From assembly GCA_913048385.1 (NCBI GenBank), contig CAJWVZ010000001.1, positions 1-64,000 on the forward strand: a stretch of 64,000 nucleotides of DNA, in the 5' to 3' direction. The first letter of the stretch is position 1, and the number at the start of each line of letters is the position of its first letter. Positions 1 through 64,000 of this stretch are shown here, piece after piece. The notes below the pieces were generated by a model that saw nothing but the letters and a program-made list of their open reading frames with translations, was not told the origin of the DNA and did not search any database. The DNA is from an uncultured Gammaproteobacteria bacterium. GTDB taxonomy: Bacteria > Pseudomonadota > Gammaproteobacteria > Pseudomonadales > Pseudohongiellaceae. Both the position numbers and the translations under genes were made by a program.

Positions 1-37
1 GCAAGCTTCGGTGGTTCGAATCCACCCCCCTCCACCA
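1..37 (+). tRNA. tRNA-Tyr, 3' part only (window edge)
   Basis: The first 37 bases hold the end of a long variable arm, a T arm (GGTGG TTCGAAT CCACC), the 3' acceptor strand and an encoded CCA. The anticodon lies outside the window. The Tyr assignment is inferred from the variable-arm remnant and from the order Tyr-Gly-Thr-tuf, known from the tyrU-glyT-thrT-tufB locus of enteric bacteria. Confidence 0.75.
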
Positions 38-67
38 TACAGAGGTAGTAGGGCGGAGAAGATTTTA

Positions 68-141
68 GCGGGTATAGTTCAGCGGTAGAACCCCAGCCTT
101 CCAAGCTGGATACGCGGGTTCGATTCCCGCTACCCGCTCCA
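68..141 (+). tRNA. tRNA-Gly (TCC)
   Basis: A full 74-base cloverleaf. The acceptor strands GCGGGTA and TACCCGC pair, the anticodon stem CCAGC/GCTGG closes the loop CTTCCAA giving anticodon TCC, the T loop is TTCGATT and CCA is encoded. It reads GGA and GGG codons. It is the middle tRNA of the cluster ahead of the first tuf gene and is probably cut from one precursor. Confidence 0.96.
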
Positions 142-145
142 ATTG

Positions 146-221
<76 letters not shown>

Positions 222-262
222 TGATATTTTATGTGTTTTTAGAGAATTGATGTTGTTATTCC

Positions 263-290
263 TTGAGACGAAAGGAAATAATGTTATAGA
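263..290 (+). promoter_or_regulatory. Candidate sigma70 promoter for tuf (first copy)
   Basis: TTGAGA and TATAGA stand 16 bases apart in the tRNA-Thr to tuf spacer, about 40 bases before the start codon. The first tuf could therefore be transcribed apart from the upstream tRNA genes. Motif match only. Confidence 0.45.
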
Positions 291-330
291 TTACTGCAAC
301 TTACTTGAAAATTTAGGAAGGTAACAAAAA

Positions 331-1524
331 GTGTCGAAGGAAAAATTTGAAAGAACAAAGGTACACGTTAACGTAGGAACTATTGGCCACGTTGACCACG
401 GGAAGACGACTTTGACGGCTGCGCTGACGAAAGTGTGTTCGGAAGCCTATGGTAGTGGAGATCTTAAAGCGTTTGATGAAATTGATAATGCGCCGGAAGA
501 GAAAGAGCGAGGTATTACTATCGCCACTTCTCATGTTGAATACGATTCTCCCAACCGGCACTATGCTCACGTTGACTGCCCTGGGCACGCGGATTATGTA
601 AAAAACATGATCACGGGAGCGGCTCAGATGGATGGAGCTATATTGGTTTGTTCTGCTGCGGATGGTCCTATGCCTCAGACCCGAGAGCACATTCTTTTAT
701 CGCGCCAGGTAGGCGTGCCTTTCATAGTTGTCTTCATGAATAAGGCAGATATGGTTGATGATGCAGAGCTTTTGGAGTTGGTTGAGATGGAGATTCGAGA
801 GCTTTTAGATCAATACGAGTTTCCAGGTGATGATACGCCAATCATTATTGGTTCTGCTTTGAAAGCACTGGAAGGTGACACCTCGGATATTGGCGCCCCT
901 GCTGTACAGAAGCTGGTAGAGACTTTAGATGAATATATTCCTGAGCCAGCCCGTGATATTGAAAAACCTTTTTTGATGCCGATTGAAGATGTTTTCTCGA
1001 TTTCAGGTCGAGGCACTGTTGTAACTGGCCGTGTGGAGCGAGGTATCGTTAAAGTTAGTGAAGAGATTGAAATCGTTGGTATCAAAGATACTGAGACGAC
1101 TACTTGTACCGGTGTTGAGATGTTTAGAAAGCTTCTTGATGAAGGTCGTGCAGGAGAGAACGTTGGGGTTCTTTTGCGTGGTACTAAGCGAGAAGACGTA
1201 GAGCGAGGTCAAGTATTGGCAGCTCCAGGTACAATTACACCTCACACGAAGTTTGAAGCTGAGATTTATATTTTGAGTAAAGACGAGGGTGGTCGACATA
1301 CGCCATTCTTTTCCAACTACAGACCCCAGTTTTATTTTCGAACAACAGATGTTACTGGAGCGTGTGCATTGCCCGACGGCGTAGAGATGGTAATGCCAGG
1401 TGATAACGTGAAGATGGAAGTGTCACTGATTGCTCCGATAGCTATGGATGAAGGCCTGCGCTTCGCCATCCGCGAGGGTGGTAGAACCGTTGGTGCTGGT
1501 GTTGTAAGTAAGATTATCGAGTAA
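331..1524 (+). CDS. tuf: Elongation factor Tu, copy 1
   Basis: Delivers aminoacyl-tRNA to the ribosomal A site with GTP hydrolysis. The 397-residue product has all GTPase motifs: P-loop GHVDHGKT near residue 19, switch [10 protein letters not shown] and NKAD, followed by two beta-barrel domains. The start is GTG, set by the conserved N-terminus [15 protein letters not shown] and an upstream AGGAAGG. It follows tRNA-Thr and precedes tRNA-Trp, the tufB position of enteric bacteria. It is clearly different from the second copy at 17256, with changes around residues 37-50 and at many other places and one extra residue, which is unusual for a tuf pair. Confidence 0.98.
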
Positions 1525-1545
1525 TCAACAGAAGCTATTTTTATG

Positions 1546-1577
1546 AGCCACTGTATTCTATAAAGGATGCAGTGGCT
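1546..1577 (+). other. Hairpin between tuf and tRNA-Trp
   Basis: AGCCACTG pairs perfectly with CAGTGGCT over a 16-base loop, directly after tuf. No U tract follows, so it is more likely a 3'-end-protecting or processing hairpin between the tuf mRNA and tRNA-Trp than an intrinsic terminator. Confidence 0.5.
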
Positions 1578-1609
1578 TAGTCGTCTCTGAGACATAAAGC
1601 AGTATTAGT

Positions 1610-1685
<76 letters not shown>

Positions 1686-1747
1686 TTTTTTAAAATGGCA
1701 AGTAACGTTGGTTTAATGGCGATCCTTGTAAAGATAAGAATAAAGGT

Positions 1748-2122
1748 ATGGTGGATAAAATAAATTCTGAAAGCACAAATGTGACCCTCGATTGGGTGCG
1801 TTCGGCCGTTGCAATCATAATTGTTGCGGCCGGAATTTATGCTAACTCGTATTTCTCCGCCGAATCCCTCTTACTGCGAGTGATTGGGCTGCTTGTTGGC
1901 GCTAGCGTTGCGGGATGGCTGGCGGGAGGAACAAAGAGAGGCAAAGCTTTTATTAGTTTGTGTTTGGAAGCTCGAATAGAAATTCGAAAAGTCGTATGGC
2001 CAACACGTCAAGAAACGGTCCAAACAACTCTGGTAGTTTTGGTCGTTATTGTAATTGTTGCTTTAATTTTATGGCTTTTGGACTGGGGTTTAAATGCAGC
2101 TGTTTCATCGGTAATAGGTTAG
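1748..2122 (+). CDS. secE: Preprotein translocase subunit SecE
   Basis: Small essential clamp subunit of the SecYEG inner-membrane channel. The 124-residue product has three hydrophobic segments (about residues 18-37, 40-62 and 95-120) and the conserved SecE motif [13 protein letters not shown] before the last one. The three-segment form matches the longer SecE of enteric bacteria rather than the one-segment form of many other bacteria. The nusG start follows eight bases after the stop, so the two are cotranscribed. Confidence 0.97.
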
Positions 2123-2130
2123 AGGTCATA

Positions 2131-2664
2131 ATGGCGAAGCGTTGGTACGTAGTGCAGGCCTATTCGGGATATGAAAAAAAAGTAATGATTGCCTTGCAGG
2201 AGCGTATAGCGCTCGCTGGTATGGAGGGGTCTTTTGACGAGATACTCGTTCCTACGGAAGAAGTCGTAGAGATGAGAGCAGGGCAGAAGCGGAAAAGTGA
2301 GCGGAAGTTTTTTCCAGGATATGTCCTCGTTCACATGGAGTTGAACGACGAGACGTGGCATTTAGTTAAGAGCACTCCCAGAGTGCTGGGTTTCATAGGA
2401 GGGACGGCTGAGCGCCCCGCGCCTATCACTGACAGGGAAGCCGCTAAAATTCTTTCGCGAATGGAAGAGAGTGAAGAAGCTCCCGCCCACAAGACGATCT
2501 ATGAACCGGGTGAGATGGTGAGAGTTGTTGACGGGCCTTTTAACGATTTTACAGGTACCGTTGAAGAAGTGAATTATGAAAAAAGTCGGTTGCGAGTCGC
2601 CGTTTTAATATTTGGACGCTCGACACCTGTAGAGTTAGAGTTTGGTCAAGTAGAAAAAAGCTAG
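2131..2664 (+). CDS. nusG: Transcription termination/antitermination factor NusG
   Basis: Binds RNA polymerase, supports processivity and couples it to Rho or to the ribosome. The 177-residue product has the NGN domain beginning [16 protein letters not shown] and a C-terminal KOW domain with [16 protein letters not shown]. The ORF track extends it to 1960, but that part runs inside secE in another frame. ATG 2131 has AGAGG upstream and matches the normal NusG length. Confidence 0.97.
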
Positions 2665-2809
2665 CAATTTGTAAAGGTTCGTTAACCAAAGCATTTTTAT
2701 TTGCTGTATTTGGAATAGTCGCTCACTCATTGATGGCAAATGATGAAGTGGTCAGATATTAATCAAGTCTTTAACCGCTTAGCGAGGTTGGTTAGAGAGG
2801 TTATGAGGG

Positions 2810-2843
2810 GAGCTCACACAGCTTTTTGCTGATCGGAGCGCTC
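2810..2843 (+). promoter_or_regulatory. Candidate L1-responsive hairpin in the rplK leader
   Basis: Nested stems GAGC/GCTC and CAGC/GCTG over a TTTTT loop lie just before the rplK ribosome binding site (AAGGAG at about 2851). L1 is known to repress the L11-L1 mRNA by binding a leader helix that mimics its 23S site. Assigning this hairpin to that role rests on position and shape only. I saw no convincing promoter in the rest of the 198-base nusG-rplK spacer. Confidence 0.35.
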
Positions 2844-2862
2844 GAACCCAAGGAGAAAGTAA

Positions 2863-3297
2863 ATGGCTAAAAAAGTGTTGGCTTATATTAAGCTTCAGGT
2901 TGGTGCTGGAAAGGCTAACCCGAGTCCACCGGTAGGTCCCGCCCTTGGGCAGCACGGTGTTAATATAATGGAGTTTTGTAAGGCGTTTAACGCGCAAACG
3001 CAGAGCTTAGAGCCTGACCTTCCTATACCAGTAGTAATTACGGTTTATGCGGACCGCAGTTTTACCTTCATTACAAAAACGCCTCCCGCCTCGGTTTTGC
3101 TACGTAAAATTATTAATATTCCAAAAGGTAGTGGGCGACCGAATACAGAGAAGGTTGGTACTGTTACTCGCGCTCAGCTTGAAGAAATAGCGGCTCAAAA
3201 AATGGTGGACCTCACGGCAGCGGATATGGATGCAGCTGTGCGTTCTCTTGCAGGTAGTGCCAGAAGTGCCGGTATTAACGTAGAGGGAGTTGAGTAA
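2863..3297 (+). CDS. rplK: 50S ribosomal protein L11
   Basis: Binds helices 43-44 of 23S rRNA at the GTPase-associated centre and is needed for factor function and the RelA response. The 144-residue product carries the proline-rich N-terminal motif [23 protein letters not shown] precedes the ATG. The stop shares its last base with the rplA start (TAATG), so the two are translationally coupled. Confidence 0.98.
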
Positions 3298-3992
3298 TGG
3301 GCAAATTAACAAAAAAGGGAAAGCTCATAGCTGAAAAAGTGTCTCCGGGAAAATTATATTCTGTGACAGAGGCAGTAGGACTTTTGACTGAGTTCGCGTC
3401 AGGGAATTTCAAGGAGTCGTTAGAGGTGTCGGTTAATTTGGGGATAGACGCACGGAAGTCTGACCAAGCTGTTAGAGGCTCGACTGTTTTGCCGAGCGGC
3501 ACAGGTAAAGAAGTTCGTGTAGCTGTATTTGCTCAGGGCGAGAATGCAGAAAAAGCAAAATCAGCTGGTGCTGATCTCGTTGGCTTCGATGATCTTGCAG
3601 AGAGCATTCAGGGTGGCAATTTAGATTTTGACGTCGTAATAGCAACCCCAGATGCGATGAGAGTCGTCGGAAAGCTTGGCACGGTTCTTGGTCCCCGAGG
3701 TTTGATGCCGAACCCGAAGGTAGGGACAGTAACGCCTGATGTTGAAACAGCGGTAAAGAACGCCAAAGGAGGCCAAGTGAGGTACCGAACCGACAAGAAC
3801 GGTATCGTCCATGGGGGTATAGGAAAGGTTGGTTTTGATGCGACGGCAGTGCAAGCAAACCTTGAGGCGCTGTTGTTGGATCTAAAAAAATTCAAACCAG
3901 CTTCCTCAAAAGGCGTCTATATACGAAAGGTGGTTTTGTCCTCTACCATGGGCCCGGGCTTGCAGATCGATCACTCGGCGCTTGCGATATAA
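3297..3992 (+). CDS. rplA: 50S ribosomal protein L1
   Basis: Forms the mobile L1 stalk at the E site and, as known in Escherichia coli, represses its own operon. The 231 residues are full length with the signatures [14 protein letters not shown] and [15 protein letters not shown]. It starts inside the rplK stop codon. A 350-base spacer with the L10 leader separates it from rplJ. Confidence 0.98.
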
Positions 3993-4079
3993 GAGTATAG
4001 GATTGTTAGCGCCTTGAAGCGCTGTGGGCGGCTTTTAATTGTGTTAAAGCTGAAGGAGTCGCCTCTCTAACTTTGTGGT

Positions 4080-4180
4080 TTTATTGATTTTAATGAAGCC
4101 ATCAAAGACCGTAGGTGGTTTCTTTTTTGAAGCCTTAATGGCCTACGCAGATGGTGAAACCTGAATTCGGCAAAAGCCGT
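4080..4180 (+). promoter_or_regulatory. L10 leader (autoregulatory mRNA element)
   Basis: This part of the 350-base rplA-rplJ spacer has the typical gammaproteobacterial L10-leader features: CGTAGG at 4110 pairs with CCTACG at 4142, and the second strand runs into the conserved stretch CCTACGCAGATGGTGA. L10-L12 bind such leaders and repress translation of rplJ and rplL. The rest of the spacer (3993-4080 and 4180-4330) shows only the weak promoter-like pair TTGAAG/TAATTG near 4012, which I do not call. Confidence 0.75.
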
Positions 4181-4342
4181 TATTCTAATCACCGAACAAT
4201 TGAAGGTGCAAAAAATTTGTATTCTTCATGGGCTCATGACGAGCTGAAAATTTGGACCACTTGATTTTATGAATATCGCGAGCCGAGCGGCTTAAAAGTT
4301 CATATCAGATTGTGTTTCCATCTTTACTTAGGAGTGAAAGTA

Positions 4343-4873
4343 GTGGCTATAAGACTGCAAGAAAAGAAGCAGATCGTTTCTGAAGTCAGTGAGGCTGCTA
4401 ACAATGCTTTATCCGCTGTTCTCGCCGATTATCGGGGTGTAACTGTGACGGATATGACTGGCCTCCGCAAAACCGCTCGAGAAAATAACGTGTACTTGCG
4501 TGTTGTTCGAAATACGCTTTTAAAAAAGGCTGTAGCAGGTACTGATTTCGAGTGTATTCAAGAGGTGCTAGTAGGACCGACAATTTTGGCGTTTTCGCTT
4601 GAAGATCCGGGGGCCGCTGCTCGCGTGCTTAAAGATTTCTCAAAAGAAAATACTCAATTTGAAATTCGAGCATTGTCTGTTGGTGGTAAGTTGTTGGACG
4701 CGAGTCAGATTGATGTGTTGGCTAAATTGCCAACGCATGAGCAAGCTCTCTCCATCCTTATGAGCGTGATGTTAGCGCCTATAACAAAGCTTGCCAGAAC
4801 TTTGAAAGAAGTTCCGTCGAAGGCGACCCGAGGAGTAGCAGCCGTTCGCGACCAGAAGCAGGAAGCAGCATAA
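4343..4873 (+). CDS. rplJ: 50S ribosomal protein L10
   Basis: Base of the L7/L12 stalk. Its C-terminal helix carries L12 dimers, and it is the autorepressor of this operon. The ORF track starts at 4310, but the family N-terminus (A-x-x-L-x-x-K-Q-x-I-V) begins at GTG 4343, which has TAGGAG at a good distance, giving 176 residues. The core [12 protein letters not shown] and the repressor-binding region are intact. It precedes rplL by 48 bases. Confidence 0.96.
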
Positions 4874-4921
4874 AAATTAAACAGAAAGTACTATAAATCA
4901 ATCAATTAGGAGATAAGAGTC

Positions 4922-5302
4922 ATGGCTCTATCTAAAGAAGAAGTTTTGGAAGCGATCGCTGAGATGTCGGTTATGGATGTTGTGCAGTTGGTCGAGGCGA
5001 TGGAAGAAAAGTTTGGTGTTTCTGCTGCGGCTGCGGTTGCTGCCGCTCCCGCTGCTGCTGGGGGTGGCGAGGCTGCTGCTGCGGAAGAAAAGACCGAATT
5101 TGACATTGTTCTGACATCAACTGGTGACAAAAAGGTCAACGTTATTAAAGCAGTGCGGGGCATAACAGGTTTAGGCCTGAAAGAAGCGAAAGAGCTTGTT
5201 GATGGCGCTCCTTCAACACTCAAAGAAGCCGCTCCAAAAGGAGAGGCTGACGAAGCTAAAAAGGCTTTAGAGGAAGCTGGCGCAAGCGTAGAGCTCAAAT
5301 AA
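4922..5302 (+). CDS. rplL: 50S ribosomal protein L7/L12
   Basis: Multicopy acidic stalk protein that recruits translational GTPases. The 126 residues show an N-terminal dimerisation helix, an Ala/Gly-rich hinge (about residues 36-55) and the C-terminal factor-binding domain with [16 protein letters not shown] strong AGGAG precedes the start, in line with the fourfold demand relative to L10. Confidence 0.98.
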
Positions 5303-5317
5303 GATCTGTTGAGTGTC

Positions 5318-5349
5318 AGCCGTGCTGATTTCATTTTGTTGGCGCGGCT
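5318..5349 (+). promoter_or_regulatory. Hairpin in the rplL-rpoB spacer
   Basis: AGCCGTGC pairs with GCGCGGCT (eight pairs, one G-U) just after rplL. No U tract follows. In Escherichia coli this spacer holds an attenuator and an RNase III site that lower rpoBC expression relative to the ribosomal proteins. A similar role here is inferred from position. Confidence 0.5.
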
Positions 5350-5522
5350 TGATGCTCGCACAACGCAGTAAAAGCTGCCCGCGGGCTACTAAATTTCAGC
5401 AAGACGCGAAGCATTTATCGTTTAGATACTCTGCTTAGATTGAAAATACTATGAGTTTAAACCTGCTGAGTTCAAAGCCGGTTAATAAATTATTATATCG
5501 ACAATAACGCTAGGAACAGAAA

Positions 5523-8500
5523 ATGGCCTATTCGTATACCGAAAAAAAGCGCGTCCGTAAAAACTTCGGCAAGTTGCCAAGCGCGATGGACATACCGTAC
5601 CTCTTATCGATACAAGTTGATTCTTACAAACAGTTTACTCAAGTTGATTCTTCGCCAGAAGACCGTGCTCAGCAAGGCTTACATGCAGCCTTCAAATCGG
5701 TATTTCCAATCGTTAGTTATTCGGGAAAGGCGGTCCTAGAGTATGTGAGTTACGACCTCGGTAAGCCCACATTTGACGTAAAGGAGTGCCAGCTGCGGGG
5801 CACTACATATTCTGTTTCATTGAGAGTAAAAGTCCGCTTGATTCTTTACGACAAAGAGTCAGCAACTCAAATCATTAAAGATATTAAAGAGCAAGATGTC
5901 TACATGGGTGAAATACCCCTTATGACAGATTCTGGAACTTTTGTCATAAATGGAACAGAGAGGGTAGTTGTTTCTCAGCTCCATCGCTCTCCTGGGGTAT
6001 TTTTTGACCATGATCGCGGGAAAACGCACAGCTCTGGGAAGCTTTTATATTCGGCTCGAGTCATTCCTTACCGAGGGTCTTGGCTGGACTTTGAATTTGA
6101 TCCGAAAGATATGGTTTATGTTCGGATTGACCGGCGTCGTAAATTACCTGCAACGGTTTTGATGCGAGCGCTTGGTTACACTTCGCAAGAAATCTTGGGT
6201 GAGTTCTATGAAAACAATTCTTTCAAGATTATCAAGGGCAAAGAAACAAGCTTTTCATTGCAGTTAGTTCCGTCTCGGCTCAGGGGCGATGTTCTAAATT
6301 TTAGTATTAAGGACAAGAAAGGAAAAACGATTGTTGAACAAGGACGGAGAATTACAAGTAGGCATGTCAGGCAAATGGAAACCGCTGGGCTTAATGAGCT
6401 GAAAGTGACACATGATTTTCTGATTGGCACTTCATTAGCAACAGACGTTATGAACGATGAGACCGGTGAGGTGGTGATTCCGTGCAATGCAGAGATCACG
6501 CCAGAAGTTATTGAGGAGCTTGTTGCAAACAATGTGGAGCAATTCGACACAATTTACACGAATGATCTCGATTGTGGTCCCTTTATCTCGGATACGTTAA
6601 ATATTGATGCGACGACGTCCAAGCTTGAGGCCATGGTTGAAATATACCGAATGATGCGCCCAGGGGAGCCGCCGACAAAAGAGTCAGCGGAAAATTTGTT
6701 TGGTAATTTATTCTTTGCGCCAGAACGTTATGACCTCTCTGCGGTGGGACGAATGAAGTTCAACCGAAGGTTGGGGCGTCAAGAGTCGGAAGGTGGTTCG
6801 GTACTGGATCAAAAGGATATCGTTGATGTTTTGAAAACGTTAGTAGGCATACGTAACGGCTTCGGGTCTGTTGATGATATTGACCATCTTGGAAACCGAC
6901 GTATTCGATCGGTTGGCGAGATGGCTGAAAATCAGTTTAGAGTTGGATTAGTGCGGGTTGAAAGAGCCGTAAAAGAACGATTAAGCATGGCTGATTCGGA
7001 AGGTTTGATGCCTCAGGACATGATTAATGCGAAGCCCGTTGCTGCGGCAATCAAGGAGTTTTTTGGATCAAGTCAGTTATCTCAGTTCATGGATCAAAAC
7101 AATCCACTATCGGAGGTCACTCATAAACGTCGGGTTTCGGCTCTGGGTCCAGGAGGGCTGACTCGAGAACGGGCTGGATTCGAGGTGCGTGATGTGCATC
7201 CAACACATTACGGTCGAGTCTGTCCTATTGAGACTCCAGAGGGTCCGAATATAGGGCTGATAAATTCTTTAGCGACTTATGCGAGAACAAATCATTATGG
7301 GTTTTTAGAGAGTCCGTACCGAAGAGTAGTAAAAAACAAAGTAACCGATTCTATTGACTTTTTGTCGGCTATTGACGAAAGCGACTTTGTGATTGCTCAA
7401 GCCAGCGCGCCATTAGATAAGAAGGGCGCTTTTACCGACAACTTAGTTACTGTGCGATATAAGGGTGAGACTCTTCTTAAATCGAAAGAAGAGGTGGATT
7501 ATATGGATGTTGCCCCGCAGCAAATGGTTTCTGTGGCTGCTGCTCTGATACCTTTTCTGGAGCATGATGATGCTAACCGAGCTCTGATGGGTTCGAATAT
7601 GCAGCGTCAGGCAGTGCCTACTTTGAAAACCGAAAAACCCCTCGTTGGCACAGGAATGGAAAGAAATGTTGCCAGCGATTCTGGCGTGTGCGAGGTGGCT
7701 TCTCGCGGAGGTACGATAGAAAGCGTTGATGCAGCTCGAATCATCGTAAGGGTGAACGACGATGAAACGAATGCTGGAGAAGCGGGAGTCGATATTTACA
7801 ACTTAACGAAATATACCCGGTCGAATCAAAACACCTGTATCAGCCAGAAACCTCTCGTTAAAGAGGGTAACGTAATAAGCCAAGGCGATATTATTGCTGA
7901 CGGGCCCTCAATTGATATGGGGGAGCTCGCGCTTGGGCAAAATATGCGAATCGCATTCATGCCTTGGAATGGATATAACTTCGAGGATTCAATTCTAATT
8001 TCTGAGCGGGTTGTAAAGGAAGATCGTTTTACAACTATTCATATCCAAGAGCTTACCTGTATAGCTCGAGACACTAAGTTGGGATCTGAAGAAATTACTG
8101 CAGATATTCCGAATGTCGGAGAGGGTGCGCTGAGTAAGCTTGATGACTCTGGAATTGTTTATATTGGTGCCGAAGTAAGCGCGGGAGATATTCTAGTTGG
8201 CAAGGTAACGCCAAAAGGAGAGACGCAGCTCACGCCTGAAGAGAAGTTGCTAAGAGCAATCTTCGGAGAGAAAGCTTCTGACGTAAAAGATACTTCGCAA
8301 AGGGTTCCAACAAGTGTGACCGGGACGGTTATTGACGTTCAGGTTTTCACTCGGGACGGCCTTGAAAAAGATAAGCGTGCGATGGAGATAGAGGGTTATC
8401 AGTTAGCCCAAGTGCGAAAGGATATAGATGATGAATTTCGAATCGTCGAAGGCGCTACCTATGAAAGATTGGCTAAGGCTCTTGTAAATAAAGTTGTTGT

Positions 8501-9608
8501 AGGAGGGCCAAAATTAAAGAAAGGCCAAAAGGTAACCGCTGATTATCTTGAAAGTCTTCCGCGAGAAAATTGGTTTAAGCTACGTATGTCTGATGATAAG
8601 GCAAATAAGCAGTTGGAGCTTGCGGAAGAGCAGCTAAAATTAAGACGCTCCGATCTTGACGAGCGATACGAAGATAAGAGGAAGAAGCTTACTCAAGGTG
8701 ATGATTTGGCGCCTGGGGTTCTGAAAATCGTAAAAGTTTATTTGGCGATTAAAAGACGCATTCAACCTGGCGATAAAATGGCTGGTCGTCATGGAAACAA
8801 AGGAGTTATCTCTGTCATTATGCCGGTCGAAGACATGCCCTATGACGAAAGCGGTGAGCCTGTAGATATCGTTCTTAACCCTTTGGGTGTTCCTTCGCGT
8901 ATGAATGTAGGTCAGATTCTGGAGACACACTTAGGCGCGGCTTCAAGAGGTTTGGGAAGTCGCATTGCGACGATGCTCGAAGCAAAGAAAAAAGCTGCTG
9001 ACGTAAGAAAGTTATTAATTGAGATTTATAACAAAATCGGCAATAGGAAAGAGGATATTAAAGGGCTTTCCGATGATGAGATCTTAGAGCTTGCGCATAA
9101 CTTGCGCGGCGGTGTCCCGATGGCGACACCAGTATTTGATGGTGCGGCTGAAGTTGAGGTGAAGAGCATGCTTGAGCTCGCGGGCATTGACGAGAGTGGT
9201 CAGTTTTGGTTGAGTGACGGTCGAACGGGCGAAATATTTGATCGACAAGTTACGGTGGGCATCATGTATATGCTCAAGCTTAACCACTTGGTTGATGACA
9301 AGATGCATGCCCGGTCCACGGGGTCATATAGTTTGGTGACCCAACAACCTCTCGGAGGTAAGGCTCAATTCGGCGGGCAGCGGTTTGGTGAAATGGAGGT
9401 TTGGGCTTTAGAGGCCTATGGCGCCGCTTACACTCTACAAGAAATGCTTACAGTTAAGTCTGACGATGTCGCGGGGCGCACCAAGATGTATAAAAACATT
9501 GTTGATGGCGACCATCGAATGGAGCCGGGAATGCCTGAATCTTTTAACGTTCTAGTGAAAGAAATCAGGTCATTGGTTATCGACATGGAACTAGACGTCA
9601 GTAAATAG
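5523..9608 (+). CDS. rpoB: RNA polymerase subunit beta
   Basis: Forms one pincer of the polymerase and part of the active centre. At 1361 residues it is full length for gammaproteobacteria. The rifampicin-binding cluster (residues about 514-545) reads [19 protein letters not shown] and [13 protein letters not shown], the drug-sensitive wild-type pattern. The nucleotide-binding stretch [13 protein letters not shown] lies near residue 1085. The 220-base spacer after rplL holds the attenuator-like hairpin. rpoC follows after 54 bases. Confidence 0.99.
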
Positions 9609-9662
9609 AAATCAGTTAATATGAAAGCTATGCCTCGCAAATAGGCAGGTTGAGGAGTAAGA

Positions 9663-12600
9663 ATGAAAGACCTTTTAGGTTTGTTAAAGTCTCAGTCACC
9701 CTCTGATGAATTCGATTCGATCCGAATCGGCCTTGCTTCTCCGGAGATGGTGAGGGCATGGTCCTTTGGTGAGGTAAAAAAGCCGGAGACGATAAATTAT
9801 AGAACCTTTAAACCTGAAAGGGATGGCCTTTTCTGTGCGAAGATTTTTGGGCCGGTAAAAGATTACGAATGTTTGTGCGGTAAGTATAAACGCTTAAAAC
9901 ATAGAGGTGTAATTTGTGAAAAGTGCGGGGTCGAAGTTGCGCTCTCGAAAGTTCGCAGGGATAGAATGGGACATATCGAGTTGGCGACCCCTGTCGCACA
10001 TATTTGGTTTTTAAAATCATTGCCCTCGCGAATAGGTTTGTTGCTCGATATGACGCTCAGAGATATTGAACGCATACTTTATTTTGAGTCTTTTGTCGTA
10101 ACAGACCCAGGCATGACAACTTTGGAAAAGGGACAGTTGCTGAATGATGAGCAATATTACGAGGCAATGGAGGCGTTCAGTGACGAATTCGACGCAAAAA
10201 TGGGTGCAGAAGCGGTCCAGGCGTTGATGAAAGACCTTGATGTACCAGCTGAGGTTTCCCGGCTTCGTGAAGAAATTCCCGCAACTAATTCGGAGACGAA
10301 GCTGAAAAAGTTATCGAAGCGGCTTAAATTGCTTGAAGCATTTTCTGAGTCGGGCAATAAGCCGGAATGGATGGTGATGACAGTTTTACCTGTTCTACCA
10401 CCGGACCTTCGGCCCTTAGTGCCCCTTGATGGAGGGCGGTTTGCGACATCAGACCTCAATGACCTCTATCGCAGAGTAATAAATCGCAATAACCGATTGA
10501 AAAGACTCTTAGACCTCAACGCTCCAGATATTATTGTTCGAAATGAAAAACGTATGTTGCAAGAGGCGGTAGACGCTTTACTTGACAACGGCCGTCGTGG
10601 TCGTGCCATAACAGGGTCGAACAAAAGGCCGTTGAAGTCCCTCGCAGATATGATTAAGGGCAAACAAGGCCGGTTTAGGCAGAATTTGCTTGGAAAGCGC
10701 GTTGATTATTCGGGTAGGTCAGTTATTGTCGTTGGACCGACATTACGTTTGCATCAGTGCGGCTTGCCAAAAAAAATGGCATTAGAGTTGTTTAAGCCGT
10801 TTATCTTTGGAAAGCTTGAGCGCCGTGGATTAGCAACAACCATTAAAGCCGCAAAAAAAATGGTTGAGCGAGAAACCGCAGAGGTCTGGGACATTCTTGC
10901 GGAAGTGATTCGTGAGCATCCCGTCTTATTGAACCGAGCTCCCACGTTACACCGTCTGGGAATTCAAGCCTTTGAGCCGGTTTTGATTGAGGGTAAAGCC
11001 ATACAGCTCCATCCCCTGGTTTGTGCTGCGTACAACGCCGATTTTGATGGCGACCAGATGGCTGTCCATGTACCTCTGACCCTTGAGGCGCAGCTTGAAG
11101 CTAGAACTCTTATGATGTCAACGAACAATATCTTGGCCCCATCGAGTGGCGAACCAATAATTGTTCCTTCACAGGATGTCGTTTTGGGGTTGTACTACAT
11201 GACTCGTTCGAGGGTCAATGCCAAAGGGGAGGGCATGATTTTCGCCGATCAGAAAGAAGTTCAGCGCGCCTATGAAACTGGGAATGTTCATTTGCAGGCA
11301 AAAATCAAGGTTCGAGTTACTGATTTTATAAAGGATGAAAGCGGCGATTTAGTATCAAATACGGCGATTGTCGATACAACTGTGGGGCGGGTGATGTTGT
11401 TCAACGTAGTTCCTTCAGGCCTTCCTTTTTCTATGGTTAATCAAAAGATGGGAAAGAAGCCTATTTCTCAGGTTCTGAACGCTTGTTATCGAAATGTTGG
11501 GTTGAAGGAAACCGTAATATTCGCGGATCAACTCATGTATACCGGTTATAAGTATTCAACCAAGTCAGGTTCTTCTATTGGGGTTAATGATTTTGTTATA
11601 CCAAAAGAAAAGGCGTCGATTATTGGGCAGGCCAACGCTGAGGTCGAGGAAATAGAAGCACAGTTTGCATCGGGGCTTGTAACGCAGGGAGAAAAATATA
11701 ATAAAGTCATTGATATCTGGTCGCGAGCCAATGACATAGTAGCTAAGTCAATGATGGAAGGTCTGTCTACTGAGCCTGTAGTCAATAAGGAGGGCGAAAC
11801 TGAGCAACAAGAATCTTTTAATTCAGTTTATATTTATGCTGACTCTGGAGCAAGGGGCTCGCCCGCGCAAATTCGGCAGCTCGCTGGAATGAGGGGGCTA
11901 ATGGCTCGGCCTGACGGGTCCATTATTGAGACGCCGATTACGGCGAATTTTAGAGAGGGTTTGAGTGTATCCCAATACTTTACTTCAACCCATGGAGCTA
12001 GAAAGGGGCTGGCTGATACGGCGTTAAAAACTGCCAACTCAGGTTATTTGACGCGGCGTCTTGTCGATATATCTCAAGATCTTGTTGTAACTGAAGTAGA
12101 TTGCGGCACCGACGAAGGTTTGAGAATGGCGCCGATAATTGAAGGCGGCGATATTATTGCTCCGCTCGGGGATAGGGTGCTCGGGCGCACACTGGCTGTT
12201 GATGTTGTTGACGAAAAAACGAAAGATGTCATTGTAGCGTCAGGTACTACTTTGGACGAAAAACTTGTTGATATTTTAGACGAAAAAGGAGTCGATGAGC
12301 TTTACGTTCGATCACCCATCACTTGCGCTACTCGTTTTGGAATCTGTGCTACTTGTTATGGTAGAGACCTGGCGAGAGGGCACGTGGTTAATGTCGGCGA
12401 GGCGATTGGTGTTATAGCGGCGCAATCTATTGGTGAGCCAGGCACGCAGTTAACTATGCGGACGTTCCACATCGGAGGAGCGGCTTCGCGTGCAACGGCG
12501 GCAGATAGTGTGCAAGTTAAAAATTCCGGAAAAATCCATTTACACAATATGAAAACGGTTGAGAATATAAAAGGCGAGCTGGTTGTCGTGTCGCGATCGG

Positions 12601-13886
12601 GAGAGCTCATTGTTGACGATTTGCAGGGTCGTGAGCGAGAGCGATATAAGCTGCCTTATGGGGCTGTGATTACTATCGGTAAAGAAACGGTTGTTGAAGC
12701 GGGACAGGTTGTTGCTGCATGGGATCCTCATACTCACCCGATAATTTCTGAGGTTGCGGGCTCGGTGGCCTTTAGTGCAATGGAAGAAGGGATTACTGTT
12801 AGGGAGCAAACAGATGAGATTACAGGTCTAAGTAGCATTTCAGTTATTGATCCAAATGAGAGGTCTTCGGGGGCAAAGGAATTGCGTCCTGCTGTTACGG
12901 TTGTCGATAAAAAGGGTAAGGAATTGTGTTTGCCCGGAACCACACATCCAGCTCATTATTTCTTGCCCGCCGGTGCGATAGTTTCCTTGAAGGATGGGAC
13001 TGCCCTAAACCTTGGGGACGTAGTTGCGCGGATTCCGCAAGAGGGTTCGAAGACGCGGGATATCACGGGCGGTCTCCCTCGGGTTGCGGATTTGTTCGAG
13101 GCTAGGCGGCCTAAGGAGCCGGCTATCCTCGCTGAAATTTCGGGAACAGTTAGTTTTGGTAAAGAGACAAAAGGCAAGCGCCGGTTAGTTATTACACCAA
13201 AGGATGGCGTTAATCCGATTGATGGCAGTGATCACTACGAGGTTTTAATATCAAAATTGCGGGCCATGGCGGTTTTTGAAGGAGAGTATATTGAGAAAGG
13301 AGAGGTCGTGTCAGAGGGGCCTCCTGCTCCGCATGATATATTGCGACTTAAGGGTGTTGAAGCGTTAGCGGAGTATATAGTTAACGAAGTCCAAGATGTT
13401 TACCGGCTTCAGGGTGTCCGAATAAACGACAAGCACATAGAAGTAATTGTCCGTCAAATGTTGCGTAAGGTGGAAATCATCGATTCTGGAGAATCGAACT
13501 TAATAAAAGGGGAGCAGTTAACGCTTACTCAAGTGATGGAAGTTAATGACAATTTGCTGAAGGAGTCTAAGTCACCAGCGAGATTTAATCGAATGTTGCT
13601 TGGCATTACCAAGGCGTCCCTTGCAACTGAATCGTTCATTTCTGCTGCATCTTTTCAAGAGACGACTCGAGTGTTAACTGAAGCGGCGGTCACGGGTAAG
13701 AGAGATTTCTTGCGTGGATTGAAAGAGAATGTCGTTGTCGGCAGATTAATTCCTGCAGGTACTGGGCTTGCTTACCATGAAGCTCGGAAAAAGAGTTATC
13801 TTGACGATTATGACTTTGATTCGGCCAGCGTTATTGATGTTGAGGCTGCCCTTACGGAAGCGCTTAATGAGGAAGTCGAGGGTTAG
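9663..13886 (+). CDS. rpoC: RNA polymerase subunit beta'
   Basis: Catalytic subunit. The 1407 residues include the N-terminal zinc site [20 protein letters not shown] (near residues 70-88), the Mg-binding loop [12 protein letters not shown] (near residue 460), and the second zinc site built from DCGTDEG and [15 protein letters not shown]. There is no split or intein. AGGAG sits seven bases before the ATG. Confidence 0.99.
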
Positions 13887-13906
13887 CATTATTGATCTTT
13901 AAGGAG

Positions 13907-13935
13907 TTGACTCTGAAGCGCTGTGTCTTTAGAAT
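13907..13935 (+). promoter_or_regulatory. Sigma70 promoter of the str operon
   Basis: TTGACT and TAGAAT are exactly 17 bases apart in the rpoC-rpsL spacer, 142 bases before rpsL. The same hexamers and spacing occur before rpsJ (18642-18670), which strengthens both calls. The long leader could hold further control elements. Confidence 0.65.
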
Positions 13936-14076
13936 CCGCGTTCATTTTATGGAGTCCTTGGGGTATCAGCGGGCACGGTATGGGTAAGAATAGAAGGTGC
14001 ATTTGTGCTTAAAGAGACTTGATTCAAATGTCGAATCGGTTAGAGGAAGATAAAATAAGAGGTTTGTTTTTTTACT

Positions 14077-14451
14077 ATGGCTACTATAAATCAACTGGTC
14101 CGGAAACCTAGAAAGAGTAAAAACGTTAAAAGCGGTGTGCCTGCATTGCAAGGATCCCCTCAAAAAAGAGGAGTTTGTACACGGGTTTACACGACTACTC
14201 CTAAAAAACCGAATTCTGCCTTGAGAAAAGTTTGCAGGGTAAGATTGGTGAATGGCTTTGAGGTTTCATCCTACATCGGCGGGGAAGGTCATAATTTGCA
14301 GGAGCACTCAGTGGTTTTGATACGGGGTGGCAGAGTGAAAGACCTTCCCGGTGTTCGTTATCACACGGTGCGGGGTAGTTTGGACACATCGGGAGTCTCT
14401 GATCGCAGACAAGGTCGTTCGAAGTATGGGGCAAAGCGTCCAAAGAGCTGA
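14077..14451 (+). CDS. rpsL: 30S ribosomal protein S12
   Basis: Decoding-site protein. The 124 residues contain [18 protein letters not shown] and [12 protein letters not shown], so the two lysines known for streptomycin resistance changes are wild type and the aspartate usually methylthiolated (in KDLPG) is kept. First gene of the str operon; I see little Shine-Dalgarno match before its ATG. A terminator-like hairpin follows it. Confidence 0.98.
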
Positions 14452-14480
14452 GATTAGACTGTTAATTTAAGAATCTTAAT

Positions 14481-14511
14481 AAGGCCGGCTCTTTTTGTGC
14501 CGGCCTTTTCT
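14481..14511 (+). terminator. Terminator-like hairpin between rpsL and rpsG
   Basis: AAGGCCGGC pairs perfectly with GCCGGCCTT over a 9-base loop and is followed by TTTC. The stem is strong and GC-rich, but the U tract is short, so partial termination or mRNA stabilisation is likelier than a full stop inside the str operon. Confidence 0.6.
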
Positions 14512-14568
14512 TGCATGGTATCTGTTTTAAAGTAAGAAAAAATTGCACGGCGAAAAGTGATAGTAAGG

Positions 14569-14604
14569 CCGGTTTCCTCAGAGCTTGCTCTGTGTTTATA
14601 CCGG
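14569..14604 (+). promoter_or_regulatory. Nested hairpin before rpsG, possible S7 target
   Basis: The outer stem CCGGT/ACCGG encloses the perfect inner hairpin CAGAG-CTTG-CTCTG, 28 bases before the rpsG start. In Escherichia coli S7 represses through the rpsL-rpsG spacer, so an equivalent site is plausible. No sequence match to that site was established. Confidence 0.4.
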
Positions 14605-14631
14605 ACAACCTGAATAAATAAGGAGTTAAAA

Positions 14632-15105
14632 ATGCCAAGAAGAAGAGTTGCGGCCAAACGAGAAGTATTACCTGATCCTAAGTTCCAAAATAAAACCCTA
14701 GCTAAATTCATGAACCATGTAATGGTAGATGGTAAAAAGTCGGTTGCTGAAAAAATAGTGTACGGGGCTCTTGATGTTGTCTCTCAAAAGGCAGCTGGTT
14801 CCGACCCCTTGGAAATTTTTGAAAAAGCGCTCGAGGCGATTGCACCGATGGTTGAGGTAAAATCAAGGAGAGTCGGTGGAGCGACATATCAGGTTCCTGT
14901 TGAGGTTCGAGTTGAGCGAAGAAATGCTTTAGCCATGAGATGGCTCGTAGAGCATTCGCGAAAACGTGGTGAAAAATCTATGGCCCTTCGGTTAGCAGGT
15001 GAAATTTTCGATGCGTCAGAAGGCCGCGGCAGTGCAGTTAAGAAAAGAGAAGATGTCCATCGTATGGCGGAAGCAAATCGAGCGTTCTCACACTTCCGAT
15101 TTTAA
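14632..15105 (+). CDS. rpsG: 30S ribosomal protein S7
   Basis: Primary 16S rRNA binder that starts assembly of the 30S head. The 157 residues begin with [18 protein letters not shown] and include the beta-hairpin [18 protein letters not shown] precedes the ATG. The 180-base gap after rpsL carries two hairpins; fusA follows after 28 bases. Confidence 0.98.
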
Positions 15106-15133
15106 TAAGCAAATATAATAGAGGGTAAGACTC

Positions 15134-17224
15134 GTGGCCAGAAAACATCCGCTTAACCGGTATAGAAATATAGGAATTGTTGCGCACGTTGATGCTGGCA
15201 AAACCACAACGACTGAGAGAATCCTTTTTTATACTGGGATATCGCACAAAATTGGCGAAGTGCATGACGGTGCTGCAACAATGGATTGGATGGAGCAGGA
15301 GCAGGAGAGGGGAATTACTATAACCTCTGCTGCTACCACGTGTTTTTGGAATGGAATGGATGATCAGTATGACGAGCATCGGGTGAATATCATAGATACG
15401 CCCGGTCACGTGGATTTTACCATTGAGGTCGAGAGATCCCTTCGGGTACTTGATGGAGCGGTGGTTGTTCTGTGTGGTTCTTCCGGCGTTCAGCCTCAAA
15501 CAGAAACGGTTTGGCGTCAGGCTAATAGATATGAAGTTCCGCGTATGGTTTTTGTCAACAAAATGGATAGAGCGGGTGCTGATTTTTTAATGGTAGTGGA
15601 GCAAATGAAGGACCGCTTAGGCGCGAATCCAGTTCCTATGCAGCTTGCAATTGGAGCTGAAGAAGAGTTCAAAGGCGTAATAGATTTGGTCAAGATGAAA
15701 AAGATTGTTTGGAGCGAGACTGATCAAGGCACGACCTTTGTATATGAAGATATCCCCTCTGAAATGCAATCTGATAGTGAAAAATGGCGCGAAGTACTTG
15801 TGGAAAACGCTGCGGAAGCTACTGAAGAGCTTATGGAAAAATACCTTGAGGGTGAAGAGCTCAGTGAAGAAGAAATTATGCGCGGGATTCGCATACGAAC
15901 TTTGTCTAGTGAAATTGTTCCAACCTTCTGCGGTTCTGCTTTCAAAAACAAGGGTGTGCAAGCAGTGCTAGATGCGGTTATTGATTATATGCCTGCACCA
16001 ACCGAGGTCAAGGCAATCGACGGCTTGTTGGAGAATGGAGACCAGGTTACCTGTGAGGTTGAGGACGATGCTCCTTTTGCTGCGCTAGCTTTTAAAATAG
16101 CAACGGATCCTTTTGTTGGGACGTTGACTTTTTTCCGTGTTTATTCGGGCAAGCTCAACTCAGGAGACTCTGTTTATAATCCATTAAAAAGTAAGAAAGA
16201 GCGAGTTGGGAGAATGGTGCAAATGCATGCTAATTCGCGCGAAGAAATTAAAGAGGTTTTGGCTGGGGATATTGCGGCAGCTATAGGTTTGAAAGATGTA
16301 ACCACCGGAGAGACCTTGTGCGCGATTGATAGAGTTGTGACGCTAGAAAAGATGGAGTTTCCAGAGCCGGTAATTTCGGTGGCGGTCGAGCCTAAGAGTA
16401 AGGCCGATCAAGAAAAAATGGGCATTGCGCTAGGTAAACTTGCGCAAGAAGACCCGTCTTTTCGAGTCGAAACTGATGAAGAATCAGGACAAACTATTAT
16501 TTCTGGTATGGGAGAGCTTCACTTAGATGTTTTAGTCGACAGGATGCGCCGAGAGTTTGCTGTGGAAGCTAATATTGGTAAGCCGCAAGTGGCGTATCGG
16601 GAGACGATCCGTAAATCGGTTGAAATCGAAGGGAAGCACGTTAAACAGTCGGGTGGACGAGGGCAGTATGGGCACGTGGTCCTTCGTTTAGAGCCTCTAG
16701 ACCCGGATGCCGAATATGAATTTGTTAATGAAATTGTTGGTGGGGTTATTCCTCGGGAATATATTCCGGCTGTTGATAAGGGTATTCAGGAGCAGATGAA
16801 AAACGGATGTTTGGCTGGATACCCATTGCTAGCGATGAGAGTTACGTTATTTGATGGTTCGTTCCATGATGTCGATTCTAGCGAAATGGCGTTCAAAATC
16901 GCGGGTTCTATCGCGCTCAAAAAAGGAGCACTTCAAGCTGACGCAGCGTTGCTCGAGCCTATGATGAAAGTCGAGGTTGTTACTCCTGAGGAATATATGG
17001 GAGATGTAATGGGTGATCTGAATCGTAGACGTGGAATGGTCCATGGAATGAATGATTCAGCATCGGGCAAGGTTATTGATGCAGAAGTGCCTCTTGCTGA
17101 GATGTTCGGCTACTCTACGGACCTCAGGTCAGCTACTCAAGGCCGAGCCACATACACTATGGAATTTGAAAAATATGCCATAGTTCCGAACAATGTTGCT
17201 GAGGCAATCGTCAGTTCAAAATAA
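15134..17224 (+). CDS. fusA: Elongation factor G
   Basis: GTPase that drives translocation. The 696 residues show G1 [12 protein letters not shown] near residue 17, the switch II motif [16 protein letters not shown], then domains II-V including GRGQYGHVV. The start is GTG, set by the family N-terminus [14 protein letters not shown] with GAGGG upstream. It lies in the canonical rpsL-rpsG-fusA-tuf order. Confidence 0.98.
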
Positions 17225-17255
17225 ATTCAGTTAGAGATAATAGGGGTAGTCGACA

Positions 17256-18446
17256 ATGGCTAAGGAAAAATTCGAAAGAAGTAAGGTGCACGTAAACGTA
17301 GGTACGATTGGTCATGTTGACCACGGAAAGACTACCCTAACGGCGGCATTAACAAAGGTTTGTGCGGATGCTCACGGCGGAGAGACTCGTGACTTTGCTC
17401 AAATTGACAATGCGCCGGAAGAGAAAGAACGTGGTATTACAATTTCGACATCACACGTTGAATACGATTCCCCAGATCGCCACTATGCACACGTGGACTG
17501 CCCTGGTCACGCGGACTATGTAAAAAACATGATTACTGGTGCGGCTCAGATGGATGGAGCTATTTTAGTTTGTTCTGCAGCAGATGGCCCCATGCCACAA
17601 ACGCGAGAGCACATCCTTTTGTCTCGACAGGTTGGTGTGCCCTATATTGTTGTGTTTATGAACAAGGCAGATATGGTTGACGATGAAGAGCTCCTTGAGT
17701 TAGTGGAGATGGAGATTCGTGAATTGTTGGATTTATATGAGTTTCCTGGTGATGATACGCCCATCATTATTGGCTCTGCATTAAAGGCGTTAGAGGGCGA
17801 TCAATCAGAGATAGGAGCGCCGGCGGTACTAAAGCTTGTTGAGACGTTGGATAGTTACATCCCGGAGCCTGTGCGTGATATCGAAAAGCCTTTTCTTATG
17901 CCAATTGAGGACGTTTTTTCGATTTCTGGTCGTGGCACAGTGGTAACTGGCCGTATAGAGCGTGGTATTGTTAATGTCGGTGATGAGATCGAAATTGTGG
18001 GTATTAGAGATACTACAACTACGGTTTGTACTGGCGTTGAAATGTTTCGTAAGCTTTTGGATGAAGGTCGTGCCGGTGAGAATGTTGGCGTCTTGTTGAG
18101 GGGCACTAAGCGGGAGGAAGTTGAGCGAGGGCAGGTTCTTTCTAAGAAGGGCGCGATTACGCCGCATACTAAATTTGAGGCAGAGGTCTATATCTTGAGC
18201 AAAGATGAGGGCGGTCGACACACGCCATTCTTTAAAGGCTATCGTCCACAGTTTTACTTTCGTACCACAGATGTGACTGGCGCTTGTGAATTGCCGGAAG
18301 GCGTTGAAATGGTAATGCCTGGCGATAATGTGAAGATGGATGTTGAATTAATTAACCCCATAGCAATGGATGAAGGTCTTCGTTTTGCGATAAGAGAAGG
18401 CGGTCGCACAGTAGGTGCTGGCGTTGTCTCTAAAATAAACGAATAA
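17256..18446 (+). CDS. tuf: Elongation factor Tu, copy 2
   Basis: Same role as the copy at 331, here in the str-operon (tufA) position 31 bases after fusA. The 396 residues start at ATG with [15 protein letters not shown]. All GTPase motifs are intact, so both copies should work. By eye it differs from copy 1 at roughly 45 positions, clustered around residues 37-50, in the AAPGTI/SKKGAI loop near residue 300 and near the C-terminus. Confidence 0.98.
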
Positions 18447-18468
18447 TATTTCCTAAGTTAGCAATTAA

Positions 18469-18499
18469 GCCGAGGTGACCCGTAATGGGTCTGCTCGGT
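18469..18499 (+). other. Hairpin after tuf copy 2
   Basis: The outer stem CCGAG/CTCGG encloses ACCC-GTAAT-GGGT, 23 bases after the tuf stop. No clear U tract follows, so this may be an end-protecting or weak terminator structure closing the str operon. It is the first element of the 310-base tuf-rpsJ gap. The rest of that gap holds the S10 promoter and a leader with no other clear structure. Confidence 0.45.
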
Positions 18500-18641
18500 A
18501 GATTTCTCTCTTTATGTCAAGATGTTGGGGTGTTGACTAAGGCAACATACTACTGTGATTGTCAATTACTGGCCTAGTTCGCTAATAAGGTAATCAGCCT
18601 AGAAAAATATCGCTGTAATGCCTTTGAATGTCCTTATTGGC

Positions 18642-18670
18642 TTGACTCTCAGCTGTAGCCCATTTAGAAT
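18642..18670 (+). promoter_or_regulatory. Sigma70 promoter of the S10 operon
   Basis: TTGACT and TAGAAT with a 17-base spacer, 86 bases before rpsJ, inside the 310-base gap after tuf. Hexamers and spacing are identical to the str promoter at 13907, and the bases just after the -10 (CTCGC versus CCGCG) are also alike. Confidence 0.65.
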
Positions 18671-18756
18671 CTCGCTTCGATTTTTTGTTCGACTCTGAGT
18701 TGAGTCAGTAAAAACTAAGTATTTAATTAGTAAGCTATTTTTGGAGCTTTAGGTAG

Positions 18757-19068
<312 letters not shown>

Positions 19069-19124
19069 CAATTGCTCGGAACCCAGAACTTCGTTAATAC
19101 TTAGTTCAGTTCAAAAAATATCCA

Positions 19125-19156
19125 GGCAGTAAGAGTTCAGTCCTTTCTGCCCTTTT
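19125..19156 (+). terminator. Terminator-like hairpin between rpsJ and rplC
   Basis: GGCAG pairs with CTGCC, the stem can continue inside with AAG/CTT, and CTTTTT follows directly. This is an intrinsic-terminator shape placed within what is normally one operon, which suggests attenuation of the downstream ribosomal genes. Moderate stem strength. Confidence 0.5.
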
Positions 19157-19172
19157 TAATAAAAGTTTTGGC

Positions 19173-19225
19173 GCACTGACATCTTTGTTTCCTTTTAAGG
19201 AAACTACATAGTGCAACGCGTCAGC
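19173..19225 (+). promoter_or_regulatory. Structured leader with competing stems before rplC
   Basis: The perfect hairpin GTTTCCT-TTTA-AGGAAAC (19187-19204) is flanked by GCACT/AGTGC (19173 and 19210), which can form an outer stem. The overlapping CTGAC (19176) can pair instead with GTCAG (19221). Two exclusive folds of this kind are typical of ribosomal-protein-controlled leaders. L4 is a known regulator of the S10 operon but acts before rpsJ in Escherichia coli, so a shift of the site is an inference. Confidence 0.45.
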
Positions 19226-19266
19226 GGCCATAGAGGGTGAAGCCCCGTGCACCATGAGGTTAAAAA

Positions 19267-19911
19267 ATGTCTATTGGATTAGTCGGACTGAAGAGTGGGA
19301 TGACCCGTATCTTCACTGAAGATGGGGCTTCTGTTCCAGTTACTGTCGTTGAAGTTAAGCCGAACCGCGTTACACAAGTAAAGACCCCTGATATTGACGG
19401 TTATAGTGCCGTCCAAGTTACCATGGGCGAACGTCGTGGTACGCGCGTTTCAAAGGGGCTAGCCGGGCATTTTGCCCGAGCGAAGACGCCTGCAGGAGTT
19501 GGTTTGTGGGAGTTTCGTGCTGAAGAAACTATCATCGCTGATCTTGAGACCGGCTCTGAGATTAAGGTGGATGTGTTTTCCGAAGGCCAGCTTGTTGATG
19601 TGACTGGGACGTCAAAAGGTAAGGGTTTTCAGGGTGGCGTCAAGCGTCACAATTTTCAGATGCAGGACGCGACTCACGGAAACTCCCTGTCTCACCGAGC
19701 GCCAGGCTCCATCGGGCAGTGCCAAACTCCTGGTCGAGTTTGGAAGGGTAAGAAAATGGCCGGGCAAATGGGGAATGAGCGTTCTACTACGCAGAGTCTA
19801 AAGGTTGTCCGTGTTGATATTGAAAACAACCTCCTTTTAATCAAAGGAGCGGTCCCGGGAGCTACAGGGTCTCAGGTAATCGTCCGTCCAGCTACAAAGG
19901 CCAAGGGGTAA
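19267..19911 (+). CDS. rplC: 50S ribosomal protein L3
   Basis: Early 23S rRNA binder reaching towards the peptidyl-transferase centre. The 214 residues include the extension [19 protein letters not shown], which holds the Gln methylated by PrmB in Escherichia coli. GAGG precedes the ATG. rplD follows directly, its possible GTG start abutting this stop. Confidence 0.98.
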
Positions 19912-19914
19912 GTG

Positions 19915-20535
19915 ATGGAAATAAATATCGCATTACCTGGAAAAAAGACAGGCAAAGACACAGTTTCGTTGTCAGAGGATTCTTTTGGTAAAGATTACAA
20001 CGAGGCCCTTGTTCATCAAAGCGTCGTCACATACTTGGCTGGTGGACGCCAGGGAACAGTGCAGCAAAAAACTCGATCAGACGTTCGTGGGGGAGGCAGA
20101 AAACCTTGGCGACAAAAGGGCACTGGGCGCGCTCGTTCAGGTACAATTAGAAGCCCGATCTGGCGCGGTGGGGGGGTGACCTTCGCTGCTCGGCCACGTG
20201 ACTTCAGTAAGAAAATCAACAAAAAAATGTATAAAGGAGCCATGCGTTGCATTCTCTCTGAGCTTGTTCGGCAAAATCGGCTCTTAGTGGTCAATGATTT
20301 CGCTATTGATACTCATAAAACAAAAGATTTAGTGAGTAAACTGCGAGAATTTGAACTCGAAAATGTTCTGATTGTTTCTGAGTCGGTGGAAAAGAATCTG
20401 TATTTAGCTACTCGAAATCTTCATAAAGTGGATGCGTTAGATGTAGCGGGGTTGGATCCGGTAAGTCTTATCGGGTTTGAAAATGTCCTCATGACAGTCT
20501 CGGCCGTGAAAAAAGTTGAGGAGATGTTGTCATGA
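19915..20535 (+). CDS. rplD: 50S ribosomal protein L4
   Basis: Lines the peptide exit tunnel and is a known repressor of S10 operons. The 206 residues carry the extended basic loop [19 protein letters not shown]. The ORF track starts at GTG 19912; ATG 19915 in the same frame matches the family and is preferred. The end overlaps the rplW start by four bases (ATGA). Confidence 0.97.
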
Positions 20536-20831
20536 ATTTTGACCGGTTATACACCGTAATTTTGGGGCCGCATGTGTCGGAGAAGGCAGCAACGCTTGGC
20601 GATGTTAATAATCAATATGTTTTCAAGGTGGCTCGTTCGGCGACGAAACCTGAGATAAAAACGGCTGTAGAGACTTTGTTTAGCGTTTCCGTAGTCAATC
20701 TTCAGGTTTTGCTAGTCAAAGGCAAAACGAAGCGTGGGGCCGGAGGGCGGGTTCGACGCAGGTCTGATTGGAAGAAGGCTTACGTTAGGTTAGAAGCCGG
20801 TCATGAAATTGATTTTGCAAATATAGGTTAA
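20532..20831 (+). CDS. rplW: 50S ribosomal protein L23
   Basis: Sits at the tunnel exit and docks trigger factor and SRP. The 99 residues start [19 protein letters not shown] and keep the loop [19 protein letters not shown]. It overlaps rplD by four bases, which indicates translational coupling. Confidence 0.98.
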
Positions 20832-20844
20832 AGGGGGAGAAAGT

Positions 20845-21675
20845 ATGCCAGTAATAAAGTGTAAGCCTACTTCTCCGGGGCGCAGGTTTGTAGTCAAAGT
20901 TGTTCATCCGGATCTGCATAAAGGAGCTCCTTTTGCCGCTCTTACGACGGCCAAGTCCAAAACGGGTGGACGCAACAATAAAGGACGGATAACGACCCGT
21001 CACGTCGGTGGTGGTCACAAGCAAAAGTATAGAATTATTGATTTTAAGAGAAACAAAGACGGGATTCAGGCCAAAGTTGAAAGACTGGAGTATGACCCGA
21101 ATCGGTCTGCAAATATTGCATTGTTATTGTTCTTGGACGGTTCTAGAACTTACATTATTGCCCCTGCCCAAGTGAAGGTTGGCGATATTTTACAATCAGG
21201 TGACGACGCGCCGATTAAAGTAGGAAATAGCCTTCCATTGAGAAATATCCCGCTGGGAAGTACGGTCCACTGTGTCGAGTTGAAGCCTGGAAAAGGAGCG
21301 CAAGTCGCAAGGAGCGCGGGTACGTCGTTGCAACTGGTAGCTAGGGAGGGGGCTTATGCAACTCTCAGACTGCGATCTGGCGAAATGAGAAAAGTTTTGA
21401 GTGAGTGTCGAGCTACTCTTGGAGAAGTTTCAAACGGTGAGCATAGCTTGAGGTCTTTGGGCAAAGCAGGTGCGAAGAGGTGGAGAGGAGTCAGGCCCAC
21501 AGTTCGGGGCGTGGCAATGAATCCGGTCGATCATCCGCATGGAGGTGGGGAAGGGCGTACCTCTGGGGGACGTCACCCAGTATCACCGTGGGGTACTCCA
21601 ACCAAGGGCTATAAAACAAGAACGAATAAGCGGACAGATAATATGATTGTTCGCCGAAGGAATTCCAATCGTTAG
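20845..21675 (+). CDS. rplB: 50S ribosomal protein L2
   Basis: Core 23S binder needed for subunit joining and peptidyl transfer. The 276 residues contain [20 protein letters not shown] with the conserved histidine of the C-terminal domain. AGGGGGAG is a strong ribosome binding site just before the start. Confidence 0.98.
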
Positions 21676-21696
21676 TCGCAATAGGGGAAAAGTATA

Positions 21697-21969
21697 GTGC
21701 CACGATCTTTAAAAAAAGGGCCTTTCATTGATTTGCATTTAATGAAAAAGGTTCAAGTAGCTGCTGAGGCGAATGATAAGCGCCCAATAAAGACTTGGTC
21801 TCGCCGCTCGATGGTGTCCCCCGATATGATCGGATTGACCATCGCGGTCCACAATGGGCGCCAGCACATTCCAGTCTCGATAAACGAAGATATGGTTGGT
21901 CATAAATTGGGTGAGTTTGCTGCGACACGGACTTTTAAAGGTCACGTTGCAGATAAGAAGTCGCGTTAA
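21697..21969 (+). CDS. rpsS: 30S ribosomal protein S19
   Basis: 30S head protein near the A and P sites that partners S13. The 90 residues begin [18 protein letters not shown] after a GTG start, which is fixed by family alignment and the upstream AGGGG. The [15 protein letters not shown] core is intact. Confidence 0.97.
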
Positions 21970-21981
21970 AGAGGGGTGAGC

Positions 21982-22314
21982 ATGGAAGTTTCGGCCAAAT
22001 TAAAAGGTGCGCAAATGGCGGCTCAGAAAGCCAGGCTCGTGGCGGATCAAATTAGGGGGAAGTCAGTTGAAGAAGCTCTACTTCTTCTTGAGTACAGCCC
22101 GAGAAAAGGGGCTATGCTAATTAAAAAAGTTCTTAATTCAGCAATTGCAAACGCAGAGCATAATGAAGGTGCTGATGTGGACGAGCTCAAGGTAGCGACG
22201 ATTTATATTGATGAAGGTAGGACGATGAAAAGAATTATGCCGAGAGCAAAGGGACGGGCTGACAGAATTTTGAAGCGCTCTTGCCACATAACACTAACAG
22301 TAGCTGATAGCTAG
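21982..22314 (+). CDS. rplV: 50S ribosomal protein L22
   Basis: Long beta-hairpin protein lining the exit tunnel, where macrolide resistance changes occur. ATG 21982 gives 110 residues, the same as Escherichia coli, with GAGGGG correctly spaced. The ORF-track start (GTG 21976) would place that site too close. The hairpin tip [18 protein letters not shown] is intact. Confidence 0.96.
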
Positions 22315-22323
22315 GAGTATCGG

Positions 22324-22992
22324 ATGGGTCAGAAAGTACATCCAACTGGGATTCGCCTCGGTATTGTAAAAAAACATACCTCGACTTGGTATGCGGAAGG
22401 AAAGCGGTATTCTGAGAATCTTCTTGTTGATCTTGCAGTTAGAGAATACGTAAAGAAGCGTTTGGCGGCTGCGTCTGTATCTCGCGTTGAAATAGAGCGT
22501 CCAGCTCAGACGGCGAAAGTGACGGTCTTCACCGCGCGTCCCGGTATTGTTATCGGCAAGAAGGGTGAAGACGTTGAAACGTTGCGCAGTGAGCTTTCAC
22601 GCCGCATGGGTGTTCCTGTTCAGGTTAATATCGAAGAAATTAGAAAGCCTGACCTTGATGCGAAGCTTGTCGCAGATAGTGTAGCAGCCCAGCTAGAGCG
22701 AAGAGTTATGTTTAGAAGAGCGATGAAAAGAGCTGTTCAGAACGCTATGCGTCAGGGAGCCGAGGGGATCAAAATCCAAGTCGGCGGACGTTTAGGTGGG
22801 GCTGAGATAGCTCGTTCGGAGTGGTACCGTGAGGGACGAGTGCCTTTGCACACGCTTCGGGCGGATATCGATTATTCAACGGCCGAAGCTAATACAACAT
22901 ATGGAATTATTGGTATCAAGGTTTGGATTTTTAAAGGTGAAATTTTAAGCCTCGAAGAAACTCCGGCGCCTAGCGCACCGCAAGCTAGTTAG
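22324..22992 (+). CDS. rpsC: 30S ribosomal protein S3
   Basis: Part of the mRNA entry tunnel and its helicase activity. The 222 residues have a type II KH domain with VIGKKGED and the C-terminal S3 domain with [18 protein letters not shown]. The acidic/Pro/Ala-rich tail is short. Confidence 0.98.
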
Positions 22993-23004
22993 AGGGAAAT
23001 AGAC

Positions 23005-23418
23005 GTGCTACAACCAAAGCGTACAAAATTTCGCAAAATGATGAAAGGCCGAAATCGAGGTTTAGCTCAGCGAGGTAGCAACGTTGATTTTGGTGAGTTT
23101 GGACTCAAAGCCATCTCTCGAGGAAGGTTGACGGCCCGCCAGATAGAAGCTGCAAGGCGTGCTATGACAAGGAAAGTTAAGCGTGGTGGAAAAATCTGGA
23201 TACGTGTTTTTCCTGACAAGCCAATTACGGGCAAGCCTTTGGAAGTTCGTCAAGGAAAAGGTAAGGGAAACGTGGAGTATTGGGTTGCTCAAATTCAGCC
23301 AGGAAGAATTATGTTTGAGATAGAAGGTGTCGATGAAGATTTAGCCAAGGAAGCATTTGCCTTAGCGGCTTCGAAACTGCCATTTGAAACGACTTTCGTT
23401 AAGCGCACGGTGATGTGA
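23005..23418 (+). CDS. rplP: 50S ribosomal protein L16
   Basis: Late-assembling protein near the A-site tRNA elbow. The 137 residues start with GTG ([18 protein letters not shown]) and keep [14 protein letters not shown], the region hydroxylated in some bacteria. The TGA stop overlaps the rpmC ATG. Confidence 0.97.
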
Positions 23419-23615
23419 TGAAGACAAGTGAACTAAGAGAAAAATCTCTTGAAGAATTAGAAATGCAGCTGAAGGGTCTTTACAAGGACCAGTTCAATTG
23501 GAGAATGCAGCAGGCTTCTGGGCAGCTTTCTCAGGTGCATCTAATGAAGGCCGTTAGACAAGATATTTCCCGCGTTAAAACGATAATCACAGAGAAACAC
23601 AAGGCTGGACTTTAA
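23418..23615 (+). CDS. rpmC: 50S ribosomal protein L29
   Basis: Two-helix protein beside L23 at the tunnel exit. ATG 23418 overlaps the rplP stop (ATGA) and gives 65 residues beginning [15 protein letters not shown]. The ORF-track GTG at 23415 is one codon upstream and less likely. rpsQ follows after two bases. Confidence 0.95.
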
Positions 23616-23617
23616 AT

Positions 23618-23899
23618 ATGTCTGTTGAAGAAGAGCGAATTGATAAAGCTGCCCGCACGACTTCGGGTAGAGTTACAAGCAACAAAATGGATAAGTCTAT
23701 TGTTGTAATGGTTGAGCGGAAGGTGAAACACCCTGTGTATGGAAAAATAATTAAGCGTTCGACGAAGATACATGCTCACGACGAAAGCAATGAATGCATG
23801 CTCGGTGACGAGGTAACAATAAAAGAGACTAGGCCTCGATCAAAGACAAAGTCTTGGGAATTGGTATCTATTGACGAAAAGGCAACACAGATTAATTAA
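23618..23899 (+). CDS. rpsQ: 30S ribosomal protein S17
   Basis: Primary 16S binder of the 30S body. The 93 residues have the OB fold with [19 protein letters not shown] and [15 protein letters not shown]. It ends the first part of the cluster; a 68-base spacer with a perfect TCGTTT-GCAG-AAACGA hairpin (23909-23924) precedes rplN. Confidence 0.97.
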
Positions 23900-23908
23900 C
23901 TAATATCG

Positions 23909-23924
23909 TCGTTTGCAGAAACGA
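23909..23924 (+). other. Short perfect hairpin in the rpsQ-rplN spacer
   Basis: TCGTTT pairs with AAACGA over a GCAG tetraloop at the S10/spc operon boundary, followed by TAGAATC. No matching -35 was found at 17-18 bases, so a promoter is not called. The role is unknown. Confidence 0.35.
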
Positions 23925-23967
23925 TAGAATCAATGCTGGCGGAATAAGCAATTGGTGGAGTGTAGTA

Positions 23968-24336
23968 ATGATTCAAGTGCAATCATATTTAGATGTTGCA
24001 GATAATAGCGGTGCGCGCCGTGTTATGTGCATTAAGGTTTTGGGAGGCTCGCACAGACGGTATGCGCGCGTGGGGGATCTTATTAAAGTCTCTGTTAAAG
24101 AAGCTATTCCGCGAGGTAAAGTGAAAAAAGGTCAGGTGCTTACTGCCCTTGTAGTCCGGACTAAAAAAGGTGTTCGTCGTTCAGATGGCTCATTGATAAA
24201 GTTCGATGACAATGCTGCTATTCTGCTTAACGCTAATAGTGCGCCGATTGGAACTCGTGTTTTTGGCCCTGTGACCCGCGAGCTCCGAACAGAAAAGTTT
24301 ATGAGGATAATTTCTCTTGCGCCAGAGGTGCTTTAG
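23968..24336 (+). CDS. rplN: 50S ribosomal protein L14
   Basis: Interface protein that binds 23S rRNA and partners L19; it also docks RsfS. The 122 residues begin [19 protein letters not shown] and keep [16 protein letters not shown]. First gene of the spc segment. Confidence 0.98.
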
Positions 24337-24391
24337 TTACGCTATGGTGGTTGATATTAAGTTGTAGTGAGAAGAACAATTAGAGGTTGAA

Positions 24392-24706
24392 ATGCAAAAA
24401 ATAAAACCAAACGATGAGGTGATCATCGTTGCGGGCAGAGACAAAGGGAAGCGTGGGAATGTCGCAAAATTGGTCGGCAAGGATCGCGTTGTAGTTGCTG
24501 GGGTTAATATGGTAAAGCGCCACACAAAGGCTAATCCTAACGCGGGCCAGCCTGGTGGAATTATCGAAAAAGAAGCCTCGCTTCATGTCTCAAACATCGC
24601 GATATTTAACGCTGAAACTAACAAAGGTGATCGCGTCGGGATATCGATAGCTGAAGACGGAAGTAAAAAAAGAATCTTTAAATCTAATGGTTCAGCAATA
24701 GATTAA
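24392..24706 (+). CDS. rplX: 50S ribosomal protein L24
   Basis: Assembly initiator for 23S rRNA with a KOW motif ([17 protein letters not shown]). The 104 residues are full length, with GAGG upstream. rplE follows after 21 bases. In Escherichia coli S8 represses near this rplX-rplE junction; I see no clear S8 helix in the short gap. Confidence 0.97.
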
Positions 24707-24727
24707 TAAATTGGTGGGATGTAACGA

Positions 24728-25297
24728 ATGGCTCAGTTAAAAGAATTTTATAGAAAAGAGGTCGTTTCGGTTTTGACTGAGCAATTTGGGTATAAGAACC
24801 CTATGCGTGTTCCGAAAATCACCAAGGTTGTTCTAAATATGGGTCTTGGTGAAGCCGTTAGTGATAAAAAAGTGATAGAAAGCGCTACCAGTGACTTGTC
24901 TAAAATTGCTGGTCAAAAAGTGGTCGTTACGAAGGCTCGTAAATCAATTGCGGGATTTAAAATTAGAGAAGGTTGGCCGGTCGGCTGTAAAGTCACGTTA
25001 CGCGGCGAGAGAATGTACGAGTTTTTGGAGAGATTAGTTGGGATTGCGATACCGCGGATCAGAGATTTTCGCGGTTTAAGCCCGAAAGCCTTTGATGGGC
25101 GAGGCAATTACGCGATGGGCGTAACAGAGCAAATTATCTTTCCCGAAATTGACTACGATAAAATAGATACTTTGCGTGGTCTTGACATCACTATCACAAC
25201 TACCGCCACAAATGATGACGAAGGTCGTGCTTTACTTGCAGCCATGCAATTCCCTTTCAGGGGAATGGCACCTGCATCAGATGGAAAGGGGACTTAA
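24728..25297 (+). CDS. rplE: 50S ribosomal protein L5
   Basis: Binds 5S rRNA in the central protuberance. The 189 residues contain [14 protein letters not shown], the P-loop [19 protein letters not shown] and [17 protein letters not shown]. The usual C-terminus (FPFR) is followed by about ten extra residues, [11 protein letters not shown], not found in the shorter enteric protein. Confidence 0.97.
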
Positions 25298-25302
25298 CTG
25301 TA

Positions 25303-25608
25303 ATGGCAAAAGCTTCGATGATAGCCAGAGAGAATAAAAGAGCCAAATTTGTTGAAAAATTTGCTGCTAAGCGTGCGCAGCTTAAATCAGTCCTCAGTGA
25401 TAGCGAGGCTTCGGATGATGAAAAGTGGGCCGCACAGGTAAAATTGCAAAAACTTCCAAGGGACTCAAGCCCGGTTCGCAAACAGTTGAGGTGCGCCATA
25501 ACTGGGAGGCCCCACGGTGTTTACAGGAAATTTGGTCTTTGTCGGCATAAGTTACGTGAAGCTGCCATGCGCGGCGATATCCCTGGTTTGACTAAGGCTA
25601 GTTGGTAA
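25303..25608 (+). CDS. rpsN: 30S ribosomal protein S14 (zinc-free type)
   Basis: 30S head protein. The 101-residue long form has no CxxC zinc ligands and shows [19 protein letters not shown], so it is the zinc-independent C-minus type. It starts five bases after rplE. Confidence 0.97.
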
Positions 25609-25623
25609 GTTGGAGAATTTGAA

Positions 25624-26019
25624 ATGAGTATGTCTGATCCGATCGCAGATTTTTTAACGCGTCTTCGCAATGCACAGATGGCTAGGTTGCCTAGCATTAA
25701 ATGTCCTTCTTCGAAGACCAAGCAGGCTTTGAGCAAAGTTCTGCAAGAAGAGGGTTATATTGAAAGCTACAGTGTCAATCCCAACGATGGGAAACCGTTA
25801 TTAACCGTAGATCTTAAATATTTTCGCGGGAAAGGCGTCATAGAGGAAATACATCGAGTCAGCCGTCCAGGTTTGCGAGAATATCAAGGTGCGACTGGGC
25901 TTCCTAAGGTCAGAGCTGGTCTTGGAGTGGCAATAGTTTCCACTAACAAGGGACTTATGTCTGATAAGAAGGCCCGCGATGCCGGTATTGGTGGTGAAGT
26001 GCTTTGCACGGTGTTTTAG
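25624..26019 (+). CDS. rpsH: 30S ribosomal protein S8
   Basis: Central-domain 16S binder and, in Escherichia coli, the spc-operon repressor. The 131 residues start [18 protein letters not shown]; the second ATG, two codons in, is an alternative. The conserved C-terminal [20 protein letters not shown] is present. Confidence 0.97.
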
Positions 26020-26064
26020 TGATTGAGCAAATAAAATTTGTCTTAGAAATTCAGAGCAGAATAT

Positions 26065-26598
26065 ATGTCAAGAATAGCGAATAATCCAATTGAAATACCG
26101 AGTGGTGTTGAAACAACGCTGGCAGAAGATAAAGTGTCGGTTAAAGGCAGCAAAGGTTTTTTAGAGTTGATGCTGCATAGCTCAGTTGGGGTAAGTCAAG
26201 ACGGTAGCACTTTGCAAGTGGCTGCTAAGGAGACTACGCGCCAATCTGGAGCATTGGCAGGAACTTTTCGTTCACTCATAAATAATATGATCGTTGGAGT
26301 AAGTGTAGGGTTTGAAAAAAAGCTCGAATTGCGTGGTGTGGGATACCGAGCTAAAGCGGAGGGTAAGAAAGTTAACCTTACCGTGGGATATTCCCATCCT
26401 ATAGATTATGTATTGCCTGAGGGCGTCATGGCTCAAACACCGACACAGACTGAAATTGTTCTGACAGGCGCTGACAAGCAAAAGGTCGGTCAGGTTGCAG
26501 CAGAGATCCGAGATTTCCGACCGCCAGAGCCATACAAAGGTAAGGGCATTCGTTACGTTGACGAGCATGTTTTTAGGAAAGAAGCGAAAAAGAAATAA
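26065..26598 (+). CDS. rplF: 50S ribosomal protein L6
   Basis: Binds helix 97 near the sarcin-ricin loop. The 177 residues are a tandem of two related domains and end with the signature PEPYKGKGIRYVDEHV plus a basic tail. Confidence 0.98.
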   Translation: MSRIANNPIEIPSGVETTLAEDKVSVKGSKGFLELMLHSSVGVSQDGSTLQVAAKETTRQSGALAGTFRSLINNMIVGVSVGFEKKLELRGVGYRAKAEGKKVNLTVGYSHPIDYVLPEGVMAQTPTQTEIVLTGADKQKVGQVAAEIRDFRPPEPYKGKGIRYVDEHVFRKEAKKK

Positions 26599-26619
26599 GT
26601 TATAATTAGGCGATTAGTT

Positions 26620-26970
26620 ATGAATGTAAAAAAAGCGGCTCGGTTGAGAAGAGCCAAAAGAACAAGGGTTAAAATCGGTCAACTCCGCGTAAACCGGTTA
26701 ACTATTTTTCGCTCACCGCAGCACATGTACGCTCAAATACTTACCCCCAGCGGAGACAAGGTTTTGGCGAGCGCGTCGACAGTTGAAAAAGAAATTCGCG
26801 GCGCCAGAAACGGCAACATTGAGGCGGCAGGAAGAATCGGTAAATTGATAGCTGAGCGTGGGAAAGCGGCGGGGGTTGAAAAGGTGGCTTTTGATCGATC
26901 TGGTTATGCTTTTCATGGCCGAGTTAAAGCGTTGGCTGATGCAGCTCGCGAGAACGGGTTAGATTTTTAG
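26620..26970 (+). CDS. rplR: 50S ribosomal protein L18
   Basis: 5S rRNA binder of the central protuberance. The 116 residues have a basic N-terminus ([13 protein letters not shown]), the core [14 protein letters not shown] and the conserved C-terminal [20 protein letters not shown]. rpsE follows after 11 bases. Confidence 0.97.
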
Positions 26971-26981
26971 GATTTCATACT

Positions 26982-27494
26982 ATGGCATATAAAGAACAGC
27001 AATCCGCAAAGAACGAAGAAGGAATGCAAGAGAAGCTAATTCAAGTTAATCGTGTATCCAAAGTGGTCAAAGGTGGTCGTATATTTAGCTTCACTGCACT
27101 TACAGCAGTCGGTGACGGAGAAGGTCGCGTGGGCTTCGGACGAGGTAAAGCGCGTGAAGTGCCCTTAGCCATTCAAAAGGCGATGGAAGCTGCTCGGCGC
27201 AATATGGTTTCAGTCGCTCTAGATGGTAACACGCTGCAATACGCCGTGAAGGCCCGTCACGGGGCGTCTAAGGTCTACATGCAACCGGCATCTGAGGGAA
27301 CTGGTGTTATCGCCGGTGGAGCAATGCGTTCTATACTAGAACTTGCTGGGGTTCAAAATGTTCTAGCAAAATGTTACGGCTCGACAAATCCAGTGAATGT
27401 TGTGCGCGCTACATTTAATGGTCTCAGAGATATGAGGTCGCCTGATGATGTTGCTGCAAAGCGCGGGAAATTAGTTGAGGAAGTAGTAGGTTAA
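26982..27494 (+). CDS. rpsE: 30S ribosomal protein S5
   Basis: Accuracy and mRNA-entry protein. The 170 residues contain the loop [16 protein letters not shown], where spectinomycin resistance arises, in wild-type form, and [17 protein letters not shown]. Confidence 0.98.
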
Positions 27495-27497
27495 AAA

Positions 27498-27677
27498 ATG
27501 ACAGACAGAAAAATCAGCGTTACCTTAATAAAAAGCCCGATCGGAACTCTGCCGAAGCATAAGCTCTGCTTAAAGGGCTTAGGATTGCGCAGGATGCATC
27601 AATCTGTAAGCGTGGAAGACACGCCAGCAGTGCGCGGTATGATAAATAAAATAAGCTACATGCTGAAAGTTGACTGA
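27498..27677 (+). CDS. rpmD: 50S ribosomal protein L30
   Basis: Absent from the ORF track because of its length. ATG 27498 follows the rpsE stop by three bases and opens 59 residues beginning [20 protein letters not shown], with the family motif [20 protein letters not shown]. The stop lies ten bases before the rplO start and overlaps its GAGGA ribosome binding site. Confidence 0.96.
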
Positions 27678-27687
27678 GGAATTGATT

Positions 27688-28173
27688 ATGCGTCTGAATA
27701 CACTTAGTCCAGCTCCGGGCAGTACTAAATCTAAAAAACGCGTCGGCCGCGGAATTGGTAGCGGCTCTGGAAAAACTGCAGGATCGGGCCATAAAGGACA
27801 GAAATCTCGGACCGGCGGCACCGTTCGCCCGGGTTTCGAGGGCGGCCAAATGCCTTTGCAAATGAGATTGCCGAAGTTCGGATTTACTTCTCGCGTCGGG
27901 CGTTTTACGGCAGAGGTTAGGACTTCTGAGTTGAACAACGTTAAGGCCGACGTGATCGACCTGGAAGCGTTGGTTGAGTCTAAGCTGGTCGCGTCGAACA
28001 TAAAAAGGGTTAAGGTGATGCTCTCGGGTGAGGTTACAAAAGCGATGACGATTGAGGGAATTGCTGTGACAAAGGGTGCTAAGGCAGCCATAGAGTCTGC
28101 TGGTGGTAAAGTTGTTGCACCTAAGCCTGCCCCCTTGGTAAGAAAGCTTACCAAGAAGAGCATAAAAAATTAA
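27688..28173 (+). CDS. rplO: 50S ribosomal protein L15
   Basis: Late assembly protein. ATG 27688 ([21 protein letters not shown]) has GAGGA at a good distance and gives 161 residues; the longer ORF from 27670 adds six residues over the rpmD end. The glycine-rich N-terminal tail [19 protein letters not shown] is typical. The family is usually about 145 residues, so this one is slightly long at the C-terminus. Confidence 0.96.
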
Positions 28174-28245
28174 TCAGGTAATATTCAATGAAGTCTGGCT
28201 TATTTCCTTACGTGGTTTTAACTAGACATGAGACTTAAATAAGCT

Positions 28246-29571
28246 ATGGCAAATCAACCCAACATTAGCCCAGAAAATATTGGCGCGGGTCTCGGCGAGC
28301 TAAAAGCTCGTCTTCTGTTTTTGTTGTTTGCTCTGTTTGTGTATCGAATTGGAACTCATATTCCAGTACCAGGAATTGATCCGCTTCAGCTTGCCGCTTT
28401 CTTTCAACAGCAGCAAGGCACCTTTACTGACATGATCAATATGTTCGGTGGCGGAGCGTTAGAAAGAATGAGTATTGTTGCTTTGGGCATCATGCCTTAC
28501 ATTTCGGCATCAATAATTATGCAGTTATTGAGTGCGGTTAGCCCTCAACTAGATCAGTTGAAAAAAGAAGGTGAATCGGGGCGACGTAAAATCACTCAGT
28601 ACACGCGTTACGGCGCTCTTGGCTTAGCTACGATACAAGGAACTGGGATGGCCGTCGGATTGTTGGCGCCCATGGCGTACAATCCTGGCCCCGCTTTTAC
28701 AATTACGGCAGTAGTGTCACTGGTTTCAGGGGCAATGTTTTTAATGTGGCTCGGCGAGCAAATTACGGAGAAAGGTATTGGAAATGGTATTTCGATGCTC
28801 ATTTTTGCGGGTATTGTAGCCGGTTTTCCTGCAGCAATCGGGACGTCTTTACAGCAGGCTTATGAAGGGCAGATAAATGGCGTGCTTCTAATGGTGGTTG
28901 GACTTATTGCTATTGGTGTTATCGCTATCATCGTTTATGTTGAACGAGCGCAGAGGAGAATCACAGTTAACTATGCCAAGCGGCAGCAAGGCCGTAAAAT
29001 GTTTCAGGCACAGGCTAGCCACCTACCTTTGAAAATAAATATGGCTGGGGTGATTCCAGCTATATTTGCGAGTAGTATCTTGCTTTTTCCGGCCTCAATC
29101 GCGCAGTGGTTTGGGCAGGCAGATGGAAGCGAATGGTTAGCTGAGCTTGCGTTTCTTATAGGTCCTGGTCAGCCCCTGTATATAATTATATTTAGTGCAA
29201 TGATTATTTTCTTTTGCTTTTTTTATACTGCGCTCGTCTTTAATCCTCGCGATGTGGCTGAAAACCTAAAGAGATCTGGAGCTTTTGTACCTGGTATCCG
29301 GCCCGGAGAACACACAGCGAAATATATTGATGGAGTTATCACTCGCTTAACAATGTTTGGGGCAGTTTACATTACACTGGTCTGTTTGCTTCCTAATTTT
29401 ATGCAAATGTTCGCGAATGTGCCCTTTAACCTCGGCGGGACTGCACTTTTAATTTCGGTAGTGGTTACTATGGATTTCTGGTCTCAAGTTCAGTCGCATT
29501 TAATGTCTCATCAATATGATTCGGTAATGAAGAAATCGAAATTAGGCAATTATGGAAAGAGTGGGGCGTAA
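28246..29571 (+). CDS. secY: Preprotein translocase subunit SecY
   Basis: Channel subunit of SecYEG in the inner membrane. The 441 residues have ten predicted helices, the plug region ([20 protein letters not shown]) and the cytosolic loop [12 protein letters not shown] that contacts SecA and ribosomes. It follows rplO by 72 bases, as in the usual spc operon, and is followed by rpmJ. Confidence 0.98.
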
Positions 29572-29598
29572 AGCGCTTCTGTTGACAGTGGAGTTAAA

Positions 29599-29715
29599 AT
29601 GAAAGTAAGAGCATCCGTAAAAAAAATTTGTCGCAACTGTAAAGTAATCAAGCGCAACGGTGCCGTGCGTGTTATTTGTAGCGTTGAGCCTAGGCACAAG
29701 CAACGACAGGGTTAA
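29599..29715 (+). CDS. rpmJ: 50S ribosomal protein L36
   Basis: Too short for the ORF track. ATG 29599 with GTGGAG upstream opens 38 residues ([20 protein letters not shown]). Cys11, Cys14, Cys27 and His33 form the zinc site, so this is the zinc-binding type. It sits between secY and rpsM as in most gammaproteobacteria. Confidence 0.97.
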
Positions 29716-29780
29716 GTATTTTTATGATTAATTTTCTTAGCCGTTTATGGTTATTTGTATAGAAAAATAGTGGAGTGAGT

Positions 29781-30137
29781 ATGGCACGTATTGCCGGAGT
29801 AAATATTCCAGATAATAAACACATAGTGATTTCGCTTTGTTATGTTTATGGGATTGGTTTGACAACAGCAAATAAAATTTGTGACAAGACGGGTGTTTCA
29901 CCTAGCACTAAAACTGGCGAACTGAATCCTCAAGAGCTTGATGCGTTGCGTGGTGAAATTAATGACGTAACTGTCGAAGGGGATCTGCGTCGAGAAGTGT
30001 CAATGAATATAAAACGCTTGATGGACCTCGGGTGTAATCGAGGTATTCGCCATAGAAGAAATCTACCTGTCCGAGGTCAGCGCACGAAAACAAATGCTCG
30101 GACTCGCAAGGGCCCCAGGAAACCAATTCGAAAATAA
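29781..30137 (+). CDS. rpsM: 30S ribosomal protein S13
   Basis: 30S head protein contacting the P-site tRNA and forming intersubunit bridges. ATG 29781 gives 118 residues ([14 protein letters not shown]), the Escherichia coli length, with TGGAG upstream; the ORF track begins two codons earlier at GTG. The basic tail [18 protein letters not shown] is intact. First gene of the alpha operon. Confidence 0.97.
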
Positions 30138-30158
30138 TCTGAGTTAGACGGAAGAATT

Positions 30159-30554
30159 ATGGCAAAGCCGACAGTAAAATCTACCAAAAAGAAAGTCCGA
30201 AATACCGTAATAGATGGAATGGCATTCATACATGCCTCATTTAACAACACGATTATTACAATTACTGATCGTCAAGGAAACGCGCTTAGCTGGGCAACAG
30301 CGGGCGGCTCAGGATTTAGAGGCTCAAGAAAGAGCACCCCTTTCGCGGCGCAGGTCGCGGCTGAAAAAGCGGGTAAAGATGCCGTTGATTTATATGGCCT
30401 CAAAAGTGTGGACGTAAAAGTTAATGGACCAGGGCCAGGTCGTGAATCAGCAGTCCGGGCTTTGAATAGTGTCGGTTTGATTGTGGGACAAATCACCGAC
30501 ATAACACCAATCCCACACAACGGATGCAGACCTCCCAAGAAGAGGCGAGTGTAA
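30159..30554 (+). CDS. rpsK: 30S ribosomal protein S11
   Basis: 30S platform protein. The 131 residues include [16 protein letters not shown] and the conserved C-terminal [11 protein letters not shown]. It follows rpsM by 21 bases. Confidence 0.98.
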
Positions 30555-30607
30555 GTTAAATAAAACGTGTTTAGGCCCTACTTTCACTAGGGCATAGGAG
30601 AAAAAAT

Positions 30608-31228
30608 ATGGCCCGTTATTTAGGCCCAAAGCTGAAACTCTCCCGCAGAGAAGGAACTGATTTATTCCTCAAAAGCGGTATCCGTCCACTTGACAGTAAG
30701 TGTAAGGCTGAAACAATCCCTGGTCAGCATGGCGCGCGTCGTGGACGCTTATCGGACTACGGTGTTCAGTTAAGAGAAAAACAGAAAGTTCGTCGCACGT
30801 ATGGGGTGTTGGAAAAACAATTTCGTGGTTATTACAAAGAAGCCGCGCGGTTGAAGGGTGCGACTGGCGAAAACTTACTGCAGTTGCTTGAGTGCCGCCT
30901 AGACAATGTTGTGTACCGAATGGGTTTCGGTTCGACCCGAGCGGAATGTCGGCAGCTGGTTTCCCACAAATCAATTACGGTCAATGGAGGAGTGGTAAAT
31001 ATACCTTCGTTCCAGATCAGTGAAGGTGACGTGGTCGCAATTCGTCAGAAAGCAAAGGCGCAACTTAGGATCAAGTCGGCTCTTGAGCTTGCGGGCCAGA
31101 GAACAGCGGTGGATTGGGTATCAGTCGACACGACTAAACTTGAGGGTAAGTTTGCTCGTAAGCCGGAAAGAGAAGATCTCCCAGCTGAAATTAATGAGAG
31201 CTTGATAGTAGAACTTTATTCAAAGTAG
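30608..31228 (+). CDS. rpsD: 30S ribosomal protein S4 (zinc-free type)
   Basis: Primary 16S binder and, in Escherichia coli, the alpha-operon repressor. The 206 residues begin [15 protein letters not shown], lack an N-terminal zinc CxxC pair and have the S4 RNA-binding domain [20 protein letters not shown]. Confidence 0.98.
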
Positions 31229-31256
31229 TGATTTAGTCACTGAAAGGGTAGTTAAT

Positions 31257-32255
31257 ATGCATATTTCTTTATCAGATTTTCTGACGCCGCAGGTTATACA
31301 GGTCGATGAAATTGACAGTTGTCATTCAAAAGTTGTGTTAGAGCCGCTTGAGCGTGGATTTGGTCATACTCTAGGTAACGCGCTTCGCCGAATTTTGCTT
31401 TCTTCAATGCCAGGTAGCGCTATTGAGGAAGTCGAGATCGACGGTGTAGTCCACGAATATAGTACAATCGAGGGGGTACGCGAGGACGTTATTGAAATCC
31501 TGCTTAATCTCAAAGGCTTGGGCTTAATCTTAAATAACAAAGATGAAGCAGTACTCACTGTAAACAAAAAGGGTGCGGGTGCCGTCACGGCGCAGGATAT
31601 TGAAATCGACCATGACGTTGAGGTCGTAAATCCCGATCATGTTATTGCGAACCTAAATAAAACCGGGGAGCTTAATATGCGCCTGACGGTGAGAAAGGGT
31701 CGAGGTTATTCGCCTGCAGACACTCGCGCTGGGGTTGATGATGAATCGAGATCAGTAGGAAAATTGTTGCTAGATGCTAGTTACACTCCCGTCCAGCGGG
31801 TTTCTTACTCTGTTGAAAACGCGAGGGTAGAACAGCGGACTGACCTTGATAAACTAGTAATTGATTTAGAAACCAATGGGACGATTGACCCAGAAGAAGC
31901 GATCAGAAGGGCAGCGACTATTCTTCAGCATCAATTGGCCGTTTTTGTCAATTTACAAAGTGAAGTAGTGCAAGAAACAGTTGAAGCAGAGGATGAAATA
32001 GATCCAACGCTTCTCCGACCTGTTGATGACTTAGAGCTAACAGTACGTTCTGCTAACTGTCTGAAGGCAGAAGATATTTATTATATTGGTGACTTGATTC
32101 AACGAAGCGAAAATGAACTATTGAAGACTCCAAACTTGGGGAAGAAGTCGCTAACAGAAATAAAGGACGTTTTGGCGACTCGCGGATTGTCTCTAGGTTT
32201 GCGACTAGAGAACTGGCCTCCATCAAGTTTAAAATCAGACGACCGAGCTGCTTAA
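31257..32255 (+). CDS. rpoA: RNA polymerase subunit alpha
   Basis: Assembly scaffold of RNA polymerase. The 332 residues have the N-terminal dimer domain with [20 protein letters not shown], and after a linker the C-terminal DNA-binding domain with [14 protein letters not shown] and [15 protein letters not shown], which bind UP elements and activators. rplQ follows after 37 bases. Confidence 0.98.
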
Positions 32256-32292
32256 TTGATTTTTTCGCTTTAAAAGTAAAAGGTAGAAAGTT

Positions 32293-32685
32293 ATGCGACA
32301 TAGACAAAGTGGTCGGCAATTAAATCGTAACAGCTCTCACAGGCAAGCTATGTTTCGCAATATGGCAGTGTCATTAGTGGAGCACGAGTTGATAAAGACC
32401 ACCCTTATAAAAGCGAAGGAATTGCGAACCGTAGCGGAGCCTCTTATTACCCTAGCTAAAGAGGATAGTGTAGCGAACCGTCGGCTAGCTTATAACAGAA
32501 CGCAAAGCAAAGAAGCTGTTGGAAAATTGTTTACTGATTTAGGGCCTCGCTACAAGGATAGACCGGGAGGATATATTCGCATCCTGAAGTGCGGGCTGCG
32601 TGCTGGTGATAAAGCGCCAATGGCCTACGTTGAGCTAGTAAATCGTCCTGCTGGTGTAGATGGGCAAGCAGTGGTTGAGGAATAA
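32293..32685 (+). CDS. rplQ: 50S ribosomal protein L17
   Basis: Last gene of the ribosomal block. The 130 residues start [20 protein letters not shown] and include the typical [18 protein letters not shown] strong terminator follows 16 bases after the stop. Confidence 0.98.
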
Positions 32686-32701
32686 GATAATTACAACTCC
32701 G

Positions 32702-32734
32702 AAAAAAAAGCCGGGGTTCTCTCGGTTTTTTTTT
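32702..32734 (+). terminator. Intrinsic terminator after rplQ
   Basis: AAAAAAAGCCGGG pairs with CTCGGTTTTTTT over a short loop, and the 3' arm runs into nine T residues. It closes the alpha operon. The A tract on the 5' side would also make it active on the minus strand. Confidence 0.88.
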
Positions 32735-32802
32735 GTCTATATTTTATAGCAACTCTGTAAAATTTTCCCTATTCTGGTTGTCTGAATAATTGTAAAGAGA
32801 GT

Positions 32803-33987
32803 ATGCCTATGTCTCAGTCATTTCATCCTCCTCAGAGAACCCTTTTAGGTCCCGGACCATCGGACGTCAATCCAAGAATTTTGGAGGCCCTATCGCGACC
32901 GACTATTGGACACCTAGATCCAGCGTTTATTGGAATGATGGATGAATTGAAAAAATTATTGCAATTTGCTTTTCAAACGCAGAATGAGCTTACCTTTCCA
33001 GTATCAGCCCCAGGATCCGCGGGGATGGAAACTGCTTTCGTAAATCTTATCGAGAGGGGTGACAAAGTAATCATTTGCCAGAACGGTGTTTTTGGCGGGC
33101 GCATGCGAGAAAATGCAGAAAGATGTGGAGCAAAGGTTGTAATGGTTCAGGACGATTGGGGTGAGGCAATTGATCTCAAAAAGGTTGAGGAAGCTTTAGA
33201 TCAGAACAGTGATGCGAAAATTCTTGCCTTTGTTCATGCTGAAACTTCTACAGGTGTGCGGTCTGATGCTCAAGGATTATGCGCTTTGGCGAGAAAATTT
33301 GGCTGTTTGACTATTGTAGACGCCGTTACATCACTCGGAGGTATTGATATTAATGTCGATGACTGGGGTGTCGACGCAATATACTCAGGGACGCAGAAGT
33401 GTTTGTCTTGTGTGCCGGGCCTCTCACCGGTTTCGTTCTCTGAAAAGGCTGCACACGCTATCAAATCTCGTAAATTACCCGTTCAAAGCTGGTTTCTGGA
33501 TATGAGTCTAGTTATGGGGTACTGGTCGACACAATCAAAACGTTCCTATCATCACACAGCGCCGGTTAACTCTCTTTATGCCTTGCATGAGTCGCTCTTA
33601 ATTTTGCAAGAGGAGGGTTTGTCCAGTGCATGGTCCCGGCATAGGATACATCATGAGGCTTTAGTGGCTGGGCTTGAGTCACTTGGGCTAACTTTTGTGG
33701 TTCAGCCGAAAGATAGATTACCTCAGTTGAATTTGGTCCGTTTTCCCGAGGGAATTAATGAAAGCGAAGCGCGCCAATTTTTGCTCGAAAATTATAATTT
33801 AGAGATCGGGTCAGGTCTTGGTCCGCTTGCTGGTGATGTTTGGCGCATAGGTCTTATGGGATTTGGGAGCAACAAAAGGAACGTCCTTCTTTGCTTGACT
33901 GCAATCGGGAGCGCTTTGCGGTTTCAAGGACGGAGCCTCGATCTACCGAGCGCACTTGAGTCTGCTGAGAGTGTTTATCGAAAGTAA
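32803..33987 (+). CDS. Class V aminotransferase, alanine/serine-glyoxylate type
   Basis: PLP enzyme of fold type I, expected to move the amino group of alanine or serine to glyoxylate. The 394 residues show LLGPGPSDVNPRIL at the N-terminus, PGSAGMETAF, the PLP-ring aspartate in IVDAVTS (D173) and the Schiff-base lysine in SGTQKCLS (K199). The C-terminal GLGPLAGDVWRIGLMG is typical of this family. It stands alone after the rplQ terminator. The substrate cannot be read from the sequence; a second ATG two codons in is possible. Confidence 0.88.
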   Translation: MPMSQSFHPPQRTLLGPGPSDVNPRILEALSRPTIGHLDPAFIGMMDELKKLLQFAFQTQNELTFPVSAPGSAGMETAFVNLIERGDKVIICQNGVFGGRMRENAERCGAKVVMVQDDWGEAIDLKKVEEALDQNSDAKILAFVHAETSTGVRSDAQGLCALARKFGCLTIVDAVTSLGGIDINVDDWGVDAIYSGTQKCLSCVPGLSPVSFSEKAAHAIKSRKLPVQSWFLDMSLVMGYWSTQSKRSYHHTAPVNSLYALHESLLILQEEGLSSAWSRHRIHHEALVAGLESLGLTFVVQPKDRLPQLNLVRFPEGINESEARQFLLENYNLEIGSGLGPLAGDVWRIGLMGFGSNKRNVLLCLTAIGSALRFQGRSLDLPSALESAESVYRK

Positions 33988-34014
33988 GTTTTGATGCTTT
34001 CTTGGTCTCTTTCC

Positions 34015-34494
34015 CTACTGTCGGTTATCCCTTCCATTACGTAAGCTAAGAAAAATCAGGGGCCAGATTCCCAAATGGACACAAACATCGGCAGTATTAA
34101 AAATGTAATTCCAAAAAGGAATATGCTGAATATCAATGAAGTCGATAACGCTCCCATAGATAAGGCGATCTAGAACATTGCTAGCTCCGCCACCGGCAAT
34201 TAAGCCGAAGAAAATGTATTCTGCTCTTGAAATTTGCTCCGACACCCACAGATAGCCAGCCATCGCTACAAGTAATATCGTACTAAATATCGCAAACAAC
34301 CAACCTTTCCCTTGGAGAAAACCGAATATGCCTCCGTAGTTTCTTATGTGGGTAAAGTAAATAAACTCATTGATTCTGATGCTACTGTATTCTTGGATTC
34401 GTTGATTTACCTCAAATCCTATAGCCTGAGATATCACCAAGACAATGAAGGTAACGAAAAAAAAGATAAGCATATTAGATGTTCTGGGATTCAA
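34015..34494 (-). CDS. lspA: Signal peptidase II family protein (LspA-like)
   Basis: Expected to cleave lipoprotein signal peptides in the inner membrane. The 159 residues have four hydrophobic segments and both catalytic aspartates, in GSVIDFI (D118) and FNTADV (D136), plus the family pattern RNYGGIFGFL and GGGASNVLDR. The usual neighbours ileS and fkpB are absent; it lies after the phosphatase gene. It may be a second copy, so the gene name describes the family rather than proving it is the housekeeping enzyme. Confidence 0.82.
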   Translation of the reverse strand: MNPRTSNMLIFFFVTFIVLVISQAIGFEVNQRIQEYSSIRINEFIYFTHIRNYGGIFGFLQGKGWLFAIFSTILLVAMAGYLWVSEQISRAEYIFFGLIAGGGASNVLDRLIYGSVIDFIDIQHIPFWNYIFNTADVCVHLGIWPLIFLSLRNGRDNRQ

Positions 34495-34533
34495 AATCTC
34501 TCTCCATGTTGCCGATGCAAGTCGCAGGTAGGA

Positions 34534-35151
34534 TTATAAATTTGTCTTTTGATCAGCATACTGGGTTATGAGCCCTAAGCCATCCGTTGTAAATTTAACG
34601 ATGCTGTGGGCACAATTATGCATGTGAGGAGGATTCCATAAATTCTTTAGTTCACGACGTTCAATATAGCAGAGAAAGGCCTTTAAAAGAGCTCCATGGC
34701 TCACGATTGCAATACGCTGTCCCGGGTAGTCACTGCGAATCTGAGCGATGGTGTCCATCGCGCGAGTCTGCAGTTGCGCAAACGTCTCGGCATTACCCAC
34801 TTTGCCTGAGCAATTGAATAGGTCTGGCCGATTCCAAAAATGATCAAATGAGATCGGTTCTCTTTTCTCGATTTCTGCATAATACTCGCCTTCCCACGCA
34901 CCAAGGTAAATTTCTCTCAGCGAGTCGAGATATACTATGTCTTGTCGAGATGCGAACGCGTGCTCTGCTGTTTCGCGTGTTCGCACGCTGGTACTGCAGA
35001 AAACCTTATCATATTCCAAAGTCCCTATCCGTTGAGATAGCTGTTTGGCTTGCTCTATTCCCTCAGGAGTCAGTACTGAGTCACTTTGGCCTTGAATGCG
35101 ACGATTTTTGTTAAAATCCGTTTCGCCGTGCCTAAATAAATGTATTTCCAT
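34534..35151 (-). CDS. Histidine phosphatase family protein
   Basis: Phosphoglycerate-mutase-like fold. The 205 residues start MEIHLFRHGETDFNKNRRIQG with the phosphohistidine in RHG (H8) and carry the second histidine in IVSHGALL. The pattern resembles cobalamin/alpha-ribazole-type and broad phosphatases rather than glycolytic mutases. It lies between glpK and lspA on the same strand, 24 bases after glpK, so joint transcription is likely. Substrate unknown. Confidence 0.88.
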   Translation of the reverse strand: MEIHLFRHGETDFNKNRRIQGQSDSVLTPEGIEQAKQLSQRIGTLEYDKVFCSTSVRTRETAEHAFASRQDIVYLDSLREIYLGAWEGEYYAEIEKREPISFDHFWNRPDLFNCSGKVGNAETFAQLQTRAMDTIAQIRSDYPGQRIAIVSHGALLKAFLCYIERRELKNLWNPPHMHNCAHSIVKFTTDGLGLITQYADQKTNL

Positions 35152-35175
35152 CGGTTTCTCAAAAAAATAGTTAAT

Positions 35176-36663
35176 TTATGACCCCAACATACGAGTCTGC
35201 TTTACGGCTTGAAGCCATCCCTGGTACTTGGCTTTTTGCGAGAGCTCTTCATGTTCAGGGCTCCATGCATTTTCGCAAATCCACGTTTGCTTGATGTCTT
35301 CAATCGACTCAAATAGTCCTAGTTGTAATCCAGCAATATATGCAGCACCTACCGCTGTTGTTTCAGTATTTTTGGGACGCATAATCTTACAGTTGAGGAC
35401 GTTTGCGAGATGCTGCATGAGATAGCTATTATTAGCCATACCCCCGTCGACTTTTAAATTCTTTACGCTCGCTCCGTCTGCCTCAATGGCTCTAACTAAG
35501 TCCTTAGTCTGATAACATACGGACATGAGGGCCGCCGAAACCAGCTCTTCAGCTCCAGTATCACGAGTCATTCCGAAAATAGAGCCCCTCGCATTTGGGT
35601 CCCAATATGGCGCACCGAGACCAGTGAAAGCCGGAACCAAGAACACATTGTGGTCTTTATTAGCTTGTCTAGCTAGAACCTCACTCTCAGCAGCATTTTT
35701 GATAAGCTTCATCTTGTCTCGAACCCACTGAATTGTGGCGCCCGCCATGAAAATACTCCCCTCAACTGCGTAACTAATTTCCCCATTTAATCGATATGCA
35801 ATGGTAGACAGTAGTCGGTTTTCAGATTTGACGACTTCACCTCCTGTATTTAACATTAGGAACGAACCGGTGCCATAAGTGCTTTTAGCGTTGCCCTTTT
35901 CGAAACAGCATTGCCCAAAGGCCGCAGCCTGCTGATCCCCTATCATCCCTGCAACTTTGATTGGCGATCCGAACAGGCTTGACTCGGTGCACCCAAAGTC
36001 AGCCGCGCAGTCTTTTACTTCGGGTAGAACAGAGGGAGGAATTTCAAAAAGTTCTAATAAGTCTTTGTCCCAGCACTGGTCATGAATATTATATAGTTGG
36101 GTCCGTGACGCATTAGTCACGTCGGTCAGATGACTCTTCCCATCGGTAAGCTTCCATAGTAGAAATGTATCAACGGTCCCAAACGCCAACTCACCGTTCT
36201 CTGCGCGTTGTCTTGCTCCTGCGATATTATTTAATATCCAGCTAATTTTTGATGCTGAAAAGTACGGGTCGATAACAAGCCCTGTACGACTGCTAATTTT
36301 CTCTTCGAGTCCTCTTTTTCGAATGGATTCACAAAATTTTGAGGTTCGACGATCTTGCCAAACAATTGCGTTGTGGATTGAGTTTCCAGTTTTGCGGTCC
36401 CACACTATAGTTGTTTCTCTCTGATTCGTAATTCCAATCCCAGTTACTGAGCTAGCTTCGATATTAGCCTTGCTGAGTGCCTGTCTGGCACTCTCTAATG
36501 TTGAGCTCCAAATATCATTCGGATTATGTTCAACCCAGCCGTCCTGCGGAAAATGCTGCTCAAATTCTTTTTGAGCAGATCCTATAACTTCGGCCTTTTC
36601 ATCAAAGATGATGGCTCTGCTGGAGGTGGTGCCTTGATCTAAAGAGAGGATGTAATGGGGCAT
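35176..36663 (-). CDS. glpK: Glycerol kinase
   Basis: Phosphorylates glycerol to sn-glycerol 3-phosphate using ATP. The 495 residues are full length for FGGY kinases: [16 protein letters not shown] at the N-terminus, [26 protein letters not shown] and the ATP-side motif [14 protein letters not shown]. No glpF, glpD or glpR is adjacent, so it is supplied apart from the usual operon. It is divergent from the hydrolase gene at 36875 across 211 bases. Confidence 0.96.
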
Positions 36664-36874
36664 AAGATGGTCTCGAATTAGCAGTTGGAGTTTGGGTAGA
36701 CCGTTGGCTTTTAGGACTACTTGAACAGTTTACCTATCTTAAAGTACGGTGAAAAGCTGCTTACTTTACTATTAATTTTTGTGTAGAGTTCTTGCACCCT
36801 AATAAAATAGGGTTAGGGCTAATGATTGTTCGTGACACTTATTATCAGCGTCGTACGTATGGGAAAATATCATT

Positions 36875-39421
36875 ATGGTTAGTACAACGAGTCTCCAACC
36901 CGCTTTCAGATTACTAGTTGGTTTGCTGTTTTTTTCTACGTGGTTCGCCGCTGCAGATGTCACCGCTCAAGCATATCCAAGTGCGCGAAGCGGCGGAAAT
37001 TATATGCATGCTTTCTACTTACCCCCTGCCCCCAGCGCTACTCCTTGGGCGCCTGCATGGGCTCCGGATGGCCAGTCAGTGGCTGTGTCCATGCAGGGAA
37101 GCATCTGGGAAGTAGAGGTTGAGACTGGGGTTGCACTGCAACTTACGTCGGGTCTCGGATATCACTCCTCTCCAAATTTTTCACCAGACGGCCGTTGGCT
37201 CGTTTATACCTCGGATTTCGATAACAAACGAATTCAATTGGAGGTGATGAACATTGAGACTGGTGAAGTGTTTCGGTTGACGGATGATGATCAAATTTAT
37301 CTGGATCCTGTTTTTTCTCCTGATGGCAAGCAAATAGCATATGTAAGCACGCAGCCTTCAGGGTATTTCAATATCTACATTCGCAACTTTTTTGATGGGT
37401 CCTGGGTCGCGCCGCCGGTAGCAGTTACTAGCGATAATGATTTTGGTCGAAGTCGTTTATATTTTGGTGCATGGGATATGCACATCACTCCGACTTGGGT
37501 GCCTGACGGAAGTGAGCTTTTATTAGTATCTAATCGCGACGTTCCACTGGGGTCTGGCAATGTCCTGCGCGTTCCTGCAATAGAAAACGGTATCGAGTTT
37601 GCTGAAACAGTTTTGAGTGAACAATCCCTTTACAGAACTCGACCAGACGTTTCTATTGATGGTAAGCGCTTTGTGTACTCGTCAACAAGTGGCTCAGCAG
37701 ATCAATATAACAATTTATATGTGCAGCCAACGGTGGGGGGCGAGCCATATAAAATGACTTTCTTTGACAGTGATGCTTTTCATCCGAGATGGTCTCCAGA
37801 TGGGGAAAAAATCGCGTTCATCGGGAATTCCGAAGGCCTCAGTCAACTGATGATGCTCGAGACTTATGGGGGGAAAATAACCCATGTATCGATTAATGAA
37901 CTTCGTCACCGAGAGCCTATGGGCATGGTGAGCGTCAAAATTTTAAATAGTGACGATAATCAGTTGACGCCAAACAGAGTTCATTTAAAAGCGAGTGACG
38001 GAAAATTTTATGCACCACTGGACGCGTATGCGCGAGCGGGTCATGTGGGTGATCTCGTGTTTCATAATGACGGAGAATTTGAAGTCCAAGTGCCGGTAGG
38101 GGATATGGAGTTTAGCGTTCTAAAGGGGTTTGAATTTCACCCAATGACAGAGTCAGTGAACGTTATTGAGAATGAAGTAATCCACTTGGAAGTGAAATTG
38201 GAGAGATTAATCAACATGGGTAAACGGGGTTGGCATAATGCCTCGACTCACGTGCACGCTAACTACGGTGGAAACTTACACAATACATTAGACAATCTGA
38301 AATTTATGTCGCGTGCGGAAGGTCAGGATTTAGTTCTAGAGCAAGTTGCGAACAAAGACAATCGCATCCTCGATTATCATCTATTTGAGGCTGGTGGAGG
38401 AGCGCACAGTTCCTCTGAGGAGGATCAGGTTGTAGTTGTCGGTCAGGAGTATCGACCGCCATTTTATGGGCACGTATTCATGTTTGGTATGAAAGATCAC
38501 TTAATTTCACCATTTGTTACTGGGTATGAGGGCACGGCAGTGGAGAGTTTATATCCTAGTAATACGGATATGCTTCTTAAAGCGAAGGCTCAGGGGGCTG
38601 TAACTGGGTATGTTCATCCTTTTCTCGGAGAAATTGATCCTCTTGAAGGCAGCTTGGGTGGTGGGAAGGGGTTCGTAGTTGATGCCGCGCTCGGTGCCAC
38701 TGATGCCCTAGAGTGGTCCGATGCTAGCACTAGCGGTTTCTATCCGCTTTATGCTGTTTGGAACAGTGGCCTTCGCATTACAGCGACAGGAGGAGAGGAT
38801 TCAATTTCTTCACTTCACCGCAGCAAATTAATTGGCTCTTTCAGAACATATGTTTACACGGGAAGCGCAGGTTTAAGCATGGAAGCTTGGTTTGATGGAT
38901 TGTTGAAAGGACGGGCGCTCGTGACTTCAGGGCCTATCCTTGAGATGGCGGTGGGTTCTTCCTTGCCTGGGGATACAATCGAGTTTTCTGATGATCGAGG
39001 AACAGTAAATATTAGTGGAAGGCTTCGCAGCATAGTGGATGTAGGAAGTGTAAAGCTGGTCTGCAATGGAGAATTGATTGAAGAAACTTTCTTGGGCGAA
39101 AACAAGAGGGAATTAAACTTTGATACGAATTTTGAAGTTCGTGAGAGCGGTTGGTGCCACCTTCGGACTGAGGGGGATGTTGAAACTCGGGGATATCTTG
39201 ACGTCAGATATCCTCAAGCTTTTACGAACCCCATCTGGTTTTCAGTCGAAGAAAAAGCAATACAAAATGAGGAGGCAGTCGAGTATGCTCTGGAGTGGAT
39301 TGAAAAGCTCGAGGACTTAGCCGCGCAGTGGCCCGGTTGGCGTTCAGAAGAAGAACGCAGCCACGTATTTGCTCAGTTTGAAGAAGCGAGAGACGTATAT
39401 CGATCGACAATCGAGCGTTAG
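36875..39421 (+). CDS. Exported TolB-propeller plus CehA/McbA-type metallohydrolase
   Basis: The 848-residue product starts with a signal peptide (hydrophobic run LLVGLLFFSTWFAA). Residues about 55-340 carry repeated TolB/WD-like blades (SPDGRWLVYTSD, SPDGKQIAYVST, SPDGEKIAFIGN). A linker then leads to a PHP-like hydrolase domain with the metal motif STHVHANYGG near residue 459, further histidines, and TATGGEDSISS, as in CehA/McbA-type hydrolases. A C-terminal beta-rich part follows. It is probably periplasmic or surface exposed. The substrate is unknown; esters, amides or phosphoesters are all possible for the fold. Confidence 0.8.
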   Translation: MVSTTSLQPAFRLLVGLLFFSTWFAAADVTAQAYPSARSGGNYMHAFYLPPAPSATPWAPAWAPDGQSVAVSMQGSIWEVEVETGVALQLTSGLGYHSSPNFSPDGRWLVYTSDFDNKRIQLEVMNIETGEVFRLTDDDQIYLDPVFSPDGKQIAYVSTQPSGYFNIYIRNFFDGSWVAPPVAVTSDNDFGRSRLYFGAWDMHITPTWVPDGSELLLVSNRDVPLGSGNVLRVPAIENGIEFAETVLSEQSLYRTRPDVSIDGKRFVYSSTSGSADQYNNLYVQPTVGGEPYKMTFFDSDAFHPRWSPDGEKIAFIGNSEGLSQLMMLETYGGKITHVSINELRHREPMGMVSVKILNSDDNQLTPNRVHLKASDGKFYAPLDAYARAGHVGDLVFHNDGEFEVQVPVGDMEFSVLKGFEFHPMTESVNVIENEVIHLEVKLERLINMGKRGWHNASTHVHANYGGNLHNTLDNLKFMSRAEGQDLVLEQVANKDNRILDYHLFEAGGGAHSSSEEDQVVVVGQEYRPPFYGHVFMFGMKDHLISPFVTGYEGTAVESLYPSNTDMLLKAKAQGAVTGYVHPFLGEIDPLEGSLGGGKGFVVDAALGATDALEWSDASTSGFYPLYAVWNSGLRITATGGEDSISSLHRSKLIGSFRTYVYTGSAGLSMEAWFDGLLKGRALVTSGPILEMAVGSSLPGDTIEFSDDRGTVNISGRLRSIVDVGSVKLVCNGELIEETFLGENKRELNFDTNFEVRESGWCHLRTEGDVETRGYLDVRYPQAFTNPIWFSVEEKAIQNEEAVEYALEWIEKLEDLAAQWPGWRSEEERSHVFAQFEEARDVYRSTIER

Positions 39422-39552
39422 TTTGAGCTATCAATTAATTGTTCGTTTTTGGGTAGAGGTAAATTTCTTTTAGTGGCTTGAGCTTCCGTTAAAGAATATC
39501 TGAAGCTTGATATAGCGAATGATTAAATTAGCTCGTTGAGGAGGGGAGTGTC

Positions 39553-40941
39553 GTGAGAAATATAATTAGAAGCCTGAATATTGGGCTAATTTTTACAATT
39601 ATTATTAAAACAGCCCAGGCTGCTGCTCCGCAGATTGATATAGTTGGCCCGATAGCTGCCGATTTTTTGGGGACAGGAGGAAACGATGCTATCTACAGTG
39701 CGTCAGCGATCGAGCTTATTGAGAACGGCTATATTGAGGAAGAATTTTTTATTGAGGGGTTGGCTAATACGTACTCAACGGGAGAATTGCAAAGTGGTGA
39801 AATAGTTTCCAGTGGCCATAATTATCGCACGCGTTTAGTTGTCCGAAGGCCAAAGGAGCTGTCAGCTTTTAATGGTACCGCTATAGTTGAATGGATGAAT
39901 GTTACGGGAGGCACTGACAAAGATATTGATTGGTGGTTTTCTGGTGCCCATTTTATATCTGAGGGATACGCTTATGTTTTTGTATCTGCACAGCAGGACG
40001 GAATCAAATCTCTTAAGAATTATAGCTCTGACCGATATGGCAGTCTAAATGTCAGCCATGATGCAACATCGGATAAAGATGCTCTGTCTTACGATATTTT
40101 TACAGCGGTAGGATACGCGTTGAGTGGACAGAGCGGTGTGTCTTTGCAATCTACGTTATTAGGGTCTTTGAGACCGGAGACCTTGATTGCAACGGGTCAC
40201 TCACAATCGGCGAGTCGGCTTGCTGTTTACCTTAATAATATTCATTTTCTTAATCCGGTATACGATGGGTTTATGGTCCATGGCGGAGGTGGGCGTATCC
40301 GTGACGATAAGCCGGTAAGAGTTTTTAAAGTTATGTCTGAAACAGATTTGCCAATTTTTGGTGTAAATCGGCAGCCAAACACTGACAGATTTAGGCAGTG
40401 GGAGGTTGCAGGAAGCTCTCATGTTGATTTAGATTTCGAGCTTGAATATGCGAAGGTCAGGCTCAAACGAGACAGAAAATCACCAGAAACGGCGGAGCCG
40501 CGGATGCCAGATTGTGCCTTGCCTGCCTTTTCTCGAATTCCTTTTAGGCACGTCATGAATTCTGCGTATGAGCACTTAGTTGCGTGGGTACAAGATGGGC
40601 TCGCTCCTCCAGAGGCAGATTTTTTAAAAACATCTAAAGGGATCCCTGACTTTGAGTTTGCTCGAGATGCTTTTGGTAATATCTTAGGGGGAATTCGACT
40701 TGCGATGCATGAAGTCCCGACTGCAAAAAATACGGGTATGAATAATGGGAACAGTCCGTTTTGTTACCTCTATGGCTCTCATGAGCCGTTTTCAAAAGAA
40801 ACCCTTAAGAATCTATACCCGACTGCTGATAGTTATGTTGAGGCTGTTAGAGAAATTGTGAAAAAGAACATTGACGCAGGGTTTATTCTTCCCTCTGATG
40901 GAAGTAAGACCGTTGATGAAGCTAAACAAGTTGTGTTTTAG
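39553..40941 (+). CDS. Exported alpha/beta hydrolase domain protein
   Basis: The 462 residues (GTG start with GAGGGGAG upstream) begin with a signal peptide ending near AQAAA. The nucleophile elbow is TGHSQSA (S218) and the N-terminal pattern VEWMNVTGGTD is typical of the large alpha/beta hydrolase-domain family found in environmental proteobacteria. It follows the TolB/PHP gene by 131 bases on the same strand. Esterase-like activity is likely; no substrate can be named. Confidence 0.8.
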   Translation: MRNIIRSLNIGLIFTIIIKTAQAAAPQIDIVGPIAADFLGTGGNDAIYSASAIELIENGYIEEEFFIEGLANTYSTGELQSGEIVSSGHNYRTRLVVRRPKELSAFNGTAIVEWMNVTGGTDKDIDWWFSGAHFISEGYAYVFVSAQQDGIKSLKNYSSDRYGSLNVSHDATSDKDALSYDIFTAVGYALSGQSGVSLQSTLLGSLRPETLIATGHSQSASRLAVYLNNIHFLNPVYDGFMVHGGGGRIRDDKPVRVFKVMSETDLPIFGVNRQPNTDRFRQWEVAGSSHVDLDFELEYAKVRLKRDRKSPETAEPRMPDCALPAFSRIPFRHVMNSAYEHLVAWVQDGLAPPEADFLKTSKGIPDFEFARDAFGNILGGIRLAMHEVPTAKNTGMNNGNSPFCYLYGSHEPFSKETLKNLYPTADSYVEAVREIVKKNIDAGFILPSDGSKTVDEAKQVVF

Positions 40942-40956
40942 TAAGACAAGCCTTCA

Positions 40957-41457
40957 CTAATCGAGCTTTGATGCCAGCATTTTGCAGCGCAAGGTCCAGA
41001 GCTCTTTTATAGGTCGTGGATCTTTTGCTTCGTTTTTGTCTATCTCGAGACTCACTTTTAATTGAGTTTTTTCATCAAGGGGAAAGAGCTTCATCGATAC
41101 ATATTTTAACCCTAAAAATTGATTTACGGCCCCGCCGGACTCCTGCCACGAGAATTTTAGATGATTCGGTCTATCGATTACCTCGTACTGCCCTGAAAAA
41201 TTGATGAGCGCACCGTGACGATAAACGTCGTACGAATATTGGCCACCGGGGCGGACTTCATTTCGCATGTCGCCAAGGCCATCATCACCTACGTGAGGAC
41301 CAAACATCCAATTGCCAACAAATGTAGGGATCAGCCACCGATCAAATATGTTTTCCGGCGACGAGCTGATTGTTTTGCTTAAAGAGATTTTTACTAGCTT
41401 GGGTGATTTTTTTCTTTGCGTCGGTGTGTCACCAAACATAGAAAATTGTTCGCTCAT
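40957..41457 (-). CDS. SRPBCC/AHSA1-family protein
   Basis: The 166 residues match the START-like AHSA1 group: a SKTISSSPENIFDRWLIP helix, then GDMRNEVRPGGQYSYDVY and DRPNHLKFSW strands. There is no signal peptide, so it is cytoplasmic. It is the last gene of a minus-strand run, eight bases after the cytochrome c gene, which suggests one operon with the sulfite-oxidase-type enzyme. Ligand and function unknown. Confidence 0.78.
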   Translation of the reverse strand: MSEQFSMFGDTPTQRKKSPKLVKISLSKTISSSPENIFDRWLIPTFVGNWMFGPHVGDDGLGDMRNEVRPGGQYSYDVYRHGALINFSGQYEVIDRPNHLKFSWQESGGAVNQFLGLKYVSMKLFPLDEKTQLKVSLEIDKNEAKDPRPIKELWTLRCKMLASKLD

Positions 41458-41465
41458 CAGTGAAC

Positions 41466-41837
41466 TTATTCTTGTAAATCATATGGGTTTTGGGGGAGGA
41501 GTCTAGAGTCAAGCAGAGGGCGCCTTCCAGAAGCTTTCTGTCCATAGTTGGTCGCTAGGTAGCTGAGGATAATTCCCTCATCGGTTGGGTCAAGTAATGG
41601 CATGCCTTGAGTTTCCTGCATCCACCTTAATCTGCTCACCCAGACAGCTCTCGAACCGGAGTTTTGTGTGACAAGTTGGGCGCTGTGACATGTCGTGCAA
41701 TTTTTGCGGACGACTTCAACACCATCTGCTGGCTCGAATTCAGTATTTTGAGCGAGCGCGGTCGTAATTGAAATATTGATTAGCAAAAGTAACGCAAAGT
41801 AATGAGATATATATGTTAGTTTAGATATTGAATTCAT
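41466..41837 (-). CDS. Monohaem cytochrome c, partner of the sulfite-oxidase-type enzyme
   Basis: The 123 residues have a signal peptide (cleavage near ALAQ) and one haem site, CTTCH (C47-H51); RWMQETQGMP offers a methionine as sixth ligand. It starts three bases after the molybdoenzyme stop. This is the arrangement of SorAB-like sulfite dehydrogenases, where such a subunit takes electrons from the Mo centre in the periplasm. Confidence 0.85.
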   Translation of the reverse strand: MNSISKLTYISHYFALLLLINISITTALAQNTEFEPADGVEVVRKNCTTCHSAQLVTQNSGSRAVWVSRLRWMQETQGMPLLDPTDEGIILSYLATNYGQKASGRRPLLDSRLLPQNPYDLQE

Positions 41838-41840
41838 GAT

Positions 41841-43154
41841 TTAAGTCACCTGTACGGCAATTCGATGCGCTGCGTTATTAAGATACCCCCTAGGGTTCCA
41901 ATTCGGGGTCACCATCGGTTGCGATCGGCCTTGCTGGTCCATTGCGCGAGCCCAAATCTCATAATAACCGGGCTCAGGAAATTGAACCCACCCTTCCCAA
42001 TCTTGCCACGCAAGTCTGTTGGCCGGGCCATTTAATCCCGTCGGTAGCCAGGTCGCACCGAAGTCGATCGATACAAATACGCCAGTAATTTGATTGTCTC
42101 CGGCCCAAGCGTGCCCACGAATAATGAGGCGCTCACGCAGATCATGGGTTATTCCGGACTGTGGAAAGGTAATCAGAGATTTTACCGGCATGGATTCGAT
42201 TATTTTCATTTCTTCATTCGGAACCTTGCTTCCCGGCGCAACAGAAACTTCTGGTACCGAGTACGAAGGGGCGGCCATTTTTTCACCATCGTGAACACGA
42301 TCTCTTATAAGGAGTTTGCTCAGCCACTTACCAGATACTGAAGCCGGCCAACCTGCGCAAATCAAACGTAGAGGGAAACCGTTTTGGAGCGGTATATCCT
42401 TTCCGTTCATTTTCCAAGCTATTAAAGATTCTCTTTCTAAGGCTTTCTCTATAGGCACGCCACGAGAGATCGCAACGCGGCTCGGGTCTCCGCTTAAGTG
42501 GCTATCCGCGCCAACGTAGCCTACGTATTCAGCTGTTGCTTCCACACCGCAATAGTTCAAAACATCTCGCAAGCGGACGCCGGTAAACGTAGGACACCCC
42601 ACGGCTCCAGTCGTCCATTGGTTACCGCTCGCTGCGGGAGTATATTCACTTCTTCCATTGCCACCACATTCAAGCTGTAGTTGCAGAGTGACCTCTTCAA
42701 AAGTTGCTTGAAGATCGGCAATAGTGAAGGTCTTAGCTTCCACGCAAGACTCACCGCTGACCTCAAGCGTCCAAGTTGTTGGGTCAACGTTTGTCGGCGG
42801 GACGCCGTTGTTACGGACGAAGAGGTACTTGCTCGGTGTTACGGAGTCGTCTAAAAGATGAGCCGGTGTTTCAGCATTTACAGGTCGGCTGTTTAAAAGT
42901 CGCAAGCCTTCTTTGCCCTGAATATCAAAACTTTCATTGTCAGCCGCAAAGGCTGTTGGAATCAAACCTGATGGCATCAGCCGTGCAAACGGGATATTCA
43001 TGCCCAGGGCGGTTGCCATTGCAGCCAAGCTACTTTTCTTTAAGAACCCTCGGCGGTTTATGGGGTTAAAGCCAGTGTTGTTAAATCTGCCGTCAGATGT
43101 GCGCGCATCGCGAACTTGCTGCTCTATTTTTGTTTTACTTTTTAAATAATTCAT
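41841..43154 (-). CDS. Tat-exported molybdopterin sulfite-oxidase-family enzyme
   Basis: The 437 residues carry a twin-arginine signal (NRRGFLKK, residues 33-40) followed by a hydrophobic stretch and AFA. The molybdopterin domain has the Mo-ligand cysteine in LECGGNGR (C163), and a C-terminal dimerisation domain follows with ITGVFVSIDFGATW. Known relatives oxidise sulfite to sulfate in the periplasm and pass electrons to cytochrome c, which is encoded next. Some relatives act on other oxo-compounds, so the exact substrate is an inference. Confidence 0.87.
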   Translation of the reverse strand: MNYLKSKTKIEQQVRDARTSDGRFNNTGFNPINRRGFLKKSSLAAMATALGMNIPFARLMPSGLIPTAFAADNESFDIQGKEGLRLLNSRPVNAETPAHLLDDSVTPSKYLFVRNNGVPPTNVDPTTWTLEVSGESCVEAKTFTIADLQATFEEVTLQLQLECGGNGRSEYTPAASGNQWTTGAVGCPTFTGVRLRDVLNYCGVEATAEYVGYVGADSHLSGDPSRVAISRGVPIEKALERESLIAWKMNGKDIPLQNGFPLRLICAGWPASVSGKWLSKLLIRDRVHDGEKMAAPSYSVPEVSVAPGSKVPNEEMKIIESMPVKSLITFPQSGITHDLRERLIIRGHAWAGDNQITGVFVSIDFGATWLPTGLNGPANRLAWQDWEGWVQFPEPGYYEIWARAMDQQGRSQPMVTPNWNPRGYLNNAAHRIAVQVT

Positions 43155-43195
43155 CTTTTCTCTGAACTTTATTAAGTAATTAAATTTGAGTTGCC

Positions 43196-43756
43196 TTACT
43201 GCGAGTTAGCTTCCCCGCGTCTCGCTCCTGCAAGAATACCTGGAAGCGAGTAATTCCCCTCGTGACATGCATATTGATAAGGCTTGTCCTCTATCGAGCT
43301 AAACGCAATTTCTGCTGACCAAGTCTTCGAGTTATTTACCTTAGATTCATAGTTTACACGATTTTTTGCAACCCGAGTAAATCGTTCCGCAATTTTAAAC
43401 CTCTTTGTAGCATTTCGGAAGCGTTGTAGAGGATGTAAATTTGAGGTCTCAACGACCAAAGTATTGTTCTCCCAGTTCGCAAGCGAGTCTCCAGGCCAGG
43501 GACGAATAATTGATGGCAATGGCGTGTCGCTTATCCAGATTACGGGAGTGTCATGAACCATCTCAACATGAATTACAACGTAACCGGGGCACTGAATTAT
43601 TTGATATTGGTTTTTATAGAGGGTCGGCAACATCGCGGGTCCACCAATCGAGCTGAATGTTAGTAAACATCTTTCGGCGAGAAGTCTAGCCTCCGAGCCG
43701 GCGTAGGGGCCTATTTTTTCTCTGCGCTTTCGAGGAGCCTCAATTCCAAGTTCTGC
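43196..43756 (-). pseudogene. 5'-truncated gene of an uncharacterised exported-protein family
   Basis: Only the C-terminal half remains. The ORF track begins at ATG 43633, but the same frame is open to 43756 and adds family-like sequence (GPYAGSEARLLAERC) before MLPTLYKNQYQIIQCPGYVV. From memory, full relatives have a signal peptide and about 150 more residues before this region, and share VHDTPVIW, PWPGDSLANWENNTLVVET and the ending YACHEGNYSLPGILAGAR. The open frame starts directly after the methyltransferase stop codon, so a deletion has removed the promoter-proximal half. It may still be translated from 43633. Confidence 0.7.
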
Positions 43757-44545
43757 TTAAGGTTTCGTGAGCCGCAGTAAAAATCGATCTGTTCTGCGTG
43801 CGAGCCTCGGATCAAATATACTCCGAGTATGGTTGTCATCAGAATTGCGAAGAAGATCGCTACTCTCGACTGTGAAGCCAGCTCTGGTAGCTATATCAAT
43901 GGCTTTAGATGGCTCCATGCGATGTAGTGCTCGATTATTCTGATCCGGTAAGCCAATGTGATCACTTATTCCTATAACGCCGCCTGGCTTAAGCCATCCA
44001 TATAATTTTCTCAGTAAGTCCGTTGCTCTGGAGGAGTAAATGAGGTCGTGTAAAGTCAACATTAAGAGAGCTGCATCTATTGATTCTTTCTCAATTGAGA
44101 TTGTAAGCACATCTCCCATCATTTGGTTTACATTCAGCAACTCGGCTTGAGTGATCTTATCGTCTAGCACTTCCCCTTGCGTTTGATTCTGTCGGTCCTC
44201 AATAAAACTTCTTCCGCGTTCCGTGTTTTGGGATAAGATTTTCCCGGTCGGACCAACGGCTTTTGAGAGGATATAGGTGTAGTATCCCCCCGCGGCGTAA
44301 ATATCTAATATTGTCATCCCTTGCTCGATCCCGATGAACTGAAGAGTTTCAATTGGCTTGCGGATACTGTCGCGTGCCAAGTCACTCGGCGTGCGACCAT
44401 AAGATGTTAACGCTTCTTTCAAGTCATTGAGGTCTAAATTTTGCTGGGCTGACGCCCGTGTGACGAGATCATTAAAACTAATAACTACAATCAAGATCGG
44501 TAGGCATAAGAAAATCTTGTTCGTTTTTTTTGTCTTTTTTCGCAT
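43757..44545 (-). CDS. Exported class I SAM-dependent methyltransferase-like protein
   Basis: The 262 residues start with a basic tract and a hydrophobic segment (IFLCLPILIVVISF), a signal peptide, which is odd for a SAM enzyme since SAM is cytoplasmic. The fold then shows motif I MTILDIYAAGGYYTYILS, DAALLMLTLHDL and LKPGGVIGISDH. Proteins of this exported type recur in marine gammaproteobacteria, but their role is not known to me. The start overlaps the upstream membrane-protein stop by one base. Confidence 0.75.
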   Translation of the reverse strand: MRKKTKKTNKIFLCLPILIVVISFNDLVTRASAQQNLDLNDLKEALTSYGRTPSDLARDSIRKPIETLQFIGIEQGMTILDIYAAGGYYTYILSKAVGPTGKILSQNTERGRSFIEDRQNQTQGEVLDDKITQAELLNVNQMMGDVLTISIEKESIDAALLMLTLHDLIYSSRATDLLRKLYGWLKPGGVIGISDHIGLPDQNNRALHRMEPSKAIDIATRAGFTVESSDLLRNSDDNHTRSIFDPRLARRTDRFLLRLTKP

Positions 44546-44979
44546 TATTGCAGCCCAATTCCACGTGCAACAAGAGTTGCTAGTAAAAGCGCAATCACAA
44601 GCGGTAAAAACACTGCCTTGGTTGCTAGTCTGATAATCCTGGGTGCTTGGAAACGGCCATTAGGGCTTTTACGAGCTTTTGATAGAAAGGTCATGATTGG
44701 AAAAGTTAAAAGAATCACACTGACAAACGCGATTAATTTAGCGGTAAAAAGGGGGTTGTTTGAGTAATATTGGCTTGGTTTTCCTACAAAAAATAATAAA
44801 ATAATTCCACAGAGGCAGGTGATACCGAGACTCAGCCAGAACACAGCCTGAACTCTCCATAAATTTTTCAAATCCTCTAAAGTCATGCTGCTCTTAATAA
44901 CTGCGGCGTTGAGCGCGAGAGAAAAAAAAATGACTATTATCGATATAAAATGAATTAATTTTAATAATGAAAAGGCCAT
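44545..44979 (-). CDS. DUF2214-like integral membrane protein
   Basis: The 144 residues form four hydrophobic helices (about residues 5-27, 45-65, 80-98 and 118-140) with a conserved-looking RVQAVFWLSLGITCLCGI. I compare it with the DUF2214 group with moderate certainty. It is first in the minus-strand run that continues through the methyltransferase towards the sulfite-oxidase genes, and shares one base with the methyltransferase start. Confidence 0.65.
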   Translation of the reverse strand: MAFSLLKLIHFISIIVIFFSLALNAAVIKSSMTLEDLKNLWRVQAVFWLSLGITCLCGIILLFFVGKPSQYYSNNPLFTAKLIAFVSVILLTFPIMTFLSKARKSPNGRFQAPRIIRLATKAVFLPLVIALLLATLVARGIGLQ

Positions 44980-45069
44980 GGTTTGAGTGTACTGTAAGTG
45001 ATGTCTCTACGGCCAGTGGGTAGAGTTTATAAATCCGCATTAGTTTGCTCAAATATGTCTTGAGAGGAA

Positions 45070-45098
45070 TTTACGGATTTTTGTCCTTGTCAGATAAT
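45070..45098 (+). promoter_or_regulatory. Candidate sigma70 promoter of the MHS transporter gene
   Basis: TTTACG and GATAAT (four and five of six consensus positions) stand 17 bases apart, 26 bases before the transporter start codon, in the divergent spacer with the membrane-protein gene. Confidence 0.5.
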
Positions 45099-45124
45099 AA
45101 AAATTCAAATAAAGAGGCTCGAAA

Positions 45125-46471
45125 ATGGTAAATGCGGCAGAAACTTATTCCGAAAGTGTTGGAAACAATCAAGACAATATGAAAGCGGTTGCTCTTACAT
45201 CGCTCGCAGGGACAAGTATTGAGTGGTATGACTTTTTTTTGTACGGCACTGCAGCGGCGCTTGTTTTCCCCTCAGCATTTTTCCCAGAAAGTACCCCTAC
45301 AATGGCCTTGATCTTATCCTTTGGTACTTTTGCTTTTGGTTTCATTGCGCGACCCGTGGGAGGTATTTTATTCGGTCATTTTGGGGACCGCGTTGGCCGG
45401 AAGAGGGCCTTAGTGATAGCTCTTTGGATGATGGGCCTTGCCTCGACTTTAATAGGATTGCTTCCAACTTTTGCGACCATAGGAATAGCCGCGCCGATTC
45501 TTTTGAGTTTTTTGCGGTTTGTTCAGGGACTGGCTATCGGCGGACAGTGGGGAGGCGCGATGCTTTTGGTCACTGAGAGTTCGCCGGCTGACAAACGAGG
45601 CTATTATGGTGCGTATGCTCAAGCAGGCGCTCCAGCCGGAGTGATACTAGCAAACCTCGCGTTTATTTTGGTCAGCTCCTCAATGTCTGAGCAGGCGTTT
45701 TTTGATTGGGGTTGGCGCGTCCCTTTTCTTTCTAGCGTAATACTCATTGGTATTAGTATGTACGTTCAGTTAAGTATGGAAGAGACTGATGCTTTTAAAG
45801 CCTTGCAATTGGCAAAGGAAAAACGAGAAATTGAGGGGGGAGGGCGCACTGTAGTGCGACGCTCACCAATCATCGAGGCGTTAATAAAGTATCCGAAACG
45901 AATCGCGTTGGCAGCAGGAGCATTCCTATCAATCCAAGTAACTTTCTACATATTAATCGGTTTTATTTTGGCTTATGGGAGTGATATCACCGGACCCGCG
46001 ATCCCACGAGACACATTACTTTGGGCGGTTTTGATCGCATCTATAATACAAATTCCCAGTCAGTTCTGGGCTGCTTCTTACTCTGATAGACATGGCCGTC
46101 GCGGCATCTTCATGTGGGGTGCGATATTGACAGCCGTTTGGTCGTTTTTTCTCTTTCCATTAGTTGACACTGGTAATTTTTGGCTTGTCGTTATAGCCAT
46201 CAGCGGAGGGTTAACTTTCTTGGGCTTTATGTATGGCCCACAGGCGGCATTTTTCACAGAACTTTTTAGTACTGAGGTGCGATATTCAGGAGCTTCGTTA
46301 GGCTATCAAATAGGTGCGATTGTCGGAGGTGCATTTGCTCCAACAATTGCTACGATCTTGTGGCGAGAATATGCGATTGTCTGGGTTTCGGTTTACATGG
46401 CCGTGGCATCGCTTCTCTCGTTGTTGTCGGTCAAACTTCTAACTGAGACGTTTAATTCTGAATTAAATTAG
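45125..46471 (+). CDS. MFS transporter, metabolite:H+ symporter type
   Basis: The 448 residues have about twelve membrane segments. GTSIEWYDFFLYGTAAALVF near the N-terminus and GHFGDRVGRKRAL (loop 2-3) are hallmarks of the MHS branch (ProP, ShiA, KgtP), which imports osmolytes or organic acids with protons. The matching second-half motif is SYSDRHGRRG. An AAGAGG ribosome binding site precedes the start. The substrate cannot be assigned. Confidence 0.88.
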   Translation: MVNAAETYSESVGNNQDNMKAVALTSLAGTSIEWYDFFLYGTAAALVFPSAFFPESTPTMALILSFGTFAFGFIARPVGGILFGHFGDRVGRKRALVIALWMMGLASTLIGLLPTFATIGIAAPILLSFLRFVQGLAIGGQWGGAMLLVTESSPADKRGYYGAYAQAGAPAGVILANLAFILVSSSMSEQAFFDWGWRVPFLSSVILIGISMYVQLSMEETDAFKALQLAKEKREIEGGGRTVVRRSPIIEALIKYPKRIALAAGAFLSIQVTFYILIGFILAYGSDITGPAIPRDTLLWAVLIASIIQIPSQFWAASYSDRHGRRGIFMWGAILTAVWSFFLFPLVDTGNFWLVVIAISGGLTFLGFMYGPQAAFFTELFSTEVRYSGASLGYQIGAIVGGAFAPTIATILWREYAIVWVSVYMAVASLLSLLSVKLLTETFNSELN

Positions 46472-46473
46472 CA

Positions 46474-47278
46474 ATGTTGCAAGCGGAAAGTCTTTTGGTG
46501 CAATCTATGAGTTTTCGAAAATTAGCGCTGTTTTTTTCTTGTTTCTTGGTTTTGTCGCAAGCGCTTGGTGCCGAGTCAAAAGTTTACGGTTTTTCGACAA
46601 AAGGATTGGATAGAGTCGAGTACTGGCTTAGAGATTTGGCAACTGAAAAGAAAATTTCTGGCGCCGTTTATGGCGTTATGCAAGGTGGTAAAGTCATACG
46701 TGTCTCGGCGGTCGGAAAGCGTGATATTGAAAGAGACCTGCCAATGGAAGTGGACTCTCTCTTTCAAATTCGCTCCATAAGCAAGCCGATTACGACCGTC
46801 GCTGCACTTCAGCAGATAGAGAAAAATAGATTAAGTTTAGACGATAAGGTGTCTCGCTATATCCCTAGTTTTGATGCCGTAACGGTATTTAAAGATCCAG
46901 ATACACACGACTTTTCTCAAACAAGCCCTGCTAAACCAAGGAGAGCTTGCTGGGAGGAGAATTCTAGAAAGGGAATCGGTTGTAGAGATGACTCGTAATC
47001 AGATCGACCCTCACCTGATGCCATTTGGAATTAATCCTATTTCGCCGATGCTTGATCGGGGTTGGGGCTATGGCATAGGAGTAGTTACCGATGCGAGCGA
47101 GAGCGCGTTTCCTGTCAATGATGGCGAGTTTGCCTGGAGTGGTTCTCTTGGAACTTTTGCTTGGGCTGACCCTTTGGATAAAACCGTTTTCGTTTTAATG
47201 CTGCAGCAATCCCCATCGAATGCCTTTGACGTCAGTAACGAATTTCGTCGGCGTCTTTTTGAAGCTCGGATGAGATAA
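46474..47278 (+). pseudogene. Serine beta-lactamase-like hydrolase gene with internal deletion and frameshift
   Basis: The first part has a signal peptide (from ATG 46507, MSFRKLALFFSCFLVLSQALG) and the SxxK box RSISKPITT, then runs to HDF near 46915. The C-terminal half continues in another frame as FLKQALLNQGELAGRRILE and ends with WSGSLGTFAWADP, the KTG-equivalent region. The whole middle with the YxN catalytic tyrosine is missing, roughly 100-150 residues by comparison with class C-like serine hydrolases. The ORF at 46988 is the tail, not a separate gene. Confidence 0.85.
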
Positions 47279-47297
47279 TAAACCGTTTGCTTGATTA

Positions 47298-47684
47298 TTA
47301 CTTTTGCGTCCAACGACCTTGTTCATTCTGAATAAAAAATCCATTAGCAGTGGCCTCTGCAGCCTGCTCAAAAGCGAGCCGCTGCACTTGTTCTAAGTCA
47401 ATATTGTTCTTTTGAGAGATTTGCTGATATCGCTCCCGCCGAGCGTCATTGACTTGTTGGATCAGATTTCTGACCTCCGTATTATCATCGTCGACAACCA
47501 TACCTAAATAGCCATCGTTTTGTTCCCCAACTAAACCTTGTTGCTTCGCTTCTTGGAGCGTAATGGCAACTGATATTGGCGTCAGGAAAACTAAGACAGA
47601 AAGCACTAGCCGTCTGAAAAGAATCAAACCGGATTTGTTCCGAGCAAACACTAGGAATCTTAAAAAATTCAAATGATTTCTCAT
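47298..47684 (-). CDS. ydbL: YdbL-family protein (DUF1318)
   Basis: Small periplasmic partner of the YnbE-YdbH lipid-transport pathway. The ORF track starts at 47759, but ATG 47684 has GAGGGGG upstream and gives 128 residues with an N-terminal hydrophobic signal (LVLSVLVFLTPISVAITL). The mature part has the family pattern LQEAKQQGLVGEQNDGYLG and VNDARRERYQQIS. Third gene of the ydbH-ynbE-ydbL run, as in Escherichia coli. Confidence 0.88.
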   Translation of the reverse strand: MRNHLNFLRFLVFARNKSGLILFRRLVLSVLVFLTPISVAITLQEAKQQGLVGEQNDGYLGMVVDDDNTEVRNLIQQVNDARRERYQQISQKNNIDLEQVQRLAFEQAAEATANGFFIQNEQGRWTQK

Positions 47685-47709
47685 CAATTTTCCCCCTCTT
47701 TCGTATTGA

Positions 47710-47904
47710 TTAAAATAATCCACTGTCGGGCGAAAAGATATTTTCGAGTTCCTCTTCAACTTGAACTCTTATTTCATGTTCAATTCGCACATTTAGATTG
47801 ATCGTAATAGGTTCGTTTGGAACTGCGACCTGAACCGTTGGTGTGCAGCGAATGACCCCGATTAAATTGCCTAAAAAAAATATGATCATTGTTACTGCAC
47901 GCAT
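47710..47904 (-). CDS. ynbE: YnbE-like lipoprotein
   Basis: Outer-membrane lipoprotein that in Escherichia coli works with YdbH in moving phospholipid between membranes. The 64 residues match the family over PNEPITINLNVRIEHEI and end GLF. The lipobox cysteine (C20) aligns with the Escherichia coli one, but the preceding residue is Arg (VIRC) instead of Gly, Ala or Ser, which may weaken lipidation. ATG 47904 and the Met six codons in are both possible starts. Confidence 0.85.
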   Translation of the reverse strand: MRAVTMIIFFLGNLIGVIRCTPTVQVAVPNEPITINLNVRIEHEIRVQVEEELENIFSPDSGLF

Positions 47905-47953
47905 TGTTTTTCAGTTCCTGTGCTTTATTCTTTAATCAGATGGTTTTGACGTT

Positions 47954-49546
47954 TTAACGAGAGTAACGCAACTCGAACCCTTCTTCAATTTGTCGACTTG
48001 CTAATAGGCTCTGCAACAATGAGTTTAGGTTATCGCTGATATTTAGATTAAGATTAATTTCCTGGCCGCCATTCATGGTTGGACTCTCTCCCCGTAAGGC
48101 AACTGCGATCTTCATTTCACCACTTTTCTGGAGATTCAAGGTGCTATTTAATGTTTCAAAGTTGTAATGTTCAAGAGCTTCACTCACGAGTTTCATACTC
48201 GGATTCACATCATTTTTGTTTTGGGGCGTATAAAAAATCGAACCTCCGGGATAAAGGGCTGAGATATGACCATTGCTTATCTCGATTGTTTCATTCTCGA
48301 GAATGATCGGGAGGTATCCGCTGACACGCCCATTAATTGCCAAGCCATCGTAAGGCATCAGCGCCGCAAGTTCGCCTAAGTCAATACCAGAGAGTATTAG
48401 ATTAAATTGTGACTGGGGCTCGTCCGGTAAAAAAGGGATTTTTGGCATGCTTAATTCACCCTGAAGAAATCGAGTCTTTGTATCGAAAAGATTAAAAAAC
48501 TTCGCGCGACTATTAATGTTTAGGTGAGTCTCGATGTCAGTAAAGACTAATCCGGCATCGACTTTATCGAAGGACAGAGCCTGATCATTCAGCGTGTTTA
48601 ATGAAAACGGATTTTCAACAGCTACGGTCACCATCCCGTTAGCACCAGTAAATATGGTGTCGTTGTAATATCCACTAACGGAATTTAACTTAGTTACCAG
48701 TGGCCCTCCAAAATCCCAAGATCGATCTGTTCGTTGTGTCCACCCTATATCTGTTCGTAAACTTATCTCACCATCCGTTAGGTCAAAAAATGAGTTCCCT
48801 AGGTCAATATAGCTAGAGAGGGGCGCTGAGAGTGAGAGTTCGGGTAAGGCAAGTTGAAGATCTAAGCTTCCAGTGGTCCTCTTCCAGTCGTGCTGGATAG
48901 AGGCACCTAGTATGGTTTGGTCGCCAGTATGTAATTCAAAAATGGCGCTAGCTGTGTCGACGTTGGTTCGTAAAAACCCAGTTATTTGTGGTTCGTTAAG
49001 AATGAATGGCGCGCTTTCAACAACAATATATTCGGATTGGACGTCGCCTTTTACAGTGGGGACTTTTGTTTCATGGTGATTCTCAAAAGAGAAATCTGTA
49101 ATGTTTACCGTGAAGGAGATAGAACCGTTGATTAGGTCAGTTTTAAGGCTATCGACCTTAAGAAGCAGAGATTCCGAACCGAAATTAACAGATGAATTTT
49201 CTTTTAAATTCATAGTAAACGGGCCACTAAGAGAGAGTCCAGTAGCCGAAATCGTTTCGGGTTTACTCGTAAACCCGTTTAGATTCAAATGGTGGGATTT
49301 ATCTTTTAGCTCTATTGATCCCGAAAGGTTGCAGCGGAACAACAAGCTGCATTTGGCGTCAAGACCATCGACCGTAGCATGAATCGAAAGATTCGATGCT
49401 TCTATAATTGCGTTGATTTTTTTTATTTTAATCGAAAGGGGTTCTTGCGTCATTGTTAGGGTTAGGGAGATCTCTTTTGCCGTTAAATCTGTGACTCTGA
49501 GACTCTTTAATGCGGCTGGGGAGCCGTGCAAGTTTGGAGGAAGCAA
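47954..49546 (-). CDS. ydbH: YdbH-like AsmA-family intermembrane transport protein, start uncertain
   Basis: Large beta-groove protein for phospholipid transport across the periplasm, partly redundant with TamB and YhdP in Escherichia coli. The first canonical start is TTG 49546 (530 residues), but the frame stays open to 49801 and encodes a clear membrane anchor (FLTLTFITLATLAFLVAV) followed by ANLELSEISNVKSGFYAGE, which must belong to the protein. No ATG, GTG or TTG lies in frame before it, although AGGAG stands at 49780-49776. It ends with the conserved domain (AALMPYDGLAINGRVSGYLP). At about 600 residues it is shorter than the enteric protein (about 880). Confidence 0.75.
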   Translation of the reverse strand: MLPPNLHGSPAALKSLRVTDLTAKEISLTLTMTQEPLSIKIKKINAIIEASNLSIHATVDGLDAKCSLLFRCNLSGSIELKDKSHHLNLNGFTSKPETISATGLSLSGPFTMNLKENSSVNFGSESLLLKVDSLKTDLINGSISFTVNITDFSFENHHETKVPTVKGDVQSEYIVVESAPFILNEPQITGFLRTNVDTASAIFELHTGDQTILGASIQHDWKRTTGSLDLQLALPELSLSAPLSSYIDLGNSFFDLTDGEISLRTDIGWTQRTDRSWDFGGPLVTKLNSVSGYYNDTIFTGANGMVTVAVENPFSLNTLNDQALSFDKVDAGLVFTDIETHLNINSRAKFFNLFDTKTRFLQGELSMPKIPFLPDEPQSQFNLILSGIDLGELAALMPYDGLAINGRVSGYLPIILENETIEISNGHISALYPGGSIFYTPQNKNDVNPSMKLVSEALEHYNFETLNSTLNLQKSGEMKIAVALRGESPTMNGGQEINLNLNISDNLNSLLQSLLASRQIEEGFELRYSR

Positions 49547-49859
49547 AGAAACCGCGGAAATCTTAGGTGTGGCTTCGACGAGCCCGATTTCCCCCGCATA
49601 AAAGCCGCTTTTTACATTAGAAATTTCACTCAGCTCTAGATTGGCTCGCTCGAGCGCTGCACTTATTGCATAGTTTGTGATTTGGTTAGAAGAGACAGCT
49701 ACCAGAAACGCAAGAGTCGCTAATGTGATGAACGTAAGGGTAAGAAAGACTGACGCAAATTTTTTGAAGGAGTGGCTCCTTTCAGATTGCTCGCTAAGAG
49801 TTCAAAAACTTTGTCTTTGTTGCCTTGATATAAATTAGCTAAGAAGCTTGCGTGGTTAA

Positions 49860-51032
49860 TTACTGCCCATTGGACATGATCATAGCGTGCTTCATATCCA
49901 TCATTTCTCTTGAACGATTTCTCTCAGATTGCATGAGCTCTCCTACAGCCGGTCCACCTTGATTATAGATGCCTCCTCGTAAGGCAAAAAGTAAGTATTC
50001 TTCTGGCGCAATCTCAACAGCGTTTTTGTTTGTAAAGGTATTCACCGCGTCTGTGATGAGATCCGATCGATTTTCTAGATTAGGGTAGGAAAGTATGTCA
50101 GCGATCATCGTTTCTAAAACGTTGAGATTGTCGATTATTATGGCCGCCTGAGGGGATTGGCTGTACAGATCAGGTGCGATTGCCGGGGTCATGGGTAATT
50201 CTGTAGGTGCAGGGAACATGCTCATTCCCCCTGCAGAACCAATTTTGTTCCAAAATCGTTCAAGAGCGATCGGAATTCCGTTGTCAAATTGCGAATCTAC
50301 GTGCTCACGAATGATTGCTTCGAGACTAGCAAGCTGAAGCCACTGCTGTGTCCATTGAAAAGCACTCAAACGAGGGAAGGCAGTTTTGAATGCTGTTGCT
50401 TGCGGATGCGTTAAAATGAAGCCGTTATCTTTTGGGGATGACGCTACAGAATGACTGTCATTGCTTAAATAATTATCGATTGCAGTGTTAAGCGCAATAA
50501 GCTTGTCATTGATACTGTCGTCGAGATAGATGGCTAGTACTGTGTTTTCAAACTGACGGCCACGCGAAAGTACCTCAGCAGCTTGAGAGTCCAGTATTGA
50601 ACTGTTCGAAAACGCCTGTGAGGCTGCTTCGTCGGTGTGTTTTCCCCGCATCGTTTCACGTAAACCAATGCGAGCTTCAATTTCCAGATCACCGTATGGC
50701 CCACTCATATTCATGCCCATATGCATACCACCATCATGTCCCATATCAGATGACATCATTTCTTGCATGGTCATATTGGCCATCATCGTGAGATGGTCTT
50801 CAAGTTGATCGCGCGCGGGCTGTGCGTATTGATTTTCATTAATCTTCATAATCTCTTCAAAAGCTTGAGCATGAGTTAGATCAAAAGCGTTAAAAAGATC
50901 TGCAAGTTCGGGATGGGAGATTCTAAGAGAGTTGTTTGATTGGGCTGCGCTGGTACCGGCCAGTAGCCAAAGAATTGCAACAAGCGGTGCGACTATTGAT
51001 CTTTCTTTGGAAAACTGATGCCTCTCAGACAT
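49860..51032 (-). CDS. Exported Met/His-rich protein of unknown function
   Basis: Not recognised. The 390 residues begin with a signal peptide (VAPLVAILWLLAGTSAAQ). The rest looks largely alpha-helical. A striking segment near residues 83-112 is rich in Met and His (MMANMTMQEMM, then DMGHDGGMHMGMNMSG), and the C-terminus again has REMMDMKHAMIM. Such clusters resemble copper- or silver-binding sequences of periplasmic proteins, but no known copper-protein fold is evident. It lies upstream of ydbH on the same strand, 60 bases from the open ydbH frame. Confidence 0.7.
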   Translation of the reverse strand: MSERHQFSKERSIVAPLVAILWLLAGTSAAQSNNSLRISHPELADLFNAFDLTHAQAFEEIMKINENQYAQPARDQLEDHLTMMANMTMQEMMSSDMGHDGGMHMGMNMSGPYGDLEIEARIGLRETMRGKHTDEAASQAFSNSSILDSQAAEVLSRGRQFENTVLAIYLDDSINDKLIALNTAIDNYLSNDSHSVASSPKDNGFILTHPQATAFKTAFPRLSAFQWTQQWLQLASLEAIIREHVDSQFDNGIPIALERFWNKIGSAGGMSMFPAPTELPMTPAIAPDLYSQSPQAAIIIDNLNVLETMIADILSYPNLENRSDLITDAVNTFTNKNAVEIAPEEYLLFALRGGIYNQGGPAVGELMQSERNRSREMMDMKHAMIMSNGQ

Positions 51033-51143
51033 GGGTAAAGCTCCGTATAGGGTTTTAGTGCTAATTGCCTGCTTTGGGTGCGATAGTCTACCTTAGACAA
51101 TTCTAAAGATTAGTATAAACTGATGGGATGTTTTATCCAATGG

Positions 51144-51198
51144 GCGCAGCAACATTTAGTAATTAAGGTGTTATTAATTGTTACATTTCCTGCTGCGC
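51144..51198 (+). repeat. Long inverted repeat upstream of the selenoprotein gene
   Basis: GCGCAGCA and TGCTGCGC form perfect 8-base arms around a 39-base centre that contains a second pairing, AATTAA/TTAATT. It lies in the spacer between the divergent Met/His-rich gene and the SelW-like gene, about 60 bases before the latter. It could be a transcript hairpin or a regulator site; no U tract follows. Confidence 0.55.
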
Positions 51199-51210
51199 AA
51201 TAATTCGCAG

Positions 51211-51229
51211 AGGAAAATTTAAATTTCCT
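51211..51229 (+). repeat. AT-rich near-perfect palindrome before the selenoprotein gene
   Basis: AGGAAAATTTAAATTTCCT is symmetric except for one extra base and stands 30 bases before the start of the SelW-like gene. The shape fits a dimeric repressor or activator site, though no regulator can be named. Confidence 0.4.
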
Positions 51230-51259
51230 TGTTAGAGAGTCAAAAATGGGCTTGAGCTT

Positions 51260-51499
51260 ATGAGTGAGAGTATTGAAATTACTTATTGTGCGGAATGAAA
51301 CTATCTACCCGAGGCGGACCGTGTGCTCGCTGAGATAAAAGATAGATTTCCAGGTATTGAAATAATCAAGGTGGCAAGTGGTGGGGGAGTCTTCGATGTC
51401 TGCCACGGCGGTGTCATTGTGTTTAGTAAAGGTGGGGTAAATCGGTTTCCTCACCCCGGAGAGTGTGCGCGACTTATCGCCGCGCGCATTGAGCACTAG
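51260..51499 (+). CDS. SelW-like (Rdx family) selenoprotein with in-frame UGA
   Basis: Absent from the ORF track because TGA is read as stop. From ATG 51260 the frame encodes 79 residues if TGA 51296-51298 is selenocysteine: MSESIEITYCAE-U-NYLPEADRVL. This gives the C-x-x-U redox motif (C10, U13) at the end of the first strand, as in SelW/Rdx thioredoxin-fold proteins, followed by the family features GGGVFDV and VIVFSKGG with NRFPHPGE. The frame then stays open to TAG 51497. A hairpin of bacterial SECIS type lies just after the UGA. It ends seven bases before the convergent DUF5916 stop. The Shine-Dalgarno is weak. The role is probably thiol redox chemistry; selA/selB/selC are not in the window, and a decayed Cys form is the main alternative. 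Confidence 0.85.
51310..51329 (+). promoter_or_regulatory. Candidate bacterial SECIS hairpin
   Basis: Starting 11 bases after the UGA, CGA-G-GCG pairs with UGCUCG (C-G, G-C, A-U, bulged G, G-C, C-G, G-U) leaving a 7-base loop GACCGUG. The apical loop begins 18 bases after the UGA and opens with G, both within the known bacterial SECIS pattern (loop 16-37 bases downstream, G among the first two loop bases). Folded by hand only. Confidence 0.55.
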
Positions 51500-51506
51500 T
51501 TAGATT

Positions 51507-53792
51507 TTATCGTTGGAAAAGGTACGAGAATTTCACAAAGAATTGGTCGCCGTCGTTTCGAAGTTCATTCGCCACTACGAGTTCCCGCTCTCCCTCCATG
51601 TCTACAATATCGAAATTACTTCGATTCGTGTTGTAACCGACATATAAAGCTGACCAAGGGTTAATAACGTATCTAAGAAGCAAGTCGAAGTTTAGGTTCT
51701 CATCATCTACGAGACGCGTTGCAGGTCCCGCATCGGTCTCGTCATATTGAGCAATGAAACGTAAGGACCACTCGCGAGTAAACTGATAGTTCCAATTCGA
51801 ACGAACAATCCTGTTCGTAAAAATTGAGGTCCCGCTGAGCGTCTCCAATTGAGTGTCAAGGTATGTATTCGAGACACGTAACCGGTCAATGGGTCTCCAA
51901 AGGGCGTCAATGCTTACCCTGCGAGTATTAGCTACTCCTGGCATCGTGCCACTGGGGGGCACCACGTTAAGCGCCTTGCCGTCACGAATTGATGCCTGCA
52001 CGTTGAGGCTTTCTAAGACAGTGTTTGAATAGCGAAGCGTGATGTCATCGTAACTATATGATTGATTACTGGCTAAACCATTAAAATCTTGGGGTCGTAA
52101 AATCTCTTCGTAATCGGCGATCGATGCGCTGAACTGACTTGTCGCAAACTTAATTTCGGCACTCGCGCTTACTTGGCTAAAAAGTTTTTGACCCTCCATG
52201 TCTTGGAGGTACACCGGAAAGAATGTTGCTCCCCAACTGTTAATTGCCGATTCATCGGGATAGAAGTTAAAGTTCAGCCTTTGGTGCAACCCTTCTGTGT
52301 CGGCTTTAAAATATCGATTAGCAAAGCCAAGTTCAGTGCGGAAGTCTTTTGTCGTTGCGATGTAGTGGGTATGGTTATTAAACGTGCGACCAGAGCGGTT
52401 CACGGCGATATTTCGCTGATAACCAGTGGTTTTTTCTCCGCTAGCATGATGTTCGCTTTCAGTCGCAACAGTCTGCATCTGTGTGACCCAATTGGCATTT
52501 AGCTTAAATCGGCCGTCAAGACTGCCAACCCTGTTGTATCCGTTCCCAAGTTCTCTATCGGTAACGAGAAACCCTACTCTGTTCTGTGCTGAAAAGTCTC
52601 TGAAGCCCCTGAGTATAGCAATGTTTGCTTTTTCTCCGTCTAACGGGTCATCAGCGTCGCGGTTTAAGCCCGGTGCCTCGTCGTTTATCATAATTGCACC
52701 GAACCCATAGTCACCAGCTTTTCCTGTAAGTCGGATGCCTCCTTCCGGGTCAACGATGCGTCTTGTGAATACAAGATTAGAGTCCGTTGCGAAGAAGTCG
52801 GCGTTCTCGACAAAGAAGGGCCGCCGCTCTGGGAACTGAACTTCGAATCGTTCGTTCAGTGTGACCTGTGGTTGATCTGATTCAACTTGGCTAAAATCAG
52901 GATTTAGGGTTAGATCGAGGACGATCGCATCGTTAAAAATAAATTTCGCGTCAAGCCCAACATCTTGCTCAGACTTTTGATTAAACATTGGGCCGCCTGT
53001 TGCGTCGGGATCTAAGGCGTCAATTTCTCTTGCGAAAATAAATGGAATAATCTGTGTGTTATTTCCAGGCGCGACGCTAGTGATACCTGACATCAGGGCA
53101 GTTTGATTTAGTCTTCCTTCTTTACTGATTGAGTAATGTGGCCAGTTATTCTGCTCATCAAGTCTTGCGATATATCGACCAACTTGCACCCGCCAAAGCT
53201 GGTCCTCTGCTTCTGGAAATCGGAGGCTCCTCAGTGGTATTGACATCTTAACGGCATACCCGTGGTCGGTTACTCGACCTTCACTGTCCCAAACTGCTTC
53301 GAGTGTGGTATCAAACCCGCCCCGGAAGGATGATCCCTCTGTCCAGCGCGCGTCCCACTGAATTCCCACGGGATTGGTCCTAAAGGCGAAAGCCGCTCTT
53401 TGTGCATTAAAGGTGTCAATAATCAGTTCGACCGAGTCGTCTCCTTCAAAGTTCTCTCTTGAGGATATGTTGGCCCGTATAAGCTCAGGTTCATCATCGA
53501 AAGCGAGAAATATTGCGTGAAGCTTGGTGGAGTCGTAACCGAGATATACTTCGGTGCGTTGTGAGGCGGGGTCACCATCGTCTGGAAGCCGCTGTATAAA
53601 AGATTCAATCTTAGTCATAGATTGAGCGAGGCTCGAGATTGGCTTCATGTCTTGAGGCGAAATAAAGTCTGTCAATTCTGGAGTGTCAGATAGCTTTGGT
53701 ATCGAGATTTCTTGACCATGGCTTAACTGGCTTAAAAGAGCACATATAAGCGAGGTGGTCAAAAAAAGGTTTTGAGAGACGGAATAGGACAT
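51507..53792 (-). CDS. DUF5916 protein: exported CBM9-like domain plus C-terminal barrel
   Basis: The 761 residues begin with a signal peptide (LTTSLICALLSQLSHGQ). Residues about 30-230 form a carbohydrate-binding family 9-like domain with TEVYLGYDSTKLHAIFLAFD, REN(F)EGDDSVELIIDTF and AAFAFRTNPVGIQWDA. The signature PDFSQVESDQPQVTLNERFE and FPERRPFFVENADFF leads to a DUF5916 beta-barrel that ends in VKFSYLFQR, as expected for an outer-membrane protein. It is thought to bind or import large organic molecules, but no ligand is established. The barrel has no TonB plug. Confidence 0.85.
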   Translation of the reverse strand: MSYSVSQNLFLTTSLICALLSQLSHGQEISIPKLSDTPELTDFISPQDMKPISSLAQSMTKIESFIQRLPDDGDPASQRTEVYLGYDSTKLHAIFLAFDDEPELIRANISSRENFEGDDSVELIIDTFNAQRAAFAFRTNPVGIQWDARWTEGSSFRGGFDTTLEAVWDSEGRVTDHGYAVKMSIPLRSLRFPEAEDQLWRVQVGRYIARLDEQNNWPHYSISKEGRLNQTALMSGITSVAPGNNTQIIPFIFAREIDALDPDATGGPMFNQKSEQDVGLDAKFIFNDAIVLDLTLNPDFSQVESDQPQVTLNERFEVQFPERRPFFVENADFFATDSNLVFTRRIVDPEGGIRLTGKAGDYGFGAIMINDEAPGLNRDADDPLDGEKANIAILRGFRDFSAQNRVGFLVTDRELGNGYNRVGSLDGRFKLNANWVTQMQTVATESEHHASGEKTTGYQRNIAVNRSGRTFNNHTHYIATTKDFRTELGFANRYFKADTEGLHQRLNFNFYPDESAINSWGATFFPVYLQDMEGQKLFSQVSASAEIKFATSQFSASIADYEEILRPQDFNGLASNQSYSYDDITLRYSNTVLESLNVQASIRDGKALNVVPPSGTMPGVANTRRVSIDALWRPIDRLRVSNTYLDTQLETLSGTSIFTNRIVRSNWNYQFTREWSLRFIAQYDETDAGPATRLVDDENLNFDLLLRYVINPWSALYVGYNTNRSNFDIVDMEGERELVVANELRNDGDQFFVKFSYLFQR

Positions 53793-53963
53793 TGAAATTT
53801 ACTCGGTTAATTAAATTACTTTTATTTCCTTTATTAGAAATATTTATCAGGCTCTTCGAAGGACACTGGGTACGTTAGTTGATCTAGCAAATGGTTAAAA
53901 TGTGACACAACGACGCGCGACAATAAGCCGCGGCAGTTTTTTCCGAAAATAGGGGGTCAGATT

Positions 53964-54506
53964 CTAACGAATATTACTACTGTCGATAAAACCCTCACGG
54001 TTAGGCATCTTGATTTGTAACAGGCTACGTCGGTCAACTACTTCGTTGAGACCCACCAGCCCATTCATGTGGAGAACATAAGCAATGACTTGGTAGACCT
54101 CTGTGTTACTCAAGGATTTTGGTGCAGTCGCTGGCATGGCTCTTCTTACGTAATCAAATAAAGTAGTTGCGTGGGGCCAAAAGCTACCCACGGTGCGGAT
54201 GGGCGCATCGTCAGATTGCATATCTCCACCAACCAGCCTGTTTGCAGACCCGTTCCCTTCGCCTCCTGCACCATGGCAGACTTGACATTGAGTTTCATAG
54301 ACCAGTTTTCCTTGAGAGGCAGTGCCATCACCAACTGGCAGTCCTGAGCCGTCGGGGGCAGCGATTAGATCAAAGTTACTCAGTGCTGCAGGCCCAAGGG
54401 CTTTTCCTAGCCGAGGAGTTTGCGCCTTTGAGTAGAGCGCTGTTATCAGCATCACACAGCATATAATCAACTTTGCGATATTTTTACAGCTTTTATGCGT
54501 AAACAT
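53964..54506 (-). CDS. soxD: SoxD-like monohaem cytochrome c
   Basis: Electron-accepting subunit of sulfite/sulfane dehydrogenase SoxCD. The 180 residues have a signal peptide (LIICCVMLITALYSKAQ) and one haem site, CQVCH (C74-H78). The family sequence VGSFWPHATTLFDYVRRAMP and QVIAYVLHMNGLVG is conserved, as is the C-terminal KMPNREGF. It overlaps the soxC end by 14 bases. Other sox genes (XYZ, AB) are not in the window, so a free-standing sulfite dehydrogenase is likelier than a full Sox system. Confidence 0.85.
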   Translation of the reverse strand: MFTHKSCKNIAKLIICCVMLITALYSKAQTPRLGKALGPAALSNFDLIAAPDGSGLPVGDGTASQGKLVYETQCQVCHGAGGEGNGSANRLVGGDMQSDDAPIRTVGSFWPHATTLFDYVRRAMPATAPKSLSNTEVYQVIAYVLHMNGLVGLNEVVDRRSLLQIKMPNREGFIDSSNIR

Positions 54507-55812
54507 TGCTGACCTCTCCGTTTGTGTTGACTGCCCAGCTTTGGATTGCGTTGTAGTGATAAAAGGGACGGTAATTAATTTGATTTTTAGCAGCTATTAA
54601 CGCGTCTCTTGTCGGTTGGACAATTCCATTGCTATCGGTTGCCCTACTCTGCAACACCGCCTCTCCGCCGCTCCAGCTCCAGGGAATTCTAAAGCGGGCG
54701 AGCGCCTTTTCGCCGAGTTGAGAATCTATCTCGGCCACCGCCCACGTTTTCCCGCCGTCCGCACTCACCTCTACCTGGGTAATGCGTCCGCCACCAGACC
54801 AAGCGATTCCATTGAGTTCGTATACGCCCTGTCTGGACAACTTCATCTGTCCCGAAGGCGAGGTAATAATCGACTTTACGTCCATAGGAAAGCTAAATTG
54901 GCGACTCTTCCGATTTTTCAACGTGTCTGTATATTTACTAGTTTCATCTCTAAACTGACTGGGCGCGTTGGTGAGTTTCAGCTGGGTAAGCCATTTAACG
55001 CTGACGTTTCCCTCCCATCCCGGAACAAAGAGTCGCATTGGATAGCCTTGCTCGGGCCGCAAAGGTTCCCCATTCTGAAATAGCGCGAGCATAACATCGT
55101 CGAGGGCTTTATCGAGGGGAAGTGAGCGGCCCATACTAGCAGCGTCTGCTCCGACCGCGCTTAACCAGGTTGCACTTGAATTTATTCCAGCTTCTTCCAG
55201 TAAAGAGCTCAGTTTTATTCCTGTCCACTCTGAGCAAGATACGAGCCCATGAATACTTTGGGCACTGCCGTCCGGCACATCATTGCCAAACAGAGCGCCA
55301 CTGTTACCTGAGCACTCAAGAAAATGTACCCTACTAACCATAGGATATTGCAGAAGGTCTTCGTAATCAAAGCTCAATGGGCGATTGACCAAACCGTTAA
55401 TGACAAGTTTATGCCCGGCGGGATCGATAGCAGGGATACCGGCATGATGTCTTTCAAAATGGAGCCCGCTAGGGGTTATGCTGCCCTGCAGTTGATGAAG
55501 TGGGGAACGAGAGGCGCCTCCTCCTGGATACAAAGGGTTCGGGTTTCCAGACATTCGTTTGGCAGTGGTGAAAGGAGATGGCGATCCGTAGTCACTTGCC
55601 CCAGGGCCTGGCGTCTTCGACCATGCTGGAATCTCAAGTCCAGAGCTTTGTGCTGAGGTACCCGAACTGAGCATGGATGCTGTGCCAGCTAAAGTTGCGC
55701 TTTTCAGACTAAGGCTTAAAAGCTGGCGCCTATTAATGAGGCCGTTAGCGGCTGAAGGTTCCAGTGATTCTGTAAGAACAGAGTCTTGCGCTTGGAGCGG
55801 AAATTTAGTCAT
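54493..55812 (-). CDS. soxC: SoxC-like sulfite dehydrogenase, molybdopterin subunit
   Basis: Periplasmic Mo enzyme. The ORF track starts at 55896, but ATG 55812 (MTKFPLQAQD) has GAGG upstream and gives 439 residues with a twin-arginine-type signal NRRQLLSLSLKSATLAG (from residue 28). The Mo cysteine lies in HFLECSGNSG (C167), and a second domain carries RITQVEVSADGGKTWAVAE. GNPNPLYPGGGASRSPLHQLQG is typical of SoxC and separates it from the enzyme at 41841. soxD follows, overlapping by 14 bases. Confidence 0.87.
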   Translation of the reverse strand: MTKFPLQAQDSVLTESLEPSAANGLINRRQLLSLSLKSATLAGTASMLSSGTSAQSSGLEIPAWSKTPGPGASDYGSPSPFTTAKRMSGNPNPLYPGGGASRSPLHQLQGSITPSGLHFERHHAGIPAIDPAGHKLVINGLVNRPLSFDYEDLLQYPMVSRVHFLECSGNSGALFGNDVPDGSAQSIHGLVSCSEWTGIKLSSLLEEAGINSSATWLSAVGADAASMGRSLPLDKALDDVMLALFQNGEPLRPEQGYPMRLFVPGWEGNVSVKWLTQLKLTNAPSQFRDETSKYTDTLKNRKSRQFSFPMDVKSIITSPSGQMKLSRQGVYELNGIAWSGGGRITQVEVSADGGKTWAVAEIDSQLGEKALARFRIPWSWSGGEAVLQSRATDSNGIVQPTRDALIAAKNQINYRPFYHYNAIQSWAVNTNGEVSNVYA

Positions 55813-55967
55813 ACGCACCTCTTCGTGTTTCTTTTTCGATATGTTACCAATGCCCTTTTTTAGGTACCAATATCGTTTCTTGACTAATGATATCATATCG
55901 GTTTTCCCTCGTGTGAGTTGTAACGAAATGTGGCTGGCAGAAGCATCGATTATTAGTGAGGGAGTGC

Positions 55968-57770
55968 TCAGTAGGTAGCAAGATGTTCAGTAATCACCGC
56001 TATAAAGGCAGCGCCATATTTCTCTAATTTGCGCTCGCCAACTCCACTTATTTGTGAAAAATTATCGAAGTCTGTTGGAAGCATCAAGCACATCTCTTGA
56101 AGGGAAGCGTCATTGAATATTACATAAGGAGGAATTCCGAGCTCCGAAGCAAACGACCTTCGACATTCCCGAAGCGCTTCCCAAAGCGCGGTATCAATAT
56201 CCGATGGCAGTGGGTTCCGAGTCTGACGTTTTGTTGAGACCTTATCTGGATCCTTCCGTAATTCTATTTTCGCCTCTCCCCTGAGCAATGGACGACAAAT
56301 TTCCTCCAATCGCAGCGCACCGAATCGATCAATGTCGACACTTAAAAATCCTCGGGCAACTAATTGCCGAAAAACAGAACGCCAGTCGTTTGCACCGAGC
56401 AATTTTCCAATACCATATGCTGGGAGATGATGATGCCCAAATTGAAAAATTCTATCAGTTTCAGCGCCGCGTAAGACGTCGATTAAATGATTGACGCCAA
56501 ATCGCTGACCAGTTCTATAAGCCGCGCTAAGCGCCATTCGTGCAAATTCAGTCCCGTCCCAGGTTCGGGGCGGATCAATACAAGTGTCACAGTTTCCGCA
56601 TGCTTCGCTTAAATGTTCATCGAAGTAGCCTAAGAGCGCCTGCCTGCGACAAGAGGTTATTTCACACAATCCAAGCATTGCGTTGAGTCGGTGTTGTTCG
56701 GCGCGCTTGTGTTCCTCATTCCCCTCTGAATTCTGCATCATTTGCCTAAGCTTGATAACATCTTGTAATCCGTAGATCATCCAGGCGTTGGCAGGGAGCC
56801 CGTCTCGTCCGGCCCTGCCTGTTTCTTGGTAATAGGCTTCTATTGTTTTCGGTAGGTCTAGATGAGCAACAAAGCGCACGTCTGGCTTGTCTATACCCAT
56901 TCCGAAGGCAATCGTAGCCACTATAATAATTCCCTCTTCTCGTAAGAAGCGGGCTTGATGTTCCGCTCGTTTGCTACTCGAAATTCCTGCGTGGTAGGGA
57001 AGCGCCTTAAATCGCTGAGTTTCTAACCAGCTCGCTATTTGATCAACTCTGTTCCGGGAGAGACAATAAACAATGCCAGACTCTCCTTGATGTTCGTTTT
57101 TTAAAAACCTAAGAAATTGCTGTTTGGTATTGTTCTTGAGGGCGATTCGGTATCTGATATTTGGACGATCAAACCCTGCAATATAGTGCGGAGCATGCTC
57201 TAATTTGAGTTGGTTAATTATTTCCCTACGAGTACGCTCATCAGCCGTTGCAGTTAAGGCTATACGAGGGACCTCGGGAAATAATTCACATAGAAGGGAA
57301 AGCTCAAGATAATCAGCTCGAAAATCATGACCCCATTGCGATACACAATGTGCCTCGTCGATAGCAAAAAGTGCAATCGTAGTCTCTTGTAGTAAGGTAA
57401 TCGTACGATTTTGTAATAATCGTTCTGGCGCGATGTAGAGGAGATCTAGCGTGCCATCTTTAAGTTGATGCTCAATAGACGCGACCTCATCGCGCTCAAG
57501 CGTGGAGTTAAGAAAGGCCGCGTTTACACCCAGAAGGCGAAGCGCACTGACTTGGTCCTGCATTAGTGCGATGAGCGGCGAAACTACAATGCCGCAGCCA
57601 TTACGAAGAAGTGCTGGGATTTGGTAGCATAAGGACTTTCCTCCACCAGTCGGCATAAGAACAAGCGCATCGTCCCCACCGCTAATTGATTCAATAATCT
57701 CTTTTTGTGGTGATCGAAACGACGCATAACCGAATATGGTTTGTAAAATTTGATCTGCGTCAGTCGGCAT
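55968..57770 (-). CDS. recQ: ATP-dependent DNA helicase RecQ
   Basis: 3'-5' helicase of recombination and fork repair. The 600 residues contain the Walker A motif [57 protein letters not shown], the zinc site CEITSCRRQ with CGNCDTC, a winged helix and a C-terminal HRDC domain ([19 protein letters not shown]). Complete and in the usual size range. Confidence 0.96.
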
Positions 57771-57850
57771 TCAGATTATCGCTTCTCTAGGTCTCAGAGA
57801 GATTTTTTATTGGCTAACCAAGCAGGCGTTTGGTTGCGGTTTTCGGTCGA

Positions 57851-59446
57851 TTATCGACCGCCAAGTTCTTTTGCAAGGAATTCGTTATAGTCGCCATGAA
57901 AGTCGTTGATTTTTCTGTTACGAATCTCAACGATTCGATTGGCTAACGATGAGACAAACTCCCGATCATGACTCACAAAAATCAAGGTCCCTTCATATAA
58001 TTCAAGGGCAAGATTTAACGATTCAATGGCCTCCATATCCATGTGATTTGTCGGCTCATCCATTATAAGAACATTTGGATCTTGCATCATTAGTTTACCA
58101 AACAGAAGTCGATTTCTTTCTCCGCCTGAGCAAACCTGTACCTTTTTGTTTGCGTCATCAGAGGGGAAAAGTAGCCTACCCAATGTTGCCCGTACAATTA
58201 AGTCATCATGTGAGGGTTTCCGCCATTGACTCATCCATTCGAATACTGTCAGGTTCTCAGCGAAATCTGGTGTATTGTCCTGAGGGCAATAACCAAGTCG
58301 CGCATTTTCTGCCCAACTTATAACGCCGTGCTGCGGTCTAAGTTCGTTTACAAGGCAGCGTAAAAAGGTTGATTTTCCGGCGCCATTTTCCCCAATTATA
58401 GCCATTTTAGTTCCGGCGGGAATAATCATTTGGCAATCGCTAAACAGAGTTTCATCGTCAAAGCTTTGCGACAAATTCTCAACAACCAGGGCCTGTCGGT
58501 GGAGTTTTTTTTCTTGATTAAATCGTATGTACGGATTCACGCGACTGGATGGCTTTACATCTTCTAGTTTTATCTTCTCTAATTGCTTGGCACGGGAGGT
58601 GGCTTGTTTGGCTTTCGAGGCGTTTGCTGAAAATCGACTTACAAATTGTTGTAGGTCTGAAATTTGAGCTGACTTTTTGGCGTTGATCGATTGCAGCCGC
58701 TCTCTTGCGGCCGTCGATGCAATCATAAAATCGTCGTAGTTGCCTGGGTAAACTCTCAGTTCGCCGTAGTCGATGTCGGCCATATGAGTGCAAACAGTGT
58801 TTAGGAAGTGCCTATCGTGAGAGATTATTATCATCGTTGACTTGCGCTGATTCAGTGTTTCTTCGAGCCAACGAATGGCGTTAATGTCCAAATTATTAGT
58901 GGGTTCGTCTAAGAGCAGGATGTCCGGGTCAGCAAAGAGGGCTTGTGCCAAAAGAACACGTAGTTTCCACCCTGGAGCGACTTCGGACATTTTCCCAAGG
59001 TGCAGATCTTGCTCGACTCCAGCACCAAGCAATAACTCGCCAGCACGGCTCTCGGCGCTATAACCGTCCAGCTCTGCAAAATCGACTTCAAGTTCTGCTA
59101 CACGCATACCCTCTTCTTCAGACATTTCTGGAAGGTTATAGATCCGGTCACGCTCTTCCTTGATATCCCAGAGTTGCGCATGGCCCATAATTACAGTGTC
59201 GATGACGGTATAATTCTCATAAGCAAATTGATCTTGATTTAGCGTGCCCAAGCGTTCGTTTGGCGTGAGCGATACATTGCCACCAGTGGCTGTAAGGGTT
59301 CCCTCAAGAATTTTCATGAACGTACTTTTCCCACATCCGTTTGCTCCGATTAGCCCGTATCGGTTTCCCTCGCCAAATTTTACTGAAATATTCTCAAATA
59401 GTGGTTTTGCGCCGAACTGCATCGTTATGTTTGCTGCGGTAATCAA
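57851..59446 (-). CDS. ybiT: ABC-F family ATPase YbiT
   Basis: Cytosolic twin-ATPase that acts on ribosomes rather than as a transporter. The 531 residues match YbiT closely along the full length, with Walker A GANGCGKS, Walker [13 protein letters not shown], the linker with SRVNPYIRF, the second Walker A GENGAGKS, signature CSGGERNR and MDEPTNHMD. The first signature motif is degenerate ([11 protein letters not shown]), as in the Escherichia coli protein. It has no membrane segments. Confidence 0.95.
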
Positions 59447-59492
59447 TGATCTAATTCCTTTTGGATATGTCCGTTAAGTTTTGACGGCCGGT

Positions 59493-59521
59493 ACTATAGG
59501 ATCAAAAGATAAATAGGTCGA
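59493..59521 (-). promoter_or_regulatory. Candidate sigma70 promoter of ybiT
   Basis: On the minus strand TCGACC and TATAGT are 17 bases apart, about 46 bases before the ybiT start. The rest of the 292-base spacer to the thiolase-like gene shows no other structure I could support. Confidence 0.35.
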
Positions 59522-59738
59522 GTGTTTCCGAAATTTAATAGCAAAATTTTTATAAAAGACATTAAAACGAACATGTTTTTGTGGAGGGGTTTAAATAGCA
59601 AATCGTAGTCGTTTGCTTTTTGAGCGCTCTTAATTTGGTGGTACTGGTTATTAGCTAGGGATTTACGTACTCTCTTATTTGTTTTCTGTTGTTATGACTC
59701 GTTTGGACAAAATCTTATTCTGACGAAGGTTAACTAAA

Positions 59739-61292
59739 ATGATTGAGAATTTAACACCGATACTTGTCGGCGGGGGTCAGTTTACTGATGGTCAAAAAGT
59801 CGCTCAAAGACATCGGTCACCAATGGATTTGGCGGCGATCTCAGCAGAAGCGGCTATCGCTGACACGGGATTAAGTAAATTGAGTCGTTCGCTTCTCATA
59901 AAAGCGATTGACACGATTGCCGTTGTTCGGCTTTTTTCGGATTCACATAACCGTCCAAGAATGTCTAGTTCTTTCGGTCGAGCGCAGAACCCGCCACGTT
60001 CAATAGCTCGTAGAATTGGAGCTGAACCAACAAATAGTATATACGGCAGTATTGGCGGGAACACGCCGCAAAAATTTGTAAATGAAATGGCTCAACGTAT
60101 CTCTGAAGGGGACGTGGGAATTGTTCTCCTTGCTGGCGCCGAAGCGATAAGGACAACAAGGCATGCCTTGAGAGAGGGTATTACTCTCGATTGGGAGGAG
60201 GCCAGTTTTGGTTCTTTGGAAGATCGCGGGCAAGGTGAAACTATAACCAATGCGCATGAGTTAGCGCACGGAGTTGGAATTCCAATTAATACCTATCCTT
60301 TGTTTGAGCAGGCGGTTCGCGGAGAGCTTGGGCATAATGTCCAAGAACATCTTGCCTATATGGGATCTATTTTTGCTTCGTTTAGCGAGGTAGCTGCTGA
60401 TAATCCATTTGCCATGTATAGAACCCTTCGAAAGGCGAAGGAGCTTGCAGCCATAACTCAAGACAATCCTTTCGTAGGATTTCCTTATCCTAAATTTATG
60501 AACGCGATGGAAAACGTCAACCAGTCTGCATCCGTGATAATGATGTCGGTGGGGAAGGCTAGAGATTTAGGGATCGATCCGAGAAAGTGGGTTTTTTTGC
60601 ATGGATGCGCGGAAGCTAACGATAAATTGTTGCCGCTTGAGAGGATCGATTATCACTCATCGCCTGCGATGGATGAAACTTTTAATAGAGCGTTTGCGAT
60701 GGCGAGTTTAGACGTCGGCGCGATAGATTACTTTGATTTGTATTCTTGTTTTCCAGCTGCTGTCGAAATTGCATGTAAAAGCTTAAAAATAGACGTGTTC
60801 GATAAGAGGGGATTGACGTTAACAGGTGGGCTTCCGTTTTTTGGTGGTCCGGGTAACAATTATTCAATGCATGCGATAGTCGAAATTATGAAAAAGCTGC
60901 GAGGTAACCGCCAGGCCTTTGGGATGATAACGGCTAACGGAGGGTGTTTAACAAAGCATGCAGCAGGAATTTACTCAGCGATTCCTACATCCGGGGTTTG
61001 GGAGCGTGAAAAGGTATCGAATTATCAGCTTCGGCTAGATGACATCGCAAGCCCAGAAATAACAATGACCCCTCAAGGAGAATCAACAGTGGAGACCTAC
61101 ACAGTCGTTCATAAAAAGGGTGAGCCAGAGCTTGGGATTGTAATCGCACGAGAAAAATTGAGTGGTCGACGGTTTGTTTCGAATACTGCCAATAAAAGCG
61201 GTATTTTAGATGCAATGTTAGACCAAGATTTTTTAGGAAAGTCTGGATTTGTAAACAATGCTGACGGGAAAAATATCATCTCGTTTTTATAA
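59739..61292 (+). CDS. Thiolase-like acetyl-CoA acetyltransferase family protein
   Basis: The 517 residues belong to the long thiolase/SCP2-like group annotated as acetyl-CoA acetyltransferases: LTPILVGGGQFTDG at the N-terminus, VLLAGAEAIRTTRHALRE, then AIDYFDLYSCFPAAVEIACK, LTGGLPFFGGPGNNYS and ITANGGCLTKHAAGIYS with a conserved cysteine and histidine. A C-terminal OB-like extension follows. It probably acts on acyl-CoA esters. It is not the classical FadA or PhaA, and neither direction nor chain length can be told. It leads a plus-strand run with two dehydrogenases. Confidence 0.82.
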   Translation: MIENLTPILVGGGQFTDGQKVAQRHRSPMDLAAISAEAAIADTGLSKLSRSLLIKAIDTIAVVRLFSDSHNRPRMSSSFGRAQNPPRSIARRIGAEPTNSIYGSIGGNTPQKFVNEMAQRISEGDVGIVLLAGAEAIRTTRHALREGITLDWEEASFGSLEDRGQGETITNAHELAHGVGIPINTYPLFEQAVRGELGHNVQEHLAYMGSIFASFSEVAADNPFAMYRTLRKAKELAAITQDNPFVGFPYPKFMNAMENVNQSASVIMMSVGKARDLGIDPRKWVFLHGCAEANDKLLPLERIDYHSSPAMDETFNRAFAMASLDVGAIDYFDLYSCFPAAVEIACKSLKIDVFDKRGLTLTGGLPFFGGPGNNYSMHAIVEIMKKLRGNRQAFGMITANGGCLTKHAAGIYSAIPTSGVWEREKVSNYQLRLDDIASPEITMTPQGESTVETYTVVHKKGEPELGIVIAREKLSGRRFVSNTANKSGILDAMLDQDFLGKSGFVNNADGKNIISFL

Positions 61293-61355
61293 TTGTCTCT
61301 AATTTAAAAGTAGATATACAAATTTAATTGTCGAAAATTAACTGGAGTTCTGAGA

Positions 61356-62342
61356 ATGGCGCAGGAAAGAATTCAAAAAAGAATTGGGTCGGGTTTTTAC
61401 GCAAAAAGCGAGCCAGAAGAGGTTTTAAATGAGATTGATTTAGAAAATAAGATAGCGGTAGTGACGGGTGGTTACTCTGGAATTGGTTTAGAGACGACCA
61501 GAGCGCTCGCATCAAAAGGGATGCGTGTTTTCGTCCCTGCGCGCAGAATTGATTTAGCTGAAAAAAACCTCGCGGATGTTCCTGGTGATATTGTAATTAG
61601 AAGTCTTAATTTATCTGATTTAGGAACGGTTGAAAAATTTGTGACTGAGTTATCAAGATCAGAGTCTAGAATTGATATTTTAATTAATAACGCAGGAGTA
61701 ATGGCTTGCCCAGAATTTAGGGTAAGCTCTGGATGGGAATCCCAGTTTGCGATTAATCACCTAGGGCATTTTGCACTAACCACTCAGATGCTACCGTTAC
61801 TGATGTCCTCCGAAGCGCCAAGGGTCGTTTGTCTTTCATCAGTTGCTCACAAAAGAGCGGGCATACAGTGGGATGATATTCATTTTGAGCGGACGCCATA
61901 CGACAAGTGGCTTGCTTATGCTCAGGCGAAGTCAGCGAATGCACTATTTGCTTTGTATTTAGATGAGAGATATTCAGGTGAGGGGCTCCGAGCGTTCTCT
62001 GTTCATCCGGGTGGTATTCTTACTCCGCTTCAGCGTTACTTGAAAAATACTGAAATGGAGGCCTTGGGCTGGACGGACGCTGAGGGAAATTTGTCGGAGA
62101 ATGTGGCGTCTTTATTTAAATCAGTATCTCAAGGTGCTGCAACTAGTTTATGGGCAGCAACGAGCTCCCAATTAGATGGTTTGGGTGGACTGTACTGCGA
62201 GGATTGTGATGTCGCTGATGGTGCGTCTAAAGATTCGCCCTCGTGGTCAGGAGTGTCAGAGTGGGTAACGAGCCTGGCAGAAGCAGAACGGCTTTGGGAG
62301 GTAAGTGAAAGGCTTATTAATCAATGCGGAATGATTCCATAA
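61356..62342 (+). CDS. Short-chain dehydrogenase/reductase (WW-domain oxidoreductase-like)
   Basis: The 328 residues show the cofactor motif TGGYSGIG, followed by FVPARR with arginines that suggest NADP(H), then ILINNAGVMACPE, the catalytic serine in CLSSVAHKRAG and YAQAKSANA (YxxxK). The long C-terminus resembles retinol-dehydrogenase-like SDRs. It follows the thiolase-like gene by 63 bases and precedes the second SDR by 34 bases, so they are probably cotranscribed. Substrate unknown. Confidence 0.88.
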   Translation: MAQERIQKRIGSGFYAKSEPEEVLNEIDLENKIAVVTGGYSGIGLETTRALASKGMRVFVPARRIDLAEKNLADVPGDIVIRSLNLSDLGTVEKFVTELSRSESRIDILINNAGVMACPEFRVSSGWESQFAINHLGHFALTTQMLPLLMSSEAPRVVCLSSVAHKRAGIQWDDIHFERTPYDKWLAYAQAKSANALFALYLDERYSGEGLRAFSVHPGGILTPLQRYLKNTEMEALGWTDAEGNLSENVASLFKSVSQGAATSLWAATSSQLDGLGGLYCEDCDVADGASKDSPSWSGVSEWVTSLAEAERLWEVSERLINQCGMIP

Positions 62343-62376
62343 ATTAGTTTTGACATATATTCAAAGAGCTGGGCTT

Positions 62377-63144
62377 ATGAATTTTAGGGAGAAAAAAGTT
62401 ATTGTTACTGGCGGGACTAGAGGAATTGGTTATGCTATTTCCACAGCATTTGCCCAGCGAGGCGCTCAAGTTGCGATGGTCTTTCGTACTGACCGTAATA
62501 AGGCAGAGCAGACGCTTTTGGAAATTCGTGAAATCAACCCCGAATACGAGCATCTAATCTTTCAAGCTGACCTTTCAGATCCTGGAGCAACAGCATTAAC
62601 TTTCGATCGTTGTGTCAGTGCTCTCGGTGGAGTAGACATAGTCGTCAATAATGCAGGAATCGGTATCAATCATTCGGTGGACAGTGTCTGCTATGAAGAT
62701 TGGCAAGATATCTGGCAAAAAACACTGGCATGCAATCTTTTGGGCCCTGCTAATCTTTGTTTTTGTGCGTCAAAGCATATGATCGCTGAGGGAGGTGGAA
62801 GGATAGTAAATATAGCATCTCGTGGGGCCTATCGGGGTGAGCCTGAGAAGCCTGCATACGGCGCTAGCAAAGCGGGGCTTATCTCGCTTGGGCAATCTCT
62901 GGCAGTTTCTCTGGCTCCTTATAAAATTTTTGTTGGCACAGTGGCCCCGGGTTTTGTAGAAACAGATCTTTCTGCAGACTTGATGGCCTCTGAAAAGGGA
63001 GCCGGAGTTCGAGCGCAGTCTCCTTTAGGCCGAATTGCTCTGCCAGAGGAAGTCGCGCATGCCGTTTTGTTTCTCGCGTCAGAGGGTGCTGAGTTTTCGA
63101 CCGGCACGGTTATTGATGTGAATGGTGCGTCCTATCTGCGCTGA
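62377..63144 (+). CDS. SDR family oxidoreductase, FabG-like
   Basis: ATG 62377 (MNFREKKVIVTGGTRGIG) places the cofactor motif at the usual distance and gives 255 residues; the ORF-track TTG at 62350 adds nine unlikely residues. It shows VNNAGIGINH, NIASRGAYRG (serine), the catalytic YGASK and PGFVETDLS, and ends EFSTGTVIDVNGASYLR. It resembles 3-oxoacyl-ACP reductases. The 3' end overlaps the convergent acyltransferase by 13 bases. Confidence 0.88.
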   Translation: MNFREKKVIVTGGTRGIGYAISTAFAQRGAQVAMVFRTDRNKAEQTLLEIREINPEYEHLIFQADLSDPGATALTFDRCVSALGGVDIVVNNAGIGINHSVDSVCYEDWQDIWQKTLACNLLGPANLCFCASKHMIAEGGGRIVNIASRGAYRGEPEKPAYGASKAGLISLGQSLAVSLAPYKIFVGTVAPGFVETDLSADLMASEKGAGVRAQSPLGRIALPEEVAHAVLFLASEGAEFSTGTVIDVNGASYLR

Positions 63145-63986
63145 TCCTTTGGTGTTTCTTTAGCTGCTGCTCCTAATGAGCATACTTGGTCGTAGAGGTA
63201 TTTAGTAACGCTCTTTCTGGTTGGGTAAGGGGCGAACTCTTCGATCAAAATAGGATCGCCAATATCTACTTGCAAAGACCCATCAAATTTTTTTAAGGCT
63301 TCGTGAATTAAAAGGGCCATACGAAGTGGTTCCGCAATGTGGGAGGCCACATGAAATAATCGACTATTTCTCCCATGGAAGTGGATAGGCACGACTGTGG
63401 GCTTGGCCTCTAGAATTAATTTGGCTGCAAATGTTGTCCAAGGCGCATCCTTAATATCGCCAAAACCAAATTTATCGGCAGTGGACACCATTCCGGATGG
63501 AAATATTAGAACTGGAATGTTTTGTGATAACGCCTGAAGCGCAAGTTGTTTACTGCGGATATTAGTTCTGGTGGCTTCTCTCGAGGGGTTGAAGTCGATA
63601 GGAAGTAAATGTGGAGCGATCGTCGCATCTTGGCAGAGTACTGAGTTTAGCATGATGCGCAGATCGCCACGGACTTGCGCTGCGATATCGCAAAGGACGA
63701 TTCCGTCAATCACCCCGAAAGGATGGTTGGCTACAAAAAGTAGGGGGCCGGATCGAGGTATGTTATCCATCTTCTCTCTACTAAGTTCTACTTTGATCTT
63801 GGCTTCTCTCAGCGCGTGCCCAAAGAACTTGCTGATATCAAAATCGTCTTCTTTTAGTTTGTAGTAAGTTTTCTCAATGCGCCGCCTACCTAAAATAACT
63901 TCAAGGGATGAGATAAGGTTTCTGGTTAACCATGGGTCTGTTGGCTGTGAGTAAGAAATCCGCGGAGGAAAGCGCAGGTAAGGCAT
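63132..63986 (-). CDS. Lysophospholipid acyltransferase-family protein (PlsC-like)
   Basis: The 284 residues carry the acyltransferase box ANHPFGVIDGIVL and the second motif LIFPSGMVS, with VVPIHFHGRNSR later. The spacing H-x5-D is that of the ornithine-lipid/haemolysin-type acyltransferases rather than the H-x4-D of classical PlsC. It probably acylates a lysolipid at the inner membrane. The start, near the window edge, looks complete (MPYLRFPPRI), but an upstream start cannot be excluded. It converges on the SDR gene. Confidence 0.82.
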   Translation of the reverse strand: MPYLRFPPRISYSQPTDPWLTRNLISSLEVILGRRRIEKTYYKLKEDDFDISKFFGHALREAKIKVELSREKMDNIPRSGPLLFVANHPFGVIDGIVLCDIAAQVRGDLRIMLNSVLCQDATIAPHLLPIDFNPSREATRTNIRSKQLALQALSQNIPVLIFPSGMVSTADKFGFGDIKDAPWTTFAAKLILEAKPTVVPIHFHGRNSRLFHVASHIAEPLRMALLIHEALKKFDGSLQVDIGDPILIEEFAPYPTRKSVTKYLYDQVCSLGAAAKETPKDQRR

Positions 63987-64000
63987 GAATTGAGGATCTA

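Follow-up and report, generated by a model that had tools for sequence, protein, structure and literature searches.

Family F, a Met/His-rich exported protein family of the Pseudohongiellaceae and a candidate copper-handling partner of cytochrome c-fused PHM-like enzymes

What is the function of an exported protein that concentrates Met and His residues in a few short segments and belongs to no catalogued family? The question is raised by a gene (49860-51032, minus strand) in a window of 64,000 nucleotides from the contig CAJWVZ010000001.1 of an uncultured gammaproteobacterium of the family Pseudohongiellaceae. The open reading frame starts with ATG and encodes a protein of 390 amino acids with an N-terminal Sec-type signal, which can be read directly from the sequence, and with no Cys; orthologues of it could be found, and we refer to them collectively as family F. 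Three Met-containing elements are found in the protein: a Met/His loop (residues 83-109, MMANMTMQEMMSSDMGHDGGMHMGMNM; 50706-50786, minus strand), a GM[ST]MFP motif (residues 269-274; 50211-50228, minus strand) and a C-terminal MxMxHxMxM motif (residues 377-386; 49875-49904, minus strand). The density of the Met/His segment greatly exceeds what chance would give: 30 consecutive residues of the mature protein include 14 Met and His, whereas 20,000 random reorderings of its residues yielded 12 at best. The first-pass annotation of this DNA had described such a segment in a protein of unknown family, and both descriptions hold, as the loop is present and the protein has no match in Pfam or NCBIfam up to an E-value of 1 and no sequence match in the PDB. 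Searches of Pfam, NCBIfam and PDB sequences with a profile of the family likewise returned nothing, 24 relatives of the protein gave no consistent Pfam match, and the open-access literature that we searched holds no account of family F or of the cytochrome c-PHM-like proteins discussed below. Family F is undescribed and is not represented by any database model. An AlphaFold model built from seven of its sequences has a mean pLDDT of 40.7 and is unusable, and therefore no metal site is visible in it. Scans for promoters and terminators gave results at chance level only.

Whole-genome searches identified F in 96 of the 137 genomes of the Pseudohongiellaceae. Outside this family, 392 genomes sampled across the order yielded a single weak match, located within an unrelated and very long reading frame, and neither a phylum-wide sample of 399 genomes nor the contigs of IMG/VR contained F. 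The distant relatives that could be detected outside the Pseudohongiellaceae all come from plasmid records. One is from Gemmatirosa kalamazoonensis (L231:8612-10957; 27.7% identity, E-value of 2e-18; profile E-value of 2e-41) and has a separate Met/His-rich tail of its own; its gene follows a barrel-like gene and is convergent with a gene of the lysyl oxidase family (PF01186). The reading frame of this homologue is apparently shifted near the N-terminus. Two others are from Methylobacterium, one of which aligns with the family profile in hhalign with a probability of 95 and an E-value of 3e-8. These proteins are Met-rich at the C-terminus, with 21 Met in a C-terminal stretch of 95 residues in the protein of Methylobacterium fujisawaense, and a metal-sensing repressor (PF02583) is encoded upstream of the relative in one of the two cases.

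A set of 76 F sequences separates along a fully supported branch into 55 Met-type proteins, including that of the window, and 21 His-type proteins. The Met/His loop is retained in all 55 Met-type proteins with 3 to 12 Met per loop, and is accompanied by a GM[ST]MFP-like motif; almost all of these proteins also end in a C-terminal MxMxHxMxMS motif. In the 21 His-type proteins, the site of the Met loop is occupied by an invariant SHYH....H (SHYH and a third His), and few or no Met residues are present at the positions of the other two motifs. The mean number of Met in the loop is accordingly 8.2 in the Met-type and 0.9 in the His-type proteins, and across the family the Met count of the loop increases with those of the two other motifs (rho of 0.74 and 0.83), while Met residues elsewhere in the protein do not track those of the loop within the Met clade. 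The exact spacing within the loop differs among relatives. His99 of the window protein is one of the few columns that stay nearly invariant once the distant relatives are added, and Cys is absent from 74 of the 76 relatives, as it is from the window protein. The binding of a soft metal in the periplasm, as suggested in the first-pass annotation, gains indirect support from the recurrence of the loop with two more Met motifs, from the His/Met clusters of related proteins outside the Met clade and from the gene pairing with copper-type enzymes described below. Relatives lacking the cluster, by which it might have been recognized as incidental, occur solely in the sister clade, and there the invariant His motif takes its place.

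Outside the subclade of the window, the genomic surroundings of F point to a particular group of enzymes. Its constant neighbours there include two related groups of genes, here termed c0: c0-450, which encodes a cytochrome c joined to a PHM-like half, and c0-560, in which a thioredoxin-like domain is added at the N-terminus. The third of these neighbours is c2, whose product is an exported protein of about 310 amino acids with a weak match to the PKD domain. Of 20 His-type F genes, 17 lie directly 5' of c0-560 and two more directly 5' of c0-450; eight Met-type genes terminate c0-450/c2/F runs, and nine other Met-type genes (A2-type) are located 0.6-6 kb from a c0-450. Both types are found together at locus L104, where genes for a TonB receptor, c0-450, c2, Met-type F, His-type F and c0-560 follow one another on a single strand. 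Homology between F and the PKD-like c2 was considered and rejected, as hhalign matched nothing but their signal peptides.

The assignment of c0 rests on a structure model that was computed for c0-450 from 44 sequences. The model is poor over its first 134 residues, which form the cytochrome part, and good in the C-terminal beta region, whose blocks have mostly 70-94 pLDDT. The best 31 structural matches of this model in the PDB are all PHM or dopamine beta-hydroxylase (E-values of 4e-10 to 1e-7); their TM-scores, at 0.36-0.58, indicate a distant relationship. The model nevertheless places c0-450 in the PHM/dopamine beta-hydroxylase fold. The six best matches to Cu2_monoox_C in the window genome all fall in c0 genes, although one alone reaches the curated cut-off. 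The c0-450 and c0-560 proteins are homologous, and c0-450 retains HH, H and HxH together with a DEM-like motif at positions resembling the copper ligands of PHM, whose pattern we take to be HH, H, HxH and M, the comparison being one of motifs. Animals are the best-known source of PHM and dopamine beta-hydroxylase; the c0 proteins resemble these enzymes in the fold and ligand-like residues of the C-terminal half of c0-450, but differ in the fusion to cytochrome c and, in c0-560, in the additional thioredoxin-like domain. A further difference concerns the CuM-like site, whose HxH pair has been lost from every c0-560 encoded beside a His-type F (L051-L060, L104, L106, L107, L109, L113-L116), whereas 8 of 13 c0-560 paralogues elsewhere retain it (PHMH). 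The c0 genes form a large multigene family, with 19 match segments in the window genome and, among this and 115 further genomes of the Pseudohongiellaceae, up to 67 first-look candidates in a single relative. Relatives of c0-450 are also encoded on 249 IMG/VR contigs (loci L141-L220 among them), which are possibly cellular fragments.

The pairing of F with c0 extends to whole genomes. Among the 137 genomes of the Pseudohongiellaceae, a c0-450 match at an E-value of 1e-100 or better is present in all 96 carriers of F as against 10 of the 41 non-carriers, for which Fisher's test gives a p of about 2e-22, an overstated value as the genomes are related. Within the single genus g23, such a match occurs in seven of seven genomes with F and in none of eight without it. 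The ten non-carriers with a strong c0-450 match count against a partnership. So do the many c0-450-type enzymes encoded on contigs that yielded no F, by which c0-450 is not generally in need of F.

Taken together, the conserved Met/His clusters and the genome-wide pairing with c0 suggest that F supplies or holds copper for the c0 enzymes. Most likely, F is a copper-binding accessory protein, be it a chaperone or a metal reservoir, of the PHM-like cytochromes, a reading to which we give an even chance. On this reading, F would be a soluble, mainly helical periplasmic protein that assists a set of PHM-like enzymes of the type II copper kind, fused to cytochrome c; its loop and the other Met motifs would bind copper, as Cu(I) in the Met-type proteins, and the bound metal would be held or passed on to load the enzymes, the simplest role being that of a metal donor or reservoir. 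Exported periplasmic copper chaperones that use Met and His ligands include PCuAC/PcuC, CusF, CopC and CopK, and F plausibly shares such ligands with them, though it has no match to these families in Pfam, NCBIfam or PDB sequences. A closer precedent in arrangement is CutF of Rhodobacter capsulatus, an exported protein whose gene adjoins that of a periplasmic copper enzyme and which this enzyme requires for its maturation (PMC8456105). In the pair of CutF and CutO, a copper enzyme depends on a small exported partner, as is proposed for F; however, CutF has about 118 amino acids with a CXXXC and a C-terminal PP motif (PMC8456105), unlike the window protein with its 390 residues, no Cys and no matching model. 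In this marine gammaproteobacterial family, cytochrome c-fused PHM-like enzymes are numerous, and F would be their lineage-specific partner. A role in copper supply, if true, would offer a first handle on the loading and regulation of these enzymes, and the switch between Met and His in F paralogues would then be a natural test of copper-site design.

The same motifs could instead belong to a periplasmic copper or silver sequestration protein, which buffers toxic metal and confers resistance with no specific enzyme as its client. The loop resembles in style the Met-rich segment of the multicopper oxidase CutO, and that of CueO binds extra copper (PMC8456105), albeit these segments are part of the oxidases themselves and F is a separate protein. 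The PF02583 repressor near one distant homologue would also fit. We nonetheless regard sequestration as unlikely, since the sampled neighbours include no copper-resistance gene, be it for an efflux pump, CopC or a multicopper oxidase, and the consistent neighbours are the PHM-like cytochromes.

We also hold it improbable that F is a structural or electron-transfer subunit of a PHM-like cytochrome complex, in which the Met/His clusters form an interface or a permanent metal site and not a site of transfer. The tight one-to-one pairing of His-type F with c0-560 is in keeping with a subunit, and in one version HYH....H of the His-type protein stands in, from a separate chain, for the HxH that the adjoining c0-560 has lost, a version in keeping with the distribution of HxH among the paralogues. 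Enzymes of the c0-560 group that lack HxH and have no adjoining His-type F (L046, L048-L050, L140) argue against it; the last belongs to the window genome, from which His-type F is wholly absent. A bolder form of the copper-supply proposal, doubtful as it stands, is that F is a dedicated copper-handling family in which loops of the Met-type and the His-type are interchangeable and which serves an undescribed bacterial cytochrome c-PHM-like system, where the His-type protein may provide the ligands lost by its partner, so that a copper site is shared between two proteins.

The subclade of the window presents a different setting, in which no PHM-like gene adjoins F, a point against the copper-supply proposal; a copper enzyme gene beside F, be it PHM-like or of the lysyl oxidase family, is seen in relatives and not at the window gene. 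Here the order, conserved within this subclade, is a SoxC/sulfite-oxidase-like molybdopterin protein (54493-55896), a c-type cytochrome (53964-54506), a DUF5916 protein (51507-53792) and F, followed in several genomes by ydbH and a DUF1318 gene; the YdbH-like protein of the window is encoded at 47954-49546, and all of these are on the minus strand. The DUF5916 gene is conserved upstream of F in this subclade only. It may be asked whether F of this lineage serves the SoxC-like, cytochrome c and DUF5916 group in a periplasmic sulfur redox chemistry with metal binding as a secondary trait. We find this quite unlikely in spite of the conserved order, as F is equally Met-rich in lineages without this setting, and members with c0-c2-F operons (L102, L103, L104, L112) branch within that half of the tree to which the subclade of the window belongs. 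The copper-supply proposal would accommodate the setting if the F gene has left the enzyme operon and its product acts in trans on the enzymes encoded elsewhere in the window genome, namely four of the c0-450 type (three paired with c2) and the single HxH-less c0-560, none of which adjoins F. That the metal is copper, that it is handed on and that F of this subclade acts in trans are what we infer. That the Met/His segment is incidental low-complexity sequence, as the inexact loop spacing might imply, is very improbable, given that every one of the 55 Met-type proteins keeps the loop alongside two further Met motifs and that the sister clade has an invariant His motif in its place.

The first-pass annotation had correctly placed F beside the DUF5916 gene and, on the plus strand, an Rdx/SelW-type selenoprotein gene with an in-frame TGA (51260-51499), and from the divergent position of the latter had thought a link to metal or redox stress possible. 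A link to the selenoprotein is not supported and was rejected, as its gene adjoins F in no more than three of the neighbourhoods that we examined (window, L031 and L119); this non-conserved neighbour probably stands outside the F system. Elsewhere in the window (46474-47278), a beta-lactamase-like/esterase frame is apparently split into two open reading frames, at the place of which two relatives (L040, L038) have one longer open reading frame.

Follow-up and report, generated by a model that had tools for sequence, protein, structure and literature searches.

SelW-like proteins with a CxxU redox motif are the most abundant marine selenoprotein family, as reported in 2005 and 2008 (PMC1088965, PMC2398784), and the GOS survey counted 427 of them (PMC2398784). 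A redox function has been proposed for these proteins in a published survey that left the exact function open (PMC1088965), and it has been noted before that SelW genes can be missed entirely by annotation (PMC4607533). The window analysed here, a stretch of 64,000 nucleotides from an uncultured gammaproteobacterium, carries a gene of this kind. It shares with the bacterial SelW-like selenoproteins of the Sargasso Sea and GOS data (PMC1088965, PMC2398784) the CxxU motif, the length, the match to the Rdx family, a bacterial SECIS after the UGA and marine relatives, and nothing essential differs; the window and MED855 form a distinct two-species branch, with residues such as Leu or Phe after ADRV where most have Ser. 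Since the family had already been reported as the commonest marine selenoprotein, the gene adds a member and not a new family, as the original prediction had rightly held for marine bacteria, and the understanding of the SelW-like family itself is unchanged by it.

Two further groups of proteins are among the closest known. The Cys-form SelW-related proteins (those of other gammaproteobacteria, and the structures 2fa8, 2oka, 2obk and 2p0g) have the fold and the position of the redox motif in common with the window protein, but carry CxxC instead of CxxU and a longer C-terminal tail (often ending in LGHSDR), and belong to a separate clade. Mouse selenoprotein W (2npb) and human MIEN1/C17orf37 (2ljk) share the Rdx fold and a CxxU or CxxC motif; their identity to the window protein is 22-28%, and the eukaryotic SECIS lies in the 3'UTR, whereas that of the window lies inside the coding sequence.

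An unannotated gene with an in-frame UGA codon

The gene occupies positions 51260-51499 of the plus strand, from an ATG at 51260 to a TAG stop at 51497-51499, with an in-frame TGA at 51296-51298, exactly the coordinates that had been proposed. With the TGA read as selenocysteine (U, residue 13), the frame runs uninterrupted through 79 residues (MSESIEITYCAEU...RFPHPGECARLIAARIEH), the full conceptual protein ending in ARIEH. Under translation table 11 the plus strand yields at this locus only a 58-residue fragment started by GTG (ORF 51323-51499), so that the gene, which is real, would be missed by standard gene callers, as had been anticipated. The gene is flanked by two minus-strand ORFs, 49860-51032 on one side and, on the other, 51507-53792, which matches DUF5916. 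Two noncoding segments upstream of the gene, 51110-51124 (AGTATAAACTG) and 51165-51188 (AAGGTGTTATTAATTGTTACATTT), are conserved in the sister locus L022 and are probably promoter or regulatory sites, either for the SelW-like gene or for the divergent gene at 49860-51032. Other UGA read-through frames in the intergenic gaps of the window contain no recognised Cys/Sec-type motif.

Family profiles match the conceptual protein on both sides of the UGA. Pfam Rdx (PF10262) covers residues 5-73 with E=6.9e-14 and 52.3 bits (cut-off 22.6), and NCBIfam TIGR02174 (CXXU_selWTH) covers the same residues with 5e-12 and 45.9 bits (cut-off 34.2); judged from these alignments, homology across the UGA is well beyond chance, and the claim of an unannotated SelW/Rdx selenoprotein is borne out. 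The best-scoring NCBIfam model is NF041051 (SelTWH_Campy), a Campylobacter-type model of the SelT/SelW/SelH family, which matches at full length with E=7.8e-23. Its 80.5 bits do not reach the 88 required of an equivalog; this assignment was therefore not made, and automatic naming could fail.

The motif C10-A-E-U13 (51287-51298) follows the first strand (residues 4-10) and aligns with the CxxC of the Cys forms, at the family position where it had been predicted to lie. In an AlphaFold model of the protein (pLDDT 89.7, pTM 0.74) the CxxU comes after strand 1 and before helix 1, where thioredoxin-like proteins have their redox site. The nearest PDB structures to the model are the SelW-related 2fa8, 2oka and 2obk (TM 0.86-0.91; for 2fa8 E=7e-7 and TM 0.86-0.90), with mouse SelW (2npb) at TM 0.78, and the predicted fold is the thioredoxin-like beta-alpha-beta-beta-beta-alpha arrangement of SelW.

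Selection and a bacterial SECIS behind the UGA

The nearest sister, L022, encodes a protein 76% identical to that of the window and has neighbouring genes in common with it. Over the 66 codons after the UGA, 33 differ between the two loci, 16 of them synonymously; the changes at codon positions 1, 2 and 3 number 10, 6 and 26, and the NG86 estimates are dN 0.147 and dS 0.720 (dN/dS about 0.2). The remaining two frames 3' of the UGA contain stops, several of them in just one of the two species. This comparison indicates that the region after the UGA is under purifying selection, and relatives keep a single TGA and an open frame; the scattered stops and relaxed selection that would have spoken against a selenoprotein were looked for and are not the pattern observed.

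A SECIS-like hairpin follows the UGA. Its upper part (51313-51331) has a stem of 7 bp, in which a single A.C mismatch occurs (51318/51326), and an apical loop CGUGU (51320-51324), whose GU at loop positions 2-3 is a putative SelB contact; an outer stem, predicted in identical form in the window and its sister, pairs CUAUCU (51301-51306) with AGAUAG (51340-51345). The U forms align without gaps from the UGA through the hairpin, which starts 14 nt after the UGA and reaches its 5-nt loop after 21 nt. Across the 47 sequences that are distinct, pairing is seen in 88.4% of stem cells, against 76.4% in shuffled alignments and no more than 45.6% when the register is slid. Changes on both sides are found at five of the seven stem pairs, and the covariation is 0.347 versus 0.114, with 0 of 500 shuffles reaching 0.347. 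One pair joins the third positions of an Ala and a Ser codon and is free of protein constraint: in sequences in which both codons are fourfold degenerate it forms in 42 of 44, with 23 expected (0 of 100,000 shuffles). These shuffles take no account of the relatedness of the sequences; the six standard pair types found at this wobble-wobble pair speak for repeated compensation.

In the loop codons GAC-CGT-GTG the third position hardly varies (60/62, 60/62 and 61/62), while adjacent third positions vary freely, and in L066 the inner stem is rewritten beneath an identical CGUG loop. A paralogous group (L104-L110) has a different stem, and at this position its loop reads AGUCU or AGUUU; the GU at loop positions 2-3 is thus common to both groups. 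In the single-contig genome G057 (L104), two U-form paralogues of the KAVSLAAKL type are separated by about 5.5 kb, and their SECIS loop is AGUCU, not CGUGU.

The bSECIS model describes a loop of 3-9 nt, an upper stem of 4-16 bp, a spacing of 16-37 nt from the UGA, a G at loop position 1 or 2 (mostly as G[G|U]) and a minimum free energy of at most -7.5 kcal/mol (PMC13188914). The relatives fit this model (loop CGUGU with G at position 2, spacing of 21 nt, covarying 7-bp stem). The window's own copy fits it in loop and spacing, and satisfies it as a whole only if the upper-stem mismatch is allowed: its 54-nt fold reaches -9.7, with the closing pair open in the minimum-energy fold, and the hairpin alone reaches -2.8 kcal/mol versus -7.5 in the sister. 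Taken alone, the 61 nt that follow the window's UGA fold no better than shuffles (z 0.03) and carry no signal; the SECIS is visible only by comparison of relatives. A covariance-model search of the host genome returned the window's SECIS with 53.7 bits and E=1e-9, the sequence itself being part of the model, and found no further SECIS with confidence. The bacterial SECIS that had been proposed as a check is therefore present as a covarying hairpin, and we read the window's copy as functional but possibly less efficient.

The mismatch and the weak hairpin could instead mean that an ancestral selenoprotein gene is decaying here, its SECIS upper stem one pair short, its read-through poor and the gene itself a recent pseudogene. 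Decay does occur in relatives: the U-form copies L112 (frame break) and L113 (early stop), in G017 and G073, seem broken, which suggests gene loss in some relatives, or assembly errors. For the window's gene this explanation is nevertheless very unlikely, as there is no other lesion, selection on the codons after the UGA is evident against the sister, and the outer stem and loop are retained along with the covariance-model score. It is more improbable still that the true product is the 58-residue ORF, which is what a table-11 caller detects, or a 12-residue leader, the upstream homology being a relic: the 58-residue form would be without the first strand and the CxxU, both of which are conserved along with the remainder, and four of the six codon changes before the UGA (window versus L022) are synonymous. 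We conclude that 51260-51499 is, almost certainly, a functional gene of a SelW-like (Rdx family) selenoprotein with selenocysteine at UGA 51296.

Distribution and phylogeny of the U form

In 52 of the 84 genomes assigned to the genus (the host's own included), and also in Verrucomicrobiota, homologues have TGA at the codon of the window's UGA. The U form is thus not universal in the genus, although the 32 genomes without a match include many incomplete ones. At codon 13, TGA is found in 64 homologous loci and Cys (TGC or TGT) in 29 others, and the homologues of other gammaproteobacterial families nearly all have TGC or TGT. A tree of 89 sequences separates the 60 U forms completely from the 29 Cys forms by a branch with support 100/99; built on few columns, it does not resolve the inner order. 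Searches for homologues on plasmids and viral contigs found none. Although the host genome is a draft assembly of 37 contigs and TGA is one base away from TGC and TGT, there is next to no probability that the TGA is a Cys codon misread in sequencing or assembly: it is shared by independent genomes, among them the single-contig genomes G025, G057 and G064 and the cultured Roseibacillus persicicus.

Among 195 relatives, the U form is accompanied by selA in 49 and occurs without it in 5, with selA alone in 47 and neither in 94 (Fisher p=1e-13), an association that comes mostly from differences between genera and is thus confounded by phylogeny. The five genomes with the U form in which no selA was found are all incomplete (79-92%).

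Selenocysteine decoding and other UGA-containing genes of the host

The host genome (2.52 Mb, 98.9% complete) encodes the selenocysteine machinery that the gene implied, every component scoring over its curated cut-off. selB lies at C9:30934-32820 (365 bits, cut-off 242) and selA at C9:39259-40629 (544 bits), while tRNA-Sec (selC) is found at C12:84467-84558 (64.5 bits, gathering threshold 47; anticodon TCA by ARAGORN); the lack of tRNA-Sec or selB, which would have counted against the original prediction, is not observed. selD (276 bits) forms the C-terminal end of a 758-residue fusion protein on the minus strand of contig C12 (L032:2621-4897), whose N-terminal half is, as judged by eye, NADH-dehydrogenase-like. 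The SelD of this fusion has Cys, not Sec, in its active site. A genome-wide reassignment of UGA (for example to Trp), for which one might cite that UGA is the stop of just 2 of the window's 28 long open frames, is the least credible explanation of all, given that UGA terminates some genes in the window and many of the homologues themselves, that position 13 aligns with Cys and not Trp, and that the full machinery and a SECIS are present.

From the computed gene, homology, machinery, SECIS covariation, purifying selection and predicted fold we infer the insertion of selenocysteine, the SelB contact and the redox chemistry as follows. Ribosomes would initiate at ATG 51260; SelA would convert seryl-tRNA(Sec) to its Sec form with selenophosphate supplied by the SelD fusion; and SelB.GTP.Sec-tRNA(Sec), bound to the GU-containing loop of the downstream hairpin, would insert Sec at UGA 51296 in place of termination. 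The 79-residue product would adopt its thioredoxin-like fold and carry Cys10 and Sec13 where the first strand ends. The two probably alternate between a selenenylsulfide and the reduced thiol/selenol form, which would make the protein a thiol-disulfide or peroxide-linked oxidoreductase; its likely reaction is a cycle through the selenenylsulfide with a thiol as reductant. The finding brings to light an overlooked gene in a gammaproteobacterial genome and indicates that the lineage decodes selenocysteine. The alignment of about 60 U forms yields a bacterial SECIS with clean covariation and a nearly invariant CGUGU loop, which could improve SECIS models and family annotation.

Four peroxiredoxin/thioredoxin-like genes of the AhpC/TSA type in the same genome (L125, L126, L129 and L130), all on minus strands, have one in-frame UGA each in the active site, with Pfam matches that cross it: TGGU-TMQC (C5:77937-78299), DWUPYC (C7:7687-8151), SWUGCR (C24:24852-25193) and GYWUPFC (C5:22231-22593). 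In the TGGU, DWUPYC and SWUGCR genes a hairpin follows the UGA at about the spacing seen in the SelW-like gene, and that of SWUGCR (L129) carries an identical CGUGU loop; no clear hairpin was found after the UGA of GYWUPFC, and the AhpD/CMD genes of the host are without UGA. As a minimum count, the host thus has at least five UGA-containing redox genes in 2.5 Mb.

The one unexpected item in the analysis is a SelW-like locus in a relative (L111, G096:C5:64921-65139, minus strand) with the motif U-T-Q-U, in which both active-site codons are TGA. One prokaryotic selenoprotein catalogue gives the SelW-like motif only as CxxU, and UxxU for other families (PMC9312934). A second TGA also occurs in the loci of G016, G047, G032 and G083, where it is the terminator; only G096 has UxxU. 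As this is the sole case among 136 genomes of the family, a TGC-to-TGA error may account for it. L111 has an intact SECIS-like hairpin at the usual distance behind its second TGA, with the loop about 21 nt downstream of the second UGA and about 30 nt downstream of the first; tentatively, its sequence raises the possibility that in this gammaproteobacterial lineage the SelW fold is also built with two selenocysteines, one SECIS hairpin serving both UGAs of a predicted diselenide Rdx protein.
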